Position numbers and translations under genes: made by a program. This document shows positions 1 through 64,000 of a stretch of 64,000 nt of DNA, one piece after another. The number at the start of each line of letters is the position of its first letter. Positions within the stretch are counted from its first letter, which is position 1. The notes under the pieces are model-generated. The model made no database searches. It was not told the DNA's origin and worked only from the letters and a program-made list of their open reading frames with translations. Source of the stretch: Halococcus sediminicola (lineage in GTDB: Archaea; Halobacteriota; Halobacteria; Halobacteriales; Halococcaceae); contig NZ_BBMP01000021.1 in NCBI RefSeq assembly GCF_000755245.1, positions 1 through 64,000 on the forward strand, read 5' to 3'.

Positions 1-383
1 ACCTCCGGGATGACGAACCCGTCCAAGTGCTCAATGGCCCCCGCCTCGGGGTCGGCGATGGTGAGCATTCGCTCAAAGCCCTGATGGCGGGTTTCGGGGC
101 TGTCGCGATGCCAGACCACCCGCGGGTGGATCTCGCCGGGGAACTCCGCACCGTTTTCGGAGACCACCTCGATGATGTTTTGTGCCCCTTCGTCGCGCAT
201 CGACGGCGCGGTCGCGTCCTCGTTGTCCGGCACCCAGACGTCGGGGGCCTGCATGCCGCGTAGCCCGCTGGCGCTGCGGATCATCTTCGCCGAATCCTCT
301 TCGCCCTCCACCGCCGTGGGGGAGGTGAAGAAGGTGCGGACGAACTTTCTGTCGTGGAGTCGCTCGTCGTGTCTCTGTGTCAT
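1..383 (-). CDS. aceB: Malate synthase, haloarchaeal type (3' part outside window)
   Basis: This glyoxylate-shunt enzyme condenses glyoxylate with acetyl-CoA to give malate in the cytoplasm. Only the first 127 residues are in the window; the gene runs off the left edge. The N-terminus (MTQRHDERLHDRKFVRTFFT, then a stretch containing GLRGMQAPDVWVPDNEDAT and PRVVWHRDSPETR) matches the compact haloarchaeal malate synthase as I remember it, a lineage distinct from bacterial AceB and GlcB. The start is the ATG at 383. It lies 131 bases downstream of isocitrate lyase on the same strand, so the two shunt enzymes form a unit. Identification is from recalled family similarity; completeness cannot be judged. 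Confidence 0.9.
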   Translation of the reverse strand, partial: MTQRHDERLHDRKFVRTFFTSPTAVEGEEDSAKMIRSASGLRGMQAPDVWVPDNEDATAPSMRDEGAQNIIEVVSENGAEFPGEIHPRVVWHRDSPETRHQGFERMLTIADPEAGAIEHLDGFVIPE

Positions 384-514
384 ATGGGTTGAGTGGCTGT
401 ATCGCCGCCGGGCGTCGCTGGCTGGCTGTGCTGGTTTGGGTCGGTTCGCAATGGCGTTCGCCGTGTCGGACGATGGGATACTGTAGGTTTCGGTCCGAAA
501 ACGCCCCCGAGGAG

Positions 515-1567
515 TCAGTCGTCGCCGTCGGCCTCGGCGGTCAGCGGGTCGCGTTCGTCCTCGGAGAAGCCCTCCGAGCCTTCGATGCGCGAGCGCGCCT
601 CGGGATCGAACTCCATCTCGATGTCCTGGAACTTGTCGACGAACGAGAGTTCGTGATGGCTCTCGGTCTCGTGGCCGAGGTACTTCTCCTCCAGATCGAA
701 CTGACCCTGTTCGGCGTTCTCCGCGAGGTTCTTCATGTCCTCGTAGGCGGCGTGGGCACCCGAGTGCAGCGCGAACAGCGTGATGAACTGGTAGCTGTAG
801 CCGAGATCCCCGAGTTCCTGGAACGTGAGCGGGTCGTCCTGTTCGGACCACGCGAACGAGGAGGAGTAGTTGAACGCCAGATCGAGATCCGGATGGGTCT
901 CGTGGATCGTCTCGGCGTACTCCACAGCGTCTTCTCTACTGGGGTCGGGCATCTCGGGCCAGACGATGTCGACGCCGGCGTCGGCGTACAGCCGGCCGCG
1001 TTCGAGGTGTTCCTCCCAGTCACCGTTCGCCGAGCCGTAGGCGTCCGTGCGCGCGATGATGATCGTGTCGTCGGACTGTTTGGCGTCGACGGCCGCCTCG
1101 AAGCGCGCCTGTGCGTCCTCGCGCGAGACGATCTGCTTGCCCGCGATGTGGCCACAGCGCTTCGGCGTCACCTGGTCCTCGATGTGGACCGCCGCGACGC
1201 CGACCTTCTCGTACTCTCGCACCGCGCGGCGGACGTTATGGATGCCACCGTAGCCGGTGTCACAGTCGGCGACCACGGGCAGGTGAGTGGCCTCGACCAT
1301 TCGCTTGGCGTTCTCGACCATCTCGGTCATCGTCACCATCTCCAAGTCGGGGAAGCCGAACTGGCCCAAAACTGTGGAGTAGCCGCTCATGTAGGCGGCA
1401 TCGTGGCCGGCCATCTCAGCGAGTCGGGCGTCGAGGGCGTGATACATCCCCGGCGCGAAGACGTAGTCCTGTTCGTCCAGCATTTCGCGCAGCTCGCGGG
1501 CTGCGGGGTTGTCGACGTCCTTCGTGAAGACGTCCGTGTCTCCGATGAGTTCTTTCGGCGTTGGCAT
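515..1567 (-). CDS. aceA: Isocitrate lyase
   Basis: The enzyme cleaves isocitrate to glyoxylate and succinate, the first step of the glyoxylate shunt, and feeds the malate synthase encoded just downstream. The 350-residue protein has the catalytic signature KRCGH at residues 136-140, with Cys138 as the expected general acid/base. The DCDTGYG motif (101-107) belongs to the metal-binding region of the isocitrate lyase/PEP mutase TIM barrel. I start at the ATG at 1567 ([14 protein letters not shown]); the open frame extends 49 codons further upstream, but that stretch is basic and unlike a haloarchaeal N-terminus. The upstream region 1568-1715 is comparatively AT-rich and should hold the promoter. 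The acidic C-terminus is typical of a halophile. Confidence 0.95.
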
Positions 1568-1715
1568 GGTTGGTCTCGTGGCGGCGAGGCGGACCCCGTC
1601 TCGGGGAGCGCGTGATCCTCGCCGGCCGCATCGGCACCGAAACCGGGATGGTAAAAAACTGTTATGGTCTATCATGATAATATTCTTTAGAGGGTTTTCC
1701 GAATGCGGAAGCAAT

Positions 1716-1729
1716 TAGCATATATAAAT
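1716..1729 (+). promoter_or_regulatory. TATA-like element in the aceA / membrane-protein divergent gap
   Basis: A clear archaeal TATA box (core catatataaat) lies in an AT-rich island between the divergent aceA and the small membrane protein at 1803. Initiation about 27 bases downstream, near 1749, would leave a leader of about 54 bases before the ATG at 1803. The minus-strand promoter of aceA should lie in the same gap, but I cannot fix it as clearly. Confidence 0.55.
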
Positions 1730-1802
1730 GTCGAGCGTTAGCATGGGGGTCGCTCCCGGCGCGGATGGCCGGACTTTTTCGTCTGCCCGGCGGAGGGCCG
1801 TC

Positions 1803-2213
1803 ATGCACAGGGCGCTGCGCGCGGTCGCCGGCGGCGTCGTCGGTACGCTCGTGTTGGGCTTTTTCCTGCTCGTCCTCGACACGCAGGCGCGCGGCGCGCT
1901 GTCGGTTGCCGGCGTCGTCGCTCGCTTTCTCGGCGTTCCGGGACGGCCGGTGCTGGCTGTCGCGCTGTTCGTCGCTCTCGCCGTCGTCGGCTGGCCGGCG
2001 CTGTTCGTCGCCGTCGAGGAGTATCTCCCGTTCGGCCCCGACCCCGCCGCCCGAGGTGTGGTCTTCGCGGCGGTCATCGGGATCGTCTTCGTCGTCGTCG
2101 GTCGCGGGGCCATTAGCGGCCCGATACTCGTCCTCTACGTCGGGTTTGCGATGCTCGCCCATCTCGCCTACGGCTTCGCGCTCGGCAGTGTCTACGGACG
2201 TCTCGCACGGTGA
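1803..2213 (+). CDS. Small four-helix membrane protein (DUF6789-like)
   Basis: This 136-residue protein has four hydrophobic segments (roughly residues 8-28, 46-66, 82-103 and 108-130). It resembles the haloarchaeal family I know as DUF6789 (number from memory), which is often encoded near cytochrome oxidase genes, and here the next gene is a heme-copper oxidase subunit I. I use the ATG at 1803 (MHRALRAVAGGVVG) because family members begin with this sequence. The ATGs at 1728 and 1743 would add a basic tail, and both precede the start site predicted from the TATA box. An accessory role in oxidase assembly is only an inference from neighbourhood. Confidence 0.7.
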   Translation: MHRALRAVAGGVVGTLVLGFFLLVLDTQARGALSVAGVVARFLGVPGRPVLAVALFVALAVVGWPALFVAVEEYLPFGPDPAARGVVFAAVIGIVFVVVGRGAISGPILVLYVGFAMLAHLAYGFALGSVYGRLAR

Positions 2214-2251
2214 GCGGCCGGACGAAACCGGTCAAACCGACGGATGCAGCC

Positions 2252-2260
2252 ACGTTTATA
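2252..2260 (+). promoter_or_regulatory. TATA box upstream of coxA
   Basis: The box (acgtttata) is centred near 2257. Initiation about 27 bases downstream falls on the ATG at 2284, which opens a 13-codon ORF rather than coxA itself. Confidence 0.55.
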
Positions 2261-2283
2261 CACCGGGGTCGAGTAGCCCCGCC

Positions 2284-2325
2284 ATGGCATTCGACCGACG
2301 ACTGGCAGGGTGGACACGACCATGA
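2284..2325 (+). CDS. Possible leaderless 13-codon leader ORF coupled to coxA
   Basis: An ATG at the predicted transcription start opens a 13-residue ORF (MAFDRRLAGWTRP). Its TGA stop overlaps the coxA ATG in an ATGA at 2322-2325. Leaderless initiation on this ORF followed by termination-reinitiation would explain how ribosomes reach the coxA start. The peptide resembles nothing I recognise. It could be chance, or the transcription start could be a few bases away. A similar arrangement occurs at 44693-44716. Confidence 0.35.
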   Translation: MAFDRRLAGWTRP

Positions 2326-4082
2326 TCGGGGGCGGTGTCGTGCTGGCGGTCCTCGGCGTGTTGCTGGTCGCGCTCGGAACGCAGTTCCTGCGAACCAAGG
2401 GCTGGTCCGCGCTCGCACGCCCCGACGGCGGCTATCTCCCCGGCGGCGAGACCGGCGTCCAACACGAGGAAAAACAGGCCGGCCTGCTGCGCTGGCTCAC
2501 CACCGTCGACCACAAGGACATCGGCATCCTCTATCTCGTCTTCGGTACTGTGGCGGCGCTGTGGGGCGGCACCGAGGCGATGATGATGCGCACCGAACTA
2601 CTGACCCCACAGGCCGACGTCTGGACCGCTGCCACCTACAACGGACTCTTTACTACTCACGGCATCACGATGCTGTTTTTCTTCGCTACGCCCGTGTTCT
2701 TCGGCATCGGGAACTACTTCCTCCCGCTCCTGCTTGACGCCGACGACATGGCGTTTCCGCGGATCAACGCCATCGGCTTCTGGATGCTGCCGCCGGCACT
2801 GTTGCTCGCACGGGCGGGTCTGCCCGCCGACGCGCTCGGCAAGATCCTCTCCACTGTTGGAATCCACATCCCGATCCTCGACGTGCTTCACCCACCCGAG
2901 ACCGGCTGGACGCTGTACGCGCCGCTGTCGATTCAGACGACGAACCCGCAGGTGGACCTGCTCCTGTTGGGCCTGCATCTGAGCGGCATCGCGACCACCC
3001 TCGGTGCGATAAACTTCATCGTCACCGTCGTCGCCGAGCGCGGCGAGGGCGTCGGTTGGGACAACGTCGACATCTTTAGTTGGACGATGCTCTCGACCAG
3101 CGGCGTCGTCCTGTTCGCCTTCCCGCTCTTGGGGAGTGCGGTCATCATGATGCTGCTCGACCGCAACTTCGGCACCACGTTCTATCTCGTCGAGGGTGGC
3201 GGGCCGATCCTCTGGCAACACCTCTTCTGGTTCTTCGGCCATCCCGAGGTGTACATCATCTTCCTCCCCGCGACGGGACTGGTGAGCACCATCCTCCCGA
3301 AGTTCTCGGGGCGCAGACTGTTCGGGTTCCGATTCATCGTCTACTCGACGCTCGCCATCGGCGTCCTCTCCTTTGGCGTGTGGGCACACCACATGTTCAC
3401 GACAGGTATCGACCCGCGCGTACGGGCGAGTTTCATGTTCGTCTCGCTGGCTATCGCCGTCCCGAGCGCCGTGAAGGTGTTCAACTGGCTCTCGACGATG
3501 TACGACGGGCGGATCCGTCTCACCGCGCCGATGATACTCTCGGTTGGCTCGGTCGGGACGTTCATCATCGGCGGCGTTACCGGAGTGTTTCTGGCCGCGA
3601 TCCCCATCGACCTCATCTATCACGACACCCAGTACGTCGTCGGCCACTTCCACTTCATCATCATGGGCATCATCGCGATGATGATGCTCGCGGCGAGTTA
3701 CTACTGGTATCCCATCATCACGGGACGGATGTACGATCAGCGCCTCGCACGCCTGCAGGCGGCGCTCACTATCGCCGGCGTGCCGGTGACGTTCGGCTCA
3801 ATGCTCGTCATGGGGGCACTCGGCCTGCCGCGCCGATACGCCGACTACCCCACACAGTTCGCCACGCTCCAACAGGTCGCCTCCGTCGGCGCGTTCGTCA
3901 TCGGCGTCGGCGCGCTGCTCTGGCTGTGGAACATGGTCCAGTCCTACCGCGTCGGCCCGCGCGTCCGCGACGCCGACGTCTGGAACCTCAAGGAGAGCGG
4001 GCAGTTCACCCGCGAGTGGCAGTGGTTCGAGGAGCAACTCGACGAGCGCTACGCGGCCGATGGCGGCGAGACCGACGACTGA
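2322..4082 (+). CDS. coxA: Heme-copper oxidase subunit I (cytochrome c oxidase polypeptide I)
   Basis: This is the catalytic membrane subunit that reduces oxygen to water and pumps protons. About thirteen hydrophobic helices span 586 residues. Metal ligands are all visible: the low-spin heme His near 113 (TTHGITMLFF), the CuB His with the cross-linking Tyr in GHPEVYI near 307-311, the CuB His pair in AHHMF near 356-357, and the heme histidines in HFHFIIMG near 441-443. The Glu of GHPEV marks an A-type oxidase. I prefer the ATG at 2322 over the GTG at 2310 because it forms an ATGA junction with a leader ORF. No subunit II or III gene is adjacent, so partners must be elsewhere in the genome. 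Confidence 0.93.
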   Translation: MIGGGVVLAVLGVLLVALGTQFLRTKGWSALARPDGGYLPGGETGVQHEEKQAGLLRWLTTVDHKDIGILYLVFGTVAALWGGTEAMMMRTELLTPQADVWTAATYNGLFTTHGITMLFFFATPVFFGIGNYFLPLLLDADDMAFPRINAIGFWMLPPALLLARAGLPADALGKILSTVGIHIPILDVLHPPETGWTLYAPLSIQTTNPQVDLLLLGLHLSGIATTLGAINFIVTVVAERGEGVGWDNVDIFSWTMLSTSGVVLFAFPLLGSAVIMMLLDRNFGTTFYLVEGGGPILWQHLFWFFGHPEVYIIFLPATGLVSTILPKFSGRRLFGFRFIVYSTLAIGVLSFGVWAHHMFTTGIDPRVRASFMFVSLAIAVPSAVKVFNWLSTMYDGRIRLTAPMILSVGSVGTFIIGGVTGVFLAAIPIDLIYHDTQYVVGHFHFIIMGIIAMMMLAASYYWYPIITGRMYDQRLARLQAALTIAGVPVTFGSMLVMGALGLPRRYADYPTQFATLQQVASVGAFVIGVGALLWLWNMVQSYRVGPRVRDADVWNLKESGQFTREWQWFEEQLDERYAADGGETDD

Positions 4083-4083
4083 C

Positions 4084-5202
4084 TCACTCCTCGTCGGAGA
4101 CGCCGCCGAGCACGCTCGAAATCCGGCCGCGCCACTCGTCGATGTCGTCGATGGCCGCCCGGAGGTCCGCGATCGACGCCTGCGTCTCGTCGATTTCGGC
4201 CTCCGCGTCGGCGAGACCCTTGTCGAGCGCCTCGATGTCGTCAGCGTTCGCCGCCACGTCGTCATCGAGGCGCTCGATGGCGCGCTCGTTGGCCTCCGTG
4301 CGCTCGTCGAGCGCCGCGAGTTCGTCCTCGATGTGCTCGATGTCGTCGGTGAGGTCCTCGATGAGCCGCCGGGCCGGCCCGTTCTCGTCGATGAACTCCT
4401 CTAGGGCGTCGGTGTAGGCTTCGAGGTCACTGATGCGCGACTGGAGGTGGCTGAACCGAACCTCGCCACTCGCGTCGTCGGTGTCGAGTTCCGCGGCGAG
4501 CAGTTGGCGGTCGCTCTCGGCGAGGTCGCCGTCGCGGAGTTCGGCCGCCAGCGCCGCCCCGACGCCACCCTCGGGAACGCCGCGTCCCGCACCCGCTCGG
4601 TCGGCGTTCGTCCCACCGGTCGTGCCCGCGTCGTCCGCCGCACCGTTCATGGACCCATCCGCCGTCGCCGGGTCGTTCCCGGAGATGGTGACGTCCTCGA
4701 CGGTGTCGTCGCCGTCGAGACCTGCGACCTCGCGGTCACCGGTGATGACGTCGCGAGCGGCCTGACTGCTGTCGCGACCCGGCGCGGTCGGTTCGTCGGT
4801 ATCGGTGCTCCCGGCTCCGGTGTCGGTCGATTCGGTGGCCGTCCCCTCGGGTGCGTCGACGGTGAGTTCGGGGTCGGTCATGAACCGGTCGGGGTCGTGG
4901 TCGTCGGTCCTGATGCCGTAGACGGTCCGGTACTCCTCGCCGGGCGCGATGAAGTGCTCGAAGACCGCGTTATCGCCCGCAAGCGACCAATCGTCGCCGC
5001 CGTAGTCGGGATGGAACCCCAAATCGCCCGACGGCACACCGTCGGGGATGGCATCGGCCAGCCGGACGGTCACACCGTCGTCGCGCTCGGACCGGACGCG
5101 GAAATCGACCGTTGGAACGGGGAACTCGTCGGTCTCGTAGGATTTCGTGACGGTGATCCCGTCCTCGGTGACGGTTCGTTCCGTCGTGTCTGCGTCACTC
5201 AT
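4084..5202 (-). CDS. Acidic coiled-coil protein of unknown function
   Basis: The 372-residue protein has three parts. Residues 1-110 form a compact acidic domain (FPVPTVDFRVRSERDDGVTV, then a HPDYGGDDWSL segment). A low-complexity, Thr/Asp/Gly-rich linker follows, and the last 120 residues or so are a long coiled coil with repeated EDELAALDERTEANERAIE-like heptads. I see no signal peptide or membrane segment. The start is the ATG at 5202: a TATA-like cttaaac near 5226-5232 predicts a leaderless transcript from exactly there. The architecture resembles haloarchaeal cytoplasmic coiled-coil proteins of unknown role. It faces coxA tail to tail with one base between the stops. Confidence 0.8.
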   Translation of the reverse strand: MSDADTTERTVTEDGITVTKSYETDEFPVPTVDFRVRSERDDGVTVRLADAIPDGVPSGDLGFHPDYGGDDWSLAGDNAVFEHFIAPGEEYRTVYGIRTDDHDPDRFMTDPELTVDAPEGTATESTDTGAGSTDTDEPTAPGRDSSQAARDVITGDREVAGLDGDDTVEDVTISGNDPATADGSMNGAADDAGTTGGTNADRAGAGRGVPEGGVGAALAAELRDGDLAESDRQLLAAELDTDDASGEVRFSHLQSRISDLEAYTDALEEFIDENGPARRLIEDLTDDIEHIEDELAALDERTEANERAIERLDDDVAANADDIEALDKGLADAEAEIDETQASIADLRAAIDDIDEWRGRISSVLGGVSDEE

Positions 5203-5245
5203 GGTCGTCAATCGGACACGAGCCTCTTAAACGTTCAGCGGGCCA

Positions 5246-6082
5246 TCACCGGTTCAGTTCGATCCGGTCGCCGATCTCGACGATTTCGAGCTTCCGGGGG
5301 TACTCGTAGCTGCGAACGTGGGGATGGAGTGCGGTCGGCTCGGCGGTCAACCCCTTCCACATGTCCCAGTGGGTGGGCACGAGTCGGTCGAGCCGGAGCC
5401 GTCCGGCGGTCTCGACGATCTCGTTCTCGTCGCAGTACCAGCGCTTTTCGGTCAGTTCGCCGGTTTGCTTGTCGGGGATCTTTCCCGTCGAGCCGAACGC
5501 GAGCGCCCCGAGGTCGATGTCGTGGCGCTCGCCAATGTCGTCGAGTTCGGCTGCGGGCTTCGTATCGCCGCCGTGGAAGAAGGTGCCTGCCGGGTGCTCG
5601 ACGACGTAGCTCACTGGTTCCGTGGCATCCGGGTCGTGCGCCGTCTCGACCGTGACGGTGAATGCGCCGACTTCGACGGTGTCACCCTCGGTTATCTCGT
5701 CGAGTTGCTCCGCGGAGACGTCCCACTCGTCGGTCCAGCGCTCCTCTTCGCGCGCGACCGCGATGCTGTCGGCCGGTGCGTGGAAGGTCGCGCCCGAGCC
5801 TTCGAGGATGGGGGCCTGCGAGGGACCGTGGACGTGGTCGGTGTGTTCGTGGGTGGCGAAGACCGCGTCGGCACTCGTGACGTCCGCCGGGTCGAACGGG
5901 ACGGGAATCATTCTGACTGTGCGGGGCGGGTCGCCCGTGCCGAGATACGGGTCGATGAACAACGTGCTCTCGCCATCGGTGAGCGCGAAGCCGTTGCAGC
6001 CGAGATACCAGACCGCGACGCCGTCGGGGTCGGACGTACTGATCTCGTCCAGCAGCCAGTCGTCCCAATCGGAATGGACCAT
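5246..6082 (-). CDS. MBL-fold metal-dependent hydrolase (UlaG-like)
   Basis: This 278-residue protein has the metallo-beta-lactamase fold: WYLGCNGFAL near the start, FIDPYLG, the zinc signature THEHTDHVH near residue 77-85, the second-shell FHGGDTK near 169-175, and a late His in PTHWDMWKG. The architecture is that of UlaG, the L-ascorbate-6-phosphate lactonase. The ascorbate pathway itself is not visible nearby, so the true substrate is unknown. A TATA-like ctttaggc centred near 6109 would start a leaderless mRNA at the ATG at 6082. It is followed on the same strand by the coiled-coil gene, but that gene has its own promoter. Confidence 0.85.
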   Translation of the reverse strand: MVHSDWDDWLLDEISTSDPDGVAVWYLGCNGFALTDGESTLFIDPYLGTGDPPRTVRMIPVPFDPADVTSADAVFATHEHTDHVHGPSQAPILEGSGATFHAPADSIAVAREEERWTDEWDVSAEQLDEITEGDTVEVGAFTVTVETAHDPDATEPVSYVVEHPAGTFFHGGDTKPAAELDDIGERHDIDLGALAFGSTGKIPDKQTGELTEKRWYCDENEIVETAGRLRLDRLVPTHWDMWKGLTAEPTALHPHVRSYEYPRKLEIVEIGDRIELNR

Positions 6083-6124
6083 GCCGCCGCTGGGCGGGCG
6101 AGTCGCCTAAAGCCAGCGGTCCGG

Positions 6125-6748
6125 TTAGACGGGGAATTCGGTGAGGCGGTGGTCGCCACGGACGCAGCGCCCGCGGCGCTCGTGGCCGTGGCGTTCGAGG
6201 TGGATCCCGTCGAGACCGGCGTTCCACGCCGCACCCACGTCGTGGGGACCGTCGCCGACGAGTACGCCCCGCTGGCCGGCGACGCCCATCTCCTCGATCG
6301 CCACTCGCACGGGTTCGGGATCGGGTTTCCAACCCAGTTCGCTCGTACAGCAGACGACCGTCTCGAAGCGCCCGTGCAGGCCGAGTGCGGAGAGGACCGG
6401 CTCGGTGAGGTGGCGCTGACAATGGGTGACGATTCCTACGGGGACATCGAGCGATGCGAGGAAGGCGGCGGCGTCGTCGTAGACGAACGTCGCCGCCGCG
6501 CGGGCCGTCGGGTCCTCAATGGAATGAAGCGTCGTCCAGAAGCGCTCGACGTCGATCCCCCACGCCCGGAGCTGTTCGTCGCGGAACCCGCCGAGACCGT
6601 TCCAGAGCGTGTGTGCCTCGCGGTCGTCGAAACTGCGTCCGAGACGCTCGCCGACGCGGTCGAACAGCCGACGGACGTACGTCCATTCGACGTCGACGAG
6701 CGTTCCGTCGAGATCACAGAGCCAGAAGTCGTACTGGGGTAGCGCCAT
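6125..6748 (-). CDS. HAD-superfamily hydrolase
   Basis: The 207-residue protein is a small phosphatase of the haloacid dehalogenase superfamily, subfamily I with an alpha-helical cap. Motif I is CDLDGTLVD near residue 9-17 (nucleophile and acid aspartates), motif II is the Thr of GIVTHCQ, motif III is the Lys of GWKPDPEP, and motif IV is VGDGPHDVGAAWNAG. This resembles phosphoglycolate phosphatase-type enzymes; the substrate is not evident. The start is the ATG at 6748 (MALPQYDFWLCDLDG). A TATA-like gctatgtatcc centred near 6776 predicts a leaderless transcript. The last fifteen residues are His/Arg-rich and lie beyond the catalytic core. Confidence 0.85.
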   Translation of the reverse strand: MALPQYDFWLCDLDGTLVDVEWTYVRRLFDRVGERLGRSFDDREAHTLWNGLGGFRDEQLRAWGIDVERFWTTLHSIEDPTARAAATFVYDDAAAFLASLDVPVGIVTHCQRHLTEPVLSALGLHGRFETVVCCTSELGWKPDPEPVRVAIEEMGVAGQRGVLVGDGPHDVGAAWNAGLDGIHLERHGHERRGRCVRGDHRLTEFPV

Positions 6749-6810
6749 CGGGTTCACGAGGTAGGCGGGCGGGATACATAGCTGTTCTGCCGGCGGCACA
6801 CGTGAGTTCT

Positions 6811-7086
6811 TCAGCGCGCGTCGTCGAAGTGCTCGGCCATCTGGATGTCCTGGTCGGTGACGCCGCCCTCCTCGTGGCTCGTCAGGCTGATCTCCACCTC
6901 GTCGTAGCGGATCGTGATCTCGGGATGGTGGAACTCCTCGTCGGCGAGTTCGGCGGCGTCGCTCGCGAACTCCACCCCGTCGAGATACTCGTCGAACTCG
7001 TAGGTGCGGACGATTTCGTCGCCCTCGTGATTCCATCCTTCCGGTGTGCGGTCGTCGATTTCGTCGTCGGTCAGAACGTCAGCCAT
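6811..7086 (-). CDS. Pterin-4a-carbinolamine dehydratase
   Basis: This 91-residue protein belongs to the PCD/DCoH family, which dehydrates 4a-hydroxytetrahydropterin after aromatic amino acid hydroxylation. The family signature is plain: an FHHPEITIRYDEVEISLTSH segment near residues 52-71 followed by GGVTDQDIQMA, which supplies the histidines of the active site. Full length matches the family (about 95-105 residues). No pterin-dependent hydroxylase is adjacent. PCD proteins also occur as molybdopterin-related or structural proteins, so the physiological role is open. A TATA-like gtttattcg centred near 7112 supports the ATG at 7086 with a leaderless mRNA. Confidence 0.9.
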   Translation of the reverse strand: MADVLTDDEIDDRTPEGWNHEGDEIVRTYEFDEYLDGVEFASDAAELADEEFHHPEITIRYDEVEISLTSHEEGGVTDQDIQMAEHFDDAR

Positions 7087-7268
7087 AGCCGAACGTGGAA
7101 CAGCGGACGAATAAACGTTGGCCGTGCGGCCGCCGTCGACGATCGGGCGACGTCGGTCGGAGTGCAGGGCGGTAGGTATATCCGTTCAGACGGACCAGTG
7201 TGAAACGTATCAGTGACGCCGTTCATCACGATTACACACCGATCCCGACGGGAGAGAGCCACTCATAC

Positions 7269-8654
7269 ATGGAGGACACGGACAAATACCTGATTCACGC
7301 GGACGTCACCGCCGAGGGGGTCGTCGAACGCAACGACGTCGTCGGCGCGATCTTCGGCCAGACGGAGGGACTGCTGGGCACCGATCTCGACTTGCGCACC
7401 CTCCAGCAGTCCTCGAAGGTCGGTCGGATCGACGTCAGCATCAACTCGCAGAACGGCCAGTCGTTCGGGCGTATCACCATCGCCAGCGGCCTCGATAGGG
7501 TCGAGACCGCGATTCTGGCGGCGTCGCTTGAAACCATCGAACGCATCGGTCCCTGCCGCTCGACGGTCGACGTCGAGCGCATCGAGGACGTTCGGGCCGC
7601 AAAGCGCCGCGAGGTCGTCGAGCGAGCGAAAGGTCTCCTCGGAGCCTTCGAGGAGTCCACGATGAGTTCGGCCGAACTCGTCGAACAGGTCCGCGAGAGC
7701 GCACGCACCGGCGAGGTCGTCGAGTTCGAGGGACTCCCCGCGGGACCGCGCGTCGCCGAGGGCGATGCGATAGTCGTCGTCGAGGGCCGTGCGGACGTGC
7801 TCACGCTGCTCGAATACGGCATCAAGAACGCCGTCGCCGTCGAGGGGACCAACGTGCCCGACGCCGTGGCCGCCCTCACCGGCGAGCGCACGGCGACGGC
7901 GTTCCTCGACGGCGACCGGGGCGGCGACCTCATCCTGAAGGAACTCGCCCAGGTCGGCGACATCGATTACGTCGCCGTCGCCCCCACGGGCAAGAGCGTC
8001 GAGGACCTCTCACGCGAGGAGGTCCACGAGTCGCTGCGCGGGAAGGTCGCCCACGAACTCGTCGCCGAGGCGGGCAACCCGCGCGAAGCCGTCGCCGCGA
8101 CCGACGGCAGCGCCCGACCCGCGCCCGCCGAGCACGTCGCGCCATCGACACCCGAGCCCACGCTGGAGACGGTGGAGCCGACCACCGACGTCGAACCCCC
8201 GTCCGCTCGTCCGTCCCCACCCGATGCCGAAGACCAACCGTCCGGCGAACCGGTCGAGGCGCGAGCGGCCGAAACGGACGGAGCGACCGGTGAGGACGAA
8301 TCGCGGGAGACGGCGGAGACCGAGGACGAACCGGCGACGCTCGGCGCACACGTCCGGGAGGTCGTGAACGACGAATCCGATCTGACACGGCTGCTCGACG
8401 GCGAGTTCGCGCTGATAGCGGAGGTCCCGGTCGACGAGACGTTCGACGCCATCGCGGAGGCGTCGGCGGTGCCCACCGCAGTGGTGACCGACGACGAACT
8501 CGACCAGCGCGTGCTCGACGTGGCCGCTCAGCGCGGCGTCGAGCAGGTCGTCGCGCGCTCGACCGGCGAGTTCGTCAAGCGACCGACCGACGTGCGCGTG
8601 CGGACCGCCGATCAGCTCCGCTCCGATTCGGTTGACGCCGACGAATCGGACTGA
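7269..8654 (+). CDS. dnaG: DNA primase DnaG, archaeal type
   Basis: Archaeal DnaG is a Toprim protein with reported primase and exosome-associated roles. The N-terminal domain (residues 1-150, DKYLIHADVTAEGVVERNDV and the GLLGTDLDLR segment) is archaea-specific. The Toprim core follows, with the catalytic Glu in VVEGRADVLTLLEYG near residue 168 and the metal-binding FLDGDRGGDL near 213. The middle is a Pro/Glu/Asp/Thr-rich linker of about 100 residues, and the C-terminal domain is conserved again. I choose the ATG at 7269 (MEDTDKYLIHA) because haloarchaeal homologues begin there. A GTG at 7200 would add 23 residues and lies close to the start predicted from the TATA-like ggtatat near 7175-7181. 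Confidence 0.93.
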   Translation: MEDTDKYLIHADVTAEGVVERNDVVGAIFGQTEGLLGTDLDLRTLQQSSKVGRIDVSINSQNGQSFGRITIASGLDRVETAILAASLETIERIGPCRSTVDVERIEDVRAAKRREVVERAKGLLGAFEESTMSSAELVEQVRESARTGEVVEFEGLPAGPRVAEGDAIVVVEGRADVLTLLEYGIKNAVAVEGTNVPDAVAALTGERTATAFLDGDRGGDLILKELAQVGDIDYVAVAPTGKSVEDLSREEVHESLRGKVAHELVAEAGNPREAVAATDGSARPAPAEHVAPSTPEPTLETVEPTTDVEPPSARPSPPDAEDQPSGEPVEARAAETDGATGEDESRETAETEDEPATLGAHVREVVNDESDLTRLLDGEFALIAEVPVDETFDAIAEASAVPTAVVTDDELDQRVLDVAAQRGVEQVVARSTGEFVKRPTDVRVRTADQLRSDSVDADESD

Positions 8655-9046
8655 CGGACCATCGCCACGCCGTCGGCGTTCTCGTAGTGATTCGGGAGAT
8701 GCTCTTCGATCCGGAAGCCGTGGCGCTCGTAGAACCGTCGCGCGCGCTCGTCGTCGGCCCGTGCGGTGAGTCGACACTCATCACAGTCGTCGAGAATCGC
8801 GGTCAGAAGCGCCGAGCCGTGGCCCGCGTTGCGGTGGCCGGGGGCGACGGCGAGTTCGGCGAGATGCGTGGGCTGGCTCCCGACCGCGAGCGCGTAGCCA
8901 ACGGGGGTGTGCCCGGCGACGAGCACCGTTCCCGCTCCGTCGATGGCCGTTTCGAGCAACTCCGGCCAGTTCGAGGCGAGCGAGGCCGCCTGAATGGCGA
9001 GCAAACGCGGGCGGTCGGCTGGCGTCGCCGCCCTGATTCCGGTCAT
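8612..9046 (-). CDS. GNAT-family N-acetyltransferase
   Basis: The 144-residue protein has the GNAT fold: acetyl-CoA-binding motif A is visible as LAVAPGHRNAGHGSALL, followed by the late-strand signature ERARRFYERHGFRIEE. It resembles RimI-type acetyltransferases, but the substrate cannot be told. Its start overlaps the stop of the DUF92 gene upstream by four bases (9043-9046), so the two are probably translationally coupled. Its 3' end runs 43 bases into the end of dnaG on the other strand, an antisense overlap. Confidence 0.82.
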   Translation of the reverse strand: MTGIRAATPADRPRLLAIQAASLASNWPELLETAIDGAGTVLVAGHTPVGYALAVGSQPTHLAELAVAPGHRNAGHGSALLTAILDDCDECRLTARADDERARRFYERHGFRIEEHLPNHYENADGVAMVRQSDSSASTESERS

Positions 9047-10407
9047 AGCGACGCGAGACCGGCGAGCACGGCGAGGGCCGCACAGAGCAGCGCGGCCGCG
9101 AGCGTGGCGAGGAAGTTCACTGTTTGATTACCGATGCGGCGGTCGGCGAACGCGAGACCGGCCAGCGCGCCCGCGAACAGTTCGTCCACCCGTCGGTTCT
9201 CGAAGAGCGCGCCGAGCAGGCTATCGACGACCATGCCGGCGACGCCCGCCACGGCGATGGCGAGCGCACCCGCGGGCGGGACCGCGAGGAACGGAAGGGC
9301 GAGCACGGCGATGAGCACCGCACCGAGCGAGCCGGCGAGCACGCCCTGCCACGTCACGCCGCCGTCGGTGCCGGGAGGGACCGTTTCGAGCGTCGTGATG
9401 AGTCGCGGCGTGTCGAACAGGCCGCCGAGTTCGCTCGACAGCGTGTCGGCCATCGCGCCGGCGAGCGACCCGGCGAAGACGAACGCGAACAGCGAACCAT
9501 CCATCGAGACCATCGGACTCGCGGCGTGGGCGAGCACCGCACCCAGCGCGACCGCCGAGTTCGCGAGCACGTTGGCGCTGCCACGCGCGCCGTCGTTGCC
9601 TTCGGCGAGTCCGCGCTTTCGCTTGCGTTCGTAACGGAACTTGCCGGCGAGTCCGCCGCCGCCGAAGAAGACGATGAGCAGCGCGAACCAGCCGAACCCG
9701 CCGAGTACGACCATCAACAGCCCCGCGAGCACGCCCGTCAGCATTCCGGTGATCGAGGCCGTATCGAGCGCGTAGGCGAGCGCCCCGAAGCCAGCCGTGA
9801 CGGCGAGCGCGAGCGCGATGCCCACTGGAGAGGTCGTCGGTTCGAGCGCGGCCAGCAGCCAGAGCAGTAGCCCCATCGAGAACAGCACGAGCGGGTCGTC
9901 GCGGACGAACAGCGCGAGACGAACCAGCGCGCCGAGCAGCGCGGCGCTCGCGGCGAAGAAGACCGCGAGCGCGGGCGGCGGTGCGGGGGCGACGAGTCCG
10001 ACCACGAACTGGGCGAGCACGCCCGCGAGCGCACCCCCAACGACGAACGCAAGCGTGGCGGTGATGGCGGCGTCGGAGCGCTGTCGGGCCGCCGCTTCGG
10101 CGAGATTCCCACCCGAGAGCACGAGCACGCTGGCGGCAAAGACGAAGACTGGCATCCCGAACAGGGGAACGAACAGCGCGAGACCGGCCGCCGCGAGCGA
10201 AAAGCCCGCCAGTCCGTAGAGCGTCCGCTCCTCGTGGTCGCCGGGCCGGGCGAACAGCTCGAAGACCGGCCCGTCCTCGACGACGAACGCCGCGAGCGCG
10301 GCGACGACCACGAAGGGAGCAGCGGCGGCCGGACCCAACAGCGGGGCGGCGAAGGCGAGTGCGCCGACGAGCGCGAACGCGCCCGCCCGCCGGAGTGGCC
10401 ACGTCAC
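9043..10407 (-). CDS. DUF92 integral membrane protein (VTE6/TMEM19-like)
   Basis: The 454-residue protein is very hydrophobic, with about twelve or more membrane helices. The C-terminal half carries the DUF92 family pattern: a GGGGLAGKFRYERKRKRG loop, a RGSANVLANSAVA segment, AGAMADTLSSELGGLF and the VTWQGVLAGSLGA stretch. Plant VTE6 of this family is a phytyl-phosphate kinase, so an isoprenoid-phosphate kinase is a reasonable guess. The divergent and next genes are cis-prenyltransferase family members, which fits. The start is a GTG at 10407 with a TATA-like gttaagtag centred near 10434, giving a leaderless transcript. The GNAT gene overlaps its end. Confidence 0.82.
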   Translation of the reverse strand: MTWPLRRAGAFALVGALAFAAPLLGPAAAAPFVVVAALAAFVVEDGPVFELFARPGDHEERTLYGLAGFSLAAAGLALFVPLFGMPVFVFAASVLVLSGGNLAEAAARQRSDAAITATLAFVVGGALAGVLAQFVVGLVAPAPPPALAVFFAASAALLGALVRLALFVRDDPLVLFSMGLLLWLLAALEPTTSPVGIALALAVTAGFGALAYALDTASITGMLTGVLAGLLMVVLGGFGWFALLIVFFGGGGLAGKFRYERKRKRGLAEGNDGARGSANVLANSAVALGAVLAHAASPMVSMDGSLFAFVFAGSLAGAMADTLSSELGGLFDTPRLITTLETVPPGTDGGVTWQGVLAGSLGAVLIAVLALPFLAVPPAGALAIAVAGVAGMVVDSLLGALFENRRVDELFAGALAGLAFADRRIGNQTVNFLATLAAALLCAALAVLAGLASL

Positions 10408-10484
10408 GCCCGTCGTTTTCCCGATGGCTACTTAACGCTCCCGAAGCCGCCAGCGAACGCTCTCCAGCCATCTTCGAACGAAAT

Positions 10485-10615
10485 CGGTCGCTGTGGCGCG
10501 CGGGAGCGCACCGACGGTGCGCGACTCGCGTGAGGGATGAGTGAACGAGCGTAGCGAGTGAGCGAATCGGTTGGGGAGGTATGTGGGCCGTGCGGGGCGG
10601 TTGCGATCCCTCATT
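10485..10615 (+). repeat. Dispersed structured repeat, family A, copy 1
   Basis: This GC-rich intergenic element has a second copy at 47490-47618. Positions 10560-10587 are identical to 47565-47592 over 28 bases. A hairpin upstream (cgcaccg 10507-10513 with cggtgcg 10515-10521) sits where copy 2 has a different hairpin (gtgcc/ggcac), so pairing is kept while sequence changes. The element lies between the divergent promoters of the DUF92 gene (TATA near 10434) and the UppS-like gene (TATA near 10713). Orientation is arbitrary. The 330-base gap holds no other gene that I can support. Confidence 0.75.
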
Positions 10616-10708
10616 GTCGTCTGCATCCCGTCGTAGCTGTTGCAGTCGAGGACATCAAAGCCCGTGAAGTCAGACGGTTTCGATGATCGTGTCCACGAAA
10701 CGTGAAGG

Positions 10709-10717
10709 CTTAGGCGA
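10709..10717 (+). promoter_or_regulatory. TATA-like box for the UppS-like gene
   Basis: The box (ggcttaggc) is centred about 25 bases before the GTG at 10738, which fits leaderless initiation on that GTG and supports it as the start codon. Confidence 0.5.
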
Positions 10718-10737
10718 ACCGACCACGACAACCTGAC

Positions 10738-11346
10738 GTGGGACTGTACGACCGCTATCTCGCCGCTCGCATCCGCCGCAATCCGGCCCCGCTGCCGGGC
10801 TGTGTCGCGGTCGTCATCACCGAACGTGACCTGCTCGAAGACGGTGCCTATCGCACGGTCGAAGAGTTCTTCGAGTGGGCCTTCGAGTACGGAGCCGACT
10901 CCGTGCTGGTCTACGTGAGCGTGCTCGATACGGGCGCGGTACCGGCCATCCGCCGGGTGTTCGAGCGCTGTGACGCTCCCCGCGAACTCGCCGTCCGCGG
11001 CCCCGATGACGCCGAGCGTGCCGACGCACCGATCAACGTGAGCATCGGTCTCGGCGGCAAGCACGAGTTCGCGGCGGCCGTTCGCGGCGCAGCCACCGCG
11101 GTCGAAGCCGGGACGCTCGCGCCCGAGGAGATCGACGCCGACACCATCGAGGAGAGGTTAGTGTTTCCGACCGACCCCGACCTGGTCATCAAGACTGGAG
11201 CCGAGCGACTCTCGGATTTCATGATCTGGCAGTCGGTCTACTCGGAACTACACTTCACCGACGTGAACTGGCGGGACTTCCGCAAGCGGGAGTACCTGCG
11301 GGCGCTGCGCGATTATCAGAACCGCCAGCGTCGGTACGGCCAGTAA
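10738..11346 (+). CDS. Degenerate cis-prenyltransferase (UppS) paralogue
   Basis: The 202-residue protein aligns with undecaprenyl diphosphate synthase but lacks the catalytic site: where UppS has HVAVIQDGNRRYA, this has CVAVVITERDLLEDGAYR at residues 22-39, with no catalytic Asp or GNRR loop. The C-terminal region is still recognisable (DLVIKTGAERLSDFMIW, then the FRKREYLRALRDYQNR helix), corresponding to the RTGGDERTSNFLPW segment of the active enzyme. That pattern resembles the non-catalytic subunit of heteromeric cis-prenyltransferases, such as NgBR/Nus1 with DHDDS. The active UppS is encoded convergently, 12 bases away. The start is a GTG with a TATA box at the leaderless distance. The partner role is inferred. 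Confidence 0.8.
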   Translation: MGLYDRYLAARIRRNPAPLPGCVAVVITERDLLEDGAYRTVEEFFEWAFEYGADSVLVYVSVLDTGAVPAIRRVFERCDAPRELAVRGPDDAERADAPINVSIGLGGKHEFAAAVRGAATAVEAGTLAPEEIDADTIEERLVFPTDPDLVIKTGAERLSDFMIWQSVYSELHFTDVNWRDFRKREYLRALRDYQNRQRRYGQ

Positions 11347-11358
11347 GCACTCAGCGGG

Positions 11359-12288
11359 TCAGTCGGCCGTCGTCGGGTCGCTTTCGTTCGTGTCGTGCTC
11401 GATACCGTCGAGTTCACCCCGAGGGAGGTGCTCACGGAGGCGCTCGACGATGGCGCGGGCCTCGTCGAGTTCCGCGCCGCCGACCGCCCGAACCAGCGCG
11501 AGCGCGCGCCGGGCACGGGTGCGCCGCCACGACTGCGTTCTGGATTCGTAGGTCCGGATCGCGCGCAGGAAGTCCTTCTTGGCGAAGGCCGGCCAGTAGG
11601 GTGTACAGAAGAACACGGCGGCCTCGTTGCCGTTGGCGTGCCACGGTAGGAAGTTCGAGGTGCGCTCGTCGCCGCCCGTGCGGATGATGAGGTCCACGTC
11701 GCGGGCGGGACCGGTGTAGAGGCGGCGCTCGATCTCCTCGCTGTCGATGTCACCGGGCGCGATGTCGCCCGCCTCGACCGCGCTGGCGGCCTCACGGGCC
11801 GCGCCCAACAGTTCGGTTCGGCCGCCGTAGGCGAGCGCGATATTGAGGTGGAGTGCGTCGTATTCTTCCGTTTTCCCCTCGGCGTACGCGATGGTCTCGC
11901 GGAGGTACTCGGGCAGGCGGTCGGTCTCGCCGATGGCGCGGATCCGTACCTCCTGGTCGTGGACGCGCTCGGCGTCGGCGAACTCGCGGAGTTTCTCGTC
12001 GAGGAGCGAGAAGAGGTGTTCGCGCTCTGCCGGCGAGCGGTCGAAGTTCTCCGTCGAGAAGGTGTAAAGGGTGAGCTCCTCGACGCCGCAGTCGGCACAC
12101 CAATCGAGCACTCGCTCGGTGGTCTCCGCGCCGGCACGATGGCCGTCGGCGGCGTCCTTGCCGTGTTCGTCGGCGTATCGGCGGTTGCCGTCTTGAATGA
12201 CGGCGACGTGGGTGGGTGCGCCGTCGATTTCGCGCTGGAGGAGGCGCTCGTAGGCTCGATACAACAGACCGTGCGTGCGCGGGGCCAT
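11359..12288 (-). CDS. uppS: Cis-prenyltransferase (polyprenyl diphosphate synthase, UppS family)
   Basis: The enzyme adds isopentenyl units in cis to make the polyprenyl carrier lipid used in archaeal protein N-glycosylation. All family motifs are present in the 309-residue protein: HVAVIQDGNRRYA with catalytic Asp33, LTLYTFSTENFDRS, ALAYGGRTELL, and the isopentenyl-binding IIRTGGDERTSNFLPW near residue 205. The C-terminal 50 residues or so (RTRARRALALVRAVGG onward) extend beyond the usual end of the family. It converges with the degenerate paralogue at 10738-11346, and together they may form a heteromeric enzyme. The ATG at 12288 is preceded by a weak TATA-like element near 12314. Confidence 0.93.
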   Translation of the reverse strand: MAPRTHGLLYRAYERLLQREIDGAPTHVAVIQDGNRRYADEHGKDAADGHRAGAETTERVLDWCADCGVEELTLYTFSTENFDRSPAEREHLFSLLDEKLREFADAERVHDQEVRIRAIGETDRLPEYLRETIAYAEGKTEEYDALHLNIALAYGGRTELLGAAREAASAVEAGDIAPGDIDSEEIERRLYTGPARDVDLIIRTGGDERTSNFLPWHANGNEAAVFFCTPYWPAFAKKDFLRAIRTYESRTQSWRRTRARRALALVRAVGGAELDEARAIVERLREHLPRGELDGIEHDTNESDPTTAD

Positions 12289-12376
12289 TTTACGGAGCTA
12301 ACTCGGGGGAGTGAAATGAATCTTCTGACACGCGCGTCATGGGAGTGTCCGACACGGACGGACGGTATTGCGCAGG

Positions 12377-12384
12377 TTTTTATG
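12377..12384 (+). promoter_or_regulatory. TATA box of the cold-shock pair
   Basis: The element tttttatg is centred about 28 bases upstream of the first cold-shock ATG at 12410, giving an mRNA with a leader of two bases or none. Confidence 0.6.
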
Positions 12385-12409
12385 TGGCGGGTGCATCGAA
12401 TCGAGTGCA

Positions 12410-12604
12410 ATGGCGTCAGGTACGGTTGACTTCTTCAACGACACGGGTGGCTACGGTTTCATCGAAAGCGACGACGCTGACGAGGACGTCTTCTTCCATA
12501 TGGAAGACGTTGGCGGCCCTGACTTGGAGGAAGGACAGGAAGTAGAGTTCGACATCGTGCAGGCTGACAAGGGACCGCGGGCGGAAAACCTGGAGCGGCT
12601 GTAA
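12410..12604 (+). CDS. Cold-shock domain protein, first tandem copy
   Basis: This 64-residue protein is a single cold-shock domain: a five-stranded OB fold that binds single-stranded nucleic acid and acts as an RNA chaperone. The RNP1-like motif is GGYGFIES (residues 13-20) and the RNP2-like motif is VFFHMEDV. It is very acidic for a CspA protein, as expected in a halophile. The ATG at 12410 sits at the start of the transcript predicted from the TATA box. The second copy begins two bases after its stop codon. Bases 12449-12564 are identical to 12646-12761. Confidence 0.95.
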   Translation: MASGTVDFFNDTGGYGFIESDDADEDVFFHMEDVGGPDLEEGQEVEFDIVQADKGPRAENLERL

Positions 12605-12761
12605 ACATGGCGGAAGGCAAAGTCGATTTCTTCAACGACACGGGCGGCTACGGTTTCATCGAAAGCGACGACGCTGACGAGGACGTCTTCTTCCATATGG
12701 AAGACGTTGGCGGCCCTGACTTGGAGGAAGGACAGGAAGTAGAGTTCGACATCGTGCAGGC
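12449..12761 (+). repeat. 116-base perfect direct repeat inside the cold-shock pair
   Basis: Bases 12449-12564 and 12646-12761 are identical, offset by 197 bases. On both sides the two genes differ at many synonymous positions; for example, the final thirteen codons encode the same residues mostly with different third bases. Identity in the middle with divergence at both ends points to gene conversion rather than a simple recent duplication. Confidence 0.9.
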
Positions 12762-12801
12762 CGACAAAGGCCCGCGCGCCGAGAACCTCGAACGACTGTA
12801 A
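12607..12801 (+). CDS. Cold-shock domain protein, second tandem copy
   Basis: The second 64-residue cold-shock domain protein differs from the first only at residues 3 and 5 (MAEGKVDFF against MASGTVDFF). The RNA-binding residues are the same: GGYGFIES and VFFHMEDV. It starts two bases after the first gene's TAA, so both are expressed from one promoter. A T-tract at 12813-12817 follows the stop, and just beyond it is a stem (cctcggt 12821-12827 with accgagg 12837-12843). Confidence 0.95.
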   Translation: MAEGKVDFFNDTGGYGFIESDDADEDVFFHMEDVGGPDLEEGQEVEFDIVQADKGPRAENLERL

Positions 12802-12810
12802 ACGACACAC

Positions 12811-12843
12811 GATTTTTCGCCCTCGGTGCGGTGCGGACCGAGG
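12811..12843 (+). terminator. T-tract and hairpin after the cold-shock pair
   Basis: Five T residues at 12813-12817, typical of archaeal termination, are followed by a perfect 7-bp stem (12821-12827 with 12837-12843). The hairpin lies after the T-tract, so the T-tract alone is the more likely terminator. Confidence 0.45.
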
Positions 12844-12874
12844 AGCGTATCTTTTTCGGGCGCGAGCGACAGGT

Positions 12875-13270
12875 ATGAGCGAGACGCTCGACGACGAACT
12901 CCGCAGACGGACCGAAGCGCTGCTCGAACCCGGCGACATCGAGTTACAGGGACTTATCGTCCATACCGAGTACGATTCGAGCGAGGAGAGCATGCTCCAT
13001 CGCGCGACGATCGAGATCGGCGAGACGATCGCCAAACACGCCGAGGCCGACGACACGTACGTCTATTCGGGCACCGACGACCCCGATTTCGGCCTGAATC
13101 AGCATCAGGGACTCACCATCGAAGCGGACGAGTTCGTCTGGGAGTGCCAGCAGCTCCTCCGCGAGGGCAGCTACGACGTCGTGTTCTACTACGAGGCGAG
13201 CGCCGACCACGAGGCCATCGTCGACGAGCTTCGAGCGGAGGGCTACACGGTGACCGGCGTCCCGGGGTAG
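12875..13270 (+). CDS. Haloarchaeal DUF5778 family protein
   Basis: The 131-residue soluble acidic protein matches the haloarchaea-only family I recall as DUF5778, whose members begin much like this one (a LLEPGDIELQGLIVHTEYD segment near residues 16-34). No catalytic motif is evident. Features include a single Cys in FVWECQQLL and an alternating strand/helix pattern, with the C-terminal YDVVFYYEASADHEAIVDEL suggesting an alpha/beta fold. The function is unknown. A TATA-like gtatcttttt centred near 12849 would start the mRNA at the ATG at 12875. Confidence 0.82.
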   Translation: MSETLDDELRRRTEALLEPGDIELQGLIVHTEYDSSEESMLHRATIEIGETIAKHAEADDTYVYSGTDDPDFGLNQHQGLTIEADEFVWECQQLLREGSYDVVFYYEASADHEAIVDELRAEGYTVTGVPG

Positions 13271-13276
13271 CGAGGC

Positions 13277-13284
13277 GTTTATCC
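13277..13284 (+). promoter_or_regulatory. TATA box of the heme-synthesis operon
   Basis: The element gtttatcc is centred about 27 bases before the ATG at 13307, predicting a leaderless operon transcript covering three overlapping genes. Confidence 0.6.
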
Positions 13285-13306
13285 CCGCCGCGGGCCGAAA
13301 ACCGGT

Positions 13307-14389
13307 ATGAGTGATGCGGACGCTGCCCCCGCGCTCGACGAGCGCGACCGGGCCATTATCAATGCCTTTCAGGGCGGGTTTCCGGTGGCTGAACGCCCGT
13401 TCGAGCCGGCCGCGCGAGCGCTCACGGAGCGCGGCATCGACGTCACCGCCGACGAACTGCTCGACCGGATTCGGCGACTCGACGAAGAGGGTGTCCTCTC
13501 GCGCTTCGGCGTGCTCATCGACGCCGAGGCCATCGGCGGGACGGCCACGCTGGTAGCGATGCACGCCCCCGAAGAGCGCTTCGACGAGGTCGCCGAGCAG
13601 GTGAACGCCCACCGCGAGGTCGCCCACAACTACGAGCGCGCACATCCCCACCTCAACATGTGGTTCGTCGTCTCGGTCGCCGACGACGAGGCCGTCGACG
13701 AGGTGCTCGCCACCATCGAAGAGGAAACCGGACAAAAGACCTACAATCTCCCGAAACAACGGGAGTTCCGCGTCGAAGCGAAGTTCCTGCTCGACGGCCC
13801 GATTGCGGACGGCGATCTCGATCTGTCGGACCTCGGACCGACGGTCGAACCCGATGGGAAGGAATCGCTGACGCCGGCCGAGCGCGACCTCGTCATCGAG
13901 TTGCAGGGTGGATTACCGCTCACCGCGACGCCCTATTCGGACGTCGCCGATGCCGTCGGACGGGACGTCGAGTGGGTCGTCGGAACGATCAATCGCTTTC
14001 TCGCCGAGGGAAAGGTCCGGCGTGTCGGCGTCGTGCCGAACCACTACGCGCTCGGCTACACCGAGAACGGCATGACCGTCTGGGACGTACCCGACGAGCT
14101 CGTTGCGGAAGTGGGACCGGCGATCGCCGAACTGGAGTTCGTCACCCACTGCTACGAGCGTCCGCGCCACGAGGGCGTCTGGCCGTACAACTTCTTCGCG
14201 ATGACGCACGGCCGCTCCGAAGGGGAGAGCGAGCGCCGCATCGAACAAGTGAAAGAGCGGATGAACGATTTTTTTGACATCGGTGACGAGAACTGGGACA
14301 CGCTGTTCTCGACACGTATTCTGAAGAAAACGGGCATCAGAATGGACGAGCGCGCCGCAGCGAACACCGACGATCCATCCGATAGATGA
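13307..14389 (+). CDS. ahbAB: Siroheme decarboxylase, fused AhbA-AhbB type
   Basis: This enzyme removes two acetate carboxyls of siroheme to give 12,18-didecarboxysiroheme in the alternative heme pathway. The 360 residues are two homologous Lrp/AsnC-like units, each with a winged helix and a ligand domain. Unit one starts LDERDRAIINAFQGGFPVAERPF and has the RAHPHLNMWFVV segment; unit two starts LTPAERDLVIELQGGLPLTATPY and has YERPRHEGVWPYNFFAMTHG. In many organisms these are separate AhbA and AhbB proteins that form a dimer; here one chain carries both. The next gene overlaps by four bases (14386-14389). Transcription should start at the ATG itself. Assignment rests on sequence pattern and on the operon partners. 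Confidence 0.9.
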   Translation: MSDADAAPALDERDRAIINAFQGGFPVAERPFEPAARALTERGIDVTADELLDRIRRLDEEGVLSRFGVLIDAEAIGGTATLVAMHAPEERFDEVAEQVNAHREVAHNYERAHPHLNMWFVVSVADDEAVDEVLATIEEETGQKTYNLPKQREFRVEAKFLLDGPIADGDLDLSDLGPTVEPDGKESLTPAERDLVIELQGGLPLTATPYSDVADAVGRDVEWVVGTINRFLAEGKVRRVGVVPNHYALGYTENGMTVWDVPDELVAEVGPAIAELEFVTHCYERPRHEGVWPYNFFAMTHGRSEGESERRIEQVKERMNDFFDIGDENWDTLFSTRILKKTGIRMDERAAANTDDPSDR

Positions 14390-15036
14390 TTCCGCTGCTG
14401 CACGACTTCGGCGGGTCGACAGTGGTGGTGTTCGGTGGCGGGCCGGTGGGCGCGCGCAAGGCCCGCCGATTCGCGCGCGAGGCACGAGTCGTGGTGGTGA
14501 GTCCGGCGTTCGCCGACGCCGAGTTCGGCGACAGCGAGCGGGTGCGTGTCGCGCCGACGCCCGACGACGTACCCGAGTGGTTCGAGCGGATCGACCCGGC
14601 GCTCGCGGTTGCGGCGACGAGCGACGAGGCGGTGAACGACGCCGTGACACGGGCGGCGCGCGAGCGAGGAACACTCCTGAATCGTGCCGACCGGAGCGGT
14701 GGGGGTGACAAGCACCTCGACGTGACCGTGCCGGCGACGGTGCGCGACGACCCTGTGCTGCTGGCGGTCGCCACTGGGGGGCGGAGTCCGGCGCTCAGTC
14801 GGTATCTGCGCGAGCGTTTCGAGAACGAGTTCGCCGGTGCGGGCGCGATGGCGACGCTCACGGGACGACTGCGCGAGCAGTTGCGCGAGGATACACCGCC
14901 GGAGGCGCGCCGGGCGGCCATCCGGGCGGTGGTGCGCTCCGAGCGGGTTTGGAAGGCTTTAGGTGATGGGACTCCTAATCCAGCCCAAGAGGCCCAATCG
15001 GTGATCAGCGACGTGCTCTCGGAGGAAAAGCGATGA
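14386..15036 (+). CDS. Precorrin-2 dehydrogenase (siroheme synthase N-terminal type)
   Basis: The enzyme oxidises precorrin-2 to sirohydrochlorin with NAD+, between uroporphyrinogen methylation and iron insertion. The 216-residue protein has the Rossmann signature VVFGGGPVGARKARRF at residues 13-28, the VAATSDEAVNDAVTRAAR segment and LAVATGGRSPALSRYLRERF, as in CysG, Met8 and SirC. It could also be a bifunctional ferrochelatase like Met8, but a CbiX-type chelatase is encoded at 46546-47418. It overlaps the genes on both sides by four bases (ATGA at 14386 and 15033), so all three are likely translationally coupled. Confidence 0.92.
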   Translation: MIPLLHDFGGSTVVVFGGGPVGARKARRFAREARVVVVSPAFADAEFGDSERVRVAPTPDDVPEWFERIDPALAVAATSDEAVNDAVTRAARERGTLLNRADRSGGGDKHLDVTVPATVRDDPVLLAVATGGRSPALSRYLRERFENEFAGAGAMATLTGRLREQLREDTPPEARRAAIRAVVRSERVWKALGDGTPNPAQEAQSVISDVLSEEKR

Positions 15037-16367
15037 CTGTCGCCACCGGCATCATCTCCGGTGTGAGCATCGCCCACCAGCACGCGAGCGTCGAGCAGAT
15101 CGAGGCGGCCTGTGCGTGCGACGAGCGCGAGACCGTCGAAGCCCTGTGCGCTCACGAGGGAATTCACGAAGCGTTCGCGCTCCAGACGTGCAATCGTGCA
15201 GAGCTGTACGTCGTCGCCGACGACCCGGAACGCGGCCACGAAACCCTCTCGTCGGTCGTCACCGACAGCCCCGCGGAAGCCGTCCGCGAACTCGGCCACG
15301 AGGAGAGTCTGCGCCACCTCATGCGGGTCGCTTGCGGGCTGGAGTCGCTCGTGCTCGGCGAGGACCAGATCCTCGGCCAGTTGCAGGACGCCTACGCGAG
15401 CGCGCTGGCGGTCGGCGGTATCGGCCCGATGTTCGAGGAGGGCATCCAGAAAGCCATCCACGTCGGTGAGCGCGCGCGCACCGAGACGGCCATCGACGAG
15501 GGCGTGGTTTCACTGGGGAGCGCCGCCGCACGGCTCGCCGACGAGAAGCGACCGCTCGACGGTGCGACGGGGCTCGTCGTCGGTGCGGGTGAGATGGGAA
15601 CGCTCGCCGCCCAGTCGCTCGCTCGCTCGGTCGGGCAGCTGTTCGTGGCGAATCGAACCAAAGAAACGGCCGCGCACGTCGCCGAGCAGGTCGATACCGA
15701 CGGCACGGCGCTCGCTCTGGACGATCTTCCCGAGGCGCTCTCGCTCGCCGACGTCGTCGTCTCGGCGACGAGCAGTCCCGTCCCCGTGCTCGACCGCGCG
15801 GCGCTCGAATCGGCCAGCGAAATCCTGCTCATCGACATCGCCCAGCCGCGCGACGCCCCACAGGCCGCCGCCGATCTCCCGAACGTCACCCACTACGACC
15901 TCGACGCGCTCGAATCCGTCACCGAGGAGACACGCGAGCAGCGACGAGAAGCCGCCGAGCGCGTCGAGGCGATGATCGACCGCGAGTTCGACAACCTGCT
16001 CGCCCGCTACAAGCGCCAACGCGCCGACGCGGTCATCGCCGCGATGTACGAGAACGCAGAGCGGATGAAAGAGCGTGAACTCTCGCGTGCGCTCTCGAAG
16101 CTCGACACTGATGGACTGACTGACGACCAGCACGCGGTCGTCGAGTCACTCGCCGACACGCTCGTGAGCCAACTGCTCGCCGCCCCTACCAAGAGCCTGC
16201 GCGACGCCGCCGAGGCCGACGACTGGACGACGATCAACAGCGCGCTCCGGCTGTTCGACCCCACCTTCGACTCCGGCGACGCACCCCCGGCCGCCGACCC
16301 GAGCGACGTTCCACCCGAAACCCAGCACGCGCTCGCCTCGGCCGTCCGCGAACACCTCGACGACTAA
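15033..16367 (+). CDS. hemA: Glutamyl-tRNA reductase
   Basis: It reduces glutamyl-tRNA(Glu) to glutamate-1-semialdehyde with NADPH, the committed step of tetrapyrrole synthesis. The 444-residue protein has the catalytic Cys53 in ALQTCNRAELYV, the tRNA and active-site region around GLESLVLGEDQILGQL, the NADPH-binding GLVVGAGEMGTLAAQSLA near residues 182-199, and a C-terminal dimerisation helix rich in Arg and Glu. Length matches the family. It is the last gene of the ahbAB operon; the poly-T run just after the stop (16374-16380) may end the transcript before repeat B1. Confidence 0.95.
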   Translation: MTVATGIISGVSIAHQHASVEQIEAACACDERETVEALCAHEGIHEAFALQTCNRAELYVVADDPERGHETLSSVVTDSPAEAVRELGHEESLRHLMRVACGLESLVLGEDQILGQLQDAYASALAVGGIGPMFEEGIQKAIHVGERARTETAIDEGVVSLGSAAARLADEKRPLDGATGLVVGAGEMGTLAAQSLARSVGQLFVANRTKETAAHVAEQVDTDGTALALDDLPEALSLADVVVSATSSPVPVLDRAALESASEILLIDIAQPRDAPQAAADLPNVTHYDLDALESVTEETREQRREAAERVEAMIDREFDNLLARYKRQRADAVIAAMYENAERMKERELSRALSKLDTDGLTDDQHAVVESLADTLVSQLLAAPTKSLRDAAEADDWTTINSALRLFDPTFDSGDAPPAADPSDVPPETQHALASAVREHLDD

Positions 16368-16372
16368 ACACC

Positions 16373-16620
16373 CACTTTTTTACTCGTCGGGTGCGCTTCG
16401 CGCACCGCTCCTCGCAAAAACCTGGACTAAAAATTCCCGTTCACTCGGCCTTCGGCCTCGTTCACGGAGAACTGCGCTCACATCGTTCGCGCGGACACCA
16501 TACCACAACCGCTGCCCGTACAGCACCGCAGAAGCCCTCATTCACTTCGTTCGCTCGCCCTTCATCCACCAGGAACCGCCACCGTACCGCGGCCGCCTGC
16601 CACGCAGCGGTTTCGCTGGA
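16373..16620 (+). repeat. Dispersed structured repeat, family B, copy 1
   Basis: The element follows hemA on the same strand. In order it holds a T-tract, a hairpin (ggtgcgc 16390-16396 with gcgcacc 16400-16406), a conserved A-rich block (16411-16438), a second hairpin region (ggcc repeats), a block around 16490-16520, the conserved core cagcaccgc.gaagccctc (16521-16539), a variable segment, a second core tcgcccttcatcc.ccagga (16555-16574), and a terminal hairpin (cagcg/cgctg near 16605-16618). Copy 2 at 40825-41150 has the same order. No ORF is conserved between copies. Confidence 0.75.
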
Positions 16621-16634
16621 GTGATGTGCGCTGC

Positions 16635-16997
16635 ATGGCCAACGGGAGCATGGGCATCGACGAACCCGACATCGACCCGGCACGCTTTCTCGACGACGTG
16701 GAGATGCGCATCGGCGAAATCAGTTCCGTCGAGGAGTTCCCCGAGGCGAGAAAGGACGTCTACAAACTCGACGTGGATTTCGGCGACGAAACGCTCCAGT
16801 CGGCCGCCGGGTTGACGAGATACGAAAGGGAGGAACTGCTCGGCCGGCAGGTCGTCGCGGTCGTGAATCTCGGGACCGTCCAAATCGCCGACTTCGAGAG
16901 CCAGTGCCTCGTGACCGGCGTCGATGCGGCCGACGGCGACGGCGTGGTTCACCTCCAGCCCGAGCAGCCGGTCGAAAACGGCACGCGTGTCTACTAG
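16635..16997 (+). CDS. csaA: CsaA-like tRNA-binding domain protein
   Basis: The 120-residue protein is a free-standing EMAPII-type OB fold that binds tRNA, as in CsaA, the C-terminus of bacterial methionyl-tRNA synthetase, and Arc1p. Matching segments are FLDDVEMRIGEISSVEEFPE, ARKDVYKLDVDFGDE, LLGRQVVAVVNLGTVQIADF and the closing EQPVENGTRVY. Bacterial CsaA has been described as a chaperone, though its native role is uncertain. I use the ATG at 16635; an ATG at 16650 (MGIDEPDIDP) and a GTG at 16626 are alternatives. Its stop overlaps the stop of the convergent MFS gene by four bases. Confidence 0.88.
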   Translation: MANGSMGIDEPDIDPARFLDDVEMRIGEISSVEEFPEARKDVYKLDVDFGDETLQSAAGLTRYEREELLGRQVVAVVNLGTVQIADFESQCLVTGVDAADGDGVVHLQPEQPVENGTRVY

Positions 16998-18382
16998 GCG
17001 AGCTGCTCGCCCATCGTCTCGCGGCCGAACGCGAGGACGACGACACCGCCGAGAACGAAGGCCACCGCGAGCGGGACCAGCGCGAGGAGGTAGCCCGACG
17101 AGACGAGCGCGCCGGCGAGAATCGGCCCGATGACGGCGGCGATCTTCCCCACACCGCCCGCGAACCCGTTCCCCGTCGCGCGCGCCTCGGTGGGGAACAG
17201 TTCGGGCGTGTAGGCGTAGATGGCTCCCCACGCGCCGAGCGTGAAGAAGGAGGCGGCGAGCAAGCCCCCGAGGAAGGGCCAGAAGCCAGAGAGGCCGAGG
17301 CCGAGGAAATCCACGCCGGGCATCGAAGCCGCGAAGACGAACGTGAACAGCCCCGAGAAGAGGAGATAGATTCCGAGAGTCGGTTTGCGGCCGATCCGCT
17401 CGACGAGGTAGGCCGCGCTGAAGTAGCCCGGGATCTGGACGACGCCGATGAGAACGAAATACAGATAGATATTGCCGACGACGCCGGCAGCACCCACGGT
17501 CTGGGGGAGCCAAATGAAGACGCCATAGTACCCGAAGTTGATGGCGAACCACGCCGCGGCGATCATCAACGTCTGTCGGCGGAGGTCGGGTGCAAACAGC
17601 CGGGAGAAGTCGGCGGCCGGGCGTATGCTCACGTCGCCGTCGATCGGGTCGTGGCTTCCGCCGTTTTCGGCGGCGATTTCCCGAAGCCGATCGTTTGCGG
17701 CCTCGATTTTCCCGACGCGAGCGAGGAAATACGGCGTCTCGTCGAGCTGTGAGCGGATGACGAACACCAACAGTGCGGGGAGGGCGGCGCTCACGAACAG
17801 CAACCGCCAGCCGGCAACCGCACCCACGAACGGAACGGCAACCGTGCCGCCGGACGCGAGCGCCGAGAGGAAAATCCACGCGAGCACCACCGCGAAGATG
17901 TTGCCGAGCGGCCAGAAGGCATCGAGATAGACCAGATACCGGCCACGGCGTTCCGTGGGGAGGTGTTCGGAGAGATAGGAGGTATCGACCGCGAGCGCGC
18001 CGCCGAGACCGATGCCGGTGAGAAAGCGCAGCGCGAACCCGGAGTAGAAACCGACCGCGAGCGCCGTCAGCCCCGCGAACAGCGAGTAGGTCAGGACCGT
18101 CCACTGGAAGGCCGATTTTCGCCCGTAACGGTCGGCGTACCAGCCCCAGCCCCAGTTGCCGAGCACCATCCCCATCAGGCTCGCCGCGCCCAAGAGTCCC
18201 GCCGCGAGCCCCGAAAGGCTCCACGCGCCGATGAGTACCGGCAAGGTGAAACTGATGATGATGACCTCCATCCCGTCGAACGCCCACGCGCTGCCACAGA
18301 TGGCCAGCAAGCGCCGGTGGAAGGCCCCAACAGGAATTCCGTCCAGTGCATCCGATACGGTGGCCGTCTCGTTTCCGTCCAT
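16994..18382 (-). CDS. MFS transporter (sugar/aromatic-acid porter type)
   Basis: The 462-residue protein has twelve hydrophobic segments and the MFS signatures: the loop 2-3 motif WYADRYGRKSAF, its second-half counterpart AYLVERIGRKPTL, GIGLGGALAVDTSYLSEHLP in helix 4, and the TPELFPTEARATGNG motif after helix 10. That last motif is typical of the metabolite:H+ symporter and sugar-porter branches. The charged helix 1 residues (SAWAFDGMEV) resemble the AAHS aromatic acid carriers. The substrate is unknown. It begins at an ATG in an AT-rich gap shared with the divergent regulator at 18527, which might control it. Confidence 0.85.
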   Translation of the reverse strand: MDGNETATVSDALDGIPVGAFHRRLLAICGSAWAFDGMEVIIISFTLPVLIGAWSLSGLAAGLLGAASLMGMVLGNWGWGWYADRYGRKSAFQWTVLTYSLFAGLTALAVGFYSGFALRFLTGIGLGGALAVDTSYLSEHLPTERRGRYLVYLDAFWPLGNIFAVVLAWIFLSALASGGTVAVPFVGAVAGWRLLFVSAALPALLVFVIRSQLDETPYFLARVGKIEAANDRLREIAAENGGSHDPIDGDVSIRPAADFSRLFAPDLRRQTLMIAAAWFAINFGYYGVFIWLPQTVGAAGVVGNIYLYFVLIGVVQIPGYFSAAYLVERIGRKPTLGIYLLFSGLFTFVFAASMPGVDFLGLGLSGFWPFLGGLLAASFFTLGAWGAIYAYTPELFPTEARATGNGFAGGVGKIAAVIGPILAGALVSSGYLLALVPLAVAFVLGGVVVLAFGRETMGEQLA

Positions 18383-18526
18383 CGTTTTCGATTGCCTCTA
18401 TCGAACTCGGAGTGTTCCACACAGTTAATTCCACTCATTTTCGGGCTTCAGCTGCTACGTTTGAAGAGGAATTTACTTCGAATCGACTCGACAACGCTTA
18501 TTCGTCGTTCATGGGTAGGAGGGAAT

Positions 18527-19420
18527 GTGCAAACCCACATCGTGCCCGTCGGCTTCGATTACGACCGGCTCATCGCGCCGCTGGTCCGCGACAAACTCGA
18601 CGTCGACCGGGTGATTCTGCTGGAGGGAGCGGTCGGCAGCGCGGCGAACGTCGAGTACTCCAGGAATCTCGCGGCGAAACTCGAACAGGACTTCCGGAAC
18701 CTCTTGGGCGCGGAAACCGAGCGCTTCGTCGTCGAGGACGTGTACGACTACGACGGGGCCTTCGAGCAGGCCTACGGACTCATCAACGCCGAACTCGACG
18801 CCGGGCGCGAGGTGTGGGCGAACGTCAGCGCGATGCCCCGAACCGTGAGTTTCGCCTTCGCGACCGCCGCCCACTCAATCGGCGTCGAGCGAAGCGAGGA
18901 CAGAGAGCGCATCCACACCTACTACACGATCCCCGAGAAATACCTCGAAACCGAACTCGCCGAGGAACTCCGCGAGCAGATCGACCTGCTCGAAGACCTC
19001 GATGGCGACGACGAGCGCATCGACGAACGCCTCCGGAGCGCACGGGGTCTTCTCTCGGAGTTCGACGAGCGCGGGACGACCATCGGCGCGAAGGCCATCG
19101 ACGGCGAGCACATCCTCGAACTCCCCGTGGCCTCGTTTTCGAACGTCAAACCGTTCGAAGAGCTCATTCTGTTCAAACTCGGCGAGGACGGAGCCTTCGA
19201 GAGTGTTTCAGAACTCGCACAGGCGCTCGCACGCGAACTCAGCGAGGAATACACCGATAGCTTCCGCTCGAAGGTCATCTACAATGTCGACAGGTTGGGA
19301 CCGGGCGGCAAGGGCTACATCGAGCAGGACGCACACGGGAAGTCCCACCGGACGCGCCTCTCGCGCATCGGCGAACTCTGGGTGCGCTCGCACGCGGATG
19401 GAGAAATCCGAACGGAGTGA
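18527..19420 (+). CDS. CARF-like/winged-helix regulator (HFX_2341 or DUF6293 family)
   Basis: The 297-residue protein matches a haloarchaeal regulator family that I remember as HFX_2341/DUF6293. The N-terminal 120 residues form a Rossmann-like domain: MQTHIVPVGFDYDRLIAPLV (initiator written as M), a DRVILLEGA strand, VEDVYDYDG, and VWANVSAMPRTVSFAFATAA. The last of these sits where CARF sensors have their Asn-Val/Leu-Thr-Gly-Gly ligand loop. A charged helical middle (residues 140-190) follows, then a winged helix (KPFEELILFKLGEDGAF to SRIGELWVRS). I read GTG at 18527 as the start because homologues begin QTHIVPVGFDYD. The gene is divergent from an MFS transporter, and no CRISPR locus is visible. 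The ligand is unknown. Confidence 0.82.
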   Translation: MQTHIVPVGFDYDRLIAPLVRDKLDVDRVILLEGAVGSAANVEYSRNLAAKLEQDFRNLLGAETERFVVEDVYDYDGAFEQAYGLINAELDAGREVWANVSAMPRTVSFAFATAAHSIGVERSEDRERIHTYYTIPEKYLETELAEELREQIDLLEDLDGDDERIDERLRSARGLLSEFDERGTTIGAKAIDGEHILELPVASFSNVKPFEELILFKLGEDGAFESVSELAQALARELSEEYTDSFRSKVIYNVDRLGPGGKGYIEQDAHGKSHRTRLSRIGELWVRSHADGEIRTE

Positions 19421-19423
19421 TCG

Positions 19424-20146
19424 TCACCCTGCGTGTGCTTCGAGTTTCTTTACCCGTGTCGCGAGGGCGAGAAACGTGGCGAGCAGCGTCAACGCGAGCG
19501 CACCCGCCGCGAGGAGTTGGTGTGCGGGCGTGACGTGCTCGATGACGCCGTCGACGATGGGCTGGACGGGAATGGCCGTGTGGTGGTAGGTCCCGACGAC
19601 CGGAACGAAGTAGTCCACGAGATCGTTGCATCCGTACCACGCGAGCGCGAGCGCGACCGCCCACACCGGGAACTCCGAATAGCGATAGATGACGAAGGCC
19701 TGGACGGCCATCGCGAGGTGGCTGAAAAAGAGGAACAGGTAGAGCCAGAGCGGGGTGCTCGCGAGGAACGCATCCTGAAAGACGAGCAGTGTGTAGGGCG
19801 TCCAGAGCCCGAGTTTGAGACAGCCGAAGAAGGCGAGCGCGTTCAGCCACTCTCTCGACTCGCCGAGCTTCCAACTTGCTATCGACAGCGCGATGAACAG
19901 CGTCGCCACCGGGCTGTCGGGGACGAACGGCCACGCGAGGAGCGGTTCGAGACCGAACTGGAAGCGGTAGTAGAAGAATCCGAACGCCGTGCCCGCGAGG
20001 TTGACCGCGACCACGAGCCACGCGAGTCGCAGTCCCAAGTCTTCAATTATCGCAGGTATCGGCGCGACGTACCACGGGAGCGTCTCGCGGTCGGGCACCG
20101 ACCCGTCGAGCAATCGCCCGAGCGGGCCGGCGCTTCGTTCGGCCAT
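19424..20146 (-). CDS. DUF1405 membrane protein
   Basis: The 240-residue protein has about six to seven hydrophobic helices and the DUF1405 pattern: GTAFGFFYYRFQFG, the WPFVPDSPVATLFIALSI segment, a small helix pair around FFSHLAMAVQAFVIYRY and WYGCNDLVDYFVPVVGTYHH near the end. The family is known from Bacillus YpjA and from archaea; its function is not established. It starts at the ATG at 20146 and ends three bases from the convergent regulator gene. Confidence 0.85.
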   Translation of the reverse strand: MAERSAGPLGRLLDGSVPDRETLPWYVAPIPAIIEDLGLRLAWLVVAVNLAGTAFGFFYYRFQFGLEPLLAWPFVPDSPVATLFIALSIASWKLGESREWLNALAFFGCLKLGLWTPYTLLVFQDAFLASTPLWLYLFLFFSHLAMAVQAFVIYRYSEFPVWAVALALAWYGCNDLVDYFVPVVGTYHHTAIPVQPIVDGVIEHVTPAHQLLAAGALALTLLATFLALATRVKKLEAHAG

Positions 20147-20218
20147 CGATCACGAATTGGCCGGCCGTGACAAAACGGTGCTGGTCGGCTCTCGGCGGCC
20201 GAAGTCGGCCGACGATGA

Positions 20219-20228
20219 GCGTTAAGTG
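20219..20228 (+). promoter_or_regulatory. TATA-like box of pdxS
   Basis: The element gcgttaagtg is centred about 27 bases upstream of the ATG at 20250, consistent with leaderless pdxS mRNA. Confidence 0.5.
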
Positions 20229-20249
20229 GGTCGGGGTCCAACCCGTGAC

Positions 20250-21158
20250 ATGGCCGACGAGACCGACTTGGAGGAGCTGAAACGCGGGACCGAACTCGTC
20301 AAGCGCGGGTTCGCCCGGATGCAGCAGGGTGGGGTTATCATGGACGTCGTCAACGCCGAACAGGCCCGCATCGCCGAGGACGCGGGTGCGGTCGCCGTGA
20401 TGGCGCTCGAAGCCGTGCCGGCCGACATCAGAAAGCGCGGCGGCGTCGCACGCATGGCCGACCCCGCCGACATCACCGAGATCATCGAGGAAGTGTCGAT
20501 TCCGGTGATGGGCAAAGCGAGAATCGGCCACACCAAGGAAGCGCAGATCCTCGAAGCCACCGGTGTCGACATGATCGACGAGAGCGAAGTCCTCACACCC
20601 GCCGACGACGACTATCACATCGACAAGCGCGATTTCACCGCGCCGTTCGTCTGTGGCGCGCGCGATCTCGGCGAAGCCCTCCGGCGCATCGGCGAGGGCG
20701 CAGCGATGATCCGGACGAAAGGCGAAGCCGGAACGGGCGACGTCAATCAGGCCGTCTTCCACCAGCGCAACATCCGCGGTGCGATCCGCAAGTTAGAGGG
20801 AATGACCCACGAGGAGCGCGAAGCCTACGCCCGCGAGATCGAGGCTCCGGCCGAACTGGTCCACGAGACCGCCGACGCCGGCCGTCTTCCTGTGGTGAAC
20901 TTCGCCGCTGGCGGCATCGCCACGCCCGCCGACGCCGCGCTCATGATGCACCACGACTGCGATGGGATCTTCGTCGGCTCCGGGATCTTTGGAGCCGAGA
21001 ACCCCGAGGCGATGGGCGAGGCTATCGTCGAGGCGACGAACAGCTGGGACGACCCCGAGAAACTCGCCCGCATCGCGACGGACACCGGCTCGGGCATGAA
21101 GGGCGACGCGAACGCCGACCTGCCCGAAGAGGAGAAGTTACAGGGTCGGGGCGTCTGA
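20250..21158 (+). CDS. pdxS: Pyridoxal 5'-phosphate synthase, PdxS subunit
   Basis: PdxS makes pyridoxal phosphate from ribose 5-phosphate, glyceraldehyde 3-phosphate and ammonia, the ammonia being delivered by the glutaminase PdxT. The 302-residue TIM-barrel protein is highly conserved. It has [40 protein letters not shown], the active-site Lys in [10 protein letters not shown], the second Lys in [13 protein letters not shown], and the phosphate-binding [18 protein letters not shown] and GIFVGSGIF. PdxT is not adjacent. The start is the ATG at 20250, placed where the TATA box predicts the transcript to begin. Confidence 0.97.
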
Positions 21159-21202
21159 ACGGTCGAAAAACACCATCACGCCATTTTTCGTTCGATACAC
21201 CC

Positions 21203-22429
21203 TCACACACTCGTCCGTGCCGGGAGGAAGACGTAACAGACGGCCGCGAGGGCGGTGAGGGCAGCGAGCACGACGAACGACTCGTCGGCGAGTCCAGCAT
21301 CGAAGAAGAGACCGACGACCGTCGAGCCGGTCGCCGCCAGCAGGAAAAACGTCGTGCGGAAGAATCCCCACGCCGTGCCCTGGACCGCGTTCGGGACGAC
21401 GGCGATGATGTAGGCATTGCTCACGGGGTTGAGTGCGAGCCGCGAGCCGAGCAAGACAGTGAGCACACCCACCGGGACGAGTCCCTCGACGAACGGGAGC
21501 GCGAGCAGCGGCAGAACACCGAAACCGGCGGTCGTCAGGAGGACTGAACGGTCACCGTAGTAGTCGGCGGCGTTGCCGGCGACCGATTGGGCGAGCGCGC
21601 CACTCAGGAAGAAGAGCGCGAACAGCGCCGCGGCGCGCTCCTGAGAGAACCCCTTGACCGCGATGAAGTAGGTCGGCAGAAACGACGTCACCCCCTGCAT
21701 CACGAACAGCGTGAGCGTGGCGGCGCTCACCGCGACGACCGTGTGCCGCGAGATGGCGGTATCGAGCGCGCGAAGCAGGCCGCGGACCGATGGCCGACCG
21801 CTCGGACTGGCGGTCGGCGTTCGCCGTGGCAGCACGCGCCGGACGCTGACGGCGATGACGAGGAAGGGAACGACGAGCAACGCGACGGTCGTCTGCCAGC
21901 CGAGCGGGCCGACGAGTACGCTCGCGGCGAACGGGAGCAGCGCCGAGCCGATGCTGCCCGCCGCGAGCGTGAGACCGATGGCGGTCCCGTCGTGCTCGCC
22001 GAAGACCTTCGAGAGGGCGGTACCGCGCGCCGGGCCGTACAATCCAGTGCCGAGACCGAACAGCGCACAGCCGACGAGGAACAGCCAGAACGTCGGCGCG
22101 AGACTCACCGCGACGACCGCGCCCGCCGAGAGCGCGAGGCTAGTGGCCAAGAGGGCGCGTTCGCCGAAGCGGTCGGTCAGCATGCCGGCCGGAAACTGCA
22201 TCACGGCGTAGGCCGCCCAGACGGTCGTGACGGCCAGCCCGGCGGTCGCGTTGCTCACACCGAAGAAGTCCTTGACCTGCGGGAGGATCGCCGGAAAGAG
22301 GTAGCGACCGCCGAGCACCGTCAGCCAACCGGCGGCCACCACCGCGAGCGTCCAGCCGCGGCCGTCGCCGCGGAGCACCTGCCCCGTCCGCACCGCACGA
22401 TTTCTGAGCGATTCGAACGACGCCTCCAT
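21203..22429 (-). CDS. MFS transporter
   Basis: The 408-residue protein has twelve predicted helices and MFS motif A as PAGMLTDRFGERALL. Motif C-like GCALFGLGTGLYGPARGTAL in helix 4-5 is typical of drug:H+ or anion/NarK-like carriers. The second half has GNAADYYGDRSVLL, equivalent to motif A. The substrate is unknown. The ATG at 22429 gives MEASFESLRNRAVRTGQ as the cytoplasmic N-terminus; a TATA-like ttcatacgg near 22455 supports it, while the open frame upstream is not conserved-looking. Confidence 0.83.
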   Translation of the reverse strand: MEASFESLRNRAVRTGQVLRGDGRGWTLAVVAAGWLTVLGGRYLFPAILPQVKDFFGVSNATAGLAVTTVWAAYAVMQFPAGMLTDRFGERALLATSLALSAGAVVAVSLAPTFWLFLVGCALFGLGTGLYGPARGTALSKVFGEHDGTAIGLTLAAGSIGSALLPFAASVLVGPLGWQTTVALLVVPFLVIAVSVRRVLPRRTPTASPSGRPSVRGLLRALDTAISRHTVVAVSAATLTLFVMQGVTSFLPTYFIAVKGFSQERAAALFALFFLSGALAQSVAGNAADYYGDRSVLLTTAGFGVLPLLALPFVEGLVPVGVLTVLLGSRLALNPVSNAYIIAVVPNAVQGTAWGFFRTTFFLLAATGSTVVGLFFDAGLADESFVVLAALTALAAVCYVFLPARTSV

Positions 22430-22521
22430 TCGGTCTAAAATGGGGACGAACGCCGTATGAACGTGGTGATACGACGACGGCACCGATCCGTCGCCGACCG
22501 ACCGCGAAATCGTGCCGGAAA

Positions 22522-23514
22522 TCAGGCCAGTGGCGTCCGCTCGACGACAGTCCCGTCGGCCGTCGGGTACTGCTCGACGATCTCACCCTTTCCGAGGTCG
22601 CCCTCCGTGATCATCTCCTCCAAGAGCCACCACGCGAGTTCGACGTGTTCGGATTTCTGAGAATAGAACTCCTCGGGAACGCCGAGGTCAGCAAGCCGCT
22701 CGCCGCTCTCCCACGCCTTGCCGTACACCAGCGTTCCGTCGTCGGTCACCTCGTCGAACTCCCGTCGCATGACCTTCGCCATCCGCTTCAGGCGGTTGCG
22801 GTGCTGGGCGGCGTCCTTGAACACGCTCGTACAGAAGTACACTTTCTCGTGGTCGCCCATCGCCTCCAGGATGTCGTGGGAACCTTCGACGGCGCTCATG
22901 TGACCCTCGCGGCGCTCGAAGCCCTGCTCTTGCATCCGCTCGTAGTTCCCGTCGCTCATCTCGAACTCGTTGATGTTGCAGAAGTCGGCCGCGCCCTCGT
23001 CGAGGAACTCCATGAACTCCTCTTCGGCACGGATGCCGGGAATCTCGAACGCCGGCGTCAAGCCCTCCTCGCGGGCGATGTAGAGAATCTCTTCCCATTC
23101 GGTGCCGTGGAGATCGCCCCACTGCTCGTAGGGCGGGTGGAAGCGGATCTCGTCGAGACCCGCCTCGCTCAGGCGGCGCATGTTCTCGCGCCCGCCGGTG
23201 ATTCCAGTGTAGAGGTGGGTGTGGTGGTCCTCACCGAACTCCTCTTTGAGCATGGAGAGATACCGACAGGTTTTCGCCATCGCCTCCTGTGGTTCGCCGC
23301 CGGTGATGGAGGTTCCCAGCGCGTTCATCCGGTGGGCCTCCTCGATCACATCTTCATCCGCTTCGACGCGGCGCTCGTTGGCGTAGACGTCGGTGACGTT
23401 TTTTCTATTCTCGCCGAGCGGACAGTAAAAGCAGTCGCGCTGGTCGCAGTAGCCGTAGACGAACAGCACCATCTTCCCGCCCTTAGCGCACTGTTCACAG
23501 CCCTTCGATATCAT
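22522..23514 (-). CDS. Radical SAM protein of the COG2108 type
   Basis: The 330-residue protein is a radical SAM enzyme related to pyruvate formate-lyase activases. The expected [4Fe-4S] cluster cysteines are C23, C28 and C31 in YGYCDQRDCFYCPLGENRK. The spacing is CX4CX2C rather than the canonical CX3CX2C. A further pair, C6 and C9 (GCEQCAKGGKM), precedes them. SAM-binding ITGGEP follows near residue 70, and the barrel continues through EIRFHPPYE and FEIPGI. Further cysteines in DFCNINEFEMS and VYFCTSVF line the barrel interior. Archaeal homologues are uncharacterised, so the substrate is unknown. It starts at the ATG at 23514. Confidence 0.85.
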   Translation of the reverse strand: MISKGCEQCAKGGKMVLFVYGYCDQRDCFYCPLGENRKNVTDVYANERRVEADEDVIEEAHRMNALGTSITGGEPQEAMAKTCRYLSMLKEEFGEDHHTHLYTGITGGRENMRRLSEAGLDEIRFHPPYEQWGDLHGTEWEEILYIAREEGLTPAFEIPGIRAEEEFMEFLDEGAADFCNINEFEMSDGNYERMQEQGFERREGHMSAVEGSHDILEAMGDHEKVYFCTSVFKDAAQHRNRLKRMAKVMRREFDEVTDDGTLVYGKAWESGERLADLGVPEEFYSQKSEHVELAWWLLEEMITEGDLGKGEIVEQYPTADGTVVERTPLA

Positions 23515-23569
23515 TCGTTGTAACTACTGGGTGCGCGGGCGTGAAAAGGCATACGGCTCGACGCGGATA

Positions 23570-23746
23570 CTACTCGGGCAGTCGGTGGCTCAACACCGTC
23601 TCCTCGCGGAAGCGTCGTGCGTCGGTTTCGGTTTCGGGTTCTCTGCGTGTGCTTTCGGGCACCATCGGCGCGCCGGTGTTCTCGGTATCCGTGTACATGG
23701 GTTGTCCGCCGAACGCCGACGGCGAACCGCCGGCATCGTTCGACAT
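23570..23746 (-). CDS. Small acidic protein, haloarchaeal
   Basis: This 58-residue ORF (beginning MSNDAGGSPSAFGGQPMYT, ending REETVLSHRLPE) has a charge pattern that suits a soluble halophilic peptide. The start at 23746 is supported by a TATA-like ggtttatg on the minus strand (about 23769-23776) at the leaderless distance. I do not recognise a family with certainty. It stands alone between the radical SAM gene upstream of it and the divergent DUF373 gene. There is no Cys, membrane segment or nucleic-acid motif. Confidence 0.5.
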   Translation of the reverse strand: MSNDAGGSPSAFGGQPMYTDTENTGAPMVPESTRREPETETDARRFREETVLSHRLPE

Positions 23747-23878
23747 GCACAACCATCGGGTTCGCCCGCATAAACCTAATGATAGAACATGTAATATCAC
23801 TCCGAAGCGGCTTAGGGGATATTAGGTCACGGCGAGCGGCACCGAAGACAGTTAACGGCGGGCCGCGTAGCCGGGCGC

Positions 23879-24961
23879 ATGCTGTTGGTGCTGTGTATCG
23901 ACCTCGACGACGACCTCGGACGGAAGGCCGGCGTCGAGACGCCAGTCGTGGGCCGCGCGGCCGTCGAGCGCGCCGCGGTCGCGCTCGCCACGGCCGACCC
24001 CGAGGATTCGGATGCGAACGTGCTCTTCGAGGGGTTGCACATCCACGACGACATCACCGACGAGGAGGTCGAGGTCGCGGCCGTCACCGGCGTCGAGAGC
24101 GGCGGCGTCGCGGCGAACAGGAAGGTCGGCGAGGAGATCGACCGCATCCTCGCGGGGCTGACCACCGGCGAGGACGTGCATGCACTGGTGGTCACCGACG
24201 GCGCACAGGACGAGTCGGTCATCCCGGTGATCCGCTCGCGGCTCCCTATCGACGGCGTGCGCCGCGTTGTCGTCCGGCAAGCCCAGAACCTCGAATCGAT
24301 GTACTACACGATCAAGCAGGTGCTCGACGACCCCGAGACGAGGGGCACGATCCTCGTTCCCCTCGGCATTCTCCTGCTCATCTACCCGCTCGCCGAGATC
24401 GCCGGCCAACTCGGCGTGCCCGGCGCAGCGGTGTTCGGCTTCATCTCCACCCTGTTGGGACTCTACGTACTGTTTCGCGGGCTGGGTCTCGAACGCGCCA
24501 TCGACGAGGGCGTCGCGCGTGCGCGCCGCGGCCTCTACGCCGGCCGGGTGATGCTCATCACGTCGGTCGTGGCGGCGGCGCTGTTCGCCATCGGCGGCGT
24601 CCGCGGGATGGGAGTGCTCGACGCCCACAGCGCCACCGGGGCACTCACCCCCGTCGAGACCTTCGCGGCATTTACTGTGGGCGCAATACCGTGGTTCGCC
24701 GCGGCGGGCATCACCAGCAGCGTCGGCCGCATCACCGACACGTATCTCGCCGAGCGCTTTCGCTGGCGCTACCTCAACGCGCCCTTCTACGTGCTTGCCA
24801 TCGCGGCCGTCCTCTACGCGGTCGGGGCGTTCCTCCTCGGCGAGGTCGGACTCACGTACATGGCGGTCGCGCTCACCGCCGGCACGCTGTTGGGTCTCGT
24901 GAGCACGCTCGCCTTCGCCATCGTCGAGTCGCGCTTTCCGAGCGTTCCGGAGCCGGTCTGA
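23879..24961 (+). CDS. DUF373 family membrane protein
   Basis: The 360-residue protein has an N-terminal soluble domain of about 150 residues (MLLVLCIDLDDDLGRKAGVE, a VLFEGLHIHDDI segment, LVVTDGAQDESVIPVI, and QNLESMYYTIKQVLDDPETR). Six or seven membrane helices follow from near residue 155 onward. This is the archaeal DUF373 arrangement; no function has been established that I know of. The N-terminal acidic DLDDD cluster could bind metal, which is a guess. A TATA-like cagttaacg centred near 23853 supports leaderless initiation at the ATG at 23879. Confidence 0.87.
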   Translation: MLLVLCIDLDDDLGRKAGVETPVVGRAAVERAAVALATADPEDSDANVLFEGLHIHDDITDEEVEVAAVTGVESGGVAANRKVGEEIDRILAGLTTGEDVHALVVTDGAQDESVIPVIRSRLPIDGVRRVVVRQAQNLESMYYTIKQVLDDPETRGTILVPLGILLLIYPLAEIAGQLGVPGAAVFGFISTLLGLYVLFRGLGLERAIDEGVARARRGLYAGRVMLITSVVAAALFAIGGVRGMGVLDAHSATGALTPVETFAAFTVGAIPWFAAAGITSSVGRITDTYLAERFRWRYLNAPFYVLAIAAVLYAVGAFLLGEVGLTYMAVALTAGTLLGLVSTLAFAIVESRFPSVPEPV

Positions 24962-25042
24962 GCCGTTCGGAGGCGTTCGAGACCGACGACACTGGAGATA
25001 GCAATGGAAAGGGACTTATCCGGCCGCCGAGAGCGGGTTTGC

Positions 25043-26008
25043 ATGGATGCAATCGTACTCGCCGGAGGCTACGCGACGCGCCTCTGGCCGATTACGAAAC
25101 ATCGGCCGAAGATGTTCCTCCCGGTCGGCGGGATGGACGTCATCGACCGTATCTTCGCCGAACTGGAGGGTGACGACCGTATCGAGGACGTCTACGTGAG
25201 TACGAACGAACGTTTCGCCCCGGAGTTCGAACGCCACATCGACGCCAGCGACTTCTCGAAGCCACGGCTCAGCGTCGAGGAGACCACCGGCGAAGACGAG
25301 AAATTCGGCGTCGTCGGCGCGCTCGCCCAACTTGTCGACCGCGAGAACGTCGACGACGATTTACTTGTTATCGCCGGCGACAACCTCATCAGCTTCCCCA
25401 TCAGCGACTTTCTCGACGAGTTCGAATCGCGCGACGAACCGACCATCGCGGCCTACGACGTCGGCTCGAAGGAGCGCGCCTCCTCGTATGGACTGGTCGA
25501 ACTCGACGGCGACCGCGTCGTGGACTTTCAGGAAAAGCCCGACGACCCCAAGAGCACGTTGGTGTCGATCGCTTGTTACGCCTTCCCGGCGGAAGCGCTC
25601 GCCTTCGAGGAGTACCTCGCGGGCGACAACAACCCCGACGAACCGGGATGGTTCGTCCAGTGGCTTCAGGCGACCCGCGCGGTCTACGCCTACACCTTCG
25701 ACGGCGCGTGGTTCGACATTGGCACGCCCGAGAGCTACCTCGAAACCGTCGCGTGGGCGCTCGACGGCGACTCGACTGTGGCGGCCGACGCCACGGTCGA
25801 GAACAGCGAAATCGGCAGCGGCGTCCACGTCATGGACGGCGCGGTAGTGAAAAACTCGACCGTCGAGCGTTCGGTCGTCTTCCCCGACGCCACCGTCGAG
25901 AACTGTACCGTGCGCGATTCGATTCTCGACGAGGCAGTCGACGTCGCCGGTCTCGATCTCACCGAGGCGCTCGTCGGCGCGCACACGAAGATCCCCGACC
26001 GGGACTGA
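25043..26008 (+). CDS. Sugar-phosphate nucleotidyltransferase
   Basis: The 321-residue protein joins an NTP to a sugar 1-phosphate, making an activated sugar for glycan or S-layer glycosylation. The N-terminal Rossmann-like domain has the signature MDAIVLAGGYATRLWPITKH (residues 1-20) with the later KMFLPVGG, VIAGDNLISFPI, the YGLVELDGDRVVDFQEKP segment and WFDIGTPESYLE. The C-terminal 60 residues look like an imperfect left-handed beta helix (hexapeptide repeats such as VENSEIGSGVHVMDG), as in GlmU and RmlA-like enzymes. The start ATG at 25043 follows a TATA-like gacttatcc near 25018. The exact nucleotide and sugar cannot be told. Confidence 0.9.
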   Translation: MDAIVLAGGYATRLWPITKHRPKMFLPVGGMDVIDRIFAELEGDDRIEDVYVSTNERFAPEFERHIDASDFSKPRLSVEETTGEDEKFGVVGALAQLVDRENVDDDLLVIAGDNLISFPISDFLDEFESRDEPTIAAYDVGSKERASSYGLVELDGDRVVDFQEKPDDPKSTLVSIACYAFPAEALAFEEYLAGDNNPDEPGWFVQWLQATRAVYAYTFDGAWFDIGTPESYLETVAWALDGDSTVAADATVENSEIGSGVHVMDGAVVKNSTVERSVVFPDATVENCTVRDSILDEAVDVAGLDLTEALVGAHTKIPDRD

Positions 26009-26045
26009 CCACAGACCTCTTTGGCACGGCCGCCCTCGCGCGGGT

Positions 26046-26174
26046 ATGGCATCGCGTTCGACACAGTTCGTCGCCGGTATCGCCCTACTGATCGCCGTCT
26101 CCTTCGGCGTCCACTACGCGCTGTTCGGCGCGCTGCCGGTCGGCAAGCCGGCGCTGCTCGACGACGAGGAGTAG
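26046..26174 (+). CDS. Small single-span membrane protein (42 residues)
   Basis: The ORF encodes a basic N-terminus (MASRSTQFVAGIALLIAVSF), one hydrophobic helix at about residues 9-30 (ending VHYALFGALPVG) and an acidic end LLDDEE. It is complete, with an ATG at 26046 and a stop at 26172-26174, and lies 37 bases after the nucleotidyltransferase gene on the same strand. Similar tiny one-helix proteins are common in haloarchaea. It may be cotranscribed with the upstream gene or use a weak TATA-like cctctttgg near 26020. Confidence 0.6.
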   Translation: MASRSTQFVAGIALLIAVSFGVHYALFGALPVGKPALLDDEE

Positions 26175-26176
26175 TC

Positions 26177-26887
26177 TCACCCGTCGCCGAGCCACGCATC
26201 ACGGATTCGCAACCGACCCCGCACGCCGTCCCACTCGGTCTCGTAATCGAGTTCGATCGGTCGGGCCATATGCGGGCCGTCGGTCACCAGTGTCTCGAAC
26301 CCTCCACCCTCGCCGAGGAGGTGGACACCGTACTTTTCGTGGAGGATTTCGAGGTCGTCGAAGGCATCGGCGTCGAGCCTGCGCCCGAGCCACGATTCGT
26401 CGAGACCCGCGGCCGCCACGGCGACGACGCGAATCTCGAAGCCGGCAGCGACCATCGCGTCGGCGAGTTTTCGGGGGTCGCGCTGCCAGAGCGGGGTGTA
26501 CAGTTCGATTCCGAGGCGCTCGCACAGCGCTTCGATTCGCGTCTGCTGAAACTCGCTTTCGACCGCGCCCGCGACGACGCCCGTGAGACCGCCGTCGAGG
26601 TCGTCCGCGAGGTCCGCCAGCGCGCGTTCGAGCGGTTCGAGTTCGGCGTCGCCGCGCGCACCGGAGTCGAGTTCGTCGTGGCTCCCCGATTCGACCTCGT
26701 GGAGTTCGATACCGATGCTCGCGGCGGCGAGGCCGGCGAGGTCGGTCGCCGGGACGTGGTAAAGATGGGAGTCCTCTTCGGGATGCACAGTCAGGAGTCG
26801 CGCGACGGGGAGGCCGTCGTCGAGCGCGCGATAGAGCGCCCACGCCGAGTCTTTCCCGCCCGAAAAGAGGCTCACCCATCCTGCCAT
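26177..26887 (-). CDS. dph6: Dph6-like diphthine-ammonia ligase
   Basis: The family carries out the last step of diphthamide formation on translation elongation factor 2, using ATP and ammonia. The 236-residue protein opens with the ATP-pyrophosphatase loop FSGGKDSAWAL (8-18). It then has VARLLTVHPEE, GIELHEVESG, the VVAGAVESEFQQTRIEALCE segment, LYTPLWQRDP and the family signature GEGGGFETLVTDGP near residue 191. These are hallmarks of the archaeal Dph6/MJ0570 group. There is no adjacent dph2 or dph5. Related ATP-PPases acting on other substrates exist, so the assignment is likely rather than proven. Confidence 0.88.
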   Translation of the reverse strand: MAGWVSLFSGGKDSAWALYRALDDGLPVARLLTVHPEEDSHLYHVPATDLAGLAAASIGIELHEVESGSHDELDSGARGDAELEPLERALADLADDLDGGLTGVVAGAVESEFQQTRIEALCERLGIELYTPLWQRDPRKLADAMVAAGFEIRVVAVAAAGLDESWLGRRLDADAFDDLEILHEKYGVHLLGEGGGFETLVTDGPHMARPIELDYETEWDGVRGRLRIRDAWLGDG

Positions 26888-26983
26888 GAGTGTAGTATCG
26901 GGCCGACGAACAAACGCGCTGCGGTCGGGCCGCGCCGTCGTGGATCCGAACGTTCACGGCCCCGCGCGAGGTAGGTCGCGGCG

Positions 26984-27400
26984 ATGAACGGACACCGCTC
27001 GGGCAAACGCCCGTGGCTCGCGGCGGCGCTGGCGCTGCTCTATCCCGGACTCGGTCACGCCTACCTGCGCGAGTGGCTGCGCGCGCTTACGTGGTTCGCG
27101 CTGACGTTCGCGACCGTTGCGCTGGCGCTGCCCCAATCGGCAGTCCCGGACTCCGGTGGCGTCAGTCTCGATGCGGTCATGAGCGCGACCCGGGCGCTCC
27201 CGACGGAGGCTTCGGTCGCCATCTTCGTCCTCCTCGTGCTCAACACGGTCGATGCCTACCGTCTCGCCCGGCAGGAGAGTCGACCCGAAGAGACGGTCGT
27301 CACCGACGGCGAGCGGCGCTGTCCGAACTGTGGCCGCGAGACCGACGCCGACCTCGAATTCTGTCAGTGGTGTACCGAACCGGTCGAGACCGGCGAGTGA
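26984..27400 (+). CDS. Membrane protein with C-terminal zinc ribbon
   Basis: The 138-residue protein has a basic start, hydrophobic helices near residues 11-28, 32-50 and 72-90 (RPWLAAALALLYPGLGHAYL at the first), then a soluble tail carrying a CX2C...CX2C zinc ribbon (CPNCGRE and FCQWCTEP, residues 113-131). Proteins of this shape recur in haloarchaea; the ribbon may mediate protein or nucleic-acid contacts at the membrane. The function is unknown. It is followed by the DUF5810 gene 37 bases downstream on the same strand. Confidence 0.8.
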   Translation: MNGHRSGKRPWLAAALALLYPGLGHAYLREWLRALTWFALTFATVALALPQSAVPDSGGVSLDAVMSATRALPTEASVAIFVLLVLNTVDAYRLARQESRPEETVVTDGERRCPNCGRETDADLEFCQWCTEPVETGE

Positions 27401-27437
27401 GCGCGGGATAGAAGCACGTCGAGACCCGAAGAAGAGT

Positions 27438-27839
27438 ATGGGCTATGCCTGTCCCGTCTGTGAGACGCCGCAGGCCGACGCGCAACATCTCGCGAACCAC
27501 CTCGCGTTCACCGCGCTGCTCGGCGACGACGACCACGAGTCGTGGCTCGACGAGCACGCACCGGGCTGGGAGGAGTCGGGCGAGGACGATCTCGCCGAGC
27601 GGGTCGAAGAAGGGGCCTCGGAAGTCGAGTACCCACGGGTCTTCGAGGACACGACTGGCCACGACCACCGCCACGGCGACGAACCCAAACCCGGAGATCT
27701 CTTCGACGAGCGCCCGACGCGCGGGCCATCCAGGGAATCGCGTCTCGACGCCGAGACCGCCGCCGCAGTCGAGCAGGCCCGCGCGATGACGCAGGACGAT
27801 GGTGACGAGGAAGCGAGCGACGAGGACGAAAACGGGTAA
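27438..27839 (+). CDS. DUF5810 family protein with N-terminal zinc-finger-like motif
   Basis: The 133-residue protein begins MGYACPVCETPQADAQHLAN HLAFTALL in one run (split here for length). The CX2C and the two later histidines (spacing HX3H) look like a C2H2-type zinc site. The rest is highly acidic and low in complexity, ending in DGDEEASDEDENG. It matches the haloarchaeal family I recall as DUF5810. The adjacent gene is DUF5809, and the two are usually neighbours. A role in nucleic-acid binding is a guess from the zinc motif. The start is the ATG at 27438. Confidence 0.82.
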   Translation: MGYACPVCETPQADAQHLANHLAFTALLGDDDHESWLDEHAPGWEESGEDDLAERVEEGASEVEYPRVFEDTTGHDHRHGDEPKPGDLFDERPTRGPSRESRLDAETAAAVEQARAMTQDDGDEEASDEDENG

Positions 27840-27863
27840 CTGCTCGCCGGACGAAGCGAGCCT

Positions 27864-28283
27864 ATGCACACGGATGGACGCTTTGCGCCGGCCACCGAGG
27901 AGGCAGCCCGCGAGCGCTACGCAACGCTCGGACCCACGGCACAGACCGTGGTCCGGGAGGTCGCAACGGCGATGGAGTTCGACAAGGACGAGTACGACGA
28001 GCGCGTGACGAGCACGGTCGTCGAGCGGGCGCGCAACGCACTGTTTGCCTCCGCGCTCGAAATCTCCATTGGTGAGCGCGAGGCGTTCGACGACTGGCGG
28101 GCCGCCCATCCCGACTACGAATGGCACATCATCGGCAACGAGAACGTTCCCCGCATGGCGTGGCACGCCGTCCCCTTCTCCGAACAGGCAGTCGCGGCGA
28201 CCTTTGCAAACGAGGAGCGTGCGGCCGTCGAGACGCTGCGCCGACAGGCATTCGGGCGGCTCTACCGCGATCTCTTCGAGTGA
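27864..28283 (+). CDS. DUF5809 family protein
   Basis: The 139-residue soluble protein matches the haloarchaeal DUF5809 family, the usual neighbour of DUF5810. Conserved-looking stretches are MHTDGRFAPATEEAARERYA at the start, VTSTVVERARNALFASALE, and WHIIGNENVPRMAWHAVPFS with several Trp and His residues. It is mostly helical. No catalytic motif is evident, and its function is unknown. It lies 24 bases after the DUF5810 gene and ends three bases before the convergent VIT-like gene. Confidence 0.82.
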   Translation: MHTDGRFAPATEEAARERYATLGPTAQTVVREVATAMEFDKDEYDERVTSTVVERARNALFASALEISIGEREAFDDWRAAHPDYEWHIIGNENVPRMAWHAVPFSEQAVAATFANEERAAVETLRRQAFGRLYRDLFE

Positions 28284-28286
28284 TCT

Positions 28287-28865
28287 TCAGCCGGGTAAGA
28301 AGACGTTGATGACGGCGACGACGATACCGGCAAGTCCCATGCGGATACCGGCGATATACCATTTCTGACGGGATATCGAGGCCATGTACGCCCCGAACGT
28401 GAACAGAACGCCGACCGCCATCGCGACCGAGGCGAGCGTCGCCTGCAACAGCGAGAGGACTGTGTCTTCGAGTAGAAACGGCAATAGAGGGACGACGAGA
28501 CCGAGAAGCGGGCCGAGACCACTCATCAGCGCGTTCACCACTTGGTTGCTCATCTTCTCGCGTTCGACGCGGGTACCGCTCAAATCGGCGAGCATCGCGT
28601 CCTCGGTCTCCTGAATCTCGGCGCGCATCTCCGCACGTTCGATCTCCCAGACGCTCCACACTCCGGAGGTGGTGAGTCCAACCGCCGCGGCGAGTCCGAG
28701 ACTCACGACGGTGAGTCCGTCGGAAATTCCCGAAAGGTACGCCCCGACGGTAACGCCGACGCCGGTGAGCGCGCCGTCGAAACCGTTCGAGACGAAGTAG
28801 CGGCGCGCGATCGGTCCGACCATGCCGGTGTCGACGCGGTCGGCCAGCGAATCGTCGTCGGCCAT
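28287..28865 (-). CDS. VIT1/CCC1-family membrane protein
   Basis: The 192-residue protein resembles the vacuolar iron transporter (VIT1/CCC1) family, which moves Fe2+ or Mn2+. The family's first-helix region is visible as RRYFVSNGFDGALTGVGVTVGAYL. A polar cytosolic loop between helices 2 and 3 is rich in Glu and Met (EIERAEMRAEIQETEDAML), where VIT1 has its metal-binding domain, and three further helices follow. It is shorter than plant VIT1. Its ATG shares one base with the stop of the DUF211 gene upstream (28865), so the two are coupled. Confidence 0.78.
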   Translation of the reverse strand: MADDDSLADRVDTGMVGPIARRYFVSNGFDGALTGVGVTVGAYLSGISDGLTVVSLGLAAAVGLTTSGVWSVWEIERAEMRAEIQETEDAMLADLSGTRVEREKMSNQVVNALMSGLGPLLGLVVPLLPFLLEDTVLSLLQATLASVAMAVGVLFTFGAYMASISRQKWYIAGIRMGLAGIVVAVINVFLPG

Positions 28866-29152
28866 CAGTCCTGCGCCGTCGGGACGTCCTCGACGATGTA
28901 CTCGCCACAGGCGACCTGATCGACCGAGTGGACCCGCGCGCCCGTGTCCTCGACGGTCGCGCTCACCGCCTCGAAGTCGATGGCCTCCCCCTCGATGGTG
29001 AACTTGATGTTGCGGACCTCCTCGTCCATCTCCAGGAGGGTGGCGTTGACGCCATCGACGCCGTCGAGGTCGGCGATCTCCTCGGCGACCGCGAGCATGG
29101 TCGGCTCGTGTGGCTTGAGCACGTCGATGACTAACTGACGAATGGTGGCCAT
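28865..29152 (-). CDS. DUF211 protein
   Basis: The 95-residue protein is an archaeal DUF211 member with a ferredoxin-like alpha/beta fold, seen as MATIRQLVIDVLKPHEPTML, AEEIADLDGVDGVNATLLE, the VRNIKFTIEGEAIDFE strand pair and GARVHSVDQVACGEYIVE. Structures of DUF211 proteins are known, but no enzymatic role is established to my knowledge. The one-base overlap with the VIT-like gene suggests a regulatory or metal-sensing partner. The start is the ATG at 29152. Confidence 0.88.
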   Translation of the reverse strand: MATIRQLVIDVLKPHEPTMLAVAEEIADLDGVDGVNATLLEMDEEVRNIKFTIEGEAIDFEAVSATVEDTGARVHSVDQVACGEYIVEDVPTAQD

Positions 29153-29313
29153 ATCGTGCCGAACGACGTCTAACGGTAAGGGTGTGTTGATGCCGTAGCA
29201 ACCGTCGTTCGTCCACTCTTACAACCGGATTCGACGGCTGCTTACGAGGAGTCGTCCTCGTCCTCTACATCCCCAGAAGTCAGGGATTGCTGGTGTGCAA
29301 ACGAAAACGACGA

Positions 29314-31209
29314 CTACTCGTCGTCGTTTTCGTCAACGTCCTCGAAGTCCGCGTCGACGTACTCCTCGTCGTCGCCGTCCCCGTCAGCGCCACCCATGTC
29401 ACCCATGCCACCGGGACCGCCCGCCGCGCCGGCCCCGCCCGCACCGCCGGCGGCCTGCTGGGCAGCCTCCTGCTGTTGGTACATCTGCTTGCCGATTTCT
29501 TGCAGTTCGGTCGAGAGGGTTTCGGTCGCATCCTGGAGTTCCTCGGTCGTCGCGTCCTCGTCTTCGAGGACCTCCTCGACGTCCTCGATAGCCGCTTCGA
29601 TGTCGGCCCGGAGGTCGTCGTCGACCTGCTCTTCGTTCTCCTCGAGGAGCGTGTTCGCGCGCTGGACCGAACTCTCGGCCTCGTTGCGCGCCTCGATACG
29701 CTCGCGGCGCTGCTCGTCTTCCTCGGCGTACTGCTCGGCTTCGTCCTGCATGCGGTCGATCTCGTCGTCGGAGAGGCCCGCACCGCCCTCGATGGTGATC
29801 TCCTCTGAGTTGCCCGAGCCTTGGTCGTGGGCCTCGACGTTGACGATGCCGTTCTCGTCGATGTTGAACGTCACCTCGATCTGGGGTGTCCCCGCAGGAG
29901 CGGGCGGGATGCCCGACAGCTGAAACTCACCCAACAGTTCGTTCTCGTTGGCGATCTCGCGCTCGCCCTGGAACACGCGCACCTGGACCTGAGTCTGGTT
30001 CGCCGCGGCGGTGGTGAACACCTTCGACTCCTCGGTCGGGATCGTCGTGTTCTTCTCGATGAGCCGCTCGAAGAGGCCGCCCTTGACCTCGATACCTAGC
30101 GAGAGCGGCGTGACGTCGAGCAGTACGATGTCGTCGACGTCGCCCGAGAGCACGCCACCCTGGATGGCCGCCCCCAGTGCCACGGCCTCGTCGGGGTTGA
30201 CGTTCTTCTGTGGGTCCTGACCGACGAGCTCGGAGACCTCCTCTTGGACTTGGGGCATCCTCGTCGACCCGCCCACGAGGATCACCTCGTCGATGTCGTC
30301 GGCGTCGTAGCCCGCGTCGTCGAGCGCCTGCTGGGTCGGGTCCACAGTTCTGTCGATGAGGTCCGAGGTGAGCGACTCGAACGTCGCTCGGGTGAGTTTC
30401 TCCTCCAGATGGACCGGCCCCGAATCAGTCGCCGTGATGAACGGAAGGTTGATCGTCGTCTCCTTTCGGTTGGAGAGTTCGATCTTGGCCTCCTCGGCAG
30501 CATCCTTGAGCCGCTGGAGCGCCTGGCGGTCCTCGCGGAGATCGAAGCCGTGGTCCGACTCGAACTGTTCGGCGAGCCAGTCGATGACGGCCTCGTCCCA
30601 GTCGTCGCCACCCAGGTCGTTGTCGCCGTTCGTGGCGACGACCTCGTAGACCCCACCACCCAGGTCGAGCACCGAGACGTCGAAGGTCCCCCCACCGAGG
30701 TCGTAGACCATCACGGTCTGGTCGGAGTCGTCGTCCAGCCCGTAGGCCATCGACGCCGCGGTCGGCTCGTTGATGATGCGCTCGACGTCGAAGCCGGCGA
30801 TCTCGCCGGCGTCCTTCGTCGCCTGGCGCTGGCTGTCCGAGAAGTAGGCAGGGACGGTGATGACGGCTTTCTCGATCTCGTCGCCGAGATACTCCTCGGC
30901 GTCGCGCTTGATCTTGCCGAGGATGAGCGCCGAGATCTCCTCGGGTGTGTAGTCCTCGCCGTCGATCTCGACGGTGTGGTCCTCGCCGATGAACCGCTTG
31001 ATCGATTCGACGGTTCGATCGGGGTTCTGGATGGCCTGGTTCTTCGCGGGTTTGCCTACCAGACGCTCGTCGTCGGTGAACGCCACCACGGAGGGTGTGG
31101 TGCGGTCGCCCTCGCCGTTCACGACGATTTCGGGGTCGCCACCTTCCATCACCGCAAAGGCCGAGTTCGTCGTCCCGAGGTCGATACCGAGAATCTTGTT
31201 GCTCGCCAT
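29314..31209 (-). CDS. dnaK: Chaperone DnaK (Hsp70)
   Basis: Hsp70 binds and folds exposed hydrophobic segments in an ATP cycle with DnaJ and GrpE. The 631-residue protein has the ATPase domain signatures [16 protein letters not shown] near the start, [17 protein letters not shown] in the middle, and [14 protein letters not shown]. The substrate-binding domain with the interdomain linker [12 protein letters not shown]-like segment follows, then a helical lid. The last 50 residues are Gly-rich, then very acidic ([19 protein letters not shown]). GrpE lies 900 bases upstream on the same strand with an unrelated convergent gene between them. No dnaJ is found in the window. A TATA-like cttttaacc near 31243 precedes the gene. 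Confidence 0.97.
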
Positions 31210-31412
31210 TGTTGGCCTCCTCTATCGGTTTGGGCCGGTTAAAAGTTGCTAGATACGCCGACCGACCCCGACGAGCCATTGGCCTCCCGGGTTGCGGTTT
31301 TCGTTTCGTGCGAACGGTCCACCCACGGCGTATAAATCGGACCGCAACACGACCGCTCGTCGTTCCTTTCCGCCTCGAAAAGGACCAAATCGCTCGGTGC
31401 CCTCATTGGAGT

Positions 31413-32117
31413 ATGGTCGTCGCCCTCGCAATGGACTGGCGCGAACTCCTCTTCGCCAGTTGGCCCGTGGACCTCGATACCGTCGCCTCCCACCTCCCCG
31501 ACGCGCTCGCGGTCGATACCCACGACGGCAGCGCGTGGCTCTCGATCGTGCCGTTCACCAACGGCTCGGTCCGCCCGCGCGGCCTGCCCGCACGGATGGG
31601 AATGAATCTCCCCGAACTCAACCTCCGGACCTACGTCACCGCCGGCGACACGCCCAGCGTCTATTTCTTCAGCCTCGACGCCGAGGGTGTCCTCGGCGTA
31701 CTCGGCGCACGGCTGTTCCATCATCTTCCCTATTACTACGCGCGCATGCGCCACGAGCGCGACGCGGACGGCCGTGTTCGCTTCGCGTCTCGGCGATACC
31801 ATCCCGGGGCCAGACCCGTCCACTTCGCGGCGGGCTACGAACGGATGGGCGAGAAACTCGATCCCGATCCCGACTCGCTGGTGACCTTCCTCACCGAGCG
31901 CTACCGCTTTTACACCGAAGCCCCCGACGGCACGGTGCGTTACTCGAACGTGAACCACGACCGCTGGCCGCTCTACCGGACCAACGCGACGATAACCGAG
32001 AACACGCTGTTTCGAGCCAATGGCTTCGCCGACCCGTCGGGCGAGCCGATCTGTCATTACAGTCCCGGCGTGGAGATCGTCGCTTCGCCGAGTCGGACAT
32101 GGGAGGCTACTCGCTGA
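31413..32117 (+). CDS. DUF2071 (YqjF-like) family protein
   Basis: The 234-residue protein is a DUF2071/YqjF-type protein, a family resembling the acetoacetate decarboxylase fold. Recognisable stretches are MDWRELLFASWPVDLDTVAS, the LPFTN-like WLSIVPFTNGSVRPRG, the LPELNLRTYVTAGDTPSVYF region and LFHHLPYYYARM. The activity is unknown. It sits between grpE and dnaK on the opposite strand, and its end overlaps the end of grpE by 11 bases. A TATA-like gtataaatcgg near 31327-31337 implies a leader of about 50 bases. Confidence 0.87.
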   Translation: MVVALAMDWRELLFASWPVDLDTVASHLPDALAVDTHDGSAWLSIVPFTNGSVRPRGLPARMGMNLPELNLRTYVTAGDTPSVYFFSLDAEGVLGVLGARLFHHLPYYYARMRHERDADGRVRFASRRYHPGARPVHFAAGYERMGEKLDPDPDSLVTFLTERYRFYTEAPDGTVRYSNVNHDRWPLYRTNATITENTLFRANGFADPSGEPICHYSPGVEIVASPSRTWEATR

Positions 32118-32727
32118 CGGTGACCTGCGCCGGGCGGAGCACCTTCTCGCCCATCTCGTAGCCCGGGCGGTAGAGTTCGGCCACGGTGTCGTCGGGTTGG
32201 TCGCTGTCGACGCGGAGCATCACCTCGTGGCGTTTTGGGTCGACGACGTCGCCCGTGTCGGGTTCGATGGCCGTAACGTTCTCCTCGTCGAGGATCCGGT
32301 CGAACTCCTCCAGCGTGCTCTCGACGCCCGGGCGGATGTCGGCGTCCTCGCCCTGTTCGAGCGCCCGCGAGAGGTTGTCACGCACGTCGAGCAGCCGGGA
32401 GACGAGGTCTTCGGTGGCGCGCTCGCGCAACTCCTCCTGTTGGCGCTCGGTGCGCTGTTTGTAGTTCTGGAAATCCGCCTGTTTGCGCTTCAGTTTCGAT
32501 TCGAGGTCGTCGACCTTCCGAGCCTGCTCCTCGACGCTCCGCTCGGCACTCGCGGCGCGCTCGCGCAGCGTACGGATCTCGTCGGCGAGTTCGTCGGGAG
32601 GGGTCTCTTCGACGTGTGCTGTGAGGTTCTCGGACTCGTCGGTCACGGTATCGGCGTTCGTCCCGGTCTCGTCCTCGATCGGGATTTCCTCGGCCGATTC
32701 GTCGGCTCCGACGTCGTTGTCGCTCAT
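32107..32727 (-). CDS. grpE: Nucleotide exchange factor GrpE
   Basis: GrpE releases ADP from DnaK. The 206-residue protein has an acidic N-terminus, a long dimerising coiled coil (VDDLESKLKRKQADFQNYKQ region, residues 73-110), and the C-terminal beta domain ending RPGYEMGEKVLRPAQVTVSE, the family signature. The start at the ATG at 32727 is supported by a TATA-like atccttttg near 32755 at the leaderless distance. Its 3' end overlaps that of the convergent DUF2071 gene by 11 bases. Confidence 0.96.
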   Translation of the reverse strand: MSDNDVGADESAEEIPIEDETGTNADTVTDESENLTAHVEETPPDELADEIRTLRERAASAERSVEEQARKVDDLESKLKRKQADFQNYKQRTERQQEELRERATEDLVSRLLDVRDNLSRALEQGEDADIRPGVESTLEEFDRILDEENVTAIEPDTGDVVDPKRHEVMLRVDSDQPDDTVAELYRPGYEMGEKVLRPAQVTVSE

Positions 32728-32786
32728 GGTCGAACGGAGTCGATACACGGACAAAAGGATTCAGAAAGCCGACTGCGGGCCGTGCG

Positions 32787-33527
32787 TCAATCGAGGAAGC
32801 GATAGTACTGCTCGAAGACGTCCCTGTCGGAGACGAGTTGGATATGTTCTTGGTAGCCCGAGTTCTCGCTACGGACCACGTCGACCGACGCGGCCAGCGA
32901 ATCGGGAAGCGCGGCGTACTCGTCGGGGGCGATGAGTTCGTCGGCGCTGCTCCAGAGCGCCAAGTAATCGACGCCCTCCGCGAGCGTGCCGTCGTTCAAC
33001 TCCGTGAGAAAGTCACTGCCCGGGATCATGTCACGACCGCCGTCGGTCAGCGCCCCGAGGTAGGCGACGTAAGTGCCCTGATGGGGCGTCCCGAGCGTCA
33101 CGAGGTCGTCGACGTACTGCGCGGCATCCAACTTCTCGATGGCCCACCGCGAGTCGAGCCCGCCCATCGAGTGCGCGACGACGTCGACCTCGCTTCCGTG
33201 CTCGTCGCCGATGGCCGCGAGACGGTCTGCGACCACCTCGGCGTACTCGGTGGGCGAATCGACGGTCGTCCCGGGGACGTCGCCGAGGTCGGCGCGGTGG
33301 ACGTTCTCAGTGGTATAGCCCACCTCTCGAAAGTACGATTTGAGGACGTCCCACCACGGCGTGTCCTCGGTATCGGCATAACCGTTGACGAGCAACACGG
33401 GTTCGTCGCCCGGCGATCCGTCGTCGGCCGCGGCGGTACCCACGGTCGAGACGCCGAGTGCAGTAGCGGCCGCGACACCCACACCTTTGAGAACGGACCG
33501 CCGCGTGGTCGGTTCGGTAGCGTTCAT
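32787..33527 (-). CDS. Tat-exported lipase/esterase-like alpha/beta hydrolase
   Basis: The 246-residue protein has a twin-arginine signal (TTRRSVLKGVGVAAATALG, residues 7-25, cleavage near AAADDG), so it should be secreted folded. The hydrolase fold follows: VLLVNGYADTEDTPWWDVLK, nucleophile Ser120 in VVAHSMGGLDSRWA, a likely acid Asp196 and His228 in YQEHIQLVSD. This resembles the class 2 lipases of the Bacillus LipA type, with GTPHQGTY as in LipA-like enzymes. The substrate is unknown. I start at the ATG at 33527 because the signal peptide begins there. Confidence 0.87.
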   Translation of the reverse strand: MNATEPTTRRSVLKGVGVAAATALGVSTVGTAAADDGSPGDEPVLLVNGYADTEDTPWWDVLKSYFREVGYTTENVHRADLGDVPGTTVDSPTEYAEVVADRLAAIGDEHGSEVDVVAHSMGGLDSRWAIEKLDAAQYVDDLVTLGTPHQGTYVAYLGALTDGGRDMIPGSDFLTELNDGTLAEGVDYLALWSSADELIAPDEYAALPDSLAASVDVVRSENSGYQEHIQLVSDRDVFEQYYRFLD

Positions 33528-33703
33528 TATCGAACGAATCGTCGGGCCGAACCACGCATACGTCTGCTTCCGGGTACCGCTGGGTGTTTTTATGCACGCC
33601 GATACCTCGATCCCGGAGCCCCACACGCCGGACCGACGCTCCGGCGGCACAGTGACCGTGCGGGCGGCGTGGTTTTACGAACACGAGGCGTAGCTTCCGT
33701 GTC

Positions 33704-34423
33704 ATGAGTGAACAAGACAGGGATTGGGACGAGTTCGACCCGGAGGCGCGCGAGGAGCGCGAAATCGGCCGTGAGATGGTCTCGAAGAGCACGGGATTGG
33801 GATCGGTCGTCGCCCACTTCTATCGGGGCGAGATGAGCGTCGTCACGACGTGGCGAACCCGCCTCGACGAGACCATCAACTGGGCAGTGACGATCATCTC
33901 CGCAATCTTGATCTACGCCTTCTCGACGGACGGCAATCACGTGATCCTGCTCGCCGGCATGGTCGTCATCAGCATGTTCCTCGGCATCGAAGCCCGGCGC
34001 TATCAGGCCTACGACGTCTATCGTGCGCGGGCGCGACTGATGCAAGAGAACCTCTTTGCGAACACGCTCGACCCGTCACAGGGCGTCGAACACCGCGACT
34101 GGCGGCGCGAGCTCAGCGACGACTACCGGAATCCGACCATCAAGACACCCTACCTCGAAGCGCTCGGGCGGCGACTCCGCCGGATCTATCTCCCGCTGTT
34201 CGCGCTGATGCTCGCCGCGTGGCTGTTCAAGATCACGGCCTTCTCGGCCGGCCGATCGTGGCTCGATACGGCCGCCGTGGGAAGCGTACCCGGAACAGTC
34301 GTGTTCGGTGTCGTCGGCGTGTTCTACCTCGTCATGGTCGCCATCGCGTTCTGGCCGCGCGAGCGCCACTCGAAGGGCGAGTTCGGCGACGTCGAGCACG
34401 GCGAGTGGAAGAACACCGATTAA
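33704..34423 (+). CDS. DUF2270 membrane protein
   Basis: The 239-residue protein has an acidic soluble N-terminus, two membrane helices near residues 61-98 (NWAVTIISAILIYAFST and onward) and two more near 165-225, with a conserved YQAYDVYRARARLMQENLFA loop. This is the DUF2270 pattern, a family of unknown function found in bacteria and archaea. A TATA-like ggttttacg centred near 33672 predicts initiation near the ATG at 33704. The XPB helicase gene starts 24 bases after its stop, so they are probably cotranscribed, although no functional link is known. Confidence 0.85.
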   Translation: MSEQDRDWDEFDPEAREEREIGREMVSKSTGLGSVVAHFYRGEMSVVTTWRTRLDETINWAVTIISAILIYAFSTDGNHVILLAGMVVISMFLGIEARRYQAYDVYRARARLMQENLFANTLDPSQGVEHRDWRRELSDDYRNPTIKTPYLEALGRRLRRIYLPLFALMLAAWLFKITAFSAGRSWLDTAAVGSVPGTVVFGVVGVFYLVMVAIAFWPRERHSKGEFGDVEHGEWKNTD

Positions 34424-34446
34424 CGCCTCGCGCCCGGAGGAAGGCC

Positions 34447-35784
34447 GTGGCGGACGTCACGCTCACCTTCGAGGACGGCACCATCCGCGTCGAGAGCGGC
34501 GCGGACCTCGACCTCCCCGTCGAGAGCGACCCGCGCTCGAAGACGGCCCGTGCGCCCGCCGTGCGTTACGCGGCGCTTGTCGACGCGCTCGACAATCACG
34601 ATGTCGACTACGACGACCGCGTGCTCGACGCACCAGCGCTCGACGTGGCCTCGGACTACGAGCTTCGGGACTACCAACGGGAAGCGCTCGGTGCGTGGCG
34701 CGCGAACGACCATCGAGGAGTGCTCGAACTCCCCACCGGCAGCGGGAAGACCGTCATCGGTATCGAAGCCATCGAAACCCTCCGAACGACGGCGCTCGTC
34801 GTCGTTCCAACGATCGATCTGCTTGAGCAGTGGCGGCGCGAACTCGAAACCGAGTTCGGGGGTCCGATAGGTCAACTCGGCGGCGGCGAACAGCACGTCG
34901 AAGCGCTCACCGTTTCGACCTACGATTCGGCCTATCTGCGCGCCGAGGACATCGGCGACCGGTTCGGTCTCGTGGTGTTCGACGAGGTCCACCATCTTGG
35001 GGGGAGGGGCTACCGCGACATCGCCCGGCTACTCGCCGCGCCCGCCAGATTGGGCCTCACGGCAACCTTCGAGCGCTCCGACGGCGCACACGAAGTCATC
35101 GAAGAACTCTGTGGCCCGCTCGTCCACCGCATCGCGCCCGACGAACTCGCCGGGAACCATCTCGCGGCCTACGACATCAAGCGCCTCGACGTCTCGCTGA
35201 CCGACGACGAACGCGCGGAGTACGACCGGCATCGAGAGACCTTCACGAACTACCTCGCTCGGTCGAACCTCGACATGAACAGTGGGGACGACTACCGAAA
35301 ACTCGTCATGCGCTCGGGATCGGACCCGGAGGCCCGGAAAGCGCTGCTCGCCAACCAACGCGCCCGCGAGATAGCGTCGAACGCCGACGCCAAAATCGAA
35401 ACGCTCGCCGACATCCTCGACCGCCACCGCGAGGACCGGCTCATCGTCTTCACCGCGCACAACGACCTCGTCTATCGCCTCTCCGAACGATTTCTCGTCC
35501 CCGCCATCACCCACCAGACGGGCGCGGACGAACGCCGCGAAATCCTCGAAAAGTTCCGTGCCGGCGAGTATTCGCGCGTCGTCACGGCGAACGTCCTCGA
35601 CGAGGGCGTCGACGTGCCGGACGCAAACGTCGCGGTCGTTCTCTCGGGCAGCGGCTCCGAACGCGAGTTCACCCAGCGCCTCGGTCGGATTTTGCGCCCG
35701 AAGGAAGACGGCGGGCGGGCGCTGCTCTACGAGGTCGTCACCGAGGAGACCGCCGAGGAGCGCGTCGCCGAGCGGCGGCGGTGA
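34447..35784 (+). CDS. XPB/Rad25-type DNA helicase
   Basis: Archaeal XPB is a superfamily 2 helicase that works with the nuclease Bax1 in a repair bubble-cleaving complex. The 445-residue protein has the damage-recognition-like N-domain, Walker A LPTGSGKTVIG near residue 96, the DEVH box in VVFDEVHHLGGRGY, motif III GLTATFERSDG, the RED-like region between, and motif VI QRLGRILRPKEDGG. A thumb-like insertion (DYRKLVMRSGSDPEARKALL) separates the two RecA lobes. I choose the GTG at 34447 (ADVTLTFEDGTIRVESG). Bax1 follows 36 bases later. Confidence 0.93.
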   Translation: MADVTLTFEDGTIRVESGADLDLPVESDPRSKTARAPAVRYAALVDALDNHDVDYDDRVLDAPALDVASDYELRDYQREALGAWRANDHRGVLELPTGSGKTVIGIEAIETLRTTALVVVPTIDLLEQWRRELETEFGGPIGQLGGGEQHVEALTVSTYDSAYLRAEDIGDRFGLVVFDEVHHLGGRGYRDIARLLAAPARLGLTATFERSDGAHEVIEELCGPLVHRIAPDELAGNHLAAYDIKRLDVSLTDDERAEYDRHRETFTNYLARSNLDMNSGDDYRKLVMRSGSDPEARKALLANQRAREIASNADAKIETLADILDRHREDRLIVFTAHNDLVYRLSERFLVPAITHQTGADERREILEKFRAGEYSRVVTANVLDEGVDVPDANVAVVLSGSGSEREFTQRLGRILRPKEDGGRALLYEVVTEETAEERVAERRR

Positions 35785-35820
35785 CGAGAGGGTTTAGAGG
35801 GCCGCCACCCAATCAGGACC

Positions 35821-37344
35821 GTGCTCACGAAGGACCTCCGCCGGGTGTCGCGGGCGGGCGGTGGCTACCACCCGCAGTTCACCGACAGGGAGGACCGCCC
35901 GCTCGCCGCACGGGTCATCGGGGTCTATCAGGGCCACGTCGGCTCCCCGAGGACGGACCTCGACGACGCGCTTGAAGACCTCGAACGCGAGGCCGACGAT
36001 TTCAAACTCGTTCGCGGGTTCGCCAAACTCGTCGAGCGAGAAGCCACCTTCGAGACCCGTAGCGAACTGGTCCCCGAGCGCGCCCGCAGCGCCGCCTTCG
36101 CTGCCGCCGAATCGATCGGCGTCGTGACTGAAGCCGACCGCGAGCGGACGCTCTCGCGGGCCGCGGACCGACTCGACGCCACACCGAAAAGCGTCGCACG
36201 GTCGCTCTACGCCGACCTCGACGAACGGCAGGTTCTGGTGAGCCTCGACGTACCGTGGGACCCGGCCGAACTCTGCGCGCAGTACGACCTCTCGCTGGCC
36301 CAGACAGTGTTGTTCGACGCGACCGAGCTGCGGGTGCGGAGTTCGGACCCGAAAGCGCTCGTTTCGGCGATCAAACGCCTGCGATTGCTCTACGAGATCC
36401 GGAAGACCGACGCGGGTAGCTCCGGTGCACTCTCCGAGCGCGAGGTCCGCGTGACGGGTCCGGATAGTCTATTCCGCCGGACCAGACGCTACGGCACCCG
36501 GTTCGCCCGGCTGCTCAGAAGCGTCACGAAAGCGGGCGAGTGGGATCTCACGGCGACCATCGACGACCGCGGGACCGAGCGCGAACTCCGACTCACGCAG
36601 GCCGACCTCACACCCCCGGAAACCGAGCCGGTGGTCGAAGTCGACTACGACAGCGGCGTCGAGGCCGATTTCGCCGCGCGCTTCGCGGCGCTCGACCTCG
36701 ACTGGAACCTCACCCGCGAACCCGAACCGCTCGAAACCGGCGCACGGGTCATGATTCCCGACTTTTCCTTCGAGTGGAAACACAGCAATTTTCGAGTGTT
36801 CTTCGAGATAATGGGCTTTTGGACGCCCGAGTACGTCGCAAAGAAACTCGCCCAGATCGAGGGGCTGGAGGACGTTTCGCTGCTGGTCGCCGTCGACGAA
36901 TCGCTCGGCGTCGGCGAGCAGCTCGAAGCGCGCGACGCGCGCGCCATCCCCTACTCGAAAACCGTGCGGCTACGTGATGCCCGTGACGCGCTCCGGAAGT
37001 ACGAAAACCAGTTGAACGCCGAGAGCGCGGCGACGCTGTCCGACGCACTCGTTCCTCAGGAGAGGGTGATTTCACTGACGGCGCTCGCCGCGAAACACGG
37101 CGTGAGCGAGCGCGCCATCGAGGGGAAGGAGTTCCCCGAGCACGAACTTGTCGGCCGGACGCTCGTCCGCCCCGCCGTCCTCTCGGCGCTCGAAGACGCC
37201 ATCGAACCCGGGATGGCGCTTTCGGCGGTCGAAGAGCGACTCGCCGAGGTGGGTCTCGACGACGCGAGCGCGGTGCTCTCGCGGCTCGGCTATCGAGTGG
37301 AATGGGAGGGCCTGAGCGGCGGCACCGTTCGGGAGAAAGGGTGA
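35821..37344 (+). CDS. bax1: Bax1 nuclease (DUF790), partner of XPB
   Basis: Bax1 binds archaeal XPB and cuts DNA near the helicase junction. The 507-residue protein has an N-terminal domain (LTKDLRRVSRAGGGYHPQFT) and a central region that contacts XPB. A PD-(D/E)XK-type nuclease core follows near residue 300-330: MIPDFSFEWKHSNFRVFFEI, then MGFWTPEYVAKKL. A C-terminal helical tail comes last. The start is the GTG at 35821. The two-gene order XPB then Bax1 is the conserved archaeal arrangement. The DUF790 family is somewhat variable in length, and 507 residues is within the usual range. Confidence 0.9.
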   Translation: MLTKDLRRVSRAGGGYHPQFTDREDRPLAARVIGVYQGHVGSPRTDLDDALEDLEREADDFKLVRGFAKLVEREATFETRSELVPERARSAAFAAAESIGVVTEADRERTLSRAADRLDATPKSVARSLYADLDERQVLVSLDVPWDPAELCAQYDLSLAQTVLFDATELRVRSSDPKALVSAIKRLRLLYEIRKTDAGSSGALSEREVRVTGPDSLFRRTRRYGTRFARLLRSVTKAGEWDLTATIDDRGTERELRLTQADLTPPETEPVVEVDYDSGVEADFAARFAALDLDWNLTREPEPLETGARVMIPDFSFEWKHSNFRVFFEIMGFWTPEYVAKKLAQIEGLEDVSLLVAVDESLGVGEQLEARDARAIPYSKTVRLRDARDALRKYENQLNAESAATLSDALVPQERVISLTALAAKHGVSERAIEGKEFPEHELVGRTLVRPAVLSALEDAIEPGMALSAVEERLAEVGLDDASAVLSRLGYRVEWEGLSGGTVREKG

Positions 37345-37345
37345 G

Positions 37346-38155
37346 TTACGGCGACGCACTCGATTCGGCGGGGCGGATGTCGCGGTAGAAGGCGACCCCG
37401 TAAGTCATCGAGAACGCACCGACGACGCCGGTGAGTGCGACGAACACGACGGCAGCCACGATCGCCACGCCCGGCGAAAGCGTCGGCAGGCCACCGGCGG
37501 CCTGTGGAGCCTGAAACAGCGCGAACACCGCTCCGAAGATACCGAAGACGCTGCCGATGAGCGCGAGTACGAGCGTATAGCCGAGCGTGCTGAGTTTGTT
37601 GGCGCGGACCGCCCCGACGCTGCGCTTGAAGCCAGCGACGGCACCTACGTCGTCGAGCACGATCGCCTGTCCGAAGAACTGGATGAAAAAGAAGAGGAGG
37701 AAGTACAACACGAACGCGACCAGCACGACGCCGACGATGCCGAGGAACGCGGCTCCGCCGAGTGCATCGCCACCGGTAGCGAAGACGGCAAAGCCGCCAA
37801 CGGCACCGATGGCGGCCAGCGCAACGACGTACACTATTCCCACAACCAGCAGGATGAAAAACGCGCCGAGCAACGAGACGTAGTTCGCCTTCCCGGCGCT
37901 CACGAACGTCCCGAGGCTCGTGGTCCCCTCGACCGCCTCGTTGCCCATCCCGATGATACCGCCGAAGAAGAACGGATAGAGAACGAGAAAGAGCAGCGAG
38001 AGCAGTCCGGACGCGACCACGATGGCGACCGAATCGACCGACTGGACGAGGAGCTGTGGTAGTTGGATGAGGCCGAGCACCAACGCGATGACGACGAGGA
38101 TCGGGTTCCGTACCACCGCAGCGACCGTCTGCCGTCCTGCCGATATCGCACCCAT
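37346..38155 (-). CDS. Multi-span membrane protein of unknown function
   Basis: The 269-residue protein is almost entirely hydrophobic, with about six to eight helices. Recognisable polar loops are MGAISAGRQTVAAVVRNP at the start, GMGNEAVEGTTSLGTFVSAG between helices and AGFKRSVGAVRANKLSTLGY near residue 180. The pattern fits haloarchaeal membrane families related to the glycerophosphoryl-diester-phosphodiesterase membrane domain, but I cannot name the family safely. The ATG at 38155 is supported by a TATA box on the minus strand at 38178-38188. It ends one base after the Bax1 gene, tail to tail. Confidence 0.75.
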   Translation of the reverse strand: MGAISAGRQTVAAVVRNPILVVIALVLGLIQLPQLLVQSVDSVAIVVASGLLSLLFLVLYPFFFGGIIGMGNEAVEGTTSLGTFVSAGKANYVSLLGAFFILLVVGIVYVVALAAIGAVGGFAVFATGGDALGGAAFLGIVGVVLVAFVLYFLLFFFIQFFGQAIVLDDVGAVAGFKRSVGAVRANKLSTLGYTLVLALIGSVFGIFGAVFALFQAPQAAGGLPTLSPGVAIVAAVVFVALTGVVGAFSMTYGVAFYRDIRPAESSASP

Positions 38156-38177
38156 ACCAACGATACATTCAGACACG

Positions 38178-38188
38178 CCATAAATAGT
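38178..38188 (-). promoter_or_regulatory. TATA box of the membrane-protein gene at 37346-38155
   Basis: Read on the minus strand the box is ctatttatggc, a strong archaeal TATA box centred about 28 bases upstream of the ATG at 38155, so a leaderless mRNA is predicted. Confidence 0.6.
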
Positions 38189-38275
38189 TTATTGTCGACA
38201 TCAAACCTCGACAGAGAGGCTCGCCAGTGCGGGCTGTATCACAGTCACTATCAGGTTCACGACCGGCGTTCGACC

Positions 38276-38593
38276 ATGAACCCGTGGTTCACGCTCGTCG
38301 TCGCCGGGCTGTTCGAGGTAGGATGGGCCATCGGTCTCGAATACTCGCAGGGTCTCTCGAAGCTCCTGCCGAGCCTGCTCACCGTCGTCTCGCTCGTCGT
38401 CAGCATGGTGTTGCTGGCACAGGCGGTCCAATCGCTGCCCATCGGGACGGCCTACGCGGTCTGGACCGGCATCGGAGCCGTCGGCGCGGCGACTCTTGGG
38501 GTAGTCCTGTTCGACGAACCGTCGAGCGCCGCCCGCGTGGGGTTCATCTCACTTATCGTCGTTGGCGTCGTCGGATTGAACTTCACCCAGTGA
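38276..38593 (+). CDS. SMR-family transporter, Gdx/SugE-like
   Basis: The 105-residue protein has four membrane helices of the small multidrug resistance family. The conserved Glu of helix 1 is in VAGLFEVGWAIGLEYSQGLS, a sequence closer to Gdx (guanidinium exporter, formerly SugE) than to EmrE. Helix 3 carries the AYAVWTGIGAVGAATLG motif typical of the family. Gdx and EmrE branches differ in substrate, so guanidinium export is likely but not certain. Its end overlaps by 11 bases the end of the convergent methyltransferase-associated gene. I saw no riboswitch upstream. Confidence 0.88.
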   Translation: MNPWFTLVVAGLFEVGWAIGLEYSQGLSKLLPSLLTVVSLVVSMVLLAQAVQSLPIGTAYAVWTGIGAVGAATLGVVLFDEPSSAARVGFISLIVVGVVGLNFTQ

Positions 38594-39098
38594 GGTCGCG
38601 CCGACGACCCTTCGGCACCTGTGAGCGGAGTTCGCCGTCGATGAACAGCCCGACGCCGAGCGGTTCGCGCTCGCCGGCGATAGCGTGGGCGGCGACGAGA
38701 TAGCCCCAGTCGCCGTCCCAGTCCACAGGCTGGTCCTCGCCGGCGACGAATCGCTGCGCCTCCTGCCGACCGAGTTCGACGACGTTTCTCCTCGCGTGCC
38801 GACCGAAACGCTGGACCGCGTCGGTGGTCGGTTTCCAGTGCTCTTGGCGCGTGCGAAGGAACATCATCCCGAGCGCCTCGATCTCGAGCGGCCCCGCCAT
38901 CTCACCGCGAAACGCCCAGAGCTTCCCGCCACCCTTCTCCCAGAAGGAGTAGCCCTCGAAGGTTTCGGGAGCGATTCCGTAGCGCTCGTCCCAGAAATCG
39001 AGCACTTCCCGCCGGGTGGCTCGACCCTCGACGGTGCGTGCGTCGGCTGTCGCGGGCAGACGGTCGAACCGCGAGCCGTCGTTCGTTCCGTCGCTCAT
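38583..39098 (-). CDS. PUA-like partner of the RNA m5C methyltransferase (DUF7122-like)
   Basis: The 171-residue protein is encoded immediately after the NOL1/NOP2/Sun methyltransferase and overlaps it by four bases (ATGA, 39095-39098). It resembles the C-terminal RNA-binding extension of bacterial RsmF-type Nop2 enzymes, with FWDERYGIAPETFEGYSFWE near residue 34-53, KLWAFRGE, GMMFLRTRQEHWKPTTDAVQ and a final GLFIDGELRSQVPKGRRRDL. In bacteria these segments belong to one polypeptide; here they are two genes. I recall the family number as DUF7122, without certainty. Start at the ATG at 39098. Confidence 0.78.
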   Translation of the reverse strand: MSDGTNDGSRFDRLPATADARTVEGRATRREVLDFWDERYGIAPETFEGYSFWEKGGGKLWAFRGEMAGPLEIEALGMMFLRTRQEHWKPTTDAVQRFGRHARRNVVELGRQEAQRFVAGEDQPVDWDGDWGYLVAAHAIAGEREPLGVGLFIDGELRSQVPKGRRRDLTG

Positions 39099-40003
39099 CC
39101 GCCGACCTCCACCTTCGCACAGAAGAAGCCACCCGTGTCGTTCAGATGGGGATAGATGCGTTTTGCCTTCCGCACGCTCTCGTCGAATTTCTTGCCCTGC
39201 CATTCGGTGATTCCGGGCCGAGTTTCGAGATCACAGGAAAAATCGACGAGTCGGCAGTCTTCGGCCGAAAGAACGCTGTCGAGGACGGCCTCGTTCTCCT
39301 CCGGTGCGAACGTGCAGGTCGAGTACACCACGACACCACCCCGACGGGTCGCCTGTACCGCCCGCCGGAGGATGGATTCTTGGATCGCGGCGACCGATTC
39401 GACGTAGGAGAGCGACCACTCGGCGAGCGCGTCCGGGTTCTTCCGGATCGTGCCCTCGCACGAACACGGCGCGTCGACGAGCGCGCGATCGAACGCGTCG
39501 AACGCGAACGGCTTGAGCGAGTAGTTCCGCCCGTCGCGGTTCGTCACCGCCATCGAGGTGACGCCGAGGCGCTCGGCGTTGAATCTGAGGGCAGAAAGCC
39601 GACCCAGGTTCCGGTCGTTCGCCACGACGAATGCCTTCTCGTCGGCGAGGGCAGCGAGTTGGGTCGCCTTCCCGCCGGGGGCGGCACAGGCCGCCCAGAC
39701 GCGATCGCCGGGTTGGGGATCACAGACGAGCGCCGGCAGCGCCGAGACTTCCTCCTGGCCGTGGAGCCAGCCGTGATAGGCCCCCCACGTCCGGCCCGGA
39801 CTGGCCGAATCGAGCCGGAGAAGGCTGGGATGCCACTCCGTGGGTTCGTAGCCCACGCCCTCCGCGTCGAGTGCGGCCATCGCCCGCTTGGGCGTCGCCT
39901 TGATCTCGTTCACCCGGACGACGGAGGGCAGCGGGCGCTCACAGGCCGCACGGAACGCCGCGAAATCGTCGACGAGCGGTTCGTATCGTTCGAGAACGTC
40001 CAT
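39095..40003 (-). CDS. RNA (cytosine-5-)-methyltransferase, NOL1/NOP2/Sun family
   Basis: The enzyme methylates cytosine C5 in rRNA or tRNA using S-adenosylmethionine. The 302-residue protein has the SAM-binding motif WAACAAPGGKATQLAAL (103-119), the DAPCSCEG motif with Cys180, and the STCTF motif with the catalytic Cys230, which attacks the cytosine. Its target RNA cannot be told from sequence. The overlapping downstream gene is a split-off RNA-binding domain, making a two-subunit version of the bacterial RsmF layout. Start at the ATG at 40003. Confidence 0.93.
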   Translation of the reverse strand: MDVLERYEPLVDDFAAFRAACERPLPSVVRVNEIKATPKRAMAALDAEGVGYEPTEWHPSLLRLDSASPGRTWGAYHGWLHGQEEVSALPALVCDPQPGDRVWAACAAPGGKATQLAALADEKAFVVANDRNLGRLSALRFNAERLGVTSMAVTNRDGRNYSLKPFAFDAFDRALVDAPCSCEGTIRKNPDALAEWSLSYVESVAAIQESILRRAVQATRRGGVVVYSTCTFAPEENEAVLDSVLSAEDCRLVDFSCDLETRPGITEWQGKKFDESVRKAKRIYPHLNDTGGFFCAKVEVGG

Positions 40004-40083
40004 TGGGAACCCATCCGTCCGGGGTCGCTTGTCGATTTCGGAGTTGGGAGGGTATTAAGTCGCTTCGGCGAGAATGCCACCAC

Positions 40084-40821
40084 ATGGCACACATCGACGT
40101 CGTGGCCGAGGACATCGCACTCGACGAACCGACGCTCGTCGAGGGGCTGCCGGGCGTCGGACTGGTGGGCAAGATCGTCGCCGACCACCTCGTCGATGCC
40201 TTCGACATGGATTACTACGCCGGCGTCCACTGCGATGGCGTCCCGGAAGTCGGCGTCTATCGCGGCGAACGCTCCGCCCTCAGACCGCCCGTCCGCCTCC
40301 ACGCCGACGCCGAGCGCGATCTCCTCGTGCTCCAGAGCGACGTCCCGGTCTCACCGAACGAGGCGACCGGGTTCGCCGACTGCATCACCGGCTGGCTCGC
40401 CGACAACAACGTCACGCCGCTCTATCTCAGCGGCCTGCCCGACCAGTCCGACGAGGTGCCCGAAGTGTATGGCGTGTCGACCGGTGCTGGCAACGATCTC
40501 CTCGACGAGGCCGGCATCGTCCCACCCGCTGAGGGCGGTCTCGTGAGCGGCCCGACCGGCGCACTACTCTATCACGCCGAGCGAACGAACCTCACGAGCG
40601 TCGGTCTCATCGCCGAGACCAACCCACAGTTCCCCGACCCCGAGGCCGCCCGTGCGGTCCTCGAACACGGCATCGAACCGCTCACCGGCATCGGCATCGA
40701 CACCTCCGATCTCGTCGAACAGGCCGAAGAGATCCAGGAGGCCCGCGAGCGCCTCGCCGAACGGATGCACCAGGCCGAAGACGAGAGTTCGCAGGCCGAA
40801 CCGATGCGGATGTTCCAATAG
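40084..40821 (+). CDS. PAC2-family protein (proteasome-assembly chaperone-like)
   Basis: The 245-residue protein is an archaeal PAC2-family member, homologous to the eukaryotic proteasome assembly chaperone PAC2; archaeal members are thought to have related roles. Recognisable are TLVEGLPGVGLVGKIVADHL near residue 17, LLVLQSDVPVSPNEATGFAD, LYLSGLPDQSDEVPEVYGVS, and LVSGPTGALLYHAERTNLTS. The last 35 residues form a coiled coil (VEQAEEIQEARERLAERMH). A TATA-like ggtattaag centred near 40056 predicts a leaderless transcript from the ATG at 40084. Repeat B2 begins directly after the stop. Confidence 0.9.
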   Translation: MAHIDVVAEDIALDEPTLVEGLPGVGLVGKIVADHLVDAFDMDYYAGVHCDGVPEVGVYRGERSALRPPVRLHADAERDLLVLQSDVPVSPNEATGFADCITGWLADNNVTPLYLSGLPDQSDEVPEVYGVSTGAGNDLLDEAGIVPPAEGGLVSGPTGALLYHAERTNLTSVGLIAETNPQFPDPEAARAVLEHGIEPLTGIGIDTSDLVEQAEEIQEARERLAERMHQAEDESSQAEPMRMFQ

Positions 40822-40824
40822 TGC

Positions 40825-41150
40825 CTTTTTACTTCGTCGGGTGGCCTCCCTGTGGTCGGCCACCACTCTCTGCTCGCGGGCCGAAGGCCCGCTCGCACGG
40901 TACGAGGGACCGAAGATCCCTCGCTACTCGCAAAAAGCTACGCTAAAAACTCCCGCTCGCGCCTGCGGCGCTCGCGGTGAACCTCACTCACTCCGTTCGC
41001 GTGGACGCCTTCCGCAACCGCACAGTCCCACCTCAGCACCGCCGAAGCCCTCACTCGCTCACCCCGTTCGCTCGTTCGCCCTTCATCCACCAGGAACAGC
41101 CCCGCTACCGCACCGCAATCGCCGCCGGTCGGCGGCGTTTTCACGCCACA
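40825..41150 (+). repeat. Dispersed structured repeat, family B, copy 2 (longest copy)
   Basis: The element follows the PAC2 gene on the same strand. It has a T-tract, a hairpin (ggtggcc 40840-40846 with ggccacc 40858-40864), further hairpins (gcgggcc with ggcccgc near 40877-40893, and cgaggga with tccctcg near 40903-40923), the A-rich block near 40926-40953, and a GC hairpin (gcgcc/ggcgc near 40960-40972). The two conserved cores follow, at 41034-41052 and 41076-41095, then a terminal hairpin (gccgcc/ggcggc near 41121-41136). Its first hairpin differs from that of copy 1 at positions that still pair. There is no ORF of interest. Confidence 0.75.
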
Positions 41151-41166
41151 TGTGCGAGGTTGAGTT

Positions 41167-41871
41167 ATGGACACGCTGCGCGGACTCCTCGCGCGCAATC
41201 GCCGGGGCGAGGCAATCGTCCTCCACGACGCCACATCCGACCGCGAGTACGATGCCCGTCGACTCCTCACGAACGCCTGGAAGACGGGCAACTTCCTGCA
41301 CCACTGCGGCGTCCGGGGCGGCCACACGGTCGCCGTCGTCGGGAAAACACCCGAGGCGCTCCTCGGCTTCCTCGGCGCGGCGTCGCTCGGAGCCATCACC
41401 CGCTTCGGCCCAGCCACCGCGACCGACGCCCGCGCAGTTATCGCACCGACCGGGAGCATCGAGGAGTTCGACCTCCCGCCGGGCGGCACGGCAATTGCCT
41501 ACGGCGAACCCCCCGAGAGCGCCCACGTCGAACACTTCGAGCGCGACGTCTGGAGCGAGAACCCGACCCTCGCACCGGCACCGGTCGACCCCACCGATCC
41601 CATTCTCGCCGCCGATGGAGCGGAGTTCACGCATTCGGAAATGCTCAGTGCTGCCCAGGATGCCATCGAATCGGTCAGCATGAGAGAGGGCGAAACTATT
41701 GCCCTGCGCACATCGCTCTCTCGACCCGGGACCGTCGTGGCCGGTGTCGTCGCCCCGCTGCTCGTGAACGGAATCATCACGCTGCCGGATTCCGATACTG
41801 TGGCCGACATCGCGATCGCGAGCGGCGACGCGCCCGAGGCGCGTCTCGTGGACCCGGCAGCGATGCTCTGA
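41167..41871 (+). CDS. Truncated ANL (AMP-ligase)-like protein
   Basis: The 234-residue protein resembles the N-terminal part of acyl-CoA synthetases: RRLLTNAWKTGNFLHHCGVR, then VAVVGKTPEALLGFLGAASLG. It lacks the P-loop STGT motif, the A8 hinge and the whole C-terminal domain. Proteins of this length recur in haloarchaea as I recall, so it is probably a stable, non-catalytic or differently acting family rather than a fresh pseudogene. The late portion has TIALRTSLSRPGTVVAGVVA, a further alpha/beta stretch. Possible ligand or CoA binding is speculative. It follows repeat B2 and precedes the GNAT gene by 54 bases. Confidence 0.7.
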   Translation: MDTLRGLLARNRRGEAIVLHDATSDREYDARRLLTNAWKTGNFLHHCGVRGGHTVAVVGKTPEALLGFLGAASLGAITRFGPATATDARAVIAPTGSIEEFDLPPGGTAIAYGEPPESAHVEHFERDVWSENPTLAPAPVDPTDPILAADGAEFTHSEMLSAAQDAIESVSMREGETIALRTSLSRPGTVVAGVVAPLLVNGIITLPDSDTVADIAIASGDAPEARLVDPAAML

Positions 41872-41925
41872 AATTCCGCGAGCGCGATCCGAAAGAAAGC
41901 CATGTGAGGAGTCTGAGCATCGACC

Positions 41926-42498
41926 ATGCCGGGAGCACGCATCGAGCAGGGCGAGCGGGTCACGCTGCGAACTGTCGAGCGCGCGGATAGCGAGTTCCTC
42001 CAGCGCGCCCACGCCGACCCGGAGATCCGCTACCCGCTCGGCACTGTGACGCACATGAACAGCAACCAGATGGACGACCACTTCGAGGAGTTCATCGAGG
42101 ACGAGGGCAACGTCAGCTTCCTCGTCTGTCTCGGGAGTGCCGGTCCGGGCCATCCCGACGAAGGGGAGATCGAGGCGATCGGCGTCGTCAACGTGACACA
42201 CGTCGATTGGGACCGACCCAGTCTGGCCTACTGGCTCGTACCGGACCACCACGGCGAGGGCTACGGGAAAGAAGCGGCCTCGCTCGTCGTCGAGTACGTC
42301 TTTCGCACCTTCGATGTCCACGGTATCGGCGCACACGCCTTCGACTACAACGCGGCCTCGCGCGGCTTGCTCGAATCGCTCGGATTCACCCAGGAAGGCC
42401 GTGCGCGCGAAGCGAGATTTATCGACGGCGAATACCGCGATGCGGTGCAGTACGGACTGTTGCGCCGCGAGTGGCGCGGGCGTGAGGAGAACGAGTGA
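41926..42498 (+). CDS. GNAT acetyltransferase, RimJ/RimL type
   Basis: The 190-residue protein has the RimJ/RimL pattern of the GNAT superfamily: VTLRTVERADSEFLQRAHAD near the start, IGVVNVTHVDWDRPSLAYWL, the acetyl-CoA loop VPDHHGEGYGKEAASLVVEY, and HAFDYNAASRGLLESLGFTQ with EGRAREARFIDGEYRDAVQY at the end. The family acetylates N-termini of ribosomal proteins or small amines; the target is unknown. It starts at an ATG at 41926 and ends one base before the convergent HTH gene at 42500. Confidence 0.88.
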   Translation: MPGARIEQGERVTLRTVERADSEFLQRAHADPEIRYPLGTVTHMNSNQMDDHFEEFIEDEGNVSFLVCLGSAGPGHPDEGEIEAIGVVNVTHVDWDRPSLAYWLVPDHHGEGYGKEAASLVVEYVFRTFDVHGIGAHAFDYNAASRGLLESLGFTQEGRAREARFIDGEYRDAVQYGLLRREWRGREENE

Positions 42499-42499
42499 G

Positions 42500-42805
42500 T
42501 CAGGAGGTGGCTTCGGCCGTGTCGCCGATCTTCATCCCCGAGAGCTTCTCGACGATGCTGTCGACCTTCCCGTCGAGGTCGTCGACGAACTCCTGGGTGC
42601 GGTCGGTCGTGATGGCTCCCTGGCTCGATGGTTCGATCAGGCTTTCCTCTTCGAGCACGCGCAGCGAGTAGCGCACCTTGTGATGGGGGTAGCCCGTCTC
42701 GTTCGACATCTTCACGATCCCGATCGGCTCGCTCTCGATGACCATCCGCAGCACCTGCAGATGGCGTTCCAGCATATCGACTTCCTTCTCCAATCGATCT
42801 ATCAT
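42500..42805 (-). CDS. Winged-helix transcriptional regulator
   Basis: The 101-residue protein starts with a short coiled-coil helix (MIDRLEKEVDMLERHLQVLR) and continues as a winged helix-turn-helix: MVIESEPIGIVKMSNETGYP, HHKVRYSLRVLEEESLIEPS, then the wing QGAITTDRTQEFV. The C-terminus is a dimerisation helix (DDLDGKVDSIVEKLSGMKIG). It is small for a haloarchaeal regulator. A TATA-like gtttaaacc centred near 42832 predicts leaderless initiation at the ATG at 42805. It is divergent from purA with 271 bases between them, so it may act on that gap; this is inference. Confidence 0.82.
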   Translation of the reverse strand: MIDRLEKEVDMLERHLQVLRMVIESEPIGIVKMSNETGYPHHKVRYSLRVLEEESLIEPSSQGAITTDRTQEFVDDLDGKVDSIVEKLSGMKIGDTAEATS

Positions 42806-43076
42806 GGCATTTGTTAACTCGTGGGTGCGGGGTTTAAACGTTACTGCTCCGAGATAGCGGCCGCGCCTGCCGGTAGATCGAGTCCGACCGCTGTCGTGGT
42901 CGCAGCAGCACCGTTCGACTCCCGCTCCGCTCGGTTCGATGTGGGTGTGCGTGTCACATATACTTTCTGGCCTCGGGCGTCAGACGACAGAGAATACCAA
43001 TTGATGGTGATAGATGTCGTTAGCGTGGGGCTGGCACATCGAAATCGGTTTACCCGGAAGGTCGGAAGCCCAGTAT
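42806..43076. other. 271-base divergent gap upstream of purA
   Basis: The gap holds the TATA box of the HTH gene (near 42828-42836, minus strand) and a plus-strand TATA-like cacatatact at 42956-42964. The latter would start a transcript near 42987, about 90 bases before the purA ATG, or 27 before an in-frame ATG at 43014. A weaker ggtttaccc near 43047-43055 would give leaderless purA. I see no other gene here. Confidence 0.5.
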
Positions 43077-44441
43077 ATGACTGTCACCATCGTCGGCGCA
43101 CAGCTCGGCGACGAGGGCAAGGGCGGGATGGCCGACCGCTGGAGCGAATCAGCTGAGGTCGTCTGTCGGTACCAGGGCGGCGACAACGCCGGCCACACCG
43201 TCGTCCACGGCGGCGAGGAGTACAAACTCTCGCTGGTGCCGAGCGGGGCCATCCGCGGGAAAGTCAACGTACTGGGCAACGGCTGCGTCGTCAACCCGAA
43301 AACCCTTTTCGAGGAACTCGACGCGCTCGCCGACCGTGGCATCGATCCCGACGTCAGAGTCGCCCGCCGCGCGCACGTCATCTTTCCCTATCATCGCGTG
43401 CTCGACGGCATCGAGGAAGAGGTGAAGAGCGAGAGCGACTTCGACGTCGCCACCACCGGCCGCGGCATCGGCCCGACCTACGAGGACAAGGCCGGCCGGC
43501 GCGGCATCCGTATCGGCGACCTCCTGAACGAAGACGTGCTCCGCGAACGGCTCGAATACGTCGTCCCACAGAAACGCGCGCTCGCCGAGGAGGTCTTCGG
43601 CGTCGAAACGGGCGAGGCGTTCGACGTGGACGCGCTCTACGAGCAGTACTCGAAGTTCGGCGAGCGACTCGCGGCGGAGGACATGACCGTCGACGCCGGA
43701 ACCTTCCTCGCCGATCGCATCGACGACGGCGAGGAGGTGCTCTTCGAGGGCGCACAGGGCACGATTTTGGACATCGACCACGGCAACTACCCCTACGTCA
43801 CCTCCTCGAACCCCACCGCGAGCGGGGCGGCCGTCGGCACGGGACTCGGACCGGGAATCGTCGGCGACGGCGAGATCGTCGGCATCGCCAAGGCCTACCT
43901 CTCGCGGGTCGGTACGGGTCCCCTCCCCACCGAACTCGGTGGCGTGGTCGGCCAGACACCCGACTACGACGAGGACACCGAACGTGGCGACGAGGCGCTC
44001 GCCACGGAGCTCCGCGAGGCCGGCGGTGAATATGGAACTGTCACGGGCCGACCGCGACGCATCGGCTGGCTCGACCTGCCGATGCTCCGCCACGCGACGC
44101 GCGCAAACGGATTCACGGGACTCGTCGTCAATCACATCGACACGCTCGCTGGTCTCGACGAGGTTCGAGTGGGCCACTCCTACACGCTCGATGGCGAGGA
44201 ACGATTCACTTTGCCGGCGACGACCGAGCGCTGGGCCGACTGCGAGGCGAACCTCGAACGGTTCGACGGCTGGGCCGACGCCGACTGGGACGCGATCGCC
44301 GACGAGGGCTACGACGCGCTTCCGGAGAACGCACGCACCTATCTGGATTACATCAGCGAGGAACTCGACGTCCCGATCTACGCCGTCGGCGTCGGACCGG
44401 GCCGTGAGCAGACGGTGGTGTGTGAGGACCCGTTCGCGTAG
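43077..44441 (+). CDS. purA: Adenylosuccinate synthetase
   Basis: The enzyme joins IMP and aspartate with GTP, the first committed step to AMP. The 454-residue protein has the P-loop-like signature VGAQLGDEGKGGMADRW, the GDNAGHTV loop, TGRGIGPTYEDKAGRRGIR, the FEGAQGTILDIDHGNYPYVT segment and the GTP-binding VNHIDTLAG region. I use the ATG at 43077 (MTVTIVGAQLGDEG) because homologues start there; an in-frame ATG at 43014 would add 21 residues. The gene is immediately followed by repeat B3. Confidence 0.96.
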   Translation: MTVTIVGAQLGDEGKGGMADRWSESAEVVCRYQGGDNAGHTVVHGGEEYKLSLVPSGAIRGKVNVLGNGCVVNPKTLFEELDALADRGIDPDVRVARRAHVIFPYHRVLDGIEEEVKSESDFDVATTGRGIGPTYEDKAGRRGIRIGDLLNEDVLRERLEYVVPQKRALAEEVFGVETGEAFDVDALYEQYSKFGERLAAEDMTVDAGTFLADRIDDGEEVLFEGAQGTILDIDHGNYPYVTSSNPTASGAAVGTGLGPGIVGDGEIVGIAKAYLSRVGTGPLPTELGGVVGQTPDYDEDTERGDEALATELREAGGEYGTVTGRPRRIGWLDLPMLRHATRANGFTGLVVNHIDTLAGLDEVRVGHSYTLDGEERFTLPATTERWADCEANLERFDGWADADWDAIADEGYDALPENARTYLDYISEELDVPIYAVGVGPGREQTVVCEDPFA

Positions 44442-44452
44442 TCGACACCGCA

Positions 44453-44640
44453 CAGCACCGCCGAAGCCCTCGGCCGTGGTTCGAGAGAGCTTCGCTCTCT
44501 CGTCATCACGAAAGGCGCGAAGCGCCTTTCGAATGACTTCACGGCCTCGCCCTTCATCCGCCAGGACCGCACAGTTCAGCAACCACACAACACCGCAGCC
44601 GCGGCCGCGCTGCGGCCGCTCCACACCGCCCGCGACCGCC
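44453..44640 (+). repeat. Dispersed structured repeat, family B, copy 3
   Basis: This copy starts 12 bases after the purA stop, on the same strand, and lacks the left part. It has the first core (44453-44471). A strikingly perfect branched structure follows: outer stem ggccgtg 44472-44478 with cacggcc 44540-44546, a 9-bp inner hairpin (44482-44490 with 44494-44502), and a second arm closed by gtcat/atgac (44502-44506 with 44533-44537) around a 10-bp hairpin (44509-44518 with 44522-44531). The second core (44547-44566) and a gcggccgc/gcggccgc terminal hairpin near 44599-44618 complete it. Confidence 0.8.
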
Positions 44641-44661
44641 CTGCCGCTGGGCGAGCGCCAC

Positions 44662-44669
44662 GCTTTTAT
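44662..44669 (+). promoter_or_regulatory. TATA box upstream of the Trm112-like gene
   Basis: The element gcttttat is centred about 27 bases before the ATG at 44693, which opens a 7-codon ORF ahead of the Trm112-like gene. Confidence 0.55.
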
Positions 44670-44692
44670 CACCGCCGGTCGTCGTTTTGCGC

Positions 44693-44716
44693 ATGAATTG
44701 GGGCGAGCGACGATGA
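44693..44716 (+). CDS. Possible leaderless 7-codon leader ORF coupled to the Trm112-like gene
   Basis: The ATG at the predicted transcription start opens a 7-residue ORF (MNWGERR) whose TGA overlaps the start codon of the next gene in an ATGA (44713-44716). The arrangement is the same as at 2284-2325 before coxA. It may be a translation-coupling leader or coincidence; the peptide itself is probably not functional. Confidence 0.35.
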   Translation: MNWGERR

Positions 44717-44907
44717 AGGAGTCACTGATGGACATCATCCGGTGTCCGATGGACAAGCAGGAACTCGAACTCGACGTCATCCAACGGACCGACGACGAGG
44801 TGCTCGAAGGCCGCCTCGTCTGTACGGAGTGTGGCGAGGAGTACCCCATCGAGGAGGGGATTCCGAACCTGCTCCCGCCGGACATGCGCGAGGACGCCCC
44901 GGCCTGA
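44713..44907 (+). CDS. Trm112-like small zinc-ribbon protein
   Basis: The 64-residue protein is of the Trm112/YbaR type. It has DIIRCPMDKQELELDVIQRT near residue 7-26, then GRLVCTECGEEYPIEEGIPN LLPP (one run, split here for length). This gives one Cys in RCP and the CX2C pair of the second half, which in archaeal Trm112 proteins form a zinc or zinc-less knuckle. Trm112 activates several methyltransferases for tRNA, rRNA and translation factors. The start ATG at 44713 overlaps a 7-codon leader ORF. The next gene begins three bases after the stop. Confidence 0.86.
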   Translation: MKESLMDIIRCPMDKQELELDVIQRTDDEVLEGRLVCTECGEEYPIEEGIPNLLPPDMREDAPA

Positions 44908-44909
44908 GC

Positions 44910-45497
44910 ATGGCGGAATCCGTCTCCGGAACGCTCGCCGTCCACCTCAATCGTGCGGACCTCCACTCGGTCGAACTGCCCGACTCGTTCGCGAGTTCGG
45001 ACTCATTCGTCGTCGAACTCGACAACCACGGCGAGGCGACCCACGTCCACCTCCGCCTCGACGACGCGCTCTCGGAGATCGCTGCGATCCCGACGAGCAA
45101 CCACTACGTCCGCCCCGGCGCGACGGTGCGCGTCCCGGTACGAGTCCACGAGAGCGGTCCCGTGACGGGCGTTCTCACGGTCGCCACCGCCTACGGCAGC
45201 CAGTCAGAGGAGGTCGAGATCACCGTCGAGCCGACGGCGGGCAAACGCCGCGTCGACATCGACGAATCGCTCATCGAGCGCTCGGACGACAACGTCGGGT
45301 CGGGACGGACATCGACACAGCCGACGCGAACAACGGGGACGCCGGGCAGTCTCGATAGGTCCACGCTGCTCGGGGCCACGGCGCTGATCGTTCTGGTAGG
45401 CATCGCGCTGCTGTTCGTCGAGGGTGTCGCGCTCTACGTTGGCGCGCTCGCGGTGCTCGTCGGACTCGTCGTCGCCGGCTACCTCCTGCTCTACTGA
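44910..45497 (+). CDS. Membrane-anchored protein (DUF7524-like)
   Basis: The 195-residue protein has a soluble beta-rich domain (residues 1-115: VSGTLAVHLNRADLHSVELP, VVELDNHGEATHVHLRLDDA and a TVRVPVRVHESGPVTGVLTV strand region). A Thr/Gly/Asp-rich linker and two closely spaced C-terminal hydrophobic helices (about 150-168 and 172-194) follow, ending YLLLY. The soluble part looks like an immunoglobulin or archaeal-type beta sandwich, probably facing the cytoplasm because no signal peptide is present. I recall the family as DUF7524, without certainty. It starts three bases after the Trm112-like gene, and its end overlaps the convergent DR2241 gene by 7 bases. Confidence 0.75.
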   Translation: MAESVSGTLAVHLNRADLHSVELPDSFASSDSFVVELDNHGEATHVHLRLDDALSEIAAIPTSNHYVRPGATVRVPVRVHESGPVTGVLTVATAYGSQSEEVEITVEPTAGKRRVDIDESLIERSDDNVGSGRTSTQPTRTTGTPGSLDRSTLLGATALIVLVGIALLFVEGVALYVGALAVLVGLVVAGYLLLY

Positions 45498-46549
45498 CTC
45501 TTCTCGCGTAGACTCTCGAACTCCCCCTCGGCCAGCCGTTTCGCCCGGAGATAGCGCGCCCGATACCGGTTCGCGCCGTCGCCGACGTCGGCCTCGCGGA
45601 TCTCGTCGACACGTCCATCCGCGACCGCATCGACCAGTTCGCCCAACTGCGAGCGCTCGCTCGGCGTGAGTTCGAGTTCGTAGGTTCGGGTCTCTTCGCT
45701 TTCGAGGATGGCGAACTGTCTGGCGGCCGCGACGACGAGCGAGCACGGCTCTCGACACGGGAATTCGCCGTCCCCGCGAGGCACGTCGAGAGTCGTCTCA
45801 CTGTCCTCGTCCCACTCGCGGCGCTTGAGACATTGTGAATCGACACAGCAGGTTTCGGCCAGCCGCTCGACGCCGTCGACGTCGAGGTCGTCGACCACGT
45901 CGTAGATTCCGGTCTGGCGCTCGGCGGTCTCGCGGAAGTGAGTGACGTCGAGGTCGCTCTGCCGCTCACGATACCAGTTGGCGACCGTCGCCGGGTAGAA
46001 AAATTCCACCGTTCGAACGAGGTCGCGTCCGTCGAGGTCGGGGAAGCGCCAGCCCTCTCGAAGGGTGGGCGCGGTCTTCAGCGGGCGATACTCACCAGTA
46101 TCATCGAGCGTGGCGATGTCGCGTGCCTCGCGCGGGTCGTGATAGCTGTCGAGGTTCTCGACGTCGGCGTCGGCCGTATGACGGAGCTCGTAGCTGCGCT
46201 CGCCGTCGGTGCCGAGCGTCGCAGTGACGAGCAGCTGTCCCCACTCGCGCGTGAGCCCGTCGACGAGTGTCTCGTAGCGCTCGCGCACGCCGAGTTCGCT
46301 CGCGTGTTCGATCCACCGGAGAAACGCCCCGTTCGTCTCGCTCGTGTCGCGCCAGTAGTGCCAGTTCGAGACGAACCACGGGTTCTCGGTCGCGAGCGCG
46401 TCGAATTCGGTCTCGGTCAGGCTTTCGTGGTGCACCTCCGGTGTCGCAAAGGTGTAGCCAGCGTCGTCCCGCGACGCCGACAGTCCATCACAGGTCACGC
46501 CGTCGGCCGTGGCCTCGCGGAGCGCCCGTAGTTGAGAGTCGTTCATCAA
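45491..46549 (-). CDS. DR2241-type protein associated with CbiX
   Basis: The 352-residue protein belongs to the group annotated DR2241 family, often found beside CbiX chelatases. A Cys-rich centre near residues 228-268 (AETCCVDSQCLKRREW, then EFPCREPCSLV) has the look of a Fe-S cluster or metal site. The N-terminal half contains WFVSNWHYWRDTSETNGAFL and the FYPATVANWYRERQ segment. Its role in sirohydrochlorin or cobalamin chemistry is inferred from its fusion or adjacency to CbiX. The start overlaps the cbiX stop by four bases. Confidence 0.8.
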   Translation of the reverse strand: MMNDSQLRALREATADGVTCDGLSASRDDAGYTFATPEVHHESLTETEFDALATENPWFVSNWHYWRDTSETNGAFLRWIEHASELGVRERYETLVDGLTREWGQLLVTATLGTDGERSYELRHTADADVENLDSYHDPREARDIATLDDTGEYRPLKTAPTLREGWRFPDLDGRDLVRTVEFFYPATVANWYRERQSDLDVTHFRETAERQTGIYDVVDDLDVDGVERLAETCCVDSQCLKRREWDEDSETTLDVPRGDGEFPCREPCSLVVAAARQFAILESEETRTYELELTPSERSQLGELVDAVADGRVDEIREADVGDGANRYRARYLRAKRLAEGEFESLREKSQ

Positions 46550-47418
46550 TCACCGGCCGCCGGCGTGGCGGTCCGTTTGCGGACGATGTCGAGCGCCTCG
46601 TCGACGTCCGCACCGGCGTCGGCGGCGCGTTCGAGCAACACGTCGGCCATGAGTGGTTCGGTCCCGACCGCGCCAGCGTACCAGATGCGGTGGCCTCCGA
46701 CCTCGGTGGGGACCTCGTAGCCCTCGCGGTAGTCGTCGGTCAGCCCCATGTCCTCGGGGATGTCCTCCTGGGTGTGATAGCCGTCGGCGACGAACAGCGG
46801 CACGACGACGACGTCCTCGCTCTCGAAGTAGTCGGTCACGTCGTCAACTTCGGGTTCTTCGTCCATGAACAGCGCATTGACCTCGTCGAATCTGTTCATC
46901 TCGCGGACGCGCTCGGCGTGATACTCGATCGCCTTCGCGGAGTTCTCGTTGCGATTCGTGCCGTGGCCGACGACCGCGAGACCGAACCCCTCGCCCACGT
47001 CCGGGTCTTCGGTTACTGACTCGGCGCGCTGGACGATAACGTCGGACATTGCGGGATGGGTGCCGACCGGGCCGCAGTAGTGGACGGTCTTGTCGACGTC
47101 GGCGGCCGTGAGGGTGGCGGTGTCGGCGTCAGTCCCGTCGGAGTCCCACAGCGACACGTCCCAGTCTTCGAGACGGAGTTCACGCGGGATGACCTCCTCG
47201 GTGAAATAGCCCTCGCTCACGAACAGCGGCACGACGTACACCTCCTCGCTCTCGACGGTTCTGAGAACCTCCCGGAAGGAGGGCTCCTCCTTCCAGAACG
47301 CCTCGCGTACCTCGTCGAAGGCCCCCGCCGCGCGCACGGTGTCGGCGTGGGCGAACGTCGGGTCGTGCGAGCCGGGGTTCAGGTGCGAGCCGTGGGCGAC
47401 GATGACCAGTGCCGGCAT
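46546..47418 (-). CDS. cbiX: Sirohydrochlorin chelatase, long CbiX type
   Basis: It inserts Co2+ or Fe2+ into sirohydrochlorin, giving the precursor of cobalamin or siroheme. The 290-residue protein is a two-lobed class II chelatase: lobe 1 begins MPALVIVAHGSHLNPGS with His9, lobe 2 begins FGLAVVGHGTNRNENS with a second catalytic His, and each has the VVVPLFVADGYHTQEDIP-type segment. In this genome the product could feed the siroheme decarboxylase operon at 13307-16367. A TATA-like taaacc near 47440-47447 on the minus strand predicts leaderless initiation at the ATG at 47418. The DR2241 gene is coupled downstream. Confidence 0.9.
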   Translation of the reverse strand: MPALVIVAHGSHLNPGSHDPTFAHADTVRAAGAFDEVREAFWKEEPSFREVLRTVESEEVYVVPLFVSEGYFTEEVIPRELRLEDWDVSLWDSDGTDADTATLTAADVDKTVHYCGPVGTHPAMSDVIVQRAESVTEDPDVGEGFGLAVVGHGTNRNENSAKAIEYHAERVREMNRFDEVNALFMDEEPEVDDVTDYFESEDVVVVPLFVADGYHTQEDIPEDMGLTDDYREGYEVPTEVGGHRIWYAGAVGTEPLMADVLLERAADAGADVDEALDIVRKRTATPAAGD

Positions 47419-47489
47419 ACCGAAACCGACGGGTGCAACCGGTTTAGTGGCTTCGCCTCCCCGCTCCCGCCACATTGAGATCGACGAAC

Positions 47490-47618
47490 AGGGCGGTCGC
47501 GGCCGGCGCGCGGAAGTGCCGAAGGCACGACTCGCGCGAGGGATGAGCGAGTGAGTGAAGCGAACGAGCGAATCGGTTGGGGAGGTATGTGGGTGGTGGA
47601 GATGCGGTTGCGGCCTCT
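47490..47618 (+). repeat. Dispersed structured repeat, family A, copy 2
   Basis: The copy matches 10485-10615: identity over 28 bases at 47565-47592, with a shared preceding block around cgactcgcg.gagggatgag. The first hairpin (gtgcc 47515-47519 with ggcac 47523-47527) replaces the different hairpin of copy 1. It again lies between divergent promoters, those of cbiX and the DUF7523-like gene. The rest of the 292-base gap contains no other gene that I can support. Confidence 0.75.
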
Positions 47619-47710
47619 CATTTGCGCCAGGATTCACGGTCTCGGCGTGGGCAGGTTGTTCGTGATTTCGGTTCGCTGTTCTTTTCGTTGCCGGTCATTC
47701 ATTCCGATGC

Positions 47711-48220
47711 ATGACTCTCGCCGCCGACACCAGGAGCGCAGTGCGCCGAAATCCGTTCGTGTTCGAGGCGCTCCGGACGGGCGTGCTCAACTACACCGCT
47801 GCCGCACGATATCTCGACGTCGGCGATCTCGATCCGGTGGCCGCTGCGCTGCGGCGCTACGCCGACGAACTGCCCGATTACGAGTCCGATTCGCGCGACG
47901 CCCGCGTGACGATGCAGAGCGATCTCGGTGCGGTAGAGGTGGCCGAAATAGAAGACGAAAACGAGGCGCTGCTCGCGGTCGGCGGCCGTGCGCTCGTACC
48001 CGATGCGGGATCGCTGACGGGCGTGCTCGCCACTGGCGCGGTCGATGCCCGAGCGCTCGCGCACGTCCTCGATCGGCTGGCTATCGAGAGGACCGACGTG
48101 GCGGCTGCGGGCGTCGCTGGCGACACGCTCGTCGTCGCCGTGGGTCGGCGGGCGGGTCCCGACGCGGTACGAACCGTTGAGGACGCGCTCGACTCCGTGC
48201 CGACGACTCCGACGGATTGA
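47711..48220 (+). CDS. Haloarchaeal protein of unknown function (DUF7523-like)
   Basis: The 169-residue protein begins MTLAADTRSAVRRNPFVFEA, followed by a helix-turn-helix-like FEALRTGVLNYTAAARYLDV, and then an alternating alpha/beta region (VTMQSDLGAVEVAEIEDENE). I recall the family number as DUF7523, without certainty. The HTH-like stretch and the ACT-like second half suggest a ligand-responsive regulator, but this is inference. A TATA-like gttcttttcg near 47683 predicts leaderless initiation at the ATG at 47711. cysS follows 25 bases after its stop and is likely cotranscribed. Confidence 0.75.
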   Translation: MTLAADTRSAVRRNPFVFEALRTGVLNYTAAARYLDVGDLDPVAAALRRYADELPDYESDSRDARVTMQSDLGAVEVAEIEDENEALLAVGGRALVPDAGSLTGVLATGAVDARALAHVLDRLAIERTDVAAAGVAGDTLVVAVGRRAGPDAVRTVEDALDSVPTTPTD

Positions 48221-48245
48221 AGCGCTGGCCCGCGTAGATGGGACG

Positions 48246-49733
48246 ATGACGCTGCGCGTGGAGAACACCCTCACCGGCGAGCGCGAACCGTTCGAGCCAC
48301 AGGACCCCGATTCCGTACTCCTCTATTACTGTGGCCTGACGGTCTCGGACCGCGCTCACCTCGGCCACGCGCGCACCTGGGTCCACGTCGACGTGATGCA
48401 CCGCTGGCTCGAACATTTGGGGTACGACGTGCGCCACGTCGAGAATTTCACTGATATAAACGAGAAGATCGTCGCCCGGGTTGGAGAGAACGACCTCGGC
48501 GACTCCGAGAGCGCGGTCGCGCGCGGGTTCATCGAGAAGACGCTCGACGACATGCGTGCGCTCAATCTGAAGCGCGCGACGGTCTACCCGCGCGTCTCCG
48601 AGCACGTCCCCGAGATCGTCGCCCTCGTCGAGCGACTCGTGGAGGGTGGCCACGCCTACGAGTCGAACGGCTCCGTGTATTTCGACGTGGGAAGTTTCGA
48701 ATCGTATGGCGAACTCTCGAACCAGCGTCTCGACGAGATCGAAGCGCAGGGCGACCCCGACGAGCGAAGCGAGAAGCGCCATCCGGCCGATTTCGCGCTC
48801 TGGAAGGCCGGCGGCGTCTCACCCGAAGCCGTCGCCGAGCATCGCCACGACGAGAGTGTCGAGCCATCGTCCGGTCAGACCTGGGAGTCGCCGTGGGGCG
48901 AGGGCCGGCCGGGTTGGCACATCGAGTGCTCGGCGATGAGCATGGCCCATCTCGACGAGACGATCGACATCCACGTCGGTGGGCGCGACCTCGTTTTTCC
49001 CCACCACGAGAACGAGCGCGCCCAGAGCGAGGCCGCGACGGGCGAGGAGTTCAGCAAATACTGGCTCCACGCCGACCTCTTCGCGATGGACGACGAGAAG
49101 ATGAGTTCGAGCCTCGGCAACTTCATCACCGTCGACGAGGCGCTCGCCGACTACGGCCTGAACGCGATCCGCACATTCCTCCTCTCTGGCACCTACAACA
49201 GCACCCAGACCTACAGCGAATCGGCCATCGAGGAGGCCGTCGAACGCGCCGAACGGCTCGAACGCACTCACGAGCGGGCGGTCGCGGCGCTCGACGGGCC
49301 CGACAGCCGAACGAAAGCCACTGACGAGCGACTGCGCGAGGCCGTCGACGACACGCGCGAGGCGTTCACGACCGCGATGAACGACGACTTCAACACGAGG
49401 GGCGCGCTCGCGGCGCTGCTCGAACTCTCGACGGTCGTCAATTCGCGGCTCGACGCCGAGGAAAGACACGACTATCAGGGACTGAAGCGGGCGGTCGAGA
49501 CGTTCGAGGAGCTCGGCGAGGGCGTACTCGGCCTGAGTTTCGGGGACGACACAACGGGCGAGGCCGGCGTGGCCGACGAACTGGTCGAACTCCTGCTCGA
49601 CGTGCGCGAGTCGGCCCGTGAGGCGGGCGACTACGACCGTGCCGACGAGTTACGGGCCGAGTTGGAGGGACTCGGCGTCGAGATCCAGGACACCGACGAC
49701 GGCCCGACCTACCGGCTGGAGGCTGGCCGATGA
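48246..49733 (+). CDS. cysS: Cysteinyl-tRNA synthetase
   Basis: It charges tRNA(Cys) with cysteine. The 495-residue class I synthetase has zinc-site Cys29 (LLYYCGLTVSDRAHLGHART, containing the HIGH motif as LGHA near 39-42) and ENFTDINEKIVAR. Zinc-site Cys and His appear in GRPGWHIECSAMSM and the HVGGRDLVFPHHENE segment, KMSSSLGNF near 284 provides the second catalytic motif, and a C-terminal DALR-like helical domain closes the chain. The haloarchaeal length is usual. It overlaps the next gene by four bases. Confidence 0.96.
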   Translation: MTLRVENTLTGEREPFEPQDPDSVLLYYCGLTVSDRAHLGHARTWVHVDVMHRWLEHLGYDVRHVENFTDINEKIVARVGENDLGDSESAVARGFIEKTLDDMRALNLKRATVYPRVSEHVPEIVALVERLVEGGHAYESNGSVYFDVGSFESYGELSNQRLDEIEAQGDPDERSEKRHPADFALWKAGGVSPEAVAEHRHDESVEPSSGQTWESPWGEGRPGWHIECSAMSMAHLDETIDIHVGGRDLVFPHHENERAQSEAATGEEFSKYWLHADLFAMDDEKMSSSLGNFITVDEALADYGLNAIRTFLLSGTYNSTQTYSESAIEEAVERAERLERTHERAVAALDGPDSRTKATDERLREAVDDTREAFTTAMNDDFNTRGALAALLELSTVVNSRLDAEERHDYQGLKRAVETFEELGEGVLGLSFGDDTTGEAGVADELVELLLDVRESAREAGDYDRADELRAELEGLGVEIQDTDDGPTYRLEAGR

Positions 49734-50134
49734 AATCCGGCGAGCATTTCCTGCTCAGCATCCCCGTCGTCGGATGGGTGCTCGCGCGCTCCGACGAGCG
49801 CTCGCCCCGCCGGCTGGCGGTGCTCGCAGCGTATGGAGTGGGACTTGGCGTGCTCATCGACCTCGATCACTTCGTGCTCGCACGACTGCGCGTCGGCGAC
49901 TGGCACCATCTTGTCGACTGTCTCCGGAACCCAAAGCGCGTGTTCTTCGACCAGAAGAACCTCTTTGCGGGCACGGGCGGGATGGCCAGTCTGCGGATTC
50001 TAAGCCACGTCCTCCTCGGCGGCGTGCTGGTCGCACTCGCCCGACGAGTGAGCCGTCCGCTCGGAGCGCTCACCGGATCCGTCCTCTACACGCACGTGCT
50101 CGCGGACCTGCTGCGCGACAACGACGTCGTCTGA
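49730..50134 (+). CDS. Small integral membrane protein
   Basis: The 134-residue protein has about three hydrophobic helices near residues 6-18, 28-52 (GVGLGVLIDLDHFVLARL) and 82-105. Conserved-looking polar motifs IDLDHFVLAR and the LSHVLLGGVLVA segment place His and Asp at the membrane edge, as in the YdjM/DUF457 group of membrane-bound metal-dependent hydrolases. That family is larger, so this is a tentative link. Its ATG overlaps the cysS stop (49730-49733). It abuts gyrA tail to tail. Confidence 0.7.
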   Translation: MKSGEHFLLSIPVVGWVLARSDERSPRRLAVLAAYGVGLGVLIDLDHFVLARLRVGDWHHLVDCLRNPKRVFFDQKNLFAGTGGMASLRILSHVLLGGVLVALARRVSRPLGALTGSVLYTHVLADLLRDNDVV

Positions 50135-52570
50135 TCAGTCGCCGAGCACGTCGATACAGGCCACGCGGTCGTCGTCGAGACGCATTATCGTCACGCCCAT
50201 CGTGTTTCGGCCCACCGTCGAGATGTCACCGACGCGCGTGCGGATTATCTGGCCGCCCTCGCTCATCACCACGAGATCGTCGTCGGCAGTCGCGCTCTCG
50301 ATGGCCGTCACGCGACCGTTTCGCTCGCCCGTCTTGATGTCTTTGAGACCTTTGCCGTAGCGTGACTGGGTTCGGTACTCGCTCATGGGCGTGCGCTTGC
50401 CGTAGCCGTTCTCGGTCACGGTGAGCAGGTCCGCACCATCGCGGGCGGCGACGACCCCCGCGACCGCGTCCTCGCTTTCGAGTTTGATGGCGTTCACACC
50501 ACGAGCACTCCGGCCCATCTCCCGGGCTTCCTCCTTCGGGAAGCGAATCGCCATCCCCTGCTCGGTGCCGATGAGCAGGTCGCCGCCGTCGTCGGTGACC
50601 GTGACGTCGACGAGTTCGTCTCCCTCTTCGAGTCGGGTGGCGATCAGCCCACCGGAATGGATGTTGGCGAACGCACTCGCACAGGTACGTTTGACGTAGC
50701 CCTCGCGCGTGACCATCGTGAGACACTCCTCCTCGCAGAGGTCGTCGGTCGCCACGACTGCCGTAATGTTCTCGCCGTCGTCGAGGTTCACGAGATTCAC
50801 CGCCGACTTCCCGCGGGCGGTCCGGCCCATCTCGGGCACCTCGTAGACCTTCAGGCGGTGGACGTAGCCCCGGTTGGTGAACGAGAGGAGATAGTCGTGG
50901 GTGTTCGCCCGGAAGACCGCCGAAACGCGGTCGCCATCCTTGAGTTTCGTCCCGATGATGCCCTTCCCGCCGCGGCCCTGCGGGTCGAAGTTCGCCGCGG
51001 GCATCCGCTTGATGTAGTCGTTTTCGGTCATCACGACGATCACCTCCTCGTCGGGGATGAGGTCCTCGCGCGTGACGGTGCCGTAGTCCTCGACGATGTT
51101 CGTGCGGCGGTCGTCTGCGTACTCGTCCTTGATCTCCTGGAGTTCCTCCTCGATGACCCGATTCAGTTCGGATTCGCTACCGAGGATGGTTTCGAGGCGC
51201 TCGATTTCGTCCTCGACGTTCCGATACTCGGCTTCGATCTCCTCGGCTTCGAGTGCCGTCAAACTCCCGAGTTGCATCCGCACGATGTGGTCGGCCTGCC
51301 GTTCGGAGAAGTCGTAGACTTCCCTGAGATCGCTCTTGGCCGCGTCACGGTCGTCGGCCTCGCGGATCAGTTCGACGACGTCCTCGGCGTTTTCGAGCGC
51401 CGTCAGCCGCCCGGAGAGGATATGGGCGCGCTCCTCGGCCTCGTCGAGGTCGTGCTGGGAGCGCCGACGGACGACCTCGCGGCGGTGGTCGAGGTAGTGC
51501 GAGAGCAGTTCTTTGAGGTCGAGCACCTGCGGTTCGCCGTCGACCAGCGCGAGGTTGATCACTCCGAAGGTCTTTTCGAGGCAGTGTTCGAGCAGCTGGT
51601 TCTCGACCACGTCGACGAGCGCGCCCTGCTTGAGTTCGATGACGATACGGATGCCGTCCCGATCGGACTCGTCGCGGAGGTCGCTCACGCCGTCGAGCGT
51701 GCCGTCGTTGACGAGGTCGGCGATGTGCTCGACGAGTTTGGCCTTGTTCTGCTGGTAGGGCAGTTCGCTGACGACGATGCGCTCGCGATTGCCCATCTCC
51801 TCGATCTCGTAGCTCGCGCGCATCCGAACCCGACCGCGACCGGTGGTATAGGCAGAATGAATGGCCTCGCGCCCGACGATTTCGGCTCCGGTCGGGAAAT
51901 CCGGTCCCTTCACGTGTTCCATCAGGTCCCCCACTGCGCACTCGGGGTTCTCGATGAGGTGGATCGTGGCGTCGATGACCTCGCCCAGATTGTGCGGGGG
52001 CACGTTCGTACTCATCCCGACCGCGATGCCAGACGAACCGTTGACGAGCAGGTTCGGGAAGGCCGACGGGAGGACGTCGGGTTCGGTGAGGCGGTCGTCG
52101 TAGTTCGACGTGAAATCGACGGTGTCCTTCTCGATGTCCGAGAGCAGTTCCTCGGCGATGGGACTCATCCGGGCCTCGGTGTAACGCATCGCGGCGGGTG
52201 GGTCGCCGTCCACGGAGCCGAAATTGCCCTGTCCATCCACGAGCGGCGCGCGCATCGAGAAGTCCTGTGCCAGTCTGGCGAGCGCGTCGTAGATGGCCGA
52301 GTCGCCGTGGGGGTGGTAGTCGCCCATCGTGTCGCCAACCACCGAGGAGGATTTCCGGTGGCCCGCCCTGCTGGTGACGCCCTCCTCGTGCATGGCGTAG
52401 AGGATGCGCCGGTGGACGGGCTTGAGGCCGTCGCGGACGTCGGGCAGCGCGCGCCCGGCGATGACGCTCATCGCGTAGTCGATATACGACTGTTCCATCT
52501 CGTCTTCGATGCGGACCGAATCGACGTTCGCGGCCGCGTTCGGTCCGGGTTGAGGGGTGTCTGAACTCAT
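50135..52570 (-). CDS. gyrA: DNA gyrase subunit A
   Basis: GyrA cuts and rejoins DNA for the ATP-driven negative supercoiling reaction. The 811-residue protein has the active-site Tyr130 in [13 protein letters not shown]. The quinolone-determining region lies near residues 83-95 ([13 protein letters not shown], with Ser91 and Asp95 where E. coli has Ser83 and Asp87). The tower and coiled coil follow, then a six-bladed beta-pinwheel C-terminal domain. The GyrA-box lies in [14 protein letters not shown]. The start is an ATG 215 bases downstream of gyrB, with structured repeat B4 filling the gap. Confidence 0.97.
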
Positions 52571-52603
52571 GTATCAGTTGTAGTGGCTATCGAAACGGGG
52601 TTA

Positions 52604-54723
<2,120 letters not shown>

Positions 54724-54877
54724 CTATCGCTAGCGGTCCTGTCGGCATAAGTCTCCCGCACGCGCGCGTCAGACGGTGGCGAACTCGGCCGATTTCGCGG
54801 CAATCGCGGCCCGAATCCCGGGTCTTCGTTCCCCGCCACCGCGATATCGACTCCACTTCCACCCTACTACCGTATTC

Positions 54878-54886
54878 GTTTTAACC
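54878..54886 (+). promoter_or_regulatory. TATA box of top6B
   Basis: The element gttttaacc is centred about 26 bases before the ATG at 54908, giving a leaderless top6B-top6A transcript. The 193-base gap to gyrB also carries the opposite promoter. Confidence 0.6.
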
Positions 54887-54907
54887 GTCGCTTGAATATC
54901 CCGGGTA

Positions 54908-57277
54908 ATGCCATCCCTCCAATCGACGCTCGACGACGAGGGGGTCGCCGACGAGCTGGCGGCGGGCCAGCGGGCGATCTCCATCGCCGAGTTCTTCGAG
55001 AAGAACAAGCACATGCTCGGGTTCGACAGCGGGGCCCGGGGACTCGTTACTGCGGTGAAAGAGGCCGTCGACAACGCACTCGACGCGACCGAGGAAGCGG
55101 GCCATCTCCCCGACATCTACATCGAAATCGAGGAGGTGGGCGACTATTATCGGCTCGTCGTCGAGGACAACGGTCCCGGCATCACGAGCGAGGAACTCCC
55201 GAAGGTCTTCGGCAAACTCCTCTATGGCTCCCGATTCCACAAGCGCGAACAGGCCCGCGGCCAGCAGGGTATCGGCATCTCGGCGGCGGTGCTCTACTCA
55301 CAGCTTACCAGTGGGAAGCCGGCCAAAATCACGAGCCGCACGCAGGGCGGTGAGGCGAAATACTTCGAGCTCATCATCGACACCGATTCGAACGAACCCG
55401 AGGTCTCCGTCGACGAGACGACCACGTGGGACCGTCCGCACGGTACCCGCATCGAGTTGGAGATGGAGGCGAACATGCGCGCACGCAGTCAACTCAGGGA
55501 CTACGTGAAACACACGGCCGTGGTGAACCCCCACGCCCGCATCGAACTCCGCGAGCCGAACGGCGAGTTCAAGGCCGAGCGCGCGACCGACCAGCTCCCC
55601 GCCGAGACCGAGGAGATCAGACCCCACCCTCACGGCGTCGAACTCGGGACCTTACTGAAGATGCTCGACGGGACCGATTCGTACAGCATCTCGGGATTCC
55701 TCCAAGGGGAGTTCACCCGCGTCGGCAAGACGACGGCGGCCAACGTCGGCGAGGCGTTCACCGACCGCCACTACGGCCGCGAGATGGCGTGGCGAACGCC
55801 GACCGACACGAACGCGCTCGAAGAGGCCGTCGCGGAGGCGGTGGTGAACAAAGGGAAGGAGCCGACCGACGAGTTCGCACGCCGGGTCGCCGACGCCATC
55901 GTCGAGCACGACCGGCTGGCCCACCACGAACTCGCCACACTCGTCGAGCGCGCCGCCGGGGCGACGACCGACGAGATGGGAACGACGTTCGGCGACACCG
56001 TACAGGAGAAAGCCGTCGCGGCGGCGTGGGAAATCGTCCGAGAGGACCGAACGGCCGACCTCTACGGACTGGCCGACGAGGCGACGAGCACGCGCAAGGA
56101 CAGCGGAGTCATCGAGTCGTTCGCCGAGCGGCTGGCGGCGAAGTTCGAGGGCGGGCGCGATCGGCTACGTCGGGAGACGCTCGAAGAATACGTGAAACGG
56201 GCCGCCGAGATGACCGTCGAGCGCGAGGAGGTCTCCTTCGGCGAGACCGCCCGCGAGAACGTCACGGAAGCCCTGTGGGACACCGCCCGCCCGGTTCCCG
56301 ACGACCCGCCGAACGTCACCGCCGTCGCCGCTGACCGCGACACCGCGAGCGCGCTGTTGGATGCGATGCGCGAGACCGACATCATCGCGCCACCGACCGA
56401 TTGTCTCTCGCCGATCACCGCGGATCTCGTGCGCTCGGGGCTCGAAAAGGAGTTCGACGCCGATTTCTACGCCTCCGCCACGCGGGACGCCGGCGTCCAC
56501 GGCGGCGACCCGTTCATCGTCGAGGCCGGCATCGCCTACGGCGGCGACCTGCCCGCGGAGGGCGGCGTCGAACTGCTCCGCTTTGCCAACCGCGTTCCGC
56601 TCGTCTATCAGCGCGGGGCGTGTGCCACGACGGACGTCCTGAAGGGCATCGGCTGGCGGAACTATGGACTCGACCAACCCGGCGGATCGGGCATGCCGAA
56701 CGGGCCGGCAGTGATCATGATCCACGTCGCCTCAACCAACGTCCCCTTCACGAGCGAGTCGAAGGACGCCATCGCCAACGTGCCCGCGATCGAAGACGAG
56801 ATCGAACTCGCGGTGCGGGAAGCGGCCCGCGAACTGAAGAGCTACCTGAAAAAGCGCCGCTCGATGCAACAGCGCCAGGAAAAACAGGACGTACTGGGCA
56901 CGATCCTCCCCGAGATGGCCGACAAACTCGCCGACGTGACCGAGCGCGAGGAGTTGCAGATCGACGACTCGCTCGCGCGCATCATGAACAACGTCCTCGT
57001 CGAGCGCCACGTCGACGATCACCGTGTGAAACTCGTCGTCGAAAACCACTCGGGAACCAACGAATCGCCCGAACTGACCGAGATCGTCTCGGCCGAACCC
57101 ACGAGCGTCTCCGACGGCGCGCGCATCGTCGAGATGGACGGCGAGTGGTTCATCAAGTGGTCGCCGGAAGTCGGAAGCGATAGCGAGACGGTCCTAGAGT
57201 ACGAACTCGCCGACGAGAGCGAGTTCGACCTCGACGTGGCGGGCATCGCAAGCGAGAAACTCACCGTGAACGCCTGA
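54908..57277 (+). CDS. top6B: DNA topoisomerase VI subunit B
   Basis: Topo VI (type IIB) relaxes and decatenates DNA; B is the ATPase subunit. The 789-residue protein has the GHKL signatures [40 protein letters not shown] and [20 protein letters not shown]. An H2tH domain and a transducer domain follow, with [20 protein letters not shown] near the end. It is longer than the roughly 530-residue Saccharolobus (formerly Sulfolobus) subunit because of insertions and a C-terminal extension after residue 650 or so. The start is the ATG at 54908. top6A starts 7 bases after its stop. Confidence 0.96.
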
Positions 57278-57284
57278 TACTACC

Positions 57285-58385
57285 ATGAGCACCGACACAC
57301 CCGACATCGACGCCTCGGCGCGCGAGCGACTCATCGACCTCGCGGCCGACTTCTACGACCAGTTCGCGGGCGGCGAGATCCCCGCGATGGAACTGCCAAC
57401 ACGAACGAAATCGAACATCGAATACGACGAGAACAGTGACGTGTGGGTCTACGGCGACCGCACGAGCACGCGCAGCGCGAACTCCGTCCGCGGGGCGCGC
57501 AAGCTCCTGAAGGCCATCTACACCATCGACTTCCTCGCCGACCAGCTCGATGCCGACCGCTCGTCGACCCTGCGTGAGTTGTATTATCTCTCCGAGAGCT
57601 GGGACAACGAGGAGGCCCAGTTTTCCGACCAGGACGAATCGAACCAGCTCATCGAGGATCTCGAAATCGTCTCGGAGGTGACCCGCGAGGACCTCCACAT
57701 GCGCCCGGAGGAGTCGGGCGCGACGCTGATGGGGCCGCTCCACCTCCGCGAGCAGACCAGACGTGGCGAGCGCGAGATCCACTGTCAAAAAGACGTCGGC
57801 GAGGGTGGGTATCAGATCCCGAACAACCCCGACACCATCGAGTTCCTCGACCACGACGCCGAGTTCATCCTCTGCGTCGAGACCGGTGGCATGCGCGATC
57901 GGCTCGTCGAGAACGGCTTCGACGACGACTACGGCACCATCGTCGTCCACCTCAAGGGCCAGCCCGCCCGTGCGACCCGGCGGATCACCAAACGCCTCCA
58001 CGACGAGCTTGATCTCCCAGTAGTGGTCTTCACTGACGGCGACCCGTGGTCGTATCGGATCTACGGTTCGGTGGCGTATGGCTCCATCAAATCGGCGCAC
58101 CTCTCGGATTACCTCGCCACGCCCGAGGCGCAGTTCATCGGGATTCAACCCACGGACATCGTCGAGTACGACCTGCCGACCGACCCGCTCGCGGATTCGG
58201 ACATCAACGCCCTCGAAAGCGAACTCACCGACCCGCGCTTCCAGACGGAGTACTGGCGCGAGCAGATCGAACTCCAGCTCGACATCGGGAAGAAGGCCGA
58301 ACAGCAGGCGCTCGCCTCGCGCGGGCTGGACTTCGTGACCGACACCTACCTGCCCGAGCGGCTGACCGAGATGGGCGTGCTGTAG
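57285..58385 (+). CDS. top6A: DNA topoisomerase VI subunit A
   Basis: The A subunit makes the double-strand cut and is the archaeal relative of Spo11. The 366-residue protein has the winged-helix CAP domain with a catalytic Tyr near 100-101 ([16 protein letters not shown]). The Toprim domain has Glu in [12 protein letters not shown] and the acidic pair of [16 protein letters not shown]. Length is usual. It is cotranscribed with top6B. The lineage-standard proximity of gyrase and Topo VI genes in haloarchaea holds here, with the two operons divergent. Confidence 0.96.
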
Positions 58386-58523
58386 CCGAAAGCGGTATCG
58401 TCGGTTCGTCAGTCGCCGCTTCGACCGCGATCTGTACCGTATTTTGTTTACGCGCCACGGAGATACGGCCACTCGCTGCCGTCAGCCGCGAAGTTAAAGG
58501 CGCTCGCTCGCACACGGCGAGGC

Positions 58524-60047
58524 ATGTCAGGCTCGGATCTCGCGGCGCGGGTCGAGGACGTGCTCACCGTCGACGCCGGGGACTTTCACGCCCGCGCCGA
58601 GGAGGAAGCCGAGGTGATAAAGCGCGAACTCGACGCCGGCACCTTCGACAACCCACAGGCCATCATCGGCCTCGAATACGAGTTCTACGGGGTGGACCGC
58701 GAATCGAGCGCGCTGGCACGGGTACCGCGCCGCCTGCTCGAGTTCATCGGCTTCGAGAAGGAACTCGGCCTGCACAACGCCGAGATGTGCACGAGTCCAC
58801 AGCCGCTCAATTCCCATGGTCTCGCCGCTCAGGAGGCCGAAGTGAGCGCTCGTCTCCGTACTGCCCTCGACTGCGTGGCATCCTCGGACCTCCGGCTGGT
58901 CAGCGACGGCATGTGGACCATTCCCCCGGAGGGCGAGCCGGCCCGCGAGTACCTCACCGGCTCGATCACCGACCGCGAGGTGCGCATCGCTTCGAACATG
59001 AGCGACTCGGTCAGGTATCACGCGATGGCCAACACCGCCGGCGCGGATGCGGTCGGCATGAACGTCGGCGCGCCGCACGTCTCGCTGTCGGCGGACACGG
59101 TGATGCCCGAGAGCCTCATCACCTCGATCCAGCCCCACTATCAGGTGGCCCACGCCGCGGATCTGCCCGAGTACTTCACCTACGCGCTCCGGATTGCGGG
59201 ACCGCTGCTCGCGCTGGGGGTCAACTCGCCCTTTTTCCCGCCGGACCTCTACGACGATGCCTCTCCCGAGGAAATCCTCGCCGATGGGTGGATGAGCCAC
59301 CGCATCCACGTCTTCGAGGCCATCCTGAATCCCGACGGTGGGATGGGCAAGGTCAGGTTCCCCCACGACCTCGATTCGACGGAACAGGCCGTCGACCGTA
59401 TCGCGGCCGACGACACCATCGTCCCGATGCCGATCGAGGAGACCAGTCGCTTCGACGACGCCTTCGCCACGTTCAGAGTGAAACACGGGACCTACTGGCG
59501 CTGGGTCAGACCGGTCTTCGAGGGGGCGAGCAAATCGGCGGCGAACGCCCGCATCGAGTTCCGTCCGATCGGAGGCCAGCCCACGGTGCGAGACACCATC
59601 GCCTTTCAGGCGGCGTTCGCCGGCCTGATGGAGAGTCTGACCCGCCGCGAGCACCCGGTGGCGAGCCTCGACTGGCAGGACGCCCACGAGAACTTCTACG
59701 CGGCGATGCACGACGGTCTCGCCGCCGACCTCGTCTGGGTCACGAACGACGGCCGCGAGACCCACTCCTACGACGAGATCTATTCGGATATCTTCGCCCA
59801 CGCGAAGGACGGTCTCGAATCGCGTGGCTTCTCCGAGAGCGAGGCCGCGAAGTACCTCTGGCCGCTGCGCCAGCGCGCCCGCCGGAAGGTGACGCCCGCG
59901 CGCTGGAAGCGCCACGAGGTGCGAGAACGCCTCGACGACGGCGCGGCGTTCGCCGAGGCCGTCTACGGCATGCAACGGGCCTACATCGACCGCCAGTCCG
60001 AAACCTTCATCGGTGACCACAGTTTCGCCGACTGGCTCGCCGATTGA
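58524..60047 (+). CDS. GCS2-family glutamate-cysteine ligase-like protein
   Basis: The 507-residue protein belongs to the GCS2 carboxylate-amine ligase family, whose members include gamma-glutamylcysteine synthetases. It has IIGLEYEFYGVDRESSALAR near residue 50, GLHNAEMCTSPQPLNSHGLA, ANTAGADAVGMNVGAPHVSL, and the late NARIEFRPIGGQPTVRDTIA. Many haloarchaea use gamma-glutamylcysteine as their thiol, so such a ligase is plausible. However, the true GshA of haloarchaea as I recall it is shorter, and this protein could act on another amine. The start ATG at 58524 follows a TATA-like agttaaagg centred near 58495. Confidence 0.8.
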   Translation: MSGSDLAARVEDVLTVDAGDFHARAEEEAEVIKRELDAGTFDNPQAIIGLEYEFYGVDRESSALARVPRRLLEFIGFEKELGLHNAEMCTSPQPLNSHGLAAQEAEVSARLRTALDCVASSDLRLVSDGMWTIPPEGEPAREYLTGSITDREVRIASNMSDSVRYHAMANTAGADAVGMNVGAPHVSLSADTVMPESLITSIQPHYQVAHAADLPEYFTYALRIAGPLLALGVNSPFFPPDLYDDASPEEILADGWMSHRIHVFEAILNPDGGMGKVRFPHDLDSTEQAVDRIAADDTIVPMPIEETSRFDDAFATFRVKHGTYWRWVRPVFEGASKSAANARIEFRPIGGQPTVRDTIAFQAAFAGLMESLTRREHPVASLDWQDAHENFYAAMHDGLAADLVWVTNDGRETHSYDEIYSDIFAHAKDGLESRGFSESEAAKYLWPLRQRARRKVTPARWKRHEVRERLDDGAAFAEAVYGMQRAYIDRQSETFIGDHSFADWLAD

Positions 60048-60082
60048 CTGCCGTACGAGCACGCGCGGGCCGGACGCGGCGG

Positions 60083-60505
60083 CTATCGGACGACCGTCAC
60101 CGGGACCGGCGAGCGCCGGACGACGGTCTCGGCGACGCTTCCGAGAACGACCCGCGAGACGCCGTCGCGGCCGTGGCTGCCCATGACGATGCTATCGATA
60201 TCGCTCTCCTCGGCGACGGCGACGATGGCGCGAGCGGGCCGGCCGACGGTCGTCTCGGTCTCGATTTCGTGGTCGCCGACGCGCTCGCGGGCGCGCTCGA
60301 AGAGGTCCTCGGCGCGGCGCTCGGCGGCCGCGTACCACTCCTCGCCGTAACCCACGTCGGCGACCTGCGCGCCGGTTCCGGCTCCCACGGGGTTGATGAC
60401 GTGCAACAGCGTGAGCACTGCCTCGGGGTGTTCGGCCGTAGCGTGGTCGAGCGCGTTCCAGGCCTGCTCGGAGCCGTCGACAGGGACGAGCAGCCGTTTC
60501 GCCAT
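60083..60505 (-). CDS. Universal stress protein (UspA family)
   Basis: The 140-residue protein is a single Usp domain: MAKRLLVPVDGSEQAWNALD at the start, LLHVINPVG, the VGRPARAIVAVAEESDIDSI region and the ATP-loop signature GSHGRDGVSRVVLGSVAETV, RRSPVPVTVV (split for length). The G-2X-G-9X-G(S/T) motif indicates ATP binding. Haloarchaea carry many Usp copies, and the function of any one is rarely known. A TATA-like cacttaacc near 60530-60538 on the minus strand predicts leaderless initiation at the ATG at 60505. Confidence 0.92.
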   Translation of the reverse strand: MAKRLLVPVDGSEQAWNALDHATAEHPEAVLTLLHVINPVGAGTGAQVADVGYGEEWYAAAERRAEDLFERARERVGDHEIETETTVGRPARAIVAVAEESDIDSIVMGSHGRDGVSRVVLGSVAETVVRRSPVPVTVVR

Positions 60506-60591
60506 GCGATGTGATACCACGAGAGAGTGGTTAAGTGCTCCGCCCATTCCGTGAACACCGAGGTTTTGGTCGCCGGACGGTTAGAGGGACC

Positions 60592-60933
60592 ATGCTCCTG
60601 ATTCGTGGGCACGCCGGCGGAACAGCACTCACCGGCACGCTCTACGAGCGCGGGGAAGAGGCCCCATCTTTCAGCGGCGCGCCCGACGAGGACGCACCGT
60701 ACGTCTGGGTCTGCGATGCTTTCTACGAGGTCGAATCGGGTGGCCAGCGCCAGCAGATCGACGATGCGACCGTGAACGTCGCCTTCGAGTCACCCGTCGC
60801 CCACGGCTTCGAGACGCGCGAGCAGGCCATCGAAGGCGCGAAAGAACACCTCCGCACGCAGTTCGCCCGTGTCGGCGTCGCCGAATCGGACGTCGAAATC
60901 GGGATGCAGAAGGCCGATTCGGCGGCCGAGTGA
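60592..60933 (+). CDS. Small haloarchaeal protein (DUF7113-like)
   Basis: The 113-residue soluble acidic protein begins MLLIRGHAGGTALTGTLYER and has PYVWVCDAFYEVESGGQRQQ and AFESPVAHGFETREQAIEGA. The alternating strand pattern suggests a compact beta or alpha/beta fold. I recall the family as DUF7113, without certainty; the function is unknown. It lies 47 bases before gpmI on the same strand, but a TATA-like element upstream of gpmI suggests that gene has its own start. Confidence 0.75.
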   Translation: MLLIRGHAGGTALTGTLYERGEEAPSFSGAPDEDAPYVWVCDAFYEVESGGQRQQIDDATVNVAFESPVAHGFETREQAIEGAKEHLRTQFARVGVAESDVEIGMQKADSAAE

Positions 60934-60979
60934 CCGGCGAGTGCGAAGGGTAGTTACGCACCGCTTTCGAAAACTGCCC

Positions 60980-62542
60980 ATGCAGGCGGCACTCGTCGTG
61001 CTCGACGGCTGGGGACTGGGCGACCACGACCGATTAGATGCAGTTCGCGCGGCCGACACACCGACGATGGACGACCTCACCGAACGCGGCGCGAGCGGCA
61101 CCCTCGACACCTCGGGGCGGGCAGTTGGGCTTCCGGAGGGCCAGATGGGCAACAGCGAGGTCGGCCACCTCACCATCGGCGCAGGGAGGATTATCGACCA
61201 GAGCTACACCCGCATCACGCGGGCGGTCGAAGCCGGCGACCTCGCCGAGAACGAAGCCATCGAATCGGCGTTCACCCACGCCGCGGCGAACGACGGGCGC
61301 GTCCACTTCATGGGACTGGTGAGCGACGGTGGCGTCCACGCCGACCAGCGCCACCTCTACGCGCTCATCGAGGCCGCGGCTGACCGAGGAATCGAGGCGG
61401 TCACGCACGCCTTCACCGACGGGCGGGACACACCCCCCAAAAGCGCCGTCGAGTATCTCACCGACCTCGAAGGCGTCGTCGAACGCTGCGGCACCGGCGG
61501 CGTGGCCACCGTTTCGGGGCGCTACTACGCGATGGACCGGGACGAGAACTGGGAGCGCACGAAACGTGCCTACGACGCCATCATCGAGTGCGACGCCGAG
61601 CACACCGCCGCGACGGCCGTCGAAGCCGTCGAGCAGTCCTACGAGCGCGGCGACACCGACGAGTTCGTCGCACCGACGCTGGTCGAGGGTGGGGCGCAAT
61701 CCGCCTCGGAGAGCGACCAGCAGGGCCGTGAGTCGGGCGGTCCCGCACTCGCGGATGGCGACAGCGTCCTCTTCTTCAATTTCCGCGCCGACCGCGCGCG
61801 CCAACTCGTTCGCATGCTGACGGACACACGACCCGAGTGGGAATTCGAGACGTCCCCACCCGAGACCGAGTTGGCCACGATGACCGAGTACGACGAAACC
61901 TTCGAGTTCCCCGTCGCCTTTGCTCCCCACGAACCCGCAGACACCCTCGGTGAGGTGCTCGCGGCACATGGAAAGACGCAGCTTCGCATCGCCGAATCAG
62001 AGAAGTACCCCCACGTGACTTACTTCCTGAACGGTGGGCGAGAAGTAGAGTTCGACGGCGAGCACAGAGAAATCATCGCCAGTCCCGACGTGCCGACCTA
62101 CGACCACCAGCCCGAGATGAGTGCCGCGGAGGTGACGGACACGGCCATCTCGGTGATCGAATCCGAAGACCCGGACGTGCTGGTGCTCAACTACGCGAAC
62201 GCGGACATGGTAGGCCACACGGGCGATTTCGCGGCGGCCGTCGCCGCGGTCGAAGCCGTCGATACCCAGCTGGCAAGGCTGATCGACGCCTGTCGTGGGG
62301 CGGGCGGCGACGTGCTCGTGACCGCAGACCACGGCAACGCCGACGACATGGGGACTGAAGCGGACCCCGACACGACCCACACCACGAATCCGGTTCCGGT
62401 CGTCTATCTCACGGCCGACGGTGACGACGGCGGCAAACGGATTCGAACCGGTGGCGAACTGTCGGACCTCGCGCCGACCGTCCTCGAACGCTGTGGTATC
62501 GGGGTCCCCGACGCGATGACCGGCCGCTCGCTGCTGGAGTAG
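60980..62542 (+). CDS. gpmI: Phosphoglycerate mutase, cofactor-independent
   Basis: The enzyme interconverts 3- and 2-phosphoglycerate in glycolysis and gluconeogenesis. The 520-residue protein of the alkaline phosphatase superfamily has catalytic Ser59 in PEGQMGNSEVGHLTIGAG. Binding residues appear in HAFTDGRDTPPKSAVEYL and FFNFRADRARQL, and the metal ligands in LVLNYANADMVGHTGDF and VTADHGNADDMG. This is the bacterial-type long iPGM rather than the archaeal ApgM. It starts at the ATG at 60980, about 27 bases downstream of a TATA-like tagttacgc. It abuts the amidohydrolase gene tail to tail with no gap. Confidence 0.95.
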   Translation: MQAALVVLDGWGLGDHDRLDAVRAADTPTMDDLTERGASGTLDTSGRAVGLPEGQMGNSEVGHLTIGAGRIIDQSYTRITRAVEAGDLAENEAIESAFTHAAANDGRVHFMGLVSDGGVHADQRHLYALIEAAADRGIEAVTHAFTDGRDTPPKSAVEYLTDLEGVVERCGTGGVATVSGRYYAMDRDENWERTKRAYDAIIECDAEHTAATAVEAVEQSYERGDTDEFVAPTLVEGGAQSASESDQQGRESGGPALADGDSVLFFNFRADRARQLVRMLTDTRPEWEFETSPPETELATMTEYDETFEFPVAFAPHEPADTLGEVLAAHGKTQLRIAESEKYPHVTYFLNGGREVEFDGEHREIIASPDVPTYDHQPEMSAAEVTDTAISVIESEDPDVLVLNYANADMVGHTGDFAAAVAAVEAVDTQLARLIDACRGAGGDVLVTADHGNADDMGTEADPDTTHTTNPVPVVYLTADGDDGGKRIRTGGELSDLAPTVLERCGIGVPDAMTGRSLLE

Positions 62543-64000
62543 TCAGCGCGCGTCGTGAACGACCTCGCCATCGACGACCGTCATCGCCACGTCGATGCCG
62601 GCGATATCGGAAGTATCCCACGGCGAACTATCGAGCACGACGAAATCCGCCTTCTTTCCGGGTTCGACCGTTCCCAGCCGATCTTCGTCGAATCCAGCAT
62701 ACGCTGCGCCCGACGTGTACGCACGGAGCGCCTCGGTCACGGTGAGTCGCTGGCGTTCCACCGGAGCGTTGACCGCTTCGTCGATTCCGAAAAGTGGGTC
62801 GAGCGGCATGCAGTCGCTACCGAAGGCGATCCGGACCCCCGCATCGAGTAGCTCTCGGAAGGGGTTCGACCGCTTTCGGCGCTCGGTCCCCAAACGAGCG
62901 TCGTAGAGACCATCGTCGTGTGCCCACCGGAGGAAGTTCGGCTGGACCGACGCCACGACGTTTATGCTGGCGAGGCGCTCGATCGCTTCCGCCGATGGGA
63001 GTTCGGCGTGTTCGATGCGGTGGCGTGCGTCCGGGTCGATGTCGGCATAGGCGTCGAGCACTTCGTCGATGGCCGCGTCGCCGATGGCGTGGGTGGTCAT
63101 CTGGAGGTCGGCGTCGTCGACGCGCGCGGCGATATCGTGGAGTTCGGCGGGCGGGACGACCCATTGGCCCGTTCCGTCGCCGTCGGCGTACGGGTCGCCG
63201 AGTTTCGCCGTGCGACCGCCGAAACTCCCGTCGGTGAACGTTTTGATTCCACCCGTGCGGACGAACTCGCTGCCGTGATTGGTCGCCAGTCCAGTTTCGA
63301 CCACCGCATCGAGGTGGTCGGCCCAGTAGTTGATGCGCACGCGCAGCGCGAGGTCGCCATCCAAATCGAGGTCACGATAGACCCGCGGCGCGTGTGACTG
63401 TCGAACCATATCGTGCACACCAGTGACGCCGAGTTCGTGAGCGCGCTCTTGGGCGGCGAGTAGCAACTCGCGCGTCTCGGCCCGGTCGGGGGCGATGGCC
63501 GACCGAACCGGTTCGAGCGCGTCCTCGACGATCACACCCGTGGGGTCGCCGTTCTCCTGTCGGACGTCCCCGTCCGGCATCCGCTCGGTGAATCGGTCGA
63601 GAACTGCACTACTGACGCCGGCGGTGTGCATGTCCTCGCGGAACGCCACGACCGGCCGGTCGGTGCTCACACCGTCCAGATCTGCACGGGTGAGATAGCG
63701 CGAGTCGTCCCACTCGCTCTCGTCGTAGCCGTAGCCCAGCACCCACTCGCGGTCGGTCTCGTCCGCGCGGGCTGTGAGCCGCGAAACGGCTTCGGCGGGC
63801 GAATCAGTTCCTGAAAGGTCGGCGTGGACGAGGCGCTTGCCGACTTCGGCCATATGCGTGTGGGCGTCGATGAACCCCGGCAGGACGACGCGACCAGCGA
63901 GGCCGATTGTGGTGGTGTCGACACCATCCAGAAAGTCGATCTCGTAGGCCGAGTCCACCCGGACGACCTCGCCGTCGCGCACTGCGAGCGCGTCGACCGT
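62543..64000 (-). CDS. Amidohydrolase, YtcJ-like (5' end outside window)
   Basis: The protein is an amidohydrolase of the exoenzyme-regulatory-protein/YtcJ group. It has the metal-binding start GFIDAHTHMAEVGKRLVHAD, the GGIKTFTDGSFGGRTAKLGD motif, TTHAIGDAAIDEVLDAYADI, HRIEHAELPSAEAIERLASI and IAFGSDCMPLDPLFGIDEAV. The substrate is unknown; related proteins hydrolyse cyclic amides or N-acyl compounds. The reading frame is still open at position 64000 (residues before the GTG near 63982 read TVDALAVRDGEVVRVD), so the true start lies beyond the window. It ends directly at the gpmI stop. Confidence 0.88.
   Translation of the reverse strand, partial: TVDALAVRDGEVVRVDSAYEIDFLDGVDTTTIGLAGRVVLPGFIDAHTHMAEVGKRLVHADLSGTDSPAEAVSRLTARADETDREWVLGYGYDESEWDDSRYLTRADLDGVSTDRPVVAFREDMHTAGVSSAVLDRFTERMPDGDVRQENGDPTGVIVEDALEPVRSAIAPDRAETRELLLAAQERAHELGVTGVHDMVRQSHAPRVYRDLDLDGDLALRVRINYWADHLDAVVETGLATNHGSEFVRTGGIKTFTDGSFGGRTAKLGDPYADGDGTGQWVVPPAELHDIAARVDDADLQMTTHAIGDAAIDEVLDAYADIDPDARHRIEHAELPSAEAIERLASINVVASVQPNFLRWAHDDGLYDARLGTERRKRSNPFRELLDAGVRIAFGSDCMPLDPLFGIDEAVNAPVERQRLTVTEALRAYTSGAAYAGFDEDRLGTVEPGKKADFVVLDSSPWDTSDIAGIDVAMTVVDGEVVHDAR

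Follow-up and report, generated by a model that had tools for sequence, protein, structure and literature searches.

Copies of the repeat and their parts

The window, by which we mean the whole 64-kb stretch of DNA analysed here, is part of a 3.76-Mb Halococcus draft genome (contig C21 in the genome set) and contains four copies of an intergenic repeat. Each copy lies directly after a gene on the same strand, as had been noted in a preliminary description of the sequence, and these genes are hemA, a PAC2 protein gene, an adenylosuccinate synthetase-family gene and the gene for GyrB. The common order of parts that had been reported for copies 1 and 2 was likewise found where it had been placed. 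The genes and the parts of the four copies are as follows.

15033-16367, same strand as copy 1: GluTR gene (hemA)
16372..16433, plus strand: copy 1 left module, CCAC-T6, hairpin 1, A5, CCTGG, A5, beginning 5 nt past the hemA stop codon (16365-16367)
16376-16381, plus strand: copy 1 T6 tract
Within the copy 1 left module, plus strand: hairpin 1, arms GGGTGCGC-TTC-GCGCACC
16416-16420 and 16429-16433, plus strand: copy 1 A5 blocks
16437..16467, plus strand: copy 1 hairpin 2, CCGTTCACTCGG-CCTTCGG-CCTCGTTCACGG
16472..16494, plus strand: copy 1 hairpin 3, CTGCGCTC-ACATCGT-TCGCGCGG
16522..16574, plus strand: copy 1 core module, box AGCACCGCAGAAGCCCTC (16522-16539), hairpin 4, box TCGCCCTTCATCCACCAGGA (16555-16574)
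16529-16573, minus strand: covariance model match to the copy 1 core, E 1.1e-15
40003-40821, same strand as copy 2: PAC2 protein gene
40822..40949, plus strand: copy 2 left module, in which hairpin 1 encloses an additional hairpin pair (about 40867-40920)
40826-40830, plus strand: copy 2 T5 tract, 5 nt past the PAC2 gene stop codon (40819-40821)
Within the copy 2 left module, plus strand: hairpin 1, GGTGGCC...GGCCACC
40932-40936 and 40945-40949, plus strand: copy 2 A5 blocks
41035..41095, plus strand: copy 2 core module (covariance model match 41042-41094, minus strand, E 1.7e-14)
43014-44441, same strand as copy 3: adenylosuccinate synthetase-family protein gene
44454..44566, plus strand: copy 3, a core without other modules, containing a long nested hairpin unit and lying 12 nt past the adenylosuccinate synthetase-family stop codon
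52661..52786, minus strand: copy 4, two tandem cores in the gyrB-gyrA gap (52738-52786 and 52661-52720), the first a variant AAAGCCCTC-hairpin-TCGCCCTTTTCATGTCCACCAGG
52786-54714, minus strand, same strand as copy 4: GyrB gene

The T-tract/A-block part is absent from copies 3 and 4, and the repeat is therefore modular. Four occurrences of the core box TCGCCCTTCATCCrCCAGG(A/G) were counted in the window, where shuffles predict none. The tandem cores of copy 4, which have no T tract, occupy a short gap between gyrB and gyrA in which a full terminator would be unexpected.

The element is ~250 bp long and consists of a gene end, a T tract, hairpin 1, two A blocks, hairpins 2 and 3 and the core. 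Along the host gene, a stop codon or tRNA 3' end is followed after a few nucleotides by xyAC[n]T4-6, hairpin 1, A4-6 and [n]CTy'x', and after a few more by A4-6, hairpin 2, GTGAACC, hairpin 3, GCGCGGAY and a copy-specific spacer. The 3' part consists of ACAGCACCGCnGAAGCCCTC, hairpin 4, TCGCCCTTCATCCrCCAGGA and a (CCGCAn)n-like tail, the core being GAAGCCCTC-hairpin-TCGCCCTTCATCCrCCAGGA. A terminal hairpin had been described as common to copies 1 and 2; it is not conserved between copies, and the tail is what follows the core. The T tract is T5-6 in most copies and T4 in a minority of 10 or so, and the bases preceding hairpin 1 are variable (CTCG, CTCC, TGCG, ACAC and others). A T run lies ahead of hairpin 1 on either strand (order T-stem-A), and the complements of the two A4-6 blocks form two T tracts on the opposite strand. 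Single modules can be absent from copies, and complete further hairpins can sit inside hairpin loops. Recurrent nested hairpin units were observed at the same insertion points of different copies (L004, L026, L029, L034, L037, L043 and L139), examples being GGTTCGAGAGAGC...GTCATCACGAAA...TTTCGAACGAC and GGAGAGC...GCTCTCCTGAGCCT.

Distribution and persistence at gene ends

BLAST with copy 1 as the query returned dozens of relatives with identities of about 70-90%. With a covariance model built on the 3' core, 51 copies were found in this genome (E < 1e-5), and the core box was present 39 times with <=3 mismatches, compared to 0 for a reversed control. The strict pattern GAAGCCCTC-N10-40-CGCCCTTCATCC occurred 21-47 times per genome in all 10 of 10 Halococcus species, again with 0 in the reversed control. 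The left module, searched as CTTTTT-N25-55-GCAAAAA-N8-AAAAA, was present in 192 of 292 Halobacteria genomes, covering 60 of 77 genera, and the reversed control was almost empty; its matches beyond Halobacteria were at about control level and resemble AT-rich chance. Two Natrialbaceae plasmids carry the left module, hairpin 2, a GTGAACC-like box and hairpin 3 without the Halococcus core. Halococcus has an amplified set of cores, Haladaptatus, Halorussus and several Halobacteriales MAGs contain fewer copies, and in other families the core takes more distant forms. Weak model matches near E = 0.001-0.01 are not to be counted as homologues. One core match in viral contigs, and core-pattern matches in bacterial genome contigs, were without the surrounding boxes and were dismissed as chance.

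Outside Halococcus, a conserved box AGCTAGCTACTCCCG often lies ~25 nt upstream of the core and CCTCCCCGC-type boxes come after it. This composite is a different arrangement around the same core and was seen in L143, L158, L172, L184, L258, L261, L269 and others (Halorussus, MAG SW_6_65_15). A second haloarchaeal hairpin family, GGGATGAGCGA-hairpin-GCGAATCGGTTGGGGAGG, was represented by L279, L282 and also L149 and gave a weak core-model match. At three further non-Halococcus loci, L270 (G196:C19:19974-20022), L272 (G027:C2:1904359-1904407) and L298 (G027:C2:1951247-1951296), a core variant is bordered by a direct duplication of about 50-70 bp of the adjoining gene's 3' end; L270 and L272 both lie at the end of an apparent acyl-CoA dehydrogenase gene, in genomes of different families.

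Among copies with the T-hairpin-A-A module, the T tract begins 3-12 nt past the stop codon of an open frame that lies on the same strand and is at least 100 codons long in 70 of 110, compared to 3.1% of random positions in the same loci, and several copies adjoin the 3' ends of tRNA genes rather than stop codons. The boxes hold a fixed orientation relative to the host gene. The downstream gene was convergent for 59 scorable copies and co-directional for 44 by a heuristic codon-position G+C call, which is imperfect and assigned 28 upstream genes to the wrong strand. The preliminary description had made its case depend on covariation, strand placement and occurrence beyond a single genome. As far as tested, the covariation holds (see below), strand placement is non-random, and copies are found in all 10 Halococcus genomes and in further Halobacteria.

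Orthologous gene ends were compared for 18 H. morrhuae copies and two relatives, in a sample of the 30 best-matching loci (18 sites, three species) with upstream coding sequence 94-99% identical. The core was held at 29 of the 30 ends, and no empty site was seen among these places. In the alignments of orthologues, boxes are conserved, spacers are often recognisable, and entire hairpins have been replaced, in some cases with the sub-type changing (as also in L016 versus L241). Mean hairpin identity, compared for the 28 of 48 elements that could be parsed, was 0.64-0.74 between orthologues versus 0.55-0.63 between non-orthologous copies, and spacer identity was 0.79 versus 0.65. The simplest reading of these results is long residence at fixed gene ends, with hairpin cassettes exchanged between copies that share the short boxes.

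This persistence bears on the suggestion, raised in the preliminary description, of a mobile MITE-like unit, which in its fullest form is a non-autonomous element of MITE, PATE or REPIN type, targeted to gene ends and dependent for its movement on a transposase in trans. The family is dispersed and multi-copy, with modular and nested insertions, as such an element would be; outward-facing inverted core pairs, 60-100 bp apart, occur in Haladaptatus and in G075/G128 (L192 of Haladaptatus halobius, L273, L274, L300), and in L270, L272 and L298 the duplicated 3' end of a gene flanks the core variant. Retention of the core at 29 of 30 orthologous ends despite wholesale hairpin replacement argues against a currently mobile MITE, as does the divergence of copies within one genome, which gives no sign of a recent burst. 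The 51 copies in this genome are moreover restricted to eight contigs (C2, C6, C7, C10, C11, C21, C22 and C26) that make up 2.44 of its 3.76 Mb. The remaining 1.32 Mb holds 0 copies versus about 18 expected, and includes contigs C23 and C3, which carry all four Y1 (IS200-type) transposase genes. Present mobility was therefore set aside, and we consider a mobile element unlikely as an explanation of the family. An IS200-type transposase gene upstream of the H. morrhuae copy L185 is separated from it by N-joins, and linkage cannot be claimed.

The copy-free portion of about 1.3 Mb also means that the repeat family may serve as a marker of the main chromosome. A chromosome-like distribution, palindromes of variable sequence and a copy between gyrB and gyrA would be consistent with a DNA-structure or nucleoid site of the sort proposed for BIMEs (for gyrase or a chromatin protein, for instance), located at gene ends because positive supercoils accumulate there. 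A site of this kind would have no need for T and A tracts ordered along the gene or for a fixed box orientation, and we regard this explanation as improbable.

Pairing and the strand of the core fold

The compensatory change first noticed in the hairpins of copies 1 and 2 held in far larger sets. In 118 distinct left modules, the pairs flanking hairpin 1 were Watson-Crick in 98% (x-x') and 96% (y-y') of cases versus 52% and 42% for shuffled partners, although these and the pairing figures below are not counts of independent events, since shuffles leave relatedness in and hairpins move as units. The main xy/y'x' combinations were CC/GG, GT/AC, GA/TC, CG/CG, GC/GC and GG/CC, and the xy pair covaries across genera over 40-130 nt. 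The three pairs inside T5/A5 were 85-89% Watson-Crick versus 37-47% shuffled in 53 class-wide sequences, which had been chosen by flanking TCGG and CTC and not by pairing; in Halococcus, the outer two of the three are often T.C and C.T.

The core gave the same result. In a gap-free alignment of 30 cores, nine pairs had 98.9% standard cells versus 87.0% shuffled, 33 cells were changed on both sides versus 10.8 shuffled, and pairing fell to 28-48% when the partners were slid. Variable interior positions of hairpin 4 were 73% Watson-Crick versus 48% shuffled in 117 distinct modules, the remainder being mostly T.C/C.T. The element is structured and its pairing is strongly compensatory. A U.A-U triple helix, suggested by correlated lengths of the T, A and A tracts, was rejected; the correlation is partly sub-type inheritance, and the triple helix had no other support.

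The irregular positions of the hairpins differ between the strands. Non-Watson-Crick positions of hairpins 2-4 are pyrimidine-pyrimidine on the host-gene strand and G.A on the strand opposite the host gene (286 versus 6). In the core they are usually tandem and C-G flanked, and most core loops are TNC on the top strand, which is GNA on the opposite strand. Established nucleic-acid chemistry attributes unusual stability to tandem sheared G.A pairs and to GNA loops. In RNAfold the opposite strand was more stable in 130 of 132 core modules with RNA parameters, a comparison in which composition alone partly favours the purine-rich strand, and DNA energy parameters gave the same preference more weakly (122 versus 7 modules). 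The opposite-strand core is drawn by RNAfold as a ladder of alternating pairs and G.A steps. These results suggest that it is the opposite strand on which the core folds. A wobble excess on the opposite strand, which would favour a folded single strand, was suggestive in 117 cores and non-significant in a larger set; wobble asymmetry was therefore dropped as an indicator of the transcribed strand.

Both the G.A bias and the better opposite-strand fold would be expected of a small antisense RNA gene, the RNA being the strand opposite the host gene. Against this, the right flank is GC-rich (CCGCAn)n in which no TATA-like promoter was found by inspection, and the wobble excess lost its significance as described above; we give a dedicated antisense gene little credence. 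It is very improbable that the compensatory changes are mutational rather than selected, with template switching perfecting palindromes and the repeat a by-product at terminators, because the stop-adjacent xy pair covaries between genera across 40-130 nt and boxes, spacing and gene-end positions are conserved, even though whole hairpins are swapped at once between close species, so that their arms are not independent, and the shuffle controls retain relatedness.

Proposed function and relation to known systems

On balance, we lean towards interpreting the repeat as a modular element of gene ends that is inherited vertically and would act as a bidirectional, T-tract-first transcription terminator with exchangeable hairpin cassettes. 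In Haloferax volcanii, T5C is the main intergenic terminator and gave 95% termination in a reporter (PMC7237163). With a T tract after the stop codon and two opposed T tracts behind the palindrome, a polymerase arriving from either side would reach T tracts before the hairpin. This layout, together with the T5C precedent, is why the left module is taken as a two-way terminator and insulator of gene ends; its position, polarity and helices are shown by the sequences, and its terminating activity and the role of its helices are predicted from them. The T tract would stop host-gene transcription, and the opposed T tracts would do the same for transcription that is convergent or antisense, with the helices serving as a back-up barrier or as a 3'-end cap in read-through and antisense RNA. 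Cassettes would be exchanged by recombination or template switching between copies with common boxes. Of the options in the preliminary description, a 3'-end RNA element is thus the best fitting, in the modified form of a putative bidirectional terminator.

The terminator explanation is weakest on what the core does. Because it folds better opposite the host gene, the core probably has its role in transcripts that are antisense or convergent, or else in the form of single-stranded DNA, and since copies 3 and 4 are core-only and lack a T tract, it must serve some other purpose. Other observations also stand against a terminator. Termination would be weaker at the 10 or so copies with T4, the long palindromes are unaccounted for given that Haloferax needs no more than a T tract, and full termination would be odd for copy 4 between gyrB and gyrA. 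A more elaborate version, in which a class-wide T-first bidirectional terminator is coupled to an opposite-strand core whose fold alternates between Watson-Crick and tandem sheared G.A steps, this fold is recognised in antisense RNA or single-stranded DNA by a dedicated factor, and cassette exchange is guided by structure, seems to us rather unlikely. If true, this arrangement would constitute 3'-end machinery not previously described.

The repeat is a genuine and widely distributed structured element of gene ends that is apparently undescribed. A scan against Rfam gave no gathering-score match in the window, the best match to copy 1 being far below gathering (E 2.5), and no description of the repeat was found in open-licence papers, in agreement with the earlier statement that no named element with this layout was known. 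If the terminator interpretation is right, haloarchaea, for which the described terminator is a T tract only, own a recognisable genome-wide 3'-end signal, and operon ends could be annotated across the class. The cassettes provide a natural experiment in which structure is kept and sequence swapped within one genus, and Haloferax would allow direct tests both of what archaeal 3' structures do and of how cassettes are exchanged.

A close precedent is the Haloferax T5C terminator (PMC7237163), with which the repeat shares a T5-6 tract directly past the stop codon (T4 in the minority). Unlike T5C, the tract is built into a palindrome that covaries and whose complementary strand carries opposed T tracts; in Halococcus, further modules are attached to it. 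Bacterial bidirectional intrinsic terminators similarly serve both strands through a palindrome that lies between an A run and a T run, but the polarity here is the reverse (T run-stem-A run), and no GC-rich hairpin lies directly 5' of a U run around hairpin 1.

The PATEs and SMRs of Haloquadratum are also haloarchaeal, short and non-coding, with palindromes nested in palindromes, but they are strain-specific insertions related to IS605-type ends (PMC3119063), whereas the places of the Halococcus element are common to several species (29 of 30 occupied; 18 sites, three species). By inspection, no terminal inverted repeats or IS605-like subterminal palindromes were seen in Halococcus, and inverted core pairs occur in other genera. 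Integron attC sites resemble the repeat in conserving structure over sequence and in their variable loop, opposite-strand fold and position after a stop codon. Unlike attC, the conserved arms GAAGCCCTC and GCCCTTCATCC contain no RYYYAAC/GTTRRRY by inspection, and positions are stable.

A further comparison is with REP/BIME elements, including the GTAG- and CGTC-tagged REPs, which are likewise dispersed intergenic palindromes of mosaic build and which in bacteria cluster close to the upstream gene's 3' end or in the gap between two convergent genes (PMC3733652). The Halococcus element similarly has many dispersed intergenic palindromic copies near gene 3' ends. In contrast to the 20-40 bp palindromic unit of REPs with its GTAG or CGTC tag, the element is ~250 bp long and has no conserved tag; it has a fixed order of boxes that includes T and A tracts, and the sequence of its hairpins is not conserved. 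It is also archaeal, with a class-wide left module and stable positions, and in this genome no transposase lies beside it; REPs are associated with a RAYT (Y1) transposase, and the four Y1_Tnp genes here are on copy-free contigs. The element is therefore an archaeal counterpart of the REP/BIME elements rather than a member of them.
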